NCBI RefSeq assembly: GCF_002775205.1
Contig: NC_036460.1
Span: forward strand, 22,586,751-22,650,750
Origin: Xiphophorus maculatus
Taxonomy: Eukaryota > Chordata > Actinopteri > Cyprinodontiformes > Poeciliidae
DNA length: 64,000 nt
Direction: 5' to 3'
The notes under the pieces were generated by a model. That model saw only the letters and a list, made by a program, of their open reading frames with translations, was not told the origin of the DNA and did not search any database. The translations under genes were made by a program, and so were the position numbers. Positions 1 through 64,000 of the stretch are shown here, in pieces (the first letter of the stretch is position 1; the number at the start of each line of letters is the position of its first letter).

Positions 1-958
1 TTACATAATTTTGCATCTCCATATTGTCCTGTTTTGGCCTTTTTTGTATTTCCTTGTCCATTGATCATGGGTTTGTGTCAATTTACATTTCTTGTGAACA
101 GTTTTGCTTAATTTTGCATTCTGTTTTCGTGTTTTATTGATGTTCCATGCAATGTTTTTGACTGTGTAACTGTGTTTCAAATGAAAAGATTGAAGCTTGA
201 CTATCTTCAGTTAGGAACAAAATGAACGTGGAATATAAAAAGCTGCATTTCAAACTACTATGTTAAAAATGTAGATACTTTTAAGCTGTTTACGCAAAGA
301 TTAACTTAACTGTACACTAGAGAATTTTCTTCTTTGAATCTAAATATTACATGTGAATATACTTTGATCTAAATATTTATATTTTCTCCCACTTTGCGTC
401 AGCCACAATTGCATTTATTCATTTCGATTGTGTCATGGGTGCAAATAATTTTGCAAGATACTCTATAACTATATATAAATGTGTTTTTGTCATTATGTTT
501 TATTCCTTTATGTTTTTTAAAAACTTTTTAAATAATCTGTTTATTGCAAACTCACATCTTTAGTTGTTTTAGGTCTTGAGTAAAATAAATATTTGCGGTA
601 AAATCATGGGGCATCTTGACTTTCAGCTCTGATGCGATGAGCAAGCTTTTATTTTGTGAGTTGAGTTCTCCATCACTGCAAAATGTGTATGCTGTAATAA
701 ATAAATGATACCTTTAGCCTTACTATAAAATATAATGGAATCAACTGTGAAATACATCGGTTTAAAAGATTATTCAAAAAAAGCACTTTCAAGTTTGAAG
801 TCACAGCAGTAACATGTTTATCCACTTCATACTCACACATTTCTGTAGAACTAACACCAGTCCTTCATGTAATACAGGTTCACTCATGAACTGCAAGTAT
901 ATATTTTTGTTTACATTTTAATGTTTTGTTAACACAGAACCTCCACTGCTTCTTCATG

Positions 959-973
959 AACACTAGATGGCGC
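959..973 (+). promoter_or_regulatory. CTCF-like motif
   Basis: The sequence AACACTAGATGGCGC matches the vertebrate CTCF core (CCASYAGRKGGC) at all but the first positions. This is sequence match only; occupancy is unknown. Confidence 0.3.
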
Positions 974-2868
974 AACGCGTTTGAAAGAGACACCGTAGTT
1001 GGAGGCTGTTTCTGACTCTTCAAACAGGAATGTGACTTTACGGGAAAAACTTATGACCGTTCCTCACAAACCCGCCTGCTGACAGTATCACAGTTTGATC
1101 CCACGCAGAGTGTGCCATCTTTCACGCAAATTCTTCCTAGAAATGTGTTTACATTGTAGGAAGGATTCTGCTCTTTACAGCCACTCAGGTGGGTGTGGTT
1201 TCCTTGTCACATATGTAAGATTGCTCAAAGCTTTTCATTATATTCTGATGAATCATTCATTCCTTGCAAACATAATTAGGTAGAGGCTCAGATAAAAAGC
1301 ACAGCATGTATGTTACATGTATTTAGTCAACTTTGACAGTACTTTTTTTTCCAAACATTTTTCCCAATTTAAATAAATGCTTTATCATCCATTATGTTTT
1401 TTATATGAAGTTGCATTCAACAGATTGAAAAACAACTGTTTTTTCCCACCATAATACAATATTAGCAGGTAGGATGGAGTAAATCTTTTTATTATTTTGT
1501 CTGCTGACTTTATACCAAAAAGTGATTTTCACCCTTTTCTCTTCTACACAAATATTTCAGGATTTTTTACATATAAATTAATCAAACATTTATCAAAACA
1601 AACCATATTTGCTGAAAATTAAACAACAAAAAAGACAGGATGGTGAGTGACGGGTTTGTTTTAACTTTTACTGCCTTCATTAGAAGCTCTATTCTGTACT
1701 TTTTTTAAAATTTGTGATGTCTAAAATGTATTTATTTTAAATAGGTTTGGCAAAGCCAATTAAATGCTTTCTGACTTTGCTCTCAGCAAATTAAATCTAA
1801 TATGCTGAAAAGTAATTATTTATTTAGATTTTTGAGGAAGATAAAACAACAGAATGTAGATTAATTTACCATTAGCTTAATGTTTAAGCTAATGTTTTTG
1901 AGTTTTAGATGTTCACAAAACAACAGTGGTATAGCCAATATATTTAGCCAATGCCATTAAAACCACTGAAAATCAGTGTAGTCCATGTATATTGCAGAAA
2001 ATATTCTGTCACAGGTAAATGCATGATGCAGCCTAACCTGCTTCTCTTTTTGCATCCCTGATGTCATTATTTTGTCTAAAATGCACAAAAGCAGAATAAA
2101 AATAGCTTTTGATGTTAATATTTAAATATAAATGTTATTTTTCAAATGTTTAGGTTGTAAAAAGTTCACTTTCGGGGAAGATCTAGTTCAGATCCAACTT
2201 TGCAAGCCAAACCTGTATGGCCAACTTCCTTTTGGAGATTCTCATCTGGTGACTCCTCTAAATTAGATAAACTTGTTTGGTCTTTTAGTAGCAGCACTGT
2301 TATTAACTTCAACCTTTAACATGCTAAATGAGACTTGTAGAGCCTGACATGCAACTCTGTACTTTGTTTCCGTTTTCCCCAGTCTCAAACAGACTGGCTT
2401 CAAGGCGAACCTTTAAGCACACAATTCCTGGGAACACCAGGACTTATCTTGAATGTTTCAGACCTTTGAGAAGTTGTTCTCACAGTAGAACAAAAAAACA
2501 AACAATAAAATATTTTAAAAACATTCTCAGACTGATGGACAATCCTTGTATCTTGCTGGATGATGTGAGAACTGAATGTTTTTTTTAATTCTTTCCGTAT
2601 TTGTGATATTGCACACCTGAATACAGGAGACCATGCAGCCAACTACAGACTTAAGATTTCCTCACCTGGTTAGGTTTGCTAAATTTATCTGATATTTACC
2701 CTCCTCACTGATCTGGAATTTTGGTTATGATTTACCAAATTTCCCACACTTTGAAGGTTTTGGTGCAGTTTCTGTTAAATAAACATCTAGATAGTGTGAG
2801 ATGTCCTGTTGTTCATCTAGTTTGTGAGTATTAAGAGATGTCAGTCTTTACAACCGGAAATCTTACAT

Positions 2869-2891
2869 TTTGTGTGTGTGTGTGTGTGTGC
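2869..2891 (+). repeat. (TG)n microsatellite
   Basis: Short run of TG dinucleotides, seen directly. Confidence 0.8.
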
Positions 2892-3104
2892 GTATCCATG
2901 GCTTACGTTACATCGGGCATCTATACTGCTGTGAGGCTGTGTGTTGATATTTTTAGATACAGACTAATGCATACCACATTTAAATATATCACCTTTACTT
3001 GCCAGGCTACAAATTATAGCTTAGGATAGTTAGGGGCACTCCAACAGTTACCATCAAAAGATTCTTTTCCCTCATCTTTGACATGAACGTTTTGAGCATT
3101 TTTT

Positions 3105-3213
3105 CTTTTTGTCTTTAAATATATTTACTTTTAAAGACAAAAAGTAAATATACTTTTTTGTATATTTACTTTGCACGTTAACACTTGCAAAGGCTTAACG
3201 TGCCTTTGCAAGT
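3105..3213. repeat. Cluster of three inverted repeats
   Basis: Arm pairs seen directly: 3105-3119 with 3130-3144 (15 bp); 3142-3152 with 3161-3171 (11 bp); and an interleaved set, 3173-3181 with 3195-3203 (9 bp) and 3183-3193 with 3203-3213 (11 bp). The last two interlock like a pseudoknot. No transposon ends were recognised. Confidence 0.75.
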
Positions 3214-3599
3214 CGTACAGAAAACACACACTTTTTGCAGCCATCATCAGGCTTTTGCTATTATCTTGTCTGGATATGTGACCGCTCTTCTTGGCAGAAT
3301 TCATTGAGTTGATTTATTTCCTGGCACCGACCCTGCTTTTAGTCCTCCTCCACAAGTTTTCTGCAAAGTTTGGAACATTATCCATTCCTTATCCATTCCT
3401 AAGCAAGTCTCAATAATAATTGTGTTAAAGTTTTACCCATTTGTATACATTTTTAGGGATTCCTGACTCATATCCCGTCAGAAACAACCCTGCATGGCAT
3501 TCACCCAGAATATGAGTGCTGTCTGTGTAAACTTCATTTTACGTGCAAGTGGTAATTTTAAGCAGTTATAAAAAAAACAGCTAAGAGACACAAGCGATT

Positions 3600-6451
3600 T
3601 AAGAAACAACAGTTTACTGTTTTTAACCAAATGACTACAGTCTGGCGGCACAAATTAGTTTTTTATCTAAGTATAGCCTCATCACAGTGAACTTCATTGC
3701 AACGAAAACAATATGATTTTACAAAACCTCCACATGATGTTTAGAACAGAAAAAGAAAACGGCATTGAAGTCTCAAATGTGGATCAGTAGAACAGCTGTA
3801 CTGGAAAAATGCAGAACATTTCATCAGATTTCCACAACATATGGGACAACACAGGAGAAATGATGAGACTTCAGGTCTGCTATGTATATTCATACGTCAA
3901 AGGCAAAATTAGTTTTTTTGTTTTTTTAAAAAAATGTAATTCTGCTGCTATAATTCCCACTTAAAACATCAAAAACATGGGATAAATTATCAATCGAACC
4001 AAAAATTGTTTTAAACCAAAAGGACTTTTCAGTGTACATGTCACTCATGCGATTCAGCCTCACTCAACATGCACTTCAGAAACAAGCATAACAAAATGTG
4101 ACAAACCTACTACCAACCATCTGGGAGAAAGAAAAACCAAAATTAGATCTATTGTTATTATATCACAGCACATCGGCAAAAAAAAAAAAATCCTTTAGAT
4201 TTGGATTGAGAATAAATATAAACTATTACAAATGGACATTGAAAGACATATAGAGACCTAGAGCTTCAACGAAGAAGTGTTTCCTCTTGTGGCTGTAATA
4301 TCCAAAACATAAATAAGTCCCAATAAGACATCCTTTTGCAAAGTTCATTATGTCTTCAGCTTAACGGTGAAACCAGTCCATCCGGTCCTGCTGCCAGACT
4401 AAAACCGTAGACGTGTCTGCAGTCGAAGGTAACTTGAGAATGGACATGGCGGACACAGTATGCATACCATACATTATGCAAGAAACTGGGGTCATCACTC
4501 TATTTATACTCTCGTAAAAAGCTGCAGCCTGCACAGAAGCAGCAGCGTGTGGGGAAGTCAGGGGAGGTGAAAAGAGAAAAATCCAAAATTAGTATAGATA
4601 ATAAAAAGGTGTCATCATGCGTCCTCAAGAGTTCATTAAGCCTTCATTAAGCCGACTTTGATTTTTGGTCTTTCAGTACCTGAAGAACAAGGCGAACATC
4701 AAACCTGAGGCTTTGTTGTCTTTTTAAGAAAGTAAAGTCCGTCTAGAGAGACGAGTCAGAACGCTTGTGCTCCTTCATTTTCCTTTGGGACAATACCAAG
4801 GCTAATATTTCATCTTGTAGCCTTTGGAATACAATAACAACTATATAGCTTCCTCCCCACCCCCATCAAAAAGCATGGGGAAAACAAATATTAAGAGAAC
4901 ATTTGGTTATGAATAACCACAATTATAACAGATTACAAAGAAGCCTTCAATAAACACCCTCCAAACAACAACAAGAAAAAAAAACTAACTATAAAACATT
5001 TTTTCCAAATATCATGTTGGCCATTTTAATGCAGGTGTAAGGCGGATAGATGAACTACGTCCTTGCAGCATGGGGAGTTGGATCTCCCTCACCAAGGTGA
5101 AGGAATCATTGTGCTCTCTGCAAAGGGTGGGATACTAAAATAAAAGATGTAAAGGAACCAATTACAGTACAAAAGAATGGTTCCAATAACCTCTATATAG
5201 TGCAGATAGTTACAGATTGTACCTTTGGTTCTTCTGCAGATCTAAAAATCGGAAAAAAGTAATAATATAATATAATTTTCTAATATTATGAATTAAAATT
5301 GGACTGGACTTTGCTTTCAATCAGTCCTCCAATTAAACTTCCATGTGTCCCTGCAAAGTTAGCCAAAACAGTTTCAGATAGTCATAGCAAATGATAAAGC
5401 ACAGCCTCTACTACTATGAGCAGCTGTGTGTGCTTCACCTACAGCAGCATGGAGCAAAACTGCTTCCTCTACATGTACAAAAGCATTTTGCTCAGAAATC
5501 GTCTTGTTTAAGGCAATGACTATAGATTACAGCAGCGTGTTGTAGATTGTTTATCTCTTCAAAGTGTCTACTTCAATTGAAAAACCTAAAAGAACACTAG
5601 CCGATAAAACGATTGGTCACAAATGATTGGTCACAATTCTAAACCAAAAAGGCATAAAGACTCTAATTTTAACAATGCAATGACAAACAAAAAAAAGAAT
5701 AGGACTGTTATCCACTGCACAGTTTGTAACATTTGAGCACCGCTGCATTGATGCACATCTATTAAACTCTCCACTGGAAGAAACCTGCATGAAAGTGGCT
5801 ATATGTATGGGGTTTTTTTGTCTGTTTTTTTTTTATTTTATTTTTTTAATCTGGATCCCATTTGGAAAAATATATCATTCTTATTGCTTTAATTTCACAT
5901 GCGGCTTTACAAAACCTGACACGTTTGAATCTAAAAAAGCCTATGTGGTAACTATGGACGCTATTTTTTTGTTTTTTAAATATATGTATAAAAAGACAGT
6001 TTCTGTCAGAAGAACAGTGACGCACATGAGATAGGAGAACGCTTTAGAAATAGACATTCATATTCATTTGTCCAGCATGAATAAATGCGTCATGTGCTGC
6101 GCTCCTCGATGCAAATAGTCTGTTTTCGTTTAAGTGACTTATGAAACCTTCCAATCTGATTTCAGAGTAGACCATACATCAAATAAACATAAGGGAGAAG
6201 TAATAAAAAAATAATAATAAATCAGTCTTATACTCCCCTAAAAAATTAAATAACCCACTGAGTGTATCATGGTTTCTATATATCCCATAAGATATTGGCT
6301 GCACCCCGTCCAGAAATGTATTTGAGGTCCGAGAGCGTTGCTTTGCATTGTAGTGTGCATGTCCGTCCTCTCTCCTTGGACTCTTTTCTTAACAGGGGGA
6401 GCGTAAGTTTTGTGTTTCTTGGCGGGTTTGCAGTAGAAGTCACAATCTGCG
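3600..6451 (-). other. slc1a5: Probable slc1a5 3' UTR and downstream flank
   Basis: Non-coding sequence follows the slc1a5 stop. On the minus strand the clearest poly(A) signals are overlapping AATAAA hexamers near 5826-5842, which would give a 3' UTR of about 0.6 kb. A further candidate lies near 3312. I cannot tell which end is used. Confidence 0.35.
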
Positions 6452-6680
6452 TTACATGGACGACTCTTTCTCGGAAGAAAGGTCTCCTTTTGCGCCCTCC
6501 AAGCCTCGTTTATCGATGAGCGGCGAGTGCTCGGGCATGGCGGCGGACGCCTCTCTGTCCATCCTGACCTCGCTGAGCTCCTCCACTCCTTCGTGTTTGG
6601 ATGTTTTGTCCACAAAGTGCTGCAGGAGCCCCGCTCCGAAGGCGTCGCCCTCCACATTCAGCACAGTGCAGGTGCGGTCA
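6452..6680 (-). CDS. slc1a5: slc1a5 coding exon 8 and stop
   Basis: Terminal coding exon from the TM8 motif [17 protein letters not shown] through a hydrophilic cytoplasmic tail to SEKESSM and TAA at 6452-6454. The Cys in DRTC marks the ASCT2 branch. Confidence 0.95.
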
Positions 6681-9600
6681 CTAAAGAGGGACAAAACGGG
6701 ATAAGAAGAGAGATTTAATGTTATGATGCACATTACGTATTGAAGCGATACAAGCCTTGAATTACATGCCAACCAGAAAGCCAAATTTTTGATTTTCCAA
6801 ATGTTTGCTGCATCCCCCATGTATAGAATTAATTACATATGCCTCAATTCAATTTCATTTACAAACTAGACGTATTTCATGATTTAACAAAATTATTTAT
6901 TGATCCTGTGCTGGAACACTTTATAAATTAATTTAAATTTCAACTTTAAACGTCAACTGTACCCATCAAACTCAGTGGGCGGGACAACTAGGGCAGCTTC
7001 TATTGAGACCCTGGTGTCTGATTGGCTGCTTAAAACAGCAGGTCAAGACAACTTTTCCCCCAACTTTGCTCACTCTGAGGTCAATGTCTTCCATTAAAAG
7101 TGCAGAAATAACTTCAATAGCAGAATTAACTTGTTGCAATTTATTTACACAAACTCTGGGTGAGCAACTTTAGCCCCTGTATCTCCAGTTGGATCTGAAA
7201 CATGTCTAACAAGTTCACAAGAGAGTGCTAGCCGATGTTAGCTAGTGGGCGGGGCTAACGTTGATCCAGTTTGAAGTCTGTTGCCACTTTCTCCACACAG
7301 CACCACAGTGAGCTCTCCTGTGAACCTATTAGCAATATTTCAGACCAAACAAGACATGTAGAGGATAGAGTTGCTCTCCCATAATTTGTAGTAAATAAAT
7401 TACAGCAATTTATTGAAGTTATTGCCACACTAGCAGTGAAAATATTGGCCCCAGGATCCTAGCAAACTTGGAAGTTGTCTTGACTTGCTCTTTGAAGCAG
7501 CCAATCAAATGTCAGGATCTCTACAGTAGCTCTCAGAATAACACCCACTGAGGTTGATGAATAGTTGACAGCTTAATTTAATTCATGATGTGACTCAGCA
7601 CAGGAATATGAAACACTTTATTAAATTATAAAAAAAGTTATGTGATTTTTTAAAAAATGAGATATTTATTTAAGGCGCATATATAATTTCTTCTCCATTT
7701 AATTCCAGTTTTTATAAAGAATTTTTAGTTATTTATTTAATCATTTTTAGTTTTTATAAATTATTTCATAAGTGACTTATTTATTGTAACTTTGCTGTCT
7801 TCACTCTTGTGTTTTTATGCCCTGCTTTGTGTTGCTCTGTATAAAATTAAATTAATTAAAGTTTATGGTTGCAGTGTATGACGGTTGTTTTCTACTCACA
7901 CAAGCCAGTCAACAGCCAGGATGAGAGAGATGTCACTGGTGGGCAGTCCAATTGCCTCCAGGATTATAGCTAGGGTCAGCACACCGCCTGCAGGTATACC
8001 TGCAGCTCCAACACTGGACGCTGTCGCCGTCACACTGACAAACACAAGGCACAAAGTCACCAAACTCAATTACCAAACTTTCCACACAAAGAAGGAGCTG
8101 TAAATGCATCATCGCATATAGTTTTAAACCTCTCCGCTTAAATGGAGTCGCATCACCGCAGACGTCAGACTTACAGGATGGTTATGACTTGGATAAAGTT
8201 GAGACTGGTGTTGTTAAGCTGGGCGATGAAAACCGCCGCCACACACTGGAAGAGCGCGGCCCCGTCCATGTTGACCGTGGCGCCGATGGGCAGGATGAAG
8301 CGGCTTATGTGCTTGGACACGCCGTTTTTCTCCTCCACGCACTTCATCATGAGGGGCAGAGTGGCAGAGCTGGAAACAGGAAACAGAGTTTCAGAGCAGA
8401 GGAGGAGTGTGGGTGCCTCAACAGGAGAGCCTCAGTTTGTGGATATTCAGCAAGCCCAACTGAGCAAACAGAGCCGAGTTTGAGGTGAAATACCTGGAGC
8501 TCGTTCCAAAAGCCGTGGCCAAGGCTGTGAAGATGCCCCACAGGAAGGTGTAGGGGTTCTTCCTGGTAAAAATGAAGTAGATGAGGGGCAGCACCAGCAG
8601 GCCGTGAATGGCGTGGCCAATCATGCAGCAGGCGATGTATTTTCCCAGGCTGGCAAACAGCTTGCCGACGTCGTCCATCTCCACAATCTTACCGGCGACG
8701 AGGAACATGATACCTACAGGGGCGTACCTGCAGCCAGACGAGAGAAAAGACCAGGACAATACTGCAGGTCAGGTTTCTGGAACACAGCACAAAGGAAATG
8801 TACCTCGCTGATAAAGGTTACTTAACAGACTTACAATGCTCTGTTTGAGAAAAACATTTTCTGAAAGGTCTCAAACTAGTAACACCCTGTAGATGTGTAA
8901 ACATCCCTGATAAAGATGTCTAAAGAGCCTAGAAATAAAATCTTTCATTTCAGTACTATTTCAAAATGATGCTACTACTTGATTTTAGGAAACTTTAGAA
9001 AGACAAAAGCTTTAAGTTGAGTACATTATTTTTTTTCAGTGGAGGAAAAAGATGTTGAGAATAAAGCAAAATTATTAGTGTTGCACAATTTATAATCCTA
9101 AACTCTTGGGACCATTTACCGCAGACTTCAGACGTAGAGGATGGTTATGATTTGGATAAAGTTGTTAAGCTGGGCAATGAATTTACAATTTACATAGAAA
9201 TCTAAATCAATTTTAAAATTCTGAATTATTATTTAGAAGAATTTTGCACTTGACCAGTGCCTAAAAACCTTTATTCATTGTAACAACAATGTATTCATGA
9301 AATGGATAACTCTGTGTATTATTTATTATTTCAACAGAATTTCTGGAATAAGTAAGTTTGTCTGAACTACTAATCTAATATTTGCACTGTAAAAAATTAA
9401 AACACTTCCCCTAAAAATTCAAGTGCCACCAGTAGCAGCAGAGATTATAAAAACATAAGCTTCCTAATGATCTAAAATTAATAATTTAAAATGTAATTAT
9501 TGAGTAGTTAAGACAAACATGTAACAGAACTTTTGGGGGAAAGAATGCTGCGTTTCTGAAAGCTTCTACGGTCCTACTTATTAGTAGGTTGTTCAAATTT

Positions 9601-12600
9601 GAAATTTGTTGCAATTTTTCTGCGTCCTCCTCACTTTTGCAAACCCCCAAAACGACCAAACAAAAACAAGGGCGTTTTCTTACCACATGATCCAGGACAC
9701 CAGCACCATGGTGGCCTCGTTGAAGGAGTTGAAGAACTTGATGAGGATCTCTCCTTCTTCGCCCAGCTTCCTCAGAGCCACACCGAAAACAATGGCGAAC
9801 ACCACCAATCCAAGGATGTTCATCCCGTCTTGATCTGTTCCAACGGGAACCTGAGAAGAAGCACGGATTTGTTTAGAAAAAAAATATATATAAGAGGAAG
9901 CAAAACATTTTAAAATGATTATCTGTGGAGTTTTGTTGATAACCAAATAAATCCCTCACCTTCTCTGGGATTCCGGACGCGTTTATCATCTTGTAGGAGG
10001 TTCCATACTAGTGGGGAAGAATTTTAAAAAAATTATTAAGAAATACAAAAGCAGCTTTTGTTATGTAAGGTTAATATCTAGAAAATAAAATCACAGATTT
10101 AAGGTCTAATGCTCACCGACTGAAAGGCGGCAGACACCAGGTTGGAGGGGAAGATGTTTCTGTGAACAGAAATGAAAACAACGCATATTATTTCACTTCC
10201 CACATACATGAGGAAAAAAACCCAAAGGTAATAAAACAGTGGAGCAGAAATGTTTAAGCCCATGTCTTACAACATCTGTAAGACGGATCAGTGTATTATA
10301 GCTAAATCCTTGAGCCTAATTTGAGCAGTTTATGTAGTTTTGCAGCACTACATCCCAGAGAACCTTGGGTTGTAGCCTTTTCTTCAGCTGCCACAAAGAA
10401 CTAAACTATTAAACCTCTTTTCCCCCCTCCTTTGTGCTCCTATTATTTAATGCCATGTCTGCACTAACAAGCACAAAAAGCTTTTATATACATTAAGTCC
10501 AACTGCAAATTATATCCCCCCTCAAGAACTCGTAAAGCCTTGTGCACTCGATACCCCTGCTCTCAGCCGTCTGCAGTGGATTTGGAGCAATAGGGATTAA
10601 CTTCACAAGCTCCTTCTTGTCAGCCAATCATTGGAAACATCAGGCTCAAACATCATGTGATGAGGCGGCATGCAACTGAAAACAAAGGCTGAAAAAGGCT
10701 TCCAAGAATACAAGCTTTGGACCTCTTAATGTACCATTCTTACGTTTACTGGATATTTGAAAATGGAGGAGGGAAAAAAGATTATCAGCGATACAAGCAA
10801 TAATATAGATCCATATTTATTACAGACGCTCCTATCATTCCGTCAGACATTGGAATTGGAGCGTCTTTCTTCAATCGGCTCTTATAGATGACCAGCATGG
10901 TCACATCCTGAAAAATGGATTTCACCTTTTGCCGACAATCTTTTTCCTTCCACTCAACTTTCCATTAATGTCCTTGGATACAGCACTCAGTCTTTAGCAA
11001 AGTATACTTTTGGGTCTCACCTGCCTTTATGTGGAAGTAGTTTAGCATTAGCAATGTTGATTGTTTCGGCCATAACTCAAGATTTCTGGATTAAAAACCT
11101 TTTTTATTGGTCATATAATATTGATATTTCCTGAGGCCTTTTACAAGTTTAAACCCATAGCAACAAACACCTGAATTAAAGCACTTTGAGATTAATTTAT
11201 TATTTTAATTAGATTTCCTATTGTAATCTAATGTATTTAGATGGGGTCATCATGACTGCAGAAGATGAAATGCCTGCATGGCACCGTCCACTGTAACTTG
11301 GAACATTCAGTAGTTTACACCAAAGATCACACCTAAGCAGTCTGGTCCCTCTTCCCTATTTTGGAGGTGACTTTGTCCCACATGTTGATGTGAAACTCCA
11401 TCATGAATACCAGCTTTCCAGTGAATCATCCTCAGCCGATCGCGTCAGTGTTAGAAGAGTGCATCAAATTCTGAGAGTGTAAGGTCTTCTAGGAGTCACA
11501 ATGTGACATTGCTATGTAAATTGTGAGATAAAACACAAAGGTGTCCTTGTCATGCCAACGCTGACTGGGACACACAAAGCATTCCATCACATGCTGCTAC
11601 GAAGGAATGTCCTTTTAAGTTTGACGTCGACTTGGAGTTTTGTTGCCTCCCCCGATCCAGGGCAGGGCAACAAGGAAGAATAAATGTTTGGCTTTAAACC
11701 TAACAACTGTTAATATTGGTGATTCATGAACGCATGATAAACAAAAATGATCTTAGTTTTTATTTTTGGTATGAAGATGAAAAATCAGCCAAGTTAGCTA
11801 ACCTAACTGGGGTATATCGTAAACAGCTACGTGGTCTTCTAGGAAAAATCCATATTTACTTTCATATGTTTGTGCTGCTCTAGATAAACATCTTTCACTG
11901 CATGTAAATCTAACAGGTGACATCACACCTGACCATTGACTGTACAAGTAGACATTTGGTTTATGTGTGAAAGGAAAAAGCAGGAGATAAGAAATGTCAA
12001 CACGGATGCATAGGAGTGCCTGCAAACCTGCTGTAAACTGGGTCCGTCTGACCCTGCTAGCAGCGTGGCCAGTTTTAAAGATACAGTAACTTATCCCCAA
12101 CCAAACGGCGACATTAAACCCGACCTGGATCTGTGAGCCGGGCTGCTGTTTCTCAAACAGCTCAGATCCACCCGGCTGTGAAGCCACCAAAACACAGAGA
12201 GTAAGACGGGGAGAGGGGGGTGGGGGGCTCCTTCTAATGAAAGACCAGCTATGTGATTAGGATCGTGTGGAAGCACACATGTGCGTGGTGACGGCATGTG
12301 CCGAACATGAGATAAACGTCTTGTCAGGCTGGAAACAAATGATTGCTGTAGTCAAATGCTGAACTCAGCCACCTCAGTAAAACTGAGGTACAAACTGTTT
12401 TTTCTATTTTTTTTAGTCCTCTTGAGGTCTGTTGACACCCATGGCATGTCTATTTTTAGTAAACGAATGCATCTCAATTACCGTTTCTCTGCGGGGTTTT
12501 TTGTGTTATTCTTATGCTTTAACTTACTCTACTGAAGATGTCATTTTTAATTGTTGTTGTAATTGCTGCTAGTTTCTCGGTAACCCCTCCCGTTCTATCG

Positions 12601-15183
12601 CCTCAGGCCTGTTGTCTTGTCCACATTCTTTATGAAAAATGCATTCTAATAAAACACTGACAGATTTTCTAATTATGTCCTGGTATTTCAAACCCTACAA
12701 AAGAAGGAGGGTGTGCTTACTTTACTCCCATGAACCTAAATATGAGGTTCTGCGTCCTTAAAATTAGGTGATGGTGTTGCCAGTCACGGAGCGGGTTTTG
12801 CAACCTGCCTTGATAAATATTGGGAGGCAACAATGTTAATCTTTTAATGACAGTCAGGTTACTTGAAACTCTTTGTGAAAAATGCTCCAAGCATTGCTAT
12901 GGCTTTAATCATGTGTGCATTGAGGGACAGCCTCCTACCCCTGCATGGTTTTTATTTTTCTGTATCCTTTGATCAACACCGAAATAATCTGCTTGTGGGA
13001 CAAAAGAGAGAGTTTGGAAAATCAGAGGCGTATTTGCATCCAAAGTGATGGGATCATGCTAATGACTAAATACTTTCTGTCCTGTTGCACCGTGCAGTTT
13101 TCTTAAAAATAAGAGCTGCTTTTCCAGGAAGTGGATATTTGTGACTAGGTGGCACTGTAGGAGGAGGGAGGAGGAGCAGGAGATGTGGAAAATACATCCA
13201 TAATTACTAAAAGCTGCCTTGAAAATAACGTTATGCAACAGCTGCACTGAATGTGAGCACACTTCTGGACGGGAATGAGTAATCAAGTTGTTTCTGCTGT
13301 TTTTTTTGTTTAGGTAAAAATTTAGTCTCTTCTAGGAAAAGCAAACTCCAAGGACTCTTGTGAAACATAGGTCGGTTTCTAGCATTACGGTTGCTTTGAG
13401 GATATAAAAAAAAAGTTACAAAACTACGAATATTCACAAAGCAAAAAAATAAAACCTAAACTAATTTACAAGCTAATAATAGTCTGTTACATGACAAAAA
13501 AAGTTACATTTAATGTGAAATAAACTCTTGAAAATCATGTTTAGCTCTTGTTTTTTTTCCTGTCTCCAGAACAAATAAACTGACAATTTGTCAAAAGACA
13601 CTAAGATCCCACTCAATTGTTATTCTACTCTAGCACAGCTGCTTCCATGTACTCGAAAGTAAGGTGGAGAAACAAACGTCCCATAAATATGACACATGCA
13701 TAAAAACGTAACGCTAGCAAGGAGGAAAAACCGGTTCAGGCAGCCAGCTTCCTGAATTAGGACACACCAGAGCAGATTTGTAGATGTACAACTTGAGTCT
13801 AAATATAATCCAACCAGACATCAGCCAGCTGCAGTCTGGTTCGATGCGGTACTCTGCTTTCTGTGAACGGAAACCCTCTGACTTCACTGGAACAAAGGAA
13901 GGAAACTATGGTACCACTTATTTTGATTTTTTCTTCTGGTAACAGGAAGAGGTCTGGCCTTACTAAAGAAAAACCATGACACATGTGATGTGAATAAAAT
14001 GTACAATAAGCCATCACCACTTGTTAAAAACTTTAAAAAGTAATTAATACTCTGGTGTGTTTGAGGGCAACAGTGATGTTGTTACACTTCTTTAAAGTGT
14101 GAGGCCAAGAACCTCATGGTGCATTCAGGTACAACCCCGTACCTGGGTTAGCATTTAGGCTAATTTCTGAAAATAACCTCAAGAGGACAGACTTACATAT
14201 TCGTGACTTTAAGAGAGGTCACGATATGTAAAACATGTCCAGTTAGGTCCAATTTATAGGGTCGGGATTCGGGAAAAAGTCATTCAAAAAGGAACATTAT
14301 TTTAAAAAATAAGTCAAGCAATACATCGACTCTGTTAATTACTTTTAAGATATATAGTTGACGTCAATGATTAGGAGATTTATTTCATCATTTGACTTGG
14401 TTATAAACAGTGGAGTTAATGCGCGCGTGTAAAGAGCGGCAAAGAAGCGCGTCTCGTGCCGTGGGGGGTTTAACACGCTCGAGGAGACAGAAGCTGATGC
14501 AACTGCTTGATGTTGTTACAAGAAGAGCGCGAGCTCTCCACCAGGTGAACCCTGGCCTCGTGCGTAATATGGCTGTAGTAACACCACGGCAACGGAAATA
14601 AATGTATGTTGTGGGTTAATATGAACGACTTTCAGACTCACCTGATCAGGTCTAAGAAGGAGTCTATAACCTCTTTGTTCGCCGGGATATCGTCGCTCAT
14701 GTCTTTAGCGTTTGCGGTGGTGTTCATTTCCACATTTCCCGGCTTGATAATGAAAGCCATCACCACTCCGATGGACGAGGCTATCAAGGTGGTGACCAAG
14801 AAGAACAGCATGGCCCAGCCACCCAGTTTCCCCAGAGCTTTGGGGTCGATGCTCGCCGCTCCGGACACCAGGCTGCACACCACCAGCGGGATGATGATCA
14901 TCTTCAGCAGCCGGATGAGGATCTCGCCGGGGAAGCCGATGTAGATCTGCTGGGTGAGGGTCGGCGACGCGGTGCGCACACCGAGCCCAATGAAGACCCC
15001 CACGATGACCCCGGCCACGGTCAGGATCACCAGCAGATTCGCCTTGACGATCCTCTTTACCCGCTTGGACATCGGTTCCGGGATGCCCTTCCGCTGCCCG
15101 GTAAACCCGTTGGCAAGCGGCCCATCGCGGTGCGCCTCGCCGTTGGATGCCTTCACTTCCTCCAGATCCACCGTCTCTGCCAT
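6452..15183 (-). CDS. slc1a5: slc1a5: neutral amino acid transporter ASCT2 (whole coding span, 8 exons)
   Basis: Sodium-dependent plasma-membrane exchanger of small neutral amino acids, chiefly glutamine, alanine, serine and cysteine; SLC1 family trimer. Eight exons join in frame to 530 residues (human ASCT2 is 541). Seen in the translation: [13 protein letters not shown] in the scaffold half; HP1 serine loop SSSSATLP near 343-350; the TM7 NMDG motif at 378-381; HP2 [15 protein letters not shown] near 413-427; and TM8 [12 protein letters not shown] from 456. Cys459 in TM8 is the position that is Cys in ASCT2, Thr in ASCT1 and Arg in the glutamate transporters, so ASCT2 is preferred over slc1a4. 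The C-terminus SEKESSM resembles the SEKESVM tail of mammalian ASCT2, a PDZ-type end. N-glycosylation sequons NTT and NAS sit in the extracellular loop region. The start is the ATG at 15183, followed by AETVDLEE; an upstream in-frame TTG is not used. All splice sites are GT-AG. No break was seen. Confidence 0.95.
6895..7640. mobile_element. Fold-back (long inverted repeat) MITE in slc1a5 intron 7
   Basis: The two halves are diverged inverted copies. The clearest arm, 6952-7054, pairs with 7472-7569; both contain GATTGGCTGCTT and GTCAAGACAACTT, in opposite orientation. Pairing continues inward: AATAACTTCAAT near 7109 pairs with its complement near 7410, and GTTCACAAGAGAG near 7213 pairs near 7318. 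The centre is near 7265. There is no coding capacity. Outer ends and target duplication are not resolved; superfamily unknown. Confidence 0.7.
7900..8034 (-). CDS. slc1a5: slc1a5 coding exon 7
   Basis: A 135-bp exon coding HP2 and the start of TM8: [19 protein letters not shown] then LILAVDWLV. The acceptor is TGTCAG|T and the donor TTGT|GTGAGT; the Val codon is split and completed by exon 8. Confidence 0.94.
8175..8369 (-). CDS. slc1a5: slc1a5 coding exon 6
   Basis: A 195-bp exon covering the rest of HP1 ([13 protein letters not shown]) and TM7 with [10 protein letters not shown], the sodium/substrate-binding motif. Donor CCT|GTAAGT. A degraded copy of this exon's end lies in intron 4 at 9119-9180. 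Confidence 0.95.
8494..8727 (-). CDS. slc1a5: slc1a5 coding exon 5
   Basis: A 234-bp exon starting [17 protein letters not shown] and ending TAFGTSS, where the HP1 serine loop begins. Acceptor GGCTGCAG, donor CCAG|GTATTT. The last codon (Ser) is split. Confidence 0.95.
9119..9180 (-). pseudogene. Duplicated exon 6 fragment in slc1a5 intron 4
   Basis: This block closely repeats 8156-8230, the exon 6 end and its donor, in the same orientation. It has a 12-bp (four-codon) deletion between GTT repeats and several substitutions. Its donor reads CTACGT instead of TGTAAGT, so it should not splice. It is a pseudo-exon relic, not an alternative exon. Confidence 0.8.
9684..9850 (-). CDS. slc1a5: slc1a5 coding exon 4
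   Basis: A 167-bp exon from [18 protein letters not shown] to [11 protein letters not shown], with the tryptophan codon split TG|G. Nearly identical in pattern to human ASCT2 in this part. Confidence 0.95.
9960..10007 (-). CDS. slc1a5: slc1a5 coding exon 3
   Basis: A 48-bp phase-0 exon coding [16 protein letters not shown], part of the variable extracellular loop, with an NAS sequon. Acceptor CCCACTAG, donor AAG|GTGAGG. Confidence 0.9.
10117..10159 (-). CDS. slc1a5: slc1a5 coding exon 2
   Basis: A 43-bp exon completing Arg181 and coding [14 protein letters not shown], a stretch conserved in ASCT2. Acceptor GTGAACAG, donor TCG|GTGAGC. Too short to stand out as an open reading frame; found from conservation and phase. 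Confidence 0.93.
10160..14641 (-). other. slc1a5: slc1a5 intron 1
   Basis: About 4.5 kb. No conserved exon was found; the open frames near 11800-12300 show no family motifs. A CTCF-like match (GTGACTAGGTGGCAC) lies near 13140. Confidence 0.7.
14495..14502 (+). promoter_or_regulatory. CARE/ATF4-like site in slc1a5 intron 1
   Basis: TGATGCAA matches the C/EBP-ATF response element core and lies about 140 bp inside intron 1. ATF4 is known to induce SLC1A5 in mammals. Binding here is inference from an 8-bp match. Confidence 0.3.
14642..15183 (-). CDS. slc1a5: slc1a5 coding exon 1
   Basis: Encodes residues 1-180 plus two bases of 181: a hydrophilic N-terminus, TM1-TM3 and the start of the large extracellular loop, ending in SFLDLIR. 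The donor reads AG|GTGAGT. The high CpG content fits a first exon within a CpG-rich promoter. Confidence 0.95.
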
Positions 15184-15430
15184 GTTGCTCAAAGTTACCT
15201 TAACTCAAAACTAAACCTTAAGAAGAACACTTCGTTTTTATCGTGAGTCTAAATGCGGCTGGAGTCTTTCAGAGCGTCGGCGCGGTTCACTTCCTTCTCT
15301 CCGGGTTGTTCTGACGCGGAGCAGCAGATGTGGCCACAAGTTTAACCGGCGTTTTAAACCTCCGCCTCCGCCCCTTTTACGTAAAACTGGGCGGGTTGTG
15401 TTCCGAGAGGAAACGCTTGTCGACTGCGCA
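15184..15430 (-). promoter_or_regulatory. slc1a5: slc1a5 5' UTR and CpG-rich promoter
   Basis: The sequence upstream of the start codon turns GC- and CpG-rich and then falls sharply to AT-rich DNA beyond about 15430. It has GC-box-like elements (CCGCCCC near 15368, GGGCGGG at 15389-15395) and a TACGTAAA CRE-like site between them. No convincing TATA box. The start site is inferred, not seen. Confidence 0.6.
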
Positions 15431-16394
15431 GTCATAAAAAAAGAAAAAGAAAACTTTTGGCCTGTGTGCCATTAGTATACTCTTTGTTTACTTGGAGTTT
15501 TATTTTAATGTTTGAAAACTTGCTGCGAAAGTGAATTACTACAGTGGCCGCCTGGAGACATAAACAAACTTTGAGAAACAGCCTTCCATTTAGTGTATGA
15601 CCATTTAAATATCCTTATATAGTAGATTCATAAACAAGCTTTCTTGGTTGGGATTAAATATTATACCACATTCACATTTTTTTTCTTTTTAACAGTAGAA
15701 ACTAAAAGCAAATAATTAAAATATTTAAAGATAAAAACATATTTAGCTCATGTTTGATCAGATGAAACCTGTAATATCTGTTGCATCATGCTAAAAAGTG
15801 GCACTACAAGACAATTTCCTTATGCAAATATAACAACTGTGCTTGCAGTTTCATAACGAATGAGAATATGTATATTTTATTTTATTGAATTCTAAATAGG
15901 ATGCAACAGAATGAAGCAGCATACCTCCATAACATATCTCAGTGAAACCATAGAAATGAAGAAAACAATTAACAGCATTTTCCTCATTTAAATGTTTCAG
16001 ATCGTCAAGCAAATTTGAATGCCAACGATAATCACAAAAAACGGTGTTTAAGTTATTATTTTCTTTTTTTATTATTATTATTAATTGGATGATTATTAAG
16101 ATAAAACTGTTATCTGAACCAACCTGGCCCTACGTCTTGTAGAACCTTGAAGTAAATGCAAGACACAAACTCTAATGTTTTGCACTCCAGTAATCCACAG
16201 TGAATAAAGTGGACCTTCCCAGGAATAGCCAACCGAATTTATTTGAAGAATTAATCAACGACTTATCCAGGAGCACAACAGGCATCACTTTCCTAAAGTT
16301 ACGCTCAACGTTAGAGTGGGTAAATACGAGTTATGATGAACCCTACAGATAGAAACCAAACCACATCAAACATTTCACGGAAGTTCAGTGTTGC
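15431..16394. other. Intergenic, no feature seen
   Basis: AT-rich DNA upstream of slc1a5. Apart from the ATF4-like core, nothing was recognised. Confidence 0.5.
15781..15788 (+). promoter_or_regulatory. CARE/ATF4-like site upstream of slc1a5
   Basis: TTGCATCA, the same core on the other strand, lies about 0.6 kb upstream of the slc1a5 start codon. Confidence 0.3.
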
Positions 16395-17345
16395 ATACAT
16401 TGGCTTGCAGAACTATTCACACGATTTCAATCTTTTTCTTACTTTGTTCCTCTACAACTACAAACCTTGTATTCATGTGCGAAGCCAACATACAGTGGAA
16501 ATGATTGTGAAGACGATCGAAGAAAAATGAGACATTCTTCATCTTGTTTTTTCGCGAAACAAAACAAAAGATCTCCATTGTGCATTTGTATTTATCCACT
16601 TAGAGTCAACATCTTTGAATAACTGTCATCTGAACCTGCTGGCGTTTTAGGCTTTGCTCTACCAGCATCGGGAAACTGAAAGTTGCATGCAATTTTTCTT
16701 GCAAAAAAAGTCTAATCTGAGTCAGGCTGGATTGAGAGCATCTCTTAACATCATTATTCAAGTTTTGCCACAGATTCTCAGTTGAATTTAGGTCTGGACT
16801 TTGACTGGGCCATTCTATGACATTCTAAGATGGCATGATTTTCTTTCAACGACAGCATTCCCCCTATCACTATTCCTTTAGGCTAGATTCGCCCAGTGCC
16901 AAATATCCCTTTGAAAGACTCCTTTTGCAGCTCCCCCAGAGTGACCAGGGGCCTCTTGGTTGCTTCTCTGAATTATGTTGTCTTTGGCTGATCGGTTTAG
17001 TTCTCTCTTAGTAGGTTTTCCTGCTCCATTTTTTTCAATGATGGGGAAAAAAACAGGGCTCTATGAGATATTTAAAGCTTGGGATCAGGTTGTATGATCT
17101 GGTTAACAGGTGGCTGAATTCAGAAAGCAACCGGTTGCCCTAAATTTTATTTAGAGTGTCAGATTAGAAGGGGTTGAATACAAATGTACTCCTCACTTTT
17201 CAGAATTATATTTGAAACAATTTCAAACGGAGCGAAATTTGTCTTCAGTATTTCAACAGTTTGATGCAGAAAAGATTTAACTCAGATAAGTACATTATGA
17301 CAAGGTAATGCAACTTTCAAAATATTCAAAAGAAATTCTGACTTC
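16395..17345 (-). mobile_element. Decayed Tc1/mariner-like transposon
   Basis: The minus strand at 16761-16815 reads EWPSQSPDLNSTENLW, the hallmark segment around the third acidic residue of Tc1 transposases (usual form WPSQSPDLNPIENLW). No open frame survives. The left end, near 16395, reads GGCTTGCAGAACTATTCACA; the right part near 17170 reads GGGTTGAATACAAATG. Both are typical of a widespread fish Tc1-type family. Exact ends are uncertain. Confidence 0.7.
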
Positions 17346-18631
17346 TATCCAAATGATACAATCAGTTAAATGTAATCCTGAATGCCTTTAAGGTGTGTTG
17401 CATTCAAAATGAAGCCACATGGTCTAATCCTGTCCCAGATTACTCCGTTTTATTAGAGTGGTAGTTAAACTAGGGCGCATTAACCGAAGAGAGGCGGAGC
17501 ATTTCTCCACAGCTGTATGCTGCCACTGGACTTTGATGCGGCCTCCCTCCTTTGGGTGTTTATTTGCTCTCCTCCTGAGTGTCAAATAGACAAATGGGCA
17601 CTGAATTTGTTTTGCACTTGAAACATCAAACATCGTGAAAAGTCAGACAGCGATAACAGTAACCTAACATCTGCAAGGGGCGGGGTCAAAGATGTCCGCT
17701 CTCCAACTGCGCCGTTTCTTATTTGAAGATAGCTGTGATAAGCCTCTAACATATGTGATTAAAAAGGTCTGAATGAAAGTGAAAAGCAGAAAATGAACGA
17801 GTGAGAAGGAACGACTGGTGTAAGGGATCAAGTTTCCCTGAGAAGAAGGCTTCCTGGCTGCTGCCATGCAATCTTTGGCAGGATGTCTTTTAAACCGTAA
17901 CTTGAGACTGGCTCTCATTGTCTGGGATACAGAGGCCTACAGTCCGATATCTGAAAAATGTGCGTGCATTCTGATCCGAGACTCTCTGGAGTTACCTTAC
18001 ACTCAAACAACAAGCCAAATGTTTTTCTTTTTCTTGTTTTTTCAACAGGTCCCACTGGTAGAAATTGGTGGGAAAAGCACCTTTAACACCAAAGAAAGCC
18101 CACAGGACCAGAACCCAGGCTGGTAGGGAGCTGTCCTCACAGCAGCCCGTCTGTTATATCAAGCTGGTTCCTTTGTTCCCGCTGCCTGTGTGAATGATTG
18201 CAAGGAATCACTGTGCTTTCGTGAAACAGAGCACTACCCTATGAGAAAGGACAACCTTAACGGCTGAATCCACAGGAACATGCCAGCGTGGAGTTTTTCT
18301 AGAGTAGAGCCCCATCTATAAAAACAAGCGGTGTGTGTACAAGGTGAGGGGTTTGAAGGCTGACCTACATATTTTCTCCTATGCATCTTCCATGATGATA
18401 TCTTCTTACCACTTTAGATGTTTTCTTATCTACACATAATAGCACGCAAAAAGTAATATAATTTACCTAAATTTGGCTAAATTTCACATTTACATACGGC
18501 AAATTCTTCTTAGAGCAAAAAAATCTTTTCAGTTTATTTTTCAATTTAATTTCTTTTTTAGATGAACGTTTGAGGATGAATTCCCTACAAAAACAACTTA
18601 AAGTCTTTGAGATGTGTCTATTCATGTCATG

Positions 18632-19172
18632 AAGTGGTTTGGTGTTGATGGTGAGGCAGACGCAGCGGACCCAGGTATGATGAATAATGAAATTTAATTA
18701 AGAAATTCACAGTCCAAACAACGAGCAGCAGGCACATGGACACACTGACGACGAATAAGCTAGACATTGACGAGGACCCGACGAGGAACAAGGAACACAG
18801 GTGGAGTTAAATACATGGGAGGGTAATGACAGAACGAGACACACCTGGGAACAATCAAGGGGAGGACAGGACAACGAAGAGACTCAAGGACACAAAAAGC
18901 TCTAAATCACAGGTGTCAAACTCCAGTCCTCGAGGGCCGCTGTCCTGCAGTTTTTGGATGTGCCACAGGTACAAAACGCTGGAATGAAATGGCTTAATTA
19001 CCTCCACCTTGTGTAGATCAGTTCTCCCAGCCTTGCTAATGACTTAATTATTCTATTCAGCTGTGGTGCAGCAGAGGCACATCTAAAAGTTGCAGGACAG
19101 CGGCCCTTGAGGACTGGAGTTTGACACCTGTGCTCTAAATGAACACAGAAAACACAGATCCTGACAATTCAA
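18632..19172. repeat. Interspersed repeat, copy 1 (interrupted)
   Basis: Shares scattered identical blocks with 22249-22620, including GACCCGACGAGGAACAA, ACAGGTGG, ACAATCAAGGGG and GGACAGGACAAC, in the same order and spacing. It is split by the hAT MITE at 18908-19132. Class unknown. Confidence 0.7.
18908..19132. mobile_element. hAT-type MITE with 8-bp target duplication
   Basis: A 225-bp element bounded by CACAGGTGTCAAACTCCAGT and its inverted copy, with arms of about 45 bp (one mismatch in the conserved part). Flanked by a perfect 8-bp direct repeat, CTCTAAAT, at 18900-18907 and 19133-19140. The 8-bp duplication is the hAT signature. Non-coding. Confidence 0.9.
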
Positions 19173-19211
19173 ACTTTGCACAGCTAAAGGTTTTTATCAA
19201 AGTTTTTTTTC

Positions 19212-19320
19212 AAAGTAGCTAAAGTGGATTAAGAGCATCTCACATCACTTTTCAAGGCTTGCCACAAATTCTCAATTGGATTTAAGTTTGCACTTTGACT
19301 AGGCCATTCTGATACACAAA
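19212..19320 (-). mobile_element. Tc1 transposase fragment
   Basis: The minus strand at about 19258-19310 reads EWPSQSANLNPIENLWQA, again the Tc1 catalytic-end segment. It is a fragment only, with no ends recognised. Confidence 0.7.
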
Positions 19321-19395
19321 TAGAGCTCTGGTTCTATGTTTAGGATTGGTGTAGAGCTGAGACTCTTACTATGCATTGAAAGACACACACATAAA

Positions 19396-19417
19396 TGTGT
19401 GTGTGTGTGTGTGTGTT
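19396..19417 (+). repeat. (GT)n microsatellite
   Basis: Perfect GT run preceded by a short AC run, so it can form a hairpin. Confidence 0.85.
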
Positions 19418-19419
19418 TT

Positions 19420-22248
19420 GGTTGGTTGTTATGTGCTCCAAATTATTACAATTAAGTAAATATAAACTTGGATTAGAATATATTTTGATAACAACTAAAT
19501 GAACTATTAAGCCATATTGCAAAAGAAAAAAACTGTTATAATTAATAAGGTAATTTCTAATCTATCAGTACAAGGTAATTGCAAAGTAATTTCATTGTGC
19601 CCCTGACATGTAAATTTATGGCTGGTCTGTCGTAAACATCAGCATTCTTCAATATATTGTTCAAAACTAACTATTAATCATTAGGAGTCACCTCCTCTGA
19701 TCTACAGTGAGGAATTTACAGCCCAAATGTTGAAATTACTGCTTGATAATGCAGCGAATAGATCTGGAGTAAAAATAAATAAACAGGAAGTTAAATATCT
19801 AAACCGTCTCTCTACAGGACAGGTGAAATAAAGGATGACTGGTCATTAAAATGTAGATACGGTGTTATGAAAAAAATATATTTCCTCTCGCACAGATTCA
19901 TTTTGTTGAAATACTTTACATGATCAACTTAATTTTGATGCCGAAAAAAACTCTGGTCATCTGAATAATATATCCATTGTTAAATCTGGCATGGAACTAA
20001 CAAAGTATTTCAGAAAAACAACATACCTAAACTGCTTTAGCAACTAGAAAATGTATCTCTTATTCATGAAGGGTCAGTTCAGCACCACCAGTTCTAAGTT
20101 TTGGGGAGTGAGGTCGTTTACAAAAAGGCTTTCATTTTACCAGCAACAGATGCTGAAGGATGCATGTTTTTTTGGGGAGTGGGTTTTGCAAACTCATTCT
20201 GGAAACACAAAACTGTTACAAAAACCATTGTTTAAAAAAAAAAAAAAAAAAAACTGCGTTTGGTGGATGTAGGAGATTGCTGAGTCATGGTGAGAGTGCA
20301 GCAGAGAGCCATTAGGAGTGTGGAGAAATAAGCTGAATGGCTTTTGTGCACACATTCTCATGAGTAATGTAATAAATCAAAGTAGTTTGTTTATACATGT
20401 GAATGATAGCATCAACTCAGGTCACGTCAGAGCCCTGTTACGTAAACCAGAGTTGGGAATAATGCTGTGGTCTTGGTCTCTTAACCAGCCTACTCGTCAC
20501 AGTGGAAATGTTTCTGCTTTAAACGTGTTGGCGCTCATGTTTGAACTTCCCCACTTCCAGCTAGTCATATACCAATTAATCGGGGAGACCTGAACAACTT
20601 ATTAACTTTGGATTTATTTGTGTCTTTTATTAAAACGGGGATTAACAGTTATGTAAATGAGTAGTATTGCAGGGCGGGGACATAAAAGCATGACAGAGGC
20701 AGAAGTTCTGGTTGATAAACCTATTTCCGAGTTGTAAACTCTAGTCGAACATTTATTGATTTTATTATAGTTATTTTAGACTTGTCTTGGGCATGCGTCC
20801 ATGTATGTAGTTTTAACATTACAACCTTCTCATGATGATACGTTTCCTGATATAAAATAATGACATTTTTGTTAAGTAAGGAACATTTTTATCAGGATTT
20901 TCTACCAAAGCTTCAAGACAAGCATGCAAATATCCAAACTAATGCACATGTACAGTATGTGTTATGTTTTACCTCTTTCTCAGTCGGCCCCGGATGTGAT
21001 CTCAAGGCCAGTAAACCCAGTTGATCTCTGGGATCATTACATGCTCATGAAAGACTTTCCGTACCTATTTACACATTTACACTTTGTCGCCACACGCTCA
21101 TGCTTTTATGTGCAACCATCCTGTATGTCTGTTGCAGCCTGTCGATGGTTAATAACTCAGACTACTAGAGCCGTTTCATAACAGTTACTAGTGGACTGCT
21201 GATTTATTTCTCGTTTAGTAACAATGGCAATAAACAACACTAAGCTGCTAAGAGCATTTATGTCCATGGGGTATGTGCCATAGTCCCTAAGCCACTTGGT
21301 CAGGCTACTGTAAGCTTTCTTGTAAAAACAGCTCAGTTTTTACTAAATGCTCAGAGATCAAATATGTAATTATTTTTGACCATATGCTTACACTTAAATC
21401 CAGCCTAGCTTATGGTGTTGCTTCATGGTCAAGAAACTTGGATGACATTCAACACTTCATCCATGGTTTTGCAAACTAAATTGCATTTTTATATATAATC
21501 TCATAATAGGTATACGATTTAGGTCATAGTTCTGTCTCTCCCATCCTACGAACAGGTCAGTAGGTCTTTATATTAAGAATTATCAGTTAATTTTGTCTTT
21601 ACTTCTCATGAATACTAATTTTTTTTCAACAGTTCCATACATTATTTTACAAATTTCCAAAGTTTTGATAGCCCCTGAACCTTTTCCCTCTTTTTTATGC
21701 CACATTAAGACAAGCTTTAACATATTTTGTTGGAACTCTCTGTGTTTAACCATCACAGTAGCACGTTGATATCAGGATGTTAAAAGATAAATGATTTTTA
21801 AGCTTTTCACAAAGAAAAATCTGCAATGTGTGACAAAGTGTATTTAACCCTGATACTCTGATAACTGTAAACAAAATCCAGTGCAATTTATTTACTTCAA
21901 CGTTCACTTAATTCGTGAACAGACTCATCCGAGTGCATTTTAACCCAAATATATTTCCTGTGAAGGTTTCAGACATTTTGTTAAAGAGCTTCAATGAGTA
22001 AACATCACGGCTTGACAGGTGAGACATGTGTCACATGAAAAAAGACTCAGAGTTCAAAAGACTTGAGAAATGGGCAAAGACTCATTTTCCAGCAGAGAAT
22101 CTGTTGTGAGAATTGTTGTTCACAGACCCTTTGCTTCTAATGTGACCAAGCTATTTTGAATGAAAAACAGGTTTTAGATGTGCAAAGCTGGTACACACAT
22201 CCCATGGGGTGAACAGTCCACACACAAAAAAATAATGTAATGAAATGC
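19420..22248. other. Intergenic, no gene seen
   Basis: AT-rich; a 19-base poly(A) lies at about 20234-20252. Open frames are short, with no family motifs. Confidence 0.5.
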
Positions 22249-22620
22249 AGTGAGTGGTGGTGAGGAAGATGCTGAGGACCCAGGTTGGAATGAAGAAGTG
22301 ATGATTTAATAATGAAAATACAAATACAAAAAATCCAGGCAGCACAGATTGAGCAGGAGACTTAAAGCTCAAATACTGGAAGCAACTGGTTACAAAATAT
22401 CCAGCAGACAAGCCGTCAGACTAGACAGCCACACAGATAAGACAAGGACCCGACGAGGAACAATGAATACAGGTGGGATTAAATACGCAGGGAGACAATT
22501 AGGAGAAACAAGGGACAGCTGGAGACAATCAAGGGGTGGACAGGACAACACGGAGACCTAATTAACTGAAAACGACACAAAAACCTAAATTAACACAGAG
22601 AGAAAAAACCAAAACCTTAC
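22249..22620. repeat. Interspersed repeat, copy 2 (uninterrupted)
   Basis: Second copy of the repeat at 18632-19172, same orientation, without the hAT insertion. It therefore shows the empty-site state of the nested insertion. Confidence 0.7.
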
Positions 22621-22639
22621 AAAAAAAATAACAATTTCA

Positions 22640-22770
22640 GATTTTAATTGTAAATTGTATTCAAAATAGTGTTGGTCTGCCAAATAAAAGCCCTATAAAA
22701 TGTATACAAGCAGGGGACTAATGTGAGAAAAGATGAAGGGGTACGAACGCTTCTGCAAGGCACTTTATTG
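22640..22770. mobile_element. Tc1-like terminal fragment
   Basis: Reads GGGGTACGAACGCTTCTGCA then AGGCACT. This is the terminal sequence of the same fish Tc1-type family as at 16.4-17.3 kb, diverged. Confidence 0.5.
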
Positions 22771-25700
22771 TTCGTTTTGAAAGCAAATGAACAAACTTTA
22801 GTGAGAGCAGAAAACCTTCTTTTGTAATGTGTAACTAAGTCTTGTTGCGTCCCTTTGCCATTTAACAGTCATCTATTCTTTACTCGAAAGCTGAAAGACA
22901 AACTCTTTTTGCAACTTCCTTTGGATAGCCGTGCATCGTTAAGGGTCCTTTTTTCCATTTGCTGCTCATAAGGCAGCTGTCTAACTTAGTTAAGGACACA
23001 CCCTGCACATCCACATAAGGAATTTATTTATAGGGAAAGCGTGTTTACGATGCACCATGTGTCAGAAAGCAGTTTTACAAACCCTGCATCCCCCCTCAGT
23101 TTTCTCCTCTCCTTGCTGAAAGAGTAATTGTACCTGGGAATGCTGACACATAAGTGATGTATTTAACCATATGTTTCATTGAGTTAGCAATTAATCTGCA
23201 GATTGTGTCAGCACTGGGACGTTCATATTCTGTTATTGCTCCTTTTTTGTCTTTCAGTCGACTAACGTTAACAGAGAGCAGCGAAGGAGCTCAGCAAATG
23301 GAAATCATTTCTCCTCCTCCGCCTCTCTGGAGGGGCTTTCGTAACCAGATCCCCCCTGCATGCTGTCTCTGCAGTGGGCAGAGAGTCGGTTACCTGCTAG
23401 AGGTCAAAGCCGAAAACACATTCACAGAAGCGCCGAGACCTTCGCCCTGCTGCATTGTGGAACAGAAACGGTCCACAAACACCACATTGATGACGTGCGT
23501 GTGTCGCGGCGTTGTGTGAGTTGTACAGTACGTGAAGGTTTGTGTCACTGTGTGGATCTGAATAAACAACCTACACGAGGCCGAGGTCAATCGATGCAGA
23601 GAGGAAAACAATCTGCTGGATGTTTTTTTTTTTCTTTTCTTTTCTCTGTGCTCCATAGAGCTCAGTTCAACTGGAATGTGTTACATTACTCTCATCCTTA
23701 TTCATATGGTGCTAATCACAGCAGGATATGAGGCATTGTTTTCCCAAATAATCTTTGGAAAAACATTTTTTTTTTTAATGCTTCTTATTCACCTTTTGAC
23801 GCTCTTTTTGTTGAGCACTGATGAAAATCCTTTTGCCCTTTCACCCGCTGTATTTTTTCTTTCTTCTTCATTTGATTTATAGTCAGACCCAGAAAAGCAC
23901 ACAATGGGCAGAGTGTGGTTGCGTGTCTTGCACCACTACATCATCTCTAGCAGGACTTTCCATGTGCAGCTGATTATAGTGGCCTTGCGGACCCAAAGAG
24001 AATTTCCATAAAGAATAATTGATAAGATTTGTTAGTCGAATAGATGGTGGGGGAGACCATCGTAGCTTGAGCCTTAAAATATTCAACATTTTAAGCTAAT
24101 TTAATAGTATGAGCAGGCTGTACTTTATCTGGGGAAACATGTTACACGCCCTGTAGCTGGTTGTGAATGACTCGGCTGGTAATAGTCAGTTTCACTCATG
24201 TTCCCTCGTGGCTAGCCTCTCAAGCAAACATGATTTTTGTGTTTTAGTTTTAAATTTTAAAAGGGAAATGATCTTTTCAAAGATAATGTCAGTGCATATT
24301 TCCACAAGGTTCAAAATGTGTTTCCAGAAAGATTTCAGAATCTGAAACGAGTTTAAGCCTCTAAACGTTATCACATTTTCTCTTTGCACACTGTTCTTCT
24401 CAACTGAGATAAAGTTAAGCTTTGAATGCTTAACTTAGTCTGCCATGACTAATTAATTGTTTTAGGACTATGCAGCCTGAATTAGTGTAAAAAAAAATAC
24501 AAAATTCTAAAGATATTTAGTATCTTAACTTTTTTCAAAATGCAATTTCTTCATAAGTAGTGTGAATGCAATTATCAAGCAAATCCCAATATGTCTTCTA
24601 GTCATTCTAATTGTGCTAATGAATGATGCAAAAATAGTAAAGAGTGGGATAAGTAAGCAGGTAGCCAGAGGCAACGCAGTTGGCTAGTGGGCTTTATTTT
24701 AGCTGAGCAGTCAAATAAAAATGTACCTGCCACCAAACATCTACAGTATTTGACCAGTGCGTGGACTTTAGCCTTCAAGGTCTCAAAGGTCTAACATTGT
24801 GCAACATTCATTAGCTTCGTGAATGCTTGCTTCAGGCTCGAGGATGAAAATGTGCTTCAGCTGTGTGTCGTCATTTAATACATGTGTTTATCCTCAGTAA
24901 ATGAGCCAGATCTCCCAGTACATTTATCCAGTCCAGTCAGGCCGCTTTGTTGCAGTGGTCCTGCCACACCTCAGAGCATGAATGGTTATGCAAAGTCATC
25001 GGGCAGTCATATTAGATCGGTACAGCAAGTCGTCTCAAAAGCCCAGATTTGTATCTGAGCTGCATGTCTTTATGTCTTTTATTTCTCGCTCGTTTTTCAA
25101 GGGAAAGCTGTTCTAGCTAGATAGACCTTTGACCTGGCCTGTTGAATTTGAGATATGTGATCTTGTACCAAAAGGTTCACTAGCAGCTGAGGTAAAAGTA
25201 GCCAAGTAAGCGTCTGGGAGAGCAGGCAGCATGTAGACTAAAATTGCAAGCCAGAACACAATCTCCCCACAGGACATTTGCAGGGAACATTTGAGGCAGA
25301 GGCAGTATAAACCAGCCTGAACAAGTAAGGACTCTGGTTTGCTGAGATCAACACACCCTTCTTGCTAGGCTCCCAGCCCACTCTCTTCCCCTGCTCCTTT
25401 GCCCGCGCTCCTGTTTTGGCAGTCATGCGATACCGTACTGCATGGAGGCGATCAGAATCTCCTCTTTTCAGTGGTCTGCCCTCGCCCTGTCTTGATTTCG
25501 ACATCCCGCTCTACTCTCGTACAGTAGATGTCTTAGTTTGAGGCTCGGTCAGTTGAACAAAGGACTAAAAGGGAAACGTTATGACCATAAAGCTCCTTTT
25601 ACTGTGTTTTTTTGAAAAAGTGAAAAGAGAAAGGCATAGAACCGCCATTTGGTATGATGCCAATGAGTCGATCTGAAGGGATTAAGCTTTTCATTTATTA

Positions 25701-25884
25701 ACACTGACCACCTATGTTGCTGAGTCATCATAACTTGAATATTTGCTCTTCGAACTTGCCTTACGCAGTTTGCACAGCCACACATCTGCGTGTCAGGGAG
25801 TGGCATTTACATTTAATGACCGTAGAACCACGTGGATCTACATTTTCTGCTTCTTTTTCTTGTTTGCAAAGGGAATCATGTCAT
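22771..25884. other. Intergenic, no gene seen
   Basis: Slightly GC-richer near 23270-23620. The open frames there overlap in several registers and show no protein family motif. Confidence 0.45.
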
Positions 25885-26060
25885 AAGCTTTTGACATTTT
25901 GTTGCATTATGACCAAAAGCCTCAGTGTGGCATACCAACACAATGTTGTGCATCCAATGGAAGGAAAGGAATACATTGTTTTTACCATTTTAAGAAATAA
26001 ACATCTAAAAATGAGGCGTACATTTGAATTGAGCTACTGTAACTTGCTGAACAAACCTTT
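25885..26060. mobile_element. Tc1-like terminal fragment
   Basis: Contains TTTTGTTGCATTATGACCAA and ATGAGGCGTACATTTGAATT, resembling the ends of the same family (usual forms TTTTGTTGCGTTACAACC and GTGGCGTGCATTTGTATTC). Confidence 0.45.
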
Positions 26061-26569
26061 TCAGTGATTACATCTGCAACTCTTTTTGGGATATGTCGCA
26101 ACAAGCTTTGCACACTTGGAGGTTGGGATTGTTTTTTGTTGTTTTTTTTATCATAGTCTTCTTGTCAGGACTTTTGCTGCCTCTGACAAGGTTTTGTCCG
26201 TTTGCTGTTCTTCTGCGATGCCATGCTGCGTCTGCGTTTGGACACTGTAATGAAGGTCTTCATTACTTAGCTGGAAACACTTAAAATGTGGGTTGAATGA
26301 TAAAAGAAACGGGTACAAACAGATTGAAGTATCTTATTGATTGTGTGTTTTTATGCAGTGGCATCTGGAGCTGATGGTGTCCTGTTAAAATAAAACAAAC
26401 CAATGGATACAAGTATTGTGACTGTTTGAAATGCACTGAAATGTTTTGTGTAGCTGTGGCTTACCTCTGTCTCTTCCTCTGCAGGGTGTTCAGGCTAAAA
26501 GAGTCCCCAGGGGCCCGAGCACCTTTTAAAGGTTCCGGAAGAGACCAATGCAGATGGAAGAGGGGGAGC

Positions 26570-26941
26570 AATAGAACTATGCACTTTAGAAGTTTAATGT
26601 TGGATTTTTATTTATAGAAATGTCCTTTTAGAAATTTAATGTCTGTTTAAAAATGAATAGTATTTGCTAATATTATTCTGAATATTTGGTTGTTTTTGTC
26701 AAGTTTGTTTGTGTGTATGTATTTTGTATTACCCTGTGTCTTGGTGGGTTTGTTAATTGGAGCCGCCAGAGACTATAAAAGGCTGCATGTTGGGTGGATG
26801 CTGCTGAGACCCCAAGGCCATTGTAAGCAGGGTTGTCTGTGTGAACCTGTTAAATGTTGGTGAATAAACACCCAGTGGGTCTGCACCGTTTCTCTGCCTC
26901 AAGACTCCTACTTAATCCAGCCGCTAAGGGCCTTTCTAACA
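26570..26941 (+). mobile_element. LTR-like block (retrotransposon remnant)
   Basis: A TATA box, TATAAAAGG at 26774-26782, is followed 81 bp later by AATAAA at 26863-26868, and the block ends ...CTAACA near 26941. A purine tract, GGAAGAGGGGGAG, lies just upstream near 26556. This TATA/poly(A) spacing is typical of an LTR. No second LTR, primer-binding site or pol sequence was found, and the left end is uncertain. Confidence 0.4.
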
Positions 26942-26944
26942 GAC

Positions 26945-29900
26945 ACAAAAGTCTTGTCGTGTCCCTTTCACAATTTTATTGTCTGTAGGTGACTAGCAAA
27001 AGCAGTGAAGAGCTGAGAAATAAATTCCCTACATTTAAAACTTTCTTTCATGATATGACGCCTCTGAACTGGGGCTATTGTGGTTCAGGTCTCACTGGTT
27101 CAGGCTGAAACTTATTGCTCCCATGGCAACTATTATATAATCCCCATCCACCGGGCGATCTTTTGTTAGCATGGAGGATGCGCTATGATGGTCTGTGTTG
27201 ACACAACAATCATAAATTCTTTAGGTGTGTCGATTACATTCCTTTTGAAAATGCGTTTGACTCTGTTCTGTAGGAACAGGAGGTCAGATAGACAGGCTTT
27301 ATGTACAAATATCTCCTTCCTTCCTCCCCCTGGACTTTTAATAACTGGAATACTTTCTCATTCTCGTTCATTACCTTCGTAATCTACAAATATTTTTCTT
27401 CATGAAAATCTCCAGGGTCCCAGGCCTTCAATATTAACATTAGAAGTCCATGGACTCCGCTGGATTAGTCGATTTAATGTGATCTCAGTAGCTGAAGGCT
27501 TTGAGAAAATTAAAACACGGGCAAAGTTCTGTGTGTTTGATCTGAAATAATGAATTTAGAGTTCAGAAGGACTAAATAGAGATTGTGAAAGACATGCGTC
27601 TTAATCTCATCTGTCTACACGTCCAGATTTGCGATGCACCTCTCTCCCTGCCCCTCTTACTCCCCCGCGGTGTGCGGATCACATGCCTGCCTATAATCCC
27701 CTTACAGTAGCCGATAATGCCTGCTGTCCTGAGCTGCGTGTTGCAGCAGATTAAAGCATGGGATGGTTGGCAAAACCGTTCCTGCACTCACTGACACCCT
27801 CCACGGCCCAACTGTGTCCTGAAAATGGACTTCTTGCAGATCTCACTGTCTGCAGTGTGAGTGATACTTGCTATAGTTTCTTGCCTTATTCCGGAAGTTT
27901 GGTGTCTTTACCTTTGTCCAGATCAAACTCAGTTCTGATGTGTTTGGATTCAGTTATCTGCAGGAAGACCAATTTAGGTCAAAGCATCAGCTGATCCAAT
28001 CTATCACCATGTGAAAGACAATGGATTAGGATGTTCACCAACAACCGGGGAACCAAAAAAACTCCTTCATGAAAGTTAGGCCACTGCAGCACTAGTGACC
28101 ACAATGAAAACCGTTATACATTGACATGGACTGAGAGAATTCATGCCCTGTACTTTCATTCACATTAACAAGATCAAATGTCAGTTGTACTGTAGAATTG
28201 CAAAAAGTGGTTGAAACGACAGAAAACCATTTCTGAACTCTTCAACCTTACTTGAAGTAAAGAGTGAGATGGTTGAAACTTGGACAATCAATATTAGTTT
28301 ACAATTGTTACTTTCTCGTGCAACTCTCGTGTTATAAATGTTCTGCTGCTGCTGCTGCCATTTTCTCATCCACTCCTTTTTCTAGAGTTTCTCACTCTTT
28401 TTCTGAGGCAGTGTTTTGGCATTCAGGGTTGTTGCTTTCCACTGTCACCACATGCATGCTCAGAATGAGAGATTGCTGGACAATGAGAGGCTTGATTCGA
28501 TCAGCTCTTAAACAGAATCCTTGTTTTAACAATTGGCGTAATAAACTGAACTTGACTGTATTATTATAACGACACTTGATTTGGAATGTGTGTAATCAGA
28601 TTGACTGCGCCTAAAAGACAACATCAAATTGGCTACTGTATGGATAACATTTGATTCTGTTTGTTTTTGTAAAGTGCCTTTAGATGACATTTGTAGCAAA
28701 TTATATAAACAGACTAAATTGACCTGATGTGAACTGGAAGCAATTGACTTTTGAACATTGCAAACTTCTTTATGCAGAGCAGTACCTGTACATATAAGCT
28801 TCAGTTGGATTAAAAATATAATGAAAAAGCTTCAATGTTTTTAGTTTTGCCAGACACTTATGATTTGGATATGCCTCAAATACCATTTTTGCAGGTTTTA
28901 GCATGCAGTTATACATCTGTCTGAGGCGGCGCCCATTTTCGTTTAGAACGAGTCTTCCGCGAAAGCTCGACTTTATTGCTCGGCTTCAAAAGCGCTCTTT
29001 TTGATGTGGCATGATTGTCCCACCGTTTCTGTAAAAGCCAGACCTGAAAGAATCCTGCCGTGGGGGCCCTAAGCAAACAGTGGCCAGGAGAATGGAGGTT
29101 CTCGGAGCCCGGGGCAGCATCAGCAAGAGGTCAGAACGAGAGGTCAGACAGTCTAAAGCTCCCTCTGTGTCGGAGATGGCTCTGGGGTAGGTGCTCAGAC
29201 ACACCCCATCCCGTGAGAACAGCCCTTCTGCATAGCTCTCTGGAATGGGGAATTAGGTGTACATGTTGGCCCAAGTCAATATACACACACACACACACAC
29301 ACCTATGAACAGGGAATCATCAGTGTAGACATGCACAAGAAATACAGTAAAGACACATATTGCACAAATTTTCTTTTAAGAAATTTATACACGCAAGTAA
29401 ATGGCAAATATGTCTAATTCCGTACAGAAATAGTTTACTTTGTGGGGTAGGTTTGCTGTCTTAATAAGAGACTGAATTACAGTTGACCACATTAGCTAAA
29501 CATTAACGACCCATTCTGGTGAGGGCTGGTCAGGAGACCAGGTGGAGATTTGACCTGGGAAGCAAAAGATGTTTTCAGTGTTTATTGTGACAAAGATGAA
29601 TAGATTTGATATTTTTAGTCACATCTTCATTATTTCCTTTGCGTTGAAGGAGCTCTGTTGCAGTGTTTAAGTTTTCCACCCTCCTTTGGAACTACAATAG
29701 CTCAGTTATCTAGAGAAAGGTGAAATGCTAACAATGCTTGGCTGGGTTGAAGGAAAACAATAACCCATAATGACATGTTTTTTTCTGAAAGATGCAGTAC
29801 ATAGTGTCTCTGCAGACCAGAAAAGAGACCTTTTCTGCTAATTGCCACTTTTGACAACACATTAAAGCAAAAAAAAAAAAAACAACTCAAGAATAACACT

Positions 29901-30059
29901 AGAATGGCTAGAGTTAGTCCACTTTGACGTATACCTATATCGGCTTCGATAGTCCAACTGGCCTGAAGGATTTTATCTAGCAGGTGCTTTTGTTCAGTAA
30001 ATAGGGCCATTACCTTATCAGTACCCTGGTAATGGCCTCAACGCATCTCACAGTTGCAC
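26945..30059. other. Intergenic, no gene seen
   Basis: No host exon recognised. A CpG-richer patch lies at 28920-29260, and an (AC)n tract at 29282-29302. Confidence 0.45.
29282..29302 (+). repeat. (AC)n microsatellite
   Basis: Perfect AC run, seen directly. Confidence 0.85.
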
Positions 30060-30322
30060 AATAGACTTAGACTTCGACTTCGACTTAGACTGACTTTGTT
30101 GTCATTTTCAATGCACAGGGTGTATAAAGAACGAAATTTCGTTGCATACGGCTCAGGATAATGTTTGAAGTTCCAATGTTGTGAGTAAAATAAAAGTCTG
30201 ATGGCAAGTAGGAAAAAGCTGTTTCGGAACCAGGTGGGCCTGCACCGGATGCTGCAGAACCTCTTTCCAGAGGGCAGCAGGGAGAACAGTCCATGGTGGG
30301 GGTGTGAGGGGTCACTGATGAT
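30060..30322 (+). repeat. Interspersed repeat with AGACTT satellite head
   Basis: Starts with AGACTT/CGACTT hexamer repeats, then GAACGAAATTTCGTTGCATA, then a block with GCACCGGATGCTGCAGAACC. This arrangement is familiar from an abundant fish repeat. It ends where the piggyBac frame begins, near 30322. Class not certain. Confidence 0.55.
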
Positions 30323-30611
30323 GTTTCGGCCTCAGGACACGCATCCTGCATCGATGGTTGACCTGACACTTCGCCCTTTTGCCTGAGCTGGGTGTGGAAG
30401 GTTGTTGCCGAAGCAGTTTCTCCTTGTGTGCCTTCTTCTCACTCACATGAGAGTTACCGAACTCTTTTGCAAGCTCAACCAGGAAGTCCACCCGTCTCTC
30501 CTGCACCCCAATGCATGCCTGATAAAGCACATGTGCATTCAGTGCTGCCATGTCAATCATGTTTGCCAGGTTTGCTGACCAGCTGTCACATAGTGATGGA
30601 ACCTTGGTCAC
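30312..30611 (-). pseudogene. piggyBac-like transposase, C-terminal fragment
   Basis: The minus-strand frame reads NMIDMAALNAHVLYQA, then FLVELAKEFGNS, then KRAKCQVNHRC. This is the end of the catalytic domain of piggyBac-family transposases and the start of their cysteine-rich tail. The tail stops after the first cysteines, where the repeat at 30060-30322 abuts. There is no start and no aspartate triad here, so it is a truncated relic. The family call rests on remembered motifs. Confidence 0.65.
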
Positions 30612-30660
30612 CCCCCTGCAAGATAATGACTGAAATAAATGCCATTAGTTCTTGTGAACT

Positions 30661-30685
30661 AAATAGGTGAAGCAGTCACCTATTT
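30661..30685. repeat. Short hairpin
   Basis: Perfect 10-bp arms AAATAGGTGA / TCACCTATTT with a 5-nt loop. Confidence 0.8.
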
Positions 30686-30708
30686 ATCCTCCACAGCACA
30701 AAAGGCTG

Positions 30709-30724
30709 CATGCAAATTTGCATG
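30709..30724. promoter_or_regulatory. Palindromic double octamer (POU-like)
   Basis: CATGCAAATTTGCATG is a perfect 16-bp palindrome made of two overlapping ATGCAAAT octamers. Function not shown. Confidence 0.25.
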
Positions 30725-31659
30725 TGCAAAGTCTCCCAGATTTCTTTTGCTTACACTTTTTGCATGATTTTTTTTTAGGTGGATCAACACAATTAATTTG
30801 GTTATTTTATTTCTAAACTGTCATTTTAAACCCACTTAGCTTTATTTCAAAGAGAAACATTACTCATTTCTTTTAGAAAAACCTTTGCATATTTTTTGAA
30901 ACAGATTCTATGTTTTGCAAACTCTATGTACATTTGGCAAAATGACCTGGATAATGCAGCACAACATCATGGATCAGCTGCAAAAGGTCACATCTCTCCA
31001 AAAACACTTCATGTATGCTTCAAAACTAAACTGAAGAGCACTACCTACAGGAGACCTGATCTCCTGCAGGTATCATAGATACCCACCCCCAACATGGACT
31101 ATTCACATTCCTACCTTCTGGCCTGACGGTCAACGAGCACATTTACAATTGAAGAAGGGATGCTAATTTGAGCCATCAGAGTCGTCAGGGTGGACTCCGG
31201 CCTTTTGGCCCTGCTGAGCCGATATGGGAAGGACTCGAAAACTGTATCATCCTAGTGATAAAGGACTGTGAGAAAATCATTTTGAGAAAACCAGCTGCAT
31301 CTTTATACAGAAGAAGACACTCAATCGCTTAAACTTAGCACACTGGAAGTGAAAAAAAATATTAATAATACATTTCTATGTTTTTTTTTTTAGAATTAAA
31401 GTTTGAAAATCATTATGGCAAAGACCTACTTTAAGTTTTAAGTCATTTTAGTATTTGGTTGTTTCTTAAATTCACAACCAAACACCTGTTCTAGGTTTTG
31501 TTCTGTTTAAGTATTGCAACAAGCTGCTGCTGCTGGTAAGGAAGATATGGGACCACCATCTCCTCTCAAGATAATGTAGTTTATGTAACATTTTTAACTC
31601 ATCCAGCATAGCACAACTGAAATTAGATTTGTTTGTATTTCATCTTCCTTTGTTATTAT

Positions 31660-32160
31660 TATTTTTTTCACAAGATTTATGAGCGTATTTACAGGAATTT
31701 TTACCATTCTTCCCGAGGCTCATTTATGAGGTCAAACACTGATTCATTCTAAAGGTGTTACATCAGGTTGAGCTCAGGACTCGGTGCAGGCTAGGTCTTT
31801 CACACCTGCTCAACCTTGGATTTATAGTGTCAATAAATCCAAACTTTATCTGAGGTTGTGCAAGGTGCAATCTTTAGTGCAAGGTTGTGCACTAAATCCA
31901 AATGTGGATTTAGTGCACATTTGATTTGCCAAATGGTGCACAAACTGATCCCAAAAAGTTTGAGATATAAAATTCTCCAAGTTGTCTTGATACGATAATG
32001 TTAAAAAAAAAAAAAAGAGTTTCTTTCACTGGAACTAAAGAGCCATACCCAATTTTTAAAAAAAGTAGTCCCACACCATTATCGTCACAGTACCAAACTT
32101 CAAACATTTGGAGTTCTCGAGCTAATGGCCGCTGATCATGATTCAGCATCCTCTGAACCT
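31660..32160 (-). pseudogene. Degenerate Tc1-like transposase
   Basis: The plus strand contains GAGGTCAAACACTGAT, GTGCAGGCTAGG and TTTCACTGGAACTAAAGAGC. Read on the minus strand these match the C-terminal half of a common fish Tc1 transposase (around SPDLNPIEHLWDE). Several frameshifts and stops are visible, and a hairpin insertion lies at 31886-31919. Confidence 0.6.
31886..31919. repeat. Perfect hairpin
   Basis: Arms TGTGCACTAAATCCA and TGGATTTAGTGCACA (15 bp), loop AATG. A third partial copy, GTGCAATCTTTAGTGCAA, lies just upstream. Confidence 0.9.
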
Positions 32161-32499
32161 GGCTGCAATTTAGATAGCCTTGGATTTTGTGGCAGCTGAA
32201 ATTCCACTTTGTTTTAATACCAGTAGCAATTGAGGGTGGAAAGGAAATTTCACAATTCCCATTCCAGTAATCACTCCTGCCAGGACATACGCTTCTTTTT
32301 TAATCTTCCTTTTAGCTGTACTTCCTGTTTGGTCTCACTCCCAGTTTTACAGCTTCCTGCATCTCTGGTGGTTGATGTTTATCTTCTCGGCATTTAGATT
32401 TTTTGTTTTCAGTTTTACCGCAGTTCAATGCATATTTGTTGCATCTGTCTTTTCTTTCTGCCTACCTGCCCTCTTTATGCAAAGTGGTCTTCATTCACA

Positions 32500-34440
32500 A
32501 TGAAGAGTTTACTTCAAATCCTTCCAGTTGTACACCAATAAAAAGATAGATAAATATAAAATTTAATTATGTTTTAATCAGCAACTAAGCCAATTGTTAT
32601 CCAACTAAGGCCTGAGTGTGGTACACGACAAACAACAATAGGTTAGAATATTCATGAGGGCTCACTTCCTCTTCTGTTCTCTTCACTGAAGCTACAATAG
32701 TTCTGTAATCTCATAATTTGCTGCTTTAGGTCATTTCCTTACCTTCTGAAGTCATTCAGAATCCGGAATGGGCAGAATATGGTAAAGGTTCAAATGATTT
32801 TACAGCCAGATATCAATTTTCCTGAGTAAGGGGATTCTTTTATGATAATCGTGTGTTTGATCACTCAGTACAAGTCAAAGTAGCAACATCTGAGACCTTA
32901 GAAACAACCAAAAGGTAACTTATTGAGACCAAGAAATGAAACATGTCAACACCTAACGAAAACACGCTTTGCAGCAATCCTTCGTCTCTATGTTAGAAAG
33001 CAAGGAGCTACTTTCATTTTTAGCTAATTGGCTTTGGTATGTTCAGACTGTGACTTAAAGGCGTCATGTCGTCCGCTTCACATGTTCTGATGCAACAGCC
33101 TGGCCTTGTTTCATTTCTTAAATACATGCAACAATGAAGTAGAAAAAAAACATTTGACATTGATATATGAGCAGAACATACTGACCATTTCCTGGCTGTG
33201 AATTTGACGCAGGAAACTTTGTAAAAAAAAGTTAAGAGGTTGATTGGTTTTAGCATGGACACGCTCTAAATAAAACAAAGTCACTTTAACCTTCCTACGT
33301 TTTAATTGAGATGTTTGGTGGTGGTGCTCTGAGCACATTTTGGAGATTTAAGAGGTGAGATTTTTTTTTTTTAATTTTTGAACAAGGAAAGAGTGGGTTG
33401 AAGAAAACACTGTCGGGCACAGAGGAACCATTACATAAAACCTTCTAAACAGGACCGAGGAGCATGTGAAGAACACACATTGACTAAACAAACAGCCTCT
33501 CTTTGCACACCCTGCCGAATGAACTATAGGCAACAAAACTATTTATGGTAACCGTAATGGCTGTGATAAATTGCATCATTTTGTCCGGATACCAAAAATA
33601 AAATCCAAACCCCAGATGACAAGTTACATTCTTTTTTTCTTTTTTTTCCAACCACATATGGAAACTGTAAGTAAACGCGTTAAAATCAGGTTAAATAACA
33701 ATATTAGGATGGGTAAAAAAAGGATGTTATGGATGTGGTGGAGCTACAGGAGGTTAGGAAAGTACAGACTGTCCTGCCATTACATGAGTGCACATAGTTT
33801 TGGTGATATGTTTACATATCATGTGTGTGTGTGGGGGAGGGAGGGGAGGTACTGAACAAGTTTGTCTTATGTCTCTGGGACTTTGTTCTGTTTATATTCA
33901 TTGTGAGGATACAGAGGATTTTATGGACAGACATGTTTTCATTTGAAGTCAGATTAGACTTGTGTGGGAGTTATTGTGACACCAGTTTGTCAAAATACAT
34001 GCAGACACTCAGCTGCAGGCTGCCTGTTACCCGGATGAAGCAGGCAAACGGCCTTTGAGAAAGCTGCTGTTTTCCTGCTTATTTGATGTTGTGTGCTGCC
34101 CTCTAGTTGTCACTAGTTTTAATAGAGGACAAAAATAAATAAATACATTGCTGTTAAGGACGTAAAACACTAGATCTCCAACCTCGACGGTAAAATGGGA
34201 ACATGTTGTGTTTACGCCGTCTAGAAAATTTGTGAGGAGATGCAAAATGTTTAAATTGATTTTTATTTATGCATTTATTTTGGGTGATAACTCAAGCAGA
34301 TCATGAATGTGACGGGCTGATATTGAATCGACGTGTATTTAACCATGACAGCATGTTTTGGTTAAGAGAAGACCTTATTTCCCTTCACAGATAAGAATAT
34401 TTCTAAAGAAAAGTATGCATTTTCAGATTAATCAAATATT
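32500..34440. other. Intergenic, no gene seen
   Basis: AT-rich sequence with no family motifs. A CTCF-like match on the minus strand lies at 34096-34109 (CTGCCCTCTAGTTG). Confidence 0.45.
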
Positions 34441-34990
34441 ATCTCAATAGTAAAACTGACGGAACTTTTTCCACATTTCGAGACGTTAAAAGAAATTGTT
34501 TTTTGTTATGATTTTATATGACAGACAACACGTAAGAGCTCAAGATTGTAAAGTGGAATGAAAATAATGTGTTTTTCTATATATATTTTTTATGAATGGG
34601 AAGGTGATGAGTGTGTTTTTATTCAACTACCTTTTGCTTTGAAACACCTGAATAAAGTCTAGTGCAGCTAATTAGAAAACGACCAGAAGTCATGTGATCA
34701 GTTCCCACCTGTAGAGAACTGATTTCAGCTTAGAGCAGGATTTTGTTCTACGGCGGCTCTTCCAACAAGATAATGACAACTGAAAACATTCAGGAAAAGT
34801 AAGAGCAAAACACTGGATTACTCTGAGCCCTGAATCCCGTGGACGGAGCTGAAACATCTGGAGAAAGCACCTGTCAAGCCCGAAACAACTGGAGCAGTTT
34901 GCCCTTGAGGAGTGGGCAAGAATGCCCATCTGGGAGGAGCAGAAGTCTCAGTTACAGAAATCGTTTGATTGCAGGGATTTCCTCAAAAAG
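34440..34990 (+). mobile_element. Decayed Tc1-like element
   Basis: CCCTGAATCCCGTGGACGGA is a decayed form of the Tc1 region coding SPDLNPVD. It is followed by GAGGAGTGGGCAAGAATGCC, found near the end of such transposases. Stops interrupt all frames. Confidence 0.5.
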
Positions 34991-35440
34991 GTTAAAAAGA
35001 TTAAATCATTTTAATCAAATCAACCTAAAACACATTAAACCACTTGCCTACCTGCATTGCATAAATCAGCACTCCCAAATCAAATCTTGGTGTATCCAAT
35101 GTGGTGCAACCCTAGCAAATAAAACAATATATAAACACACAATTCGTTCGGATTAAAAGGACCAATGTATAAAAACCTACCTGCGGCGTCGAACACCCAC
35201 GCCCAGGTAACGCTGCCAGCCGAACACCATCAACGATGCAGTCCTGTATAAAAACACCACATCAGCACAACTTACTTAAAAGAATCACTTTAAAACGATT
35301 TCCCCCCCAACCTACCACAGCCAGCAAACAGCGTGGGCCCAACACACAGCTGGTCTGGCCACCAGCTTAACCTTTTATGGAGGCACAGGCTGGAGAGAGT
35401 GCGACACCTAATGGTGCCACCTGGTTACACTACGTTTTTT

Positions 35441-35455
35441 TCTCTCTCTCTCTCT
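35441..35455 (+). repeat. (TC)n tract
   Basis: Short TC run, seen directly. Confidence 0.8.
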
Positions 35456-35558
35456 TATAGGTCTCATTCTGTTGTTTAAAAAAAATCTTGTAGGTAGCTG
35501 AATACAACTGGATAGTAAAACTAAAGGTGAATATTGCAATCAAAATACACACATAGCT

Positions 35559-35572
35559 CCACTAGATGGCGG
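35559..35572 (+). promoter_or_regulatory. CTCF-like motif
   Basis: CCACTAGATGGCGG is a full match to the 12-bp CTCF core CCASYAGRKGGC. Occupancy unknown. Confidence 0.4.
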
Positions 35573-38282
35573 TATATGAACACCATAAGCTTGTGTTTCA
35601 CACAGAGTTGTTTAAATTGCTTTCAGCTGCAAAAACTGAAGTGCATTACATAAAATGTCCCGTTCAGTTTGTCTTTACAGTAAATACGTAGTTTTCCGTG
35701 ATGTAGGAATACCGTGACTCTTTCATATCAGAAGTTTCTTTATGATATCAAAATATCAGAAAGCTAATCTTTCTGAGGGTATACTAGGAGTAACTGGGAT
35801 GTTTTGCACTTACTGAACATTCATCGTTTCAACAAATGTTAACAAAACCTGTCCGTTTCATTAAGGAATGACAAAAAAATTGTAGAACATGCACTCTCAA
35901 AGCAAAATATCATAAAGTTACATATATTTAAAAAGTAAACATAGCCATATGCAACTCCCTCCATATTTCTTTTGTATTTTTAAGTACAGATTTGTAGTTT
36001 TTTTTTTTTTTACTTTTTAACTTGACTCCTCACTGCACATGATAGCAACATAGACTTGGGGTCCTTGTTTGTCATGGTTTGTCCAGTTGGGTTAAACGTT
36101 TTAGTTATTTTTCTAACTGTAGGCAGAAGCCAATCTTTCAGAGTATTTGATTTCTTTTGACCGGTTTTCTACTTATAAAGACCAGCACAACTTATGTTCT
36201 GATCTCGACCAGCAGAAACTCACCTCCCTGCCCTGCTATATAATATGTTCAAGTAAAATAAGAGGTCATGGAATATTGATTCAAAGTTTGTAAATGCTCT
36301 GATCAATTTCAAAAGTAAAGTGCAATTTAAAAAAAACAATGGTCTGTTACATTTCTTTTGCAGGAATTGATTTTATTTGAAACTTGTAGTGACTATTTGT
36401 CTCAAACTCAAAATTCCAAAAACAAAAAACTCAAGAGTTAAAAGTGATCAAAGCAAAGTGAATTAAACTCAAATAGTCACCTGATGTGCCGGGGGTTTCT
36501 GGCTTACGCAGTTCAAAAAAGGGATCGAAACAGTCAAAATGCAGCTCTTTGGTTAGTTTATTCCAATTTCCAGATAAAAACAAGTTGCAGGCTTCACAGG
36601 ATCCTACTAGTTCTCCTGTTCTGATTCCTGCACCTGTTCTCTCATTGATTGACTGATGACTGACTGACAACTGACATAACTGGGACTGACTGATACTGGC
36701 ACTGGTAAAAAAAAACCATATGACCACCCATGTGCATATTGACCTAACTAAAACCTACCTATTTATACTGTGACACACCCACGTGCCAAACTGGAATTAA
36801 TCAACTAATTAAGTGAATTACTAACCAAAGAACCTATTTGAAAATAACAAATTAAACAAACATTCTAATTATAAATCAACTAGAAAATAAGCAAATAAAA
36901 ATGAACTAAATAATGTAAATTCCAAGATTTAACTGAAAGTAGATAAATAGCTCCTACAAAACTTTTTATCACATGCGACCAAGGTTACAATGTTGAACAC
37001 GTCTTTCTTTTTCAGCTTTACTCTTTTAACGTTTTTTTTTTGTGTTGTTGTTTATTGGTTTGTTTAACTTAACCTTTCTAAATGCAACCCTGTACAGAAA
37101 TTAAAACCTTAAAGTAAATAGCAGCAGACCAGATCTGAGGTCCCCAATGAAAGGTGCATGGTTATGCTTTGGGCCAAGCTTCAGGACTGAGGAAACAAGC
37201 TGAAAAACAGCAATCCAGTCTGTCAACATGCTTTGCCTTAGTGTATGTTTATCATTTGTTTTTTTTTACTCAATGAATTAGAAATATTTCTGTGATTTCC
37301 TCAACCGAGTTCGGTTTGTTAATGCATGCTTAACAGTCAATATAGGGCCAGACGATGTGTTTGTTGCTGAGTGTTCATGAACATTGTTTTCTGTTTGTTT
37401 TGATGAGTCATGCCTTGGCAGATACCGCCGCGATGATATGACGGTGATAACAGAGAGGGTCAGAGTGATGCATGTGAAAACTAATCATTACGTGTGGCCT
37501 GCATTTGTTTTGTGTCTGCACCAAACCAAGTGAGCTGGGCATTTTGGGATCCTAAATTCCAGTTTTGTTTTTTGTTTTGTTTGTTTTTTCTGTTAACCTC
37601 AGTTTGCATGAAGAGAAATAAACAAGGAGAATGTGTTAAATATTTAAAGAATCATGAAGGGAAGTAGACAGTAACACTAGACAGTTAAATGCCCAAAGTT
37701 AGTCAGAAACTGAGATGGTAAAATTGTATTGATTCGTTGTGTCTGGGGGACAGTTCACAGTGCAGAGATGATCAATTTAGGTAGATGAAAAGAAAAACAA
37801 CCATTAAAATTTCCTTTTAGGTCATGATTGGAAAAAAACAAACAAAAATTCAGTCGGCAGCATTAAAGTCACTAAAAAACTTCTGTGTTTTTTTTTTAAC
37901 ACAAAGTAGCGATCATAAAAGATCATCCTAGCATCTACAGATGACACCATGTATTTGGATACACTGCATGAAAGAGAAGCAACTATTTCTTTTTCACTGA
38001 CTGACATCAATCGGACCAAACGTTTCCAGCCTTGGGTCAGCTCTGACTACACTTTACACATTATGTCAAATTAGCTTTCTTGAAATGTTAATAAACACAC
38101 GCATTTTTCAGATAGGAGCATCACTGAAGCAAAATGTATGGTCACAGTCGTCCAGCAGGATATGGGACTTCCGCAGTCATTTTCTGAAGCATACCAACTG
38201 GAATCCGAAGCTGTGCAAGGAATGTATTGGCAATGTTCAGATTATCTAGTTTTTGGGCAAATTCCGGTCATTCTGGAGGTAA
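35573..38282. other. Intergenic, no gene seen
   Basis: AT-rich. The open frame at 36431-36727 has no recognised motif. Nothing else supported. Confidence 0.45.
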
Positions 38283-38420
38283 GGTCTGTTGCAAGAGTGT
38301 TCAGATCATTTCACCTTTCTACATTTCGACACTCTTTAACTCACAGACATTAAATCTTTTATTGAGGTTTTATGTCCTAAAGCGACATAAGGTAGTGCAG
38401 AATTTAAAGTCAAAGGTTTA
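38283..38420. mobile_element. Tc1-like terminal fragment
   Basis: TTGCAAGAGTGTTCAGATCA, TTTCGACACTCTTTAACTCA and TTGAGGTTTTATGTCCTAAA follow the order of the terminal sequence of the Tc1-like family seen at 16.4 kb, strongly diverged. Confidence 0.45.
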
Positions 38421-39491
38421 ACATCTTCTTACAAAAACAGATCTAATCAAAGCACGGTCTTTCACATGTAGAATTTGAATTGATTGTCTTTGAATTTGAT
38501 TGGATTGAACCGACTATGAGTGTAAATTGGATGGTTTTTTAAAAAAAATAACCTTTGCTTTGAATTTCAAAAGCAAATGGGGCCAAACACAAAAGCATGC
38601 CCCATTTCCAATTTATATTTGTAAAAAGCAAAATTTAAAACCATCAATCCTTTCAATAAAAATAGCTTAAGGTTTTGGGTTGTAACATATGAAAATGTGT
38701 AAAATGCTTCAGCAAATGGCGTTAAGGAAAAATGAGAAAAGGAGAGCGGGGAGTTTCTTTGAGTTCAGAATACTTTCTCACATTGTGCCATCAAATATTC
38801 CCGATGAAATCTAATGGAAAAGCACATTTTTGACCACATATAGTCAGCTTTCATAGGCGAGGTTGCATCAGGTGCACCCACCTGGAAAATATCACGCCAC
38901 GGACTCTATTCCTGGCCAGCTATTACACAGTAAAAACTGCTGGGTTGAAAATAACCCAATACGTAACCCAGCGCTGGGTCATATATGGACCGACCCAACG
39001 CTGGGTTGTTTTAACTCAACTGGGTTGGGTTGAGGGTTTGACCCAGCACATTGGGTCATAGCTGCAACCTAAAGCTTGGGTTAAATTGACCACTGCCCAA
39101 AGTTAAAATGACTCAATATTGGGTTGAAATTTATTACCCATTAAAAGGGTCATTTTACCACCATATTTTTATTTTTAATTTTTTTTTCCTTTTCTACTTT
39201 AAAATTCACTATAAAAATTTAACTAAAAACATTCAGATTAGCTCAAAATAACTTTTATTTGCAAATGTTATACATTCCAACATACATGAAATTTTTAATA
39301 CAGACATGTAAAAGTTACATATAAACAATTGATTAAATCTGCACCCTTTTTTAACTTTATTGGTGTACACAACGAAATATTTTCATCAAAAGAGTTTGAA
39401 GGAAATGTAAAAAAAATAGTAACATAGTAACAAAGAAGGTTTTTCAATCAGAACATTTAAAACTTATTTAAGGGTTATTGAAGAATTGCAT

Positions 39492-39797
39492 TTATTCTTC
39501 CATGGCCTCCAACTGTGCCCTCATTAATTTTATCGGGGGTGACTCGTTTCCTGGGATTTCATATATCACAGTTTGGAGAAAATCCCAAATCTGGATACAC
39601 GACTTCGGATAACTCACATCAAAAACAAAGAATGATTTGAAACAGCCATCAACGGCCCCCAAAAGAGATGGATATTCCAAAGCAGTTCCATTTATGACGA
39701 CAAATGCTTGGGAACAACAATACCTGTCCCCAAGCATGAGAACACGTGGATGCTCTGTTGCTGTACTTCCAAGATATTCCACCATATTTGTCCCAAT
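39492..39797 (-). CDS. SAMD3-like exon 10 and stop
   Basis: Starts IGTNMVEYLGSTATEHPRVL and ends LMRAQLEAMEE with TAA. This is the conserved C-terminal block of the family. Confidence 0.65.
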   Translation of the reverse strand: MGTNMVEYLGSTATEHPRVLMLGDRYCCSQAFVVINGTALEYPSLLGAVDGCFKSFFVFDVSYPKSCIQIWDFLQTVIYEIPGNESPPIKLMRAQLEAMEE

Positions 39798-42568
39798 CTG
39801 GTGTGTGGAAAAAGCAGAAAGGAAGCCATTAGTCATTTAAAGGTAAGGAGGAACATTCCCCACTAATACTTTTTGACTAATTCTTATATGATTTTTGTTT
39901 GATACATTATCAAAAGACCCTTGCATTTGAAGTTTACATATACTATACTATATAAAAAGACATATTTTTGGTCAACGCTGTCTCGTGTTATATGACATTA
40001 AAATTCTTATTTCACGTCAATTAGGACTTGGTAAATTCCAGATTAATGACAGGGAGAACAGTGAGGGAAAAAAAGCATATTTGTTTTAAACTTCTGGTTT
40101 CAACTACATTTAAACAGCAAAGAACTCATTCTGACATGAACTTACTGGCTGGACATCAATGAAGGCTTGCTGGACTTCAAGGTTGCTGGGTCTGACCACC
40201 TTTCGCCCAACTCTGTAGGGAACAGCAGGGAGGAGTTTTGGCAGCAGCTGCAGTGCCACGTCACCTTGTTTGTCTGTCAAAGCAAAACTCAGATTAAAAT
40301 GCTACACAATCAAAAAAGAGCCACAGGAGAAAAAAATTAGTTCAGAAAATGTTCCTTTTGAGCTTCAATACCTTGTGGAAGCAACTCAATCTCAGGCAGA
40401 AGACCGCTCTCCTCCTTCTTCCCCATGCGAATGACCTTTGATGAGAACAAGGTGTTCCAGTTCTCTGTCAGTTTTCCACAAGACTGTGGATATAAAACGG
40501 CAAAGTCCTGCAAAATCTAACAATCAGAAAAGACAAAAATACAAATCAAATGTAAAAGTGAAATGAACTATTACATTCAACCTTTCATGGATGCTACAAA
40601 TGTATGTTCTGGGTAGTTTGACATTTTGAGTTTGATTGTAATTGTACATTTTCACATGGTATTGCAGTTTATTGTTTAACATTTAACTGATCTCAATATG
40701 AGGTATAACCTCACCATCCCTGGTGTGTCCAACAAACGTGGGAACTCTGCAAAAATCTGCTGCATTGGGATTGTCCCACTTGAGCGGATCCATCCTGCGC
40801 GATATACTGCAGTTTCCCGCCTGTATTGGACAACCTGGTCTGCGGGCCAGAAGTTATTTTTTAGCCATTCTGTCATCTGGATGGCACGCTCAGCACTGAT
40901 GGTTGGTTCTGTGGGGAAAAAAATATTACAGGAATTAAAAGAAAAAAAAAGTGAGGTAATTCACAGCAATAAGAGCTTAGATTGCTGCTCAAAACAATAG
41001 GGCTTGGAAAAAGTCTATGTGCTAGTACCAGGCAAACTTGATCTTTTTGGTGGAGCTTCTGGGGCTGAAAGCATCTTCTTCCTTGGTTGATGCCTTTTCC
41101 TTACATTACGGAGACGCTCCTCCAGAAAGCCAGTTGCTGGCCTGTGTTGTCTTCCGCAGGTAAACCAGGCGTCCTGAACATTTTTAACAAAAGAAATATA
41201 AAAGTTAAATGTTAGCCTTTCTGTTTTAATGTCCAAATTTTTTATTAAACCTACAACTCAAAGCTCAAACACCATAGTTACAATGATATTTAATGCTAAC
41301 CATTGTGCAAGTTGTTGAAGTACTTGTGTGCTAGTTCTCTGAAGTGTGAAAACTTACATATCCTGTGCCATGGCTGTCTCTTAAACATGGAAACTGGTCC
41401 ACAATCGAAGATGCCAGAATTGCTTTAGTGTCTGAAGATGGGCTGGAAACAAAAAAAATTACACTCAGTAAGACAGGCAAGTAAAATATTTTATTTTAAT
41501 TAGTTATTGTAAGATTAAAACATAGAGCAGAAACCTTAAAACACAAACAATTTCCAAAAAATCCAGTTTTTATTAGCCCAACACATACTTTAAGACTTCT
41601 TACTGGAGAAATTTTACTTAGGTGAGCACTGCACAATGCCGTTAATGTTCTGACCAAGAGCAAAATGTTACAAAAACAACCTAATTGATCCAGTTTTTAC
41701 AAGAAATACTCACTTTTCTCCATATTGATCCATCAGGTGTGACACAAGTGTTCTGACCATGCACCGTCTTTCACGAATGGATATATGCTGATTTCCATCA
41801 AGACTGATAACCACAGGTCTACCTTCAGGGGAGGCACTGAGGATCTCACGGATGTTCTACAGATAAATAGTGAAAAATAAAATAGCTGTTATTTAGCTGC
41901 AGTTTAATATTCTTAGAAATTTAAGAAAAGATGAGATGTGTCATTTTTAATTTTAATTAGTAAGAATGGATGTCAATATGTTATGTAGGAAAGGTTGATT
42001 GTGCAGCTTAACTTACAAATGCTGCTCTTCCAACAGAAGAAACTCCACTCTCTAATTCAGCATGTGGTGTAGGATCAGCATCTTCAGTTGTTTTAGGGCT
42101 AGATGTCCAGTGTGCTCAAAGTGAGCACACTGGACATATCTTGAAGTTGAATATGTGTTATGAATTACTCTTAGGTGAGAAAAAAAAATCCTTATGTTAT
42201 GTCCTAAAGACATCCCACATTTAAAACACACATATCCCATTTTGTCTTGTCCTATGACTCAAAGCATACCTCAAGAAATTTTGCAAAATGACGTTGAAAT
42301 TTCAGACGAGGACCAAGGTGAGGAATCAGGGATGTCAGGCAGTTAGCATCCAAAAGAAAGAAGCTTTCTTCATCAATGTTTTCAGCTGAAATATATTAGA
42401 AATTACATATTAATATTTTCAATCCAAAGAATTCCTGCCAATGCATGCTTTTAAGTACACACACACACGCACACACACACACATGTATATACTTAACCTA
42501 CCTTCAAAAGCAGGGATTAGGTCAGAAAGTTTCCATTCAGTCAGCTTCTGTTTTACAAACTCATCCAT
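39492..42568 (-). CDS. SAMD3-like protein gene inside the CACTA-like element (9-10 exons)
   Basis: Nine exons join in frame, plus one doubtful cassette exon, giving about 440-475 residues. The first two exons code MDEFVKQKLTEWKLSDLIPAF then ENIDEESFFLLDANCL...LIPHLGPRLKF, a sterile alpha motif (SAM) fold of about 60 residues, normally a protein- or RNA-interaction module. The C-terminal exon has SLLGAVDGCFKSFFVFDVSYP then FLQTVIYEI, resembling the end of vertebrate SAMD3. I recall many SAMD3-like predicted genes in fish. No DDE/DDD transposase signature or zinc finger was seen. All introns are GT-AG and phases fit, except where exon 3 joins exon 2. Molecular function is not known. It could be a captured host gene or a gene proper to the element; family call moderately sure. 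Confidence 0.65.
40146..40273 (-). CDS. SAMD3-like exon 9
   Basis: Codes DKQGDVALQLLPKLLPAVPY then VVRPSNLEVQQAFIDVQP. Donor CCA|GTAAGT. Confidence 0.65.
40372..40516 (-). CDS. SAMD3-like exon 8
   Basis: Codes ILQDFAVLYPQSCGKLTENW then ESGLLPEIELLPQ. Donor CAAG|GTATTG. Confidence 0.65.
40715..40908 (-). CDS. SAMD3-like exon 7
   Basis: Codes EPTISAERAIQMTEWLKNNF through QQIFAEFPRLLDTPGM. Acceptor CCCCACAG, donor ATG|GTGAGG. Confidence 0.65.
41029..41173 (-). CDS. SAMD3-like exon 6
   Basis: Codes DAWFTCGRQHRPATGFLEER followed by a basic stretch (RNVRKRHQPRKK), a possible nuclear signal. Acceptor TGTTCAG, donor CCTG|GTACTA. Confidence 0.6.
41358..41442 (-). CDS. SAMD3-like exon 5
   Basis: Codes PSSDTKAILASSIVDQFPCL then DSHGTGY. 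Long pyrimidine tract before the acceptor; donor TAT|GTAAGT. Confidence 0.65.
41714..41856 (-). CDS. SAMD3-like exon 4
   Basis: Codes NIREILSASPEGRPVVISLD then MVRTLVSHLMDQYGE. Acceptor CTGTAG, donor AA|GTGAGT. Confidence 0.65.
42017..42114 (-). CDS. SAMD3-like exon 3 (cassette, start disrupted)
   Basis: Open frame TSSPKTTEDADPTPHAELES...GRAAF with donor TTT|GTAAGT, in phase with exon 4. The only usable acceptor (TTTGAG|CACAC) is off by one base relative to exon 2 and lies inside the hairpin 42103-42137, which may have destroyed the true start. Skipping this exon joins exons 2 and 4 in frame. Confidence 0.4.
42103..42137. repeat. Perfect hairpin at SAMD3-like exon 3
   Basis: 16-bp perfect arms (ATGTCCAGTGTGCTCA and its complement) with a 3-nt loop, overlapping the expected acceptor of exon 3. 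Confidence 0.9.
42270..42385 (-). CDS. SAMD3-like exon 2
   Basis: Rest of the SAM domain, with FFLLDANCLTSLIPHLGPRL. Acceptor ATTTCAG, donor GAG|GTATGC, ends in phase 0. Confidence 0.65.
42456..42483 (+). repeat. (AC)n microsatellite
   Basis: AC run with one CG interruption, in intron 1 of the SAMD3-like gene. Confidence 0.85.
42502..42568 (-). CDS. SAMD3-like exon 1 (start)
   Basis: ATG at 42568; codes the first SAM helix, MDEFVKQKLTEWKLSDLIP. Donor GAAG|GTAGGT. Confidence 0.65.
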
Positions 42569-43399
42569 CTTTCAGATCTTTCAGGGAAAAAAGTGATACA
42601 ATTTGAGTCATTTTTTTCCTATGTGGAAAATAACCTGTACAATGTGTGCAAAAATATTTTATTTAGGACAATCACCAAATATTTCACAGCAAATAAGAAA
42701 AAATAATAGGACATTGACTATATGTTTAGCAGCTAATAACCCTGAACAAATGTAAAACATCACTTTTTGGGACACCAGGAGAGATCACACTGTTCAGTCT
42801 TGTTTTCACCAGCTCTCCCCTCAGCGCAACCTGATACCTGACAACATGAAGCAGATCTGTGTAAACCCAAAAGTTAATCCAGCTGTTTTCACTAATAACT
42901 GTATGTTTTTAATTCCACCTTGGTGGCTAATAATGGCCAGAATAACATACGTGCGCATTATCTAATTTCTGCGTCATGATGATGTTGCTGCTTACATAAA
43001 ATCATATGGTAATGACAGATACATATAGCCGTCAGTTTGTGTTAAGCATATGCCATCGCAGAGTGTGCTGATCTGACAGAACACCGGTGGGGACGACTCC
43101 AAACATGTCGGAGCACTTTTAAATTAAGAGATATTTCAATAAATCGAGCAGATATTTTATTGTTACATAGTTAAATCTTCACTAGAAATCTGTAAAAGTT
43201 ACTTTTATTTGACAGAAAGCATATTATCCAACTTTAGCTTCCCCTCCTCTGCCATTGCTGGTGCATACTTTTTTTTTCTTCTCCACTGCCTCAATCGGTT
43301 TCACCCAGGTTAACCGTATAATAGCATAGCATAGTGTGTTCAGTAAGAAATAAAAGGCTTAATGAAAATGGCATTTAACAGTTATATTACTGATATATT

Positions 43400-43610
43400 A
43401 CTATGAATACCTGTATAGCCCGTATCGCTTCGGACACCGCTACTGCAAAGACTCCAGTCCCTACTTGTCGCTATAGATCCGTTATTAGCATTCTGGCTAA
43501 GCTACCACCCTTTGCGCGCGCTAGTGAACGAGGCCCGCGAAAACCAGGGGGGGGGGGGGGGGGCAAAGCGCTATCTCTCCCTCCCACACCCTCACCTTTT
43601 TTTTAAACCA
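43400..43610 (-). promoter_or_regulatory. Possible promoter/5' UTR of the SAMD3-like gene
   Basis: A local GC- and CpG-rich patch (GCGCGCGC near 43514) in AT-rich surroundings, upstream of the first coding exon and inside the element. It includes a 17-base G run at 43547-43563. Promoter role inferred from position only. Confidence 0.3.
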
Positions 43611-43887
43611 AATTGGATAAATTATCTTTGAATTAAATGAATTATTTCAAAAACATTACCCTATCAACGAAGATGATAGGTTAAATCAAATAATTAAATT
43701 AAAGTTACATAAATTTAATTTAAAAAATCTGTAGTATATGAAGAATACAATAACCCTATAAACTTTAAAAAATATTATGCCATGATATTGTAACTTACCA
43801 TGTTTTATTTGAATTGAGAAATCCAGTGTTGTCTGATCAGGTCACAGTCCAGTTGAAAATGGAGGTTTGTGAAGAGGGCAATGGAGT

Positions 43888-43938
43888 TTTACCCAATTGG
43901 TTGGGTCAAACTGTTTTTGACCCAACCAATTGGGTAAA
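43888..43938. repeat. Subterminal hairpin of the CACTA-like element
   Basis: Perfect 23-bp arms (43888-43910 and 43916-43938) built from the TTGGGT subterminal motif, with a 5-nt loop. Confidence 0.9.
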
Positions 43939-44467
43939 GTGTTGAGTCAACTGAACCTGAAACCTAACAGAATCAGTTAAGTGGAGTTCATTAAAACAAA
44001 AAAAAAAAAGTCAACCCAACCGCTGGGTCACTACTTTTGAACCAATATTGGGTCAAAGTAACCCAACATATGACCCAGCATCTCTTACCCAGAAGTTCGG
44101 TTATGAAAATAACCCAGCATTTTTTACTGTGTAGTAACCATTTACCCTATGAGTCATCGGGGTGGATGTTTTATCAGCTGCTAAATATAACCTCCACGTA
44201 TTGATGTGCTGCTACCAGAGACTGAGTTCTCGAGAAAACAAGAAAAATGACTTCATTTTAGGGAAATGGGTAAATAGACACGAAGATTTTATATTATACA
44301 TTTAAGCATCGTCTTTAGTTGTTCATGTTTTGACATGAGTTTTGTGTTATAAGTATCCAATCCTTTTAATTATTTCAGTTTGAATGAAGAAAAAAGTTGA
44401 AATCTTAATATATTTAGTTTTTTTTATTTATTAAAAAAGACATCTGATTTGCTAGTTCTAGCTAGTT

Positions 44468-44481
44468 CCAGTAGATGGCGG
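44468..44481 (+). promoter_or_regulatory. CTCF-like motif within a repeat
   Basis: CCAGTAGATGGCGG fits the CTCF core fully. The surrounding AGTAGATGGCGGTAATGCAC followed by AGAAGAAGAAG is a recurrent fish repeat, so the match may be repeat-borne. Confidence 0.35.
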
Positions 44482-44548
44482 TAATGCACATCGAAACGTA
44501 GCAGAAGAAGAAGTAACTGTCCATTCTGTACAAACCAAGCTTCAATCT

Positions 44549-44657
44549 ATGGAAGCCCGTTTCCGCCACTCTGTAAAAAAAAAAAAAAAAAAATTATCTC
44601 ATTATAATGAGATAATTTTTTTTTTTTTTTACAGAGTGGCGGAAACGGGCTTCCATA
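44549..44657. mobile_element. Palindromic fold-back MITE
   Basis: Nearly the whole element is one palindrome: ATGGAAGCCCGTTTCCGCCA, an A-run, then a TTATCTCATT/AATGAGATAA centre, a T-run and the inverse. Only the A- and T-run lengths differ (19 against 15). The direct repeat TCAATCT lies at 44542-44548 and 44658-44664, a probable 7-bp target duplication. Confidence 0.85.
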
Positions 44658-44664
44658 TCAATCT

Positions 44665-46540
44665 TTTTCTATTCAGTTGTGATTTATACTGTTTAGGATT
44701 TACTAAGTGACAAAGTAACAAACATCTTACCTGCAACAGAAACTCTCAGTCGCTTAATTTAGTCATGGAGGCTGTAGCTAATGACGACTCGGCTAACCCA
44801 ACTGTTCCCTTTAAGTCTGTGTTAAATTGATCAACAATAGAAAAAAAAAATCTATAAAATAGCATACGCTACAAACCCACAACATTTTTTGTTTTTGTTT
44901 TTACACCGTTTTACCTTTACATCAGTAAGGCTCAGACATGTTTTACATGTTCCTTTCTCAGCATATGCTATACAAAAGGATCGCAGGTGAAGTACCAGCC
45001 ATTGCTTTTAGACTGAATACCAGCAAATGTGATGATGGCACAAATGTAAAATATTTAAGTCAACTGCTGTTGTGTTCTTTACATTTTGGAGGTGAATTGA
45101 GAAGGTAGAAAAGGGCGTTTGTCCATAATCTCAGACTTCAGAGAGCGTCCTTGTTTATTTGCTGACTGAAAATGAACAAATCTAAAAAATAATAATAATA
45201 AAACAAAATCTAACTTGCCCGCCTCCGAGTACAGGCCGAAAACACAAAAAAATGCAGAACCAGGAGTTATGACAATAAGTCCACATGAAAAAGTAAGTAC
45301 TGCTCCATCTTTATAAGGCCCATTTTTGAGGTGTATCTCAATGCAACAAGAGCATTATGGTTAAAAATGTATTCGTAAAACTTATTTTATGTACAAAAAC
45401 CCTACAATACATAGTCAATTGTTGGTCAGTCTATTATTTATTCTAAAAGATTATTTTTACAAACTAAAAATGTTCATATTTCCAGATAAATTTCACTAGT
45501 ATTCTAACTATAGATGAAGTATTGGTATACCATGCAGGTGTCATAGCAACCTGTATTAGTAGCTATGACAATATTGATGATTGAGTATTTAATCTAAAAT
45601 AAATTAACTTATTTTATTGTCTAAAAAACAGGCACATCAAACTTTTAAACTTGTCCGATTTCCCTCTTCTAGTAAACCAATAACAGCAGTTTAGGTAGAA
45701 AAAAAATAATCACGCTTTCGATTAAATACTTCAAAACAAGGCATAACATTTATTTAAACTCACTGTTTAAGTTTGTATTGCATTCGAATACCAAATCATC
45801 CACAGCATTAAAAGGCATTAACCTAAATCTTTACACTATTTCTATCATTCACACATGGCTGACTGTGTTTAAACAATAAAGTGCTTTTAATTTTTTTTGT
45901 CAAATAACCTTCTGTTCAACCAATCAAGCAAACAAAACAAACAAAAAAAAACAAAACACTGAGACAATACCTGCGACCCCTCTCCGGGGTCAGAGGAAAT
46001 CGACACACCAACATATACACTCTGAAATACTCAATCCCACATGTGAGCAGGCAAATATTTCACCCGCGGTGTTTAGTTGTAAAAAAAAAAAAAAAATCTG
46101 TGCTTTACACTCCAATTGTCTTAAGTTTAGAGACCAACAGATTTTCAGTCATAAGATTATGAAAAAAAAAAACTTTGCTTAAGCCGCTGTCACGTTGTCC
46201 TTTTTCTGTGGGGGAATTTCTCGGCCGGATTTGTTCCACTCTGGTCCATCTTGGTATGAACGCACAGAAAGGCAACATTAACACACACAGCGGACTTGTT
46301 CAACCCCCCCGCCCCCCGCCGCCACCATCTCGTTTGCCCTTAGCAGAACCGCCTGCCTCTTGTCTCAGGTGTGAGCTGTGTGCAGAGATCAACACGCTAA
46401 TGAACAAATCCCCAAGATATATATTCACTGTGGATTCCTGGGCGTTATGTCGAGCTGCAGTTTTGAGTCTGGATGAAAAAAATTATTCTAAGCTACGAAA
46501 AGCAAAACGTCCTGTAAAAGTTTGTCTACTTGATGTGTTC
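44665..46540. other. Intergenic, downstream of egln2
   Basis: AT-rich and no gene seen. A minus-strand AATAAA near 45749 could be a distal egln2 poly(A) signal. Confidence 0.4.
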
Positions 46541-46542
46541 TG

Positions 46543-47457
46543 CAGGTGCATCTCAATTAATTAGAAAAATCACCGGAAAGTTTTCTTTCAGTAATTCAGT
46601 TCAAGAAGCAATATTCATTTTATACAGATTCCTTGCACACGATGGTGAATTTTTTAAGTATTTACCGTATTTCGGTTCATTTAGATGATTGTGGCGAAAG
46701 ACAACTTGTAATTCAGCTTCTCAGAAAATTTAAATATAACATCACTTTTCAAAGCATATTTCTGGAAAGTTGAGTGGAAGGCAAAACTTTGGTGGAATCA
46801 GGTGCACAAAAGACAAACTGCTGACTTGACAGACGTTATTCAGCAGCACTTTAAATAAAAAGTCACTTTTTATTTAACGTCACTGCTAAAGAAGTTGGCT
46901 GTTCATACTGTGCTGTTTCAAATCATATAAAGTTGAGTGGAAGCAATTTTGCACAAGCATCAGGAAGAACTGTAGACTTGAGAGTAATGTGATGGTAAGG
47001 CCATTTAGAAGTCTCTATGCAGTTGAGTGGAAGCAATTTTGCACAAGCATCAGGAAGAACTGTAGACTTGAGAGTAATGTGATGGTAAGGCCATTTAGAA
47101 GTCTGTATGCAGTATCCAACCATATTACTGAAAAGTTGAGTGGAAGGAAAAGGTTTCACAAGCAACAGGGATAAGGTTAGCCTGGAGAGGGCTCTGAAGC
47201 AAAACCCTTCAAATTTAAAGCATGATTGTGTCTTCCAAAAATTTTCCAGAGGACTTCATGCTTCCATCTGCTGAAAACCCTACAAAGATTCACATTCATT
47301 TTTTCAGCAGAACGTGGCCCTTGTCCACACCCAGAGAAGTAACAATGGATGATTTAATGAGCGTAATCATCAAAACTGAAATAAATACATTAAGGAATCT
47401 GCGATGTGGGGTTCACCTTCTGAATCAAATTATTTTAATTGATTGAGATGCACTTGT
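46543..47457 (+). mobile_element. Degenerate Tc1/mariner-like element
   Basis: Left end CAGGTGCATCTCAATTAATT and right end the inverse of CAAGTGCATCTCAATCAATT. The interior holds relics of a transposase (GAGTGGAAGGAAAAGG, CAGAACGTGGCCCTTGTCCA), interrupted by stops and a local tandem duplication. No functional frame. Confidence 0.65.
46931..47110. repeat. 90-bp tandem duplication
   Basis: Units 46931-47020 and 47021-47110 differ at one base (CTCTATGC versus CTGTATGC). It lies within the Tc1-like relic. Confidence 0.95.
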
Positions 47458-48005
47458 TGAGAATAAAACTGCTGTCCTCATCTGAAATGTTGAGCCTGAA
47501 GCCAATATTCGGCCCCTGTTTCTTGTCACACGCACACGCACACACACACCGCCAAGAGACGAGGCCACCGTCACATACAAGTGAGATAAAGGAACTTAGG
47601 ACTTAGATTTCACTGCTCTTTCATTGATGTGTTAAAACATCACAAAATCGCTGAAAACTGAAGAAGCAGAAATGCAACGAAAAAACAACAGTCAGTCATT
47701 TTGTTCTGTAGTGGGGGCGCCTTCGAGATGTCAAAGTCTTTTTTTTTTTTTTTTTTTTCCATCCAGTCTCATATCTTCTGAGCCCACCGTTGCCGTCCGA
47801 GCCAGTCCGCTGTGCTCCTGTTATTCCTGCCAGGTGTTTGATCAGCAGCCGGATCCTCACCCTGCGGCTCGCCGTGTGAATCAAGCAGCTGGACACTTGC
47901 TGAAGGTTTCACCGCGCCTCCCATTGTGATCGTAGTGTCCGTCAGCGGTAGAGGAAGGCACATAATACTTTGAGGGTACTCTCTGGACACTTGGGAGAGA
48001 TTTTT
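47458..48005 (-). other. egln2: egln2 3' UTR (proximal part)
   Basis: Non-coding sequence after the egln2 stop, with a 20-base T run near 47739-47758 (poly(A) on the sense strand). The transcript end is not resolved; a minus-strand AATAAA near 46868 lies in the Tc1 relic. Confidence 0.45.
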
Positions 48006-63738
<15,733 letters not shown>

Positions 63739-64000
63739 CTGTGGAGAGTAAAATGATACGTTTTTAGGTCTATATATAGGCGTAGTGCAGACCATCTGCT
63801 ATGGAGAGCACTAGTAAAATAAAACTCCAAGTTTCTGTGATGCAACATGTTGCTGTGTGCTATGAACTGTTTAAGGTGCCACAGTTCAAGACATCAATAA
63901 GGATTTAATTTCAGATTTATAAATGTTTACATAATATCTATTTAGGACCTTAATTTTAATTTAAATAAAGATTTAATTACATTAACTGATTAAAAACATT

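Follow-up and report, generated by a model that had tools for sequence, protein, structure and literature searches.

The window, the whole 64,000-nucleotide stretch of Xiphophorus maculatus DNA analysed here, holds a transposon-like element in which a single gene was recognised, a spliced one of the SAMD3-like type. The question is whether such a gene travels as cargo or belongs to the mobility system itself. The best explanation, with a probability of roughly 0.7, is that the element is a recently mobile, non-autonomous member of a two-gene CACTA-like (CMC-type) lineage, in which a gene of the SAMD3-like type is the first gene.

Structure and mobility of the element

The ends of the element formed a 26-nt inverted pair, 92% complementary, running from CACAG to CTGTG and flanked by TA on both sides, as the original prediction had read them at 38926-44131. 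The following features were assigned, with positions counted in the window.

38926..44131, unstranded: complete CACTA-like non-autonomous DNA transposon of 5,206 bp; eight full-length copies have the same limits, all eight with 2-bp duplications
38924..38925, unstranded: left target-site duplication (TA)
44132..44133, unstranded: right target-site duplication (TA)
38926..38946, plus strand: left terminal inverted repeat, CACAGTAAAAACTGCTGGGTT, one half of the inverted-repeat pair
44111..44131, minus strand: right terminal inverted repeat, the other half of the pair
38926..39155, plus strand: left subterminal region with 13 TGGGT/ACCCA motifs
43872..44131, minus strand: right subterminal region with 11 TGGGT/ACCCA motifs

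The dense subterminal repeats that had been predicted were borne out by counting. The TGGGT/ACCCA motif occurred 24 times in the first 230 and last 260 bp, compared with 3.1 on average and at most 9 in 500 shuffles of the outer 490 bp.

When the window's own genome (one genome, 704 Mb in 101 contigs) was searched, at least eight full-length copies were found, which were 98–100% identical and had exactly the limits of the window element. The search scored 40 of 96 candidates, and the copy counts are lower bounds; partial and internally deleted copies were also present. The divergence among the full-length copies was 0.08–0.91%. The copies had been expected to share the CACAG ends and TA flanks. 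All eight carried the CACAG..CTGTG ends, and each was bordered by a perfect 2-bp duplication, which was TA in five copies and AG, TG, and TT in the other three. A ninth, internally deleted copy (L028) had a 2-bp duplication of TA. The chance of such a match was about 0.07 per site. A 3-bp duplication failed in L001 and L003, whereas 2 bp fitted all eight copies.

The 16 flanks of 1 kb around the eight copies were unlike each other, apart from one 49-bp stretch common to different copies. Copy L007 was nested in an older relative of the element, and its joined flanks aligned without a gap across the junction to L011 (85%) and L020 (81%), both of which lack the insertion. The empty sites looked for were thus found in the same genome in paralogous form. 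These gap-free sites, the unlike flanks, and the 2-bp duplications indicate that the L007 insertion was recent and of the cut-and-paste type. The window element is a recently mobile cut-and-paste transposon.

A lone 262-bp left end (L030, C2:9972728-9972989) was 100% identical to the element and continued into unrelated sequence; it is read as a very recent copy that has been broken. A near-perfect hairpin at 44549-44655 (GGAAGCCCGTTTCCGCCACTCTGTAAAA and its inverted counterpart), some 420 bp beyond the element, looks like a small palindromic mobile element.

The gene inside the element

The gene was located on the minus strand (42568..39492), entirely within the element. It was composed of nine exons separated by eight introns, all with GT-AG borders, and its 442 codons were open with nothing mended.

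42502..42568, minus strand: coding exon E1, with the start codon and the first half of the SAM-like domain
42270..42385, minus strand: coding exon E2, with the second half of the SAM-like domain
42017..42115, minus strand: doubtful exon E3, outside the gene model; an open stretch with a good donor and without an in-frame acceptor
41714..41856, minus strand: coding exon E4
41358..41442, minus strand: coding exon E5
41029..41173, minus strand: coding exon E6
40715..40908, minus strand: coding exon E7
40372..40516, minus strand: coding exon E8
40146..40273, minus strand: coding exon E9
39492..39797, minus strand: last coding exon E10, with the stop codon; its C-terminal domain is common to the transposase-linked paralogs
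43793..43798, minus strand: GTAAGT, the splice donor of a probable first exon, 5' untranslated, which would begin in the right terminal region
42052..42240, minus strand: 62-codon open frame in intron 2 (CxxC...HLRVIH), a possible but weak relic of a transposase zinc finger
42103..42137, unstranded: 35-bp palindrome with 16-nt arms and a 3-nt loop, the loop being flipped between copies

A nearly intact gene of nine to ten exons had been predicted; nine exons in an unbroken frame, wholly inside the element, held up, and the tenth did not. This exon, E3 (about 42115-42017), was compared across all eight full-length copies, and no upstream AG gave an open frame in the window copy, while skipping it kept the frame.

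All nine exons, their splice sites, and the open frame were intact in each of the eight full-length copies. Variable sites numbered 18 of 1,329 in coding sequence, 35 of 1,748 in introns, and 30 of 2,129 elsewhere. The variable codons of the burst copies comprised 12 nonsynonymous and 6 synonymous changes (p = 0.19), and no purifying selection was seen among them. The eight intact frames alone do not show selection, because the copies may simply be young.

The name SAMD3-like comes from the original prediction and is presumptive for the window gene; SAMD3-like predictions are numerous in fish annotations. Support for a SAM domain was weak. When the window protein was compared with Pfam, SAM_1 was matched with an E-value of 0.075 and 13.8 bits, short of the cut-off of 23, and behind an equally weak match to RNase_P_p30 (E 0.056), also below the cut-off. 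The best match in the PDB was the SAM domain of atherin (E 0.036), followed by an entry named SAMD1 (E 0.52). No nuclease family was found above the cut-off in these Pfam and PDB searches.

The donor at 43793..43798 suggests that the gene may be transcribed from a promoter in the right terminal region. The same ATG/GTAAGT first-exon donor was kept in the printed sequence of the older right ends L024-L026. The loop of the intron-2 palindrome was opposite in orientation in L001 to that in L002-L006, and the outer arm was altered in L007 and L008, which points to the hairpin as a site of inversion or template switching.

Paralogs of the last exon in other CACAG elements

A protein search of the same genome gave 99 matches, nine of which were distant, and the rest were exons of the burst copies. 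Six of the loci with a last-exon paralog were read in part (L032, L033, L034, L037, L038, and L039); others, such as C5:32179711, lay outside this set. The distant paralogs were 31–45% identical to the last exon of the window gene. A CACAG end was present on the expected side at five of the six loci, and both ends with a duplication at two; the read of L039 stops short of the element end.

L032 was an element of 3,228 bp; it had CACAGTAAATTT ends, was flanked by an AA duplication, and carried AGTGTTA as its subterminal repeat. L033, together with L035, formed a 2,858-bp CACAG element with a TA duplication and GAGTAAA subterminal repeats. The enriched 7-mers of both elements were counted without a shuffle control. 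L034/L036 was truncated on its 5' side and had a right end in common with L033, followed by TATT in both and then by divergence. A CTGTG end was found on the expected side in L034/L036, in L037, and at C6 (L041).

L037 was 99% identical to L038 over 420 bp and 99% identical to L041, the 3' side of the C6 locus, over 294 bp up to TTTTTTACTGTG with TAC following, after which the two diverged. Of the first gene it keeps the last exon, followed by some 55 bp from the start of an adjoining transposase-like frame, and then jumps to the end of that frame. Judged by this alignment, L037 is read as a deletion derivative of the C6 kind and may serve as a model for the origin of the window element. L033 likewise keeps a frame after E10, whose ending, ..VPYCFL, resembles the ..VPYCYL tail that remains in L037.

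Matches to the last-exon domain at 53–55% identity also lay in a group of eight on C13 (7678763-8130884, about 450 kb) and four on C96; this cluster is possibly a duplicated or domesticated version.

The adjoining transposase-like frame

At L038 (C6) and L039 (C4), a second frame followed the last exon on the same strand, with its ATG 14 and 17 bp, respectively, after the E10 stop codon. By eye, this frame begins with a C2H2-like zinc finger. The Pfam matches of the frame were all below the cut-off (zf-C2H2, E 0.07–0.3; other families, E 0.004–0.007), its core matched nothing in Pfam, and a fragment of it matched nothing in the PDB. An alignment of last exons (A1) had one match in the PDB (E 0.43), which was taken as chance.

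In the C6 frame (L038 and L040), 535 codons were read, all of them open; the sequence read breaks off after L040 and resumes at L041, roughly 1 kb on. The C4 frame was open over the 295 codons read. The open-frame lengths listed by the search are unreliable (492–588 at E10, compared with a real length of 114 in all eight copies), and the listed values of 815 for C6 and 834 for C22 and C46, which come from the same column, were not relied on. According to the listing, the C12 and C4 frames look interrupted or shortened.

The C6 frame contains GDN, CxxC, HxxH, and DVMHD at 379, 400, 429, and 469, motifs which we take to be those of the CACTA-like transposase family. The EnSpm transposase motifs given in the cited part of PMC12730594 are C(2)C and H(3-4)H, compared with C(2)C and H(2)H in the C6 frame. 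On the basis of these motifs, that source, and its place inside a CACAG-ended unit, the second frame is read as a putative CACTA-like transposase.

A genome search with the first 319 residues of the transposase-like frame gave at least 39 matches, and a search with the C6 last exon gave 44, of which 10 were copies of the window element. The two listings were matched by eye. Each of the top five transposase-like matches (C6, C4, C12, C22, and C46) had an upstream E10-type match in the same orientation, at a distance of 17–67 bp from match end to match end. Locus C3 added a sixth pair, the deletion derivative L037. A second gene would thus lie next to a transposase at five loci, provided that the frame is a transposase. 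Thirty-two of the 39 transposase-like matches were at loci without an E10-type match; there the partner gene is either too diverged to be seen or absent. The window gene was 31% identical to the C6 last exon over about 101 residues, and the relatedness was seen through the last exon alone.

Among the more distant transposase-like matches (E 1e-6), eight shared one score, seven of them listed at 906 open codons, and seven shared another, listed at 888; both lengths come from the unreliable column. These equal-score matches are possibly other young families.

An autonomous partner with the ends of the window element had also been predicted. A CACAG-type 3' end was read at one transposase-linked locus (C6, L041), so a partner of the predicted kind was found, though not one with the same TGGGT ends. 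When at least 59 copy-search matches were compared by eye with the at least 39 transposase-like matches, none of the latter lay at TGGGT ends, and the nearest was about 22 kb away.

Within the window element itself, no transposase was recognised among nine selected frames compared with Pfam, and the C6 transposase-like fragment had a best match of E 0.5 in the 64-kb window and of E 6.8 within the element, in agreement with the earlier reading of the element as lacking one. The PF02992 search gave zero matches in the genome, but the controls were silent too. A search of viral contigs gave no relative. Large open frames near old left ends were considered as transposase candidates; 157 were listed, and the 10 read by eye were unrelated genes or retroelements. 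The open frame in intron 2 was rejected as proof of a lost transposase, since 16 and 13 of 1,000 shuffles were as similar to the zinc fingers of C6 and C4, respectively, as the frame itself; the similarity is a hint of a transposase relic.

Older relatives of the element

Seventeen diverged loci with matching ends (L011-L027) were compared with the element. They matched its first 100–350 bp or its last 118–286 bp at 70–89% identity, and three of the old right ends matched the right end of the element. The eight old left-end loci were set against the leftmost 2 kb of the element: two (L011 and L020) aligned to the stretch of E10 and intron 9 at the matching place, with E-values of 1e-7 and 3e-10, and the other six matched in the terminal part only. 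An old fragment at C9 (L031), which has no recognisable ends, retains E9 together with part of intron 9 and the E10 side. The traces in L011 and L020, the old first-exon donors, and L031 together indicate, as far as these alignments reach, that at least some of the older family members already contained the gene.

Origin and role of the gene

The original prediction offered two readings of the gene. Its spread as a transposon-borne gene was confirmed by the eight full-length copies, all with duplications and intact frames, and by the empty site. Its second reading, a part in the mobility system, is favoured over plain cargo.

Complete relatives would be bounded by CACAG ends and carry two genes in head-to-tail order: first one of the SAMD3-like type, then a large transposase-like frame that opens with a zinc-finger-like part. 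The linked frames would encode the active transposase. Loss of the transposase may have produced derivatives such as L037, L033, and the window element. With its first gene and ends present and no recognised transposase, the window element would need a transposase from elsewhere and would be moved by it in trans. The product of the first gene would assist mobility as an accessory factor, most likely by binding the subterminal repeats specific to each family. Such a role is consistent with the finding that each family pairs a distinct motif with a distinct version of the gene; against it, no binding domain was identified in the product of the first gene and no selection was seen.

Plain gene capture, by which a non-autonomous CACAG element picked up a host SAMD3-like gene once and has carried it as passive cargo, is quite unlikely. 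It would fit the lack of purifying selection within the burst and of a recognised transposase in the window element, and gene capture by plant CACTA elements is reported in the cited part of PMC1947982. However, the last-exon domain also occurred in further CACAG families, whose subterminal repeats are different, it lay directly upstream of transposase-like frames on the same strand at the five best loci, and two of the eight old, diverged left-end copies kept a trace of the gene in place. The gene looks like the element's own equipment rather than a hitch-hiking host gene, since relatives carry this gene type beside a transposase-like gene.

It is highly improbable that the SAMD3-like protein is itself the family's transposase, of an unrecognised kind. 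Its gene is the sole one recognised in all eight recently mobile copies, but the relatives have a separate large transposase-like frame adjoining this gene type, and no nuclease family reached the cut-off, RNase_P_p30 included. A fixed segmental duplication or an assembly repeat merely resembling a transposon can be dismissed in view of the eight different contigs, the unlike flanks, the exact limits, the 2-bp duplications, and the empty site.

A more specific form of the two-gene reading is tentative and on the whole somewhat unlikely. The SAMD3-like protein would be a targeting subunit, which binds the subterminal repeats of its family and recruits a transposase that CACAG families have in common; the gene-only elements would then be 'half-autonomous', and the SAMD3-like genes of fish, possibly even vertebrate SAMD3, would be transposon genes or their descendants.

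Comparison with known CACTA and EnSpm elements

CACTA elements end in CACNG and make target duplications of 2–3 bp, and the second protein of plant En/Spm binds the subterminal repeats. The window element and its relatives resemble plant CACTA/EnSpm elements (CMC group) in the CAC..GTG ends, the dense direct and inverted subterminal repeats, and the existence of transposase-less derivatives. They also resemble them in the two open reading frames of complete elements; on the plant side, the cited part of PMC8978399 describes one as a transposase and the other as of unknown function. In contrast, the second protein here is SAMD3-like in type, and the transposase-like frame, with its zinc-finger-like beginning, did not match TNP2 in Pfam. 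The target duplication was 2 bp in the eight copies, L028, L032, and L033, whereas 3 bp is given for CACTA in PMC8978399 and for EnSpm in PMC12730594, in the parts cited. The element was therefore named CACTA-like and not a canonical EnSpm.

The zebrafish EnSpm-N elements (EnSpm-N6_DR and others) are likewise non-autonomous fish DNA elements placed under EnSpm. EnSpm-N6_DR differs, by description only, in its length of 346 bp and in that the cited part of PMC3485254 describes no gene in it. The EnSpm and other elements that carry TET/JBP genes in fungi are similar in that a DNA transposon carries an additional gene of possible benefit to it. According to the cited part of PMC12730594, the additional genes are captured enzymes spread over many superfamilies, whereas here a single lineage has the gene type repeatedly next to its transposase-like frame. 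Among the publications listed in the literature searches, none linked SAMD3 or a SAM domain to EnSpm/CACTA by title and the start of the abstract; Repbase lay outside this survey, and the family may already be catalogued there.

If the two-gene reading is true, animal CACTA-like elements have a SAMD3-like-type counterpart of the plant second protein, and families that keep this gene without the transposase are a natural separation of end recognition from cutting. Some predictions treated as ordinary genes may then need re-annotation as transposon genes. Samd3 appears as a candidate trait gene in the cited part of a carp study (PMC8945855).
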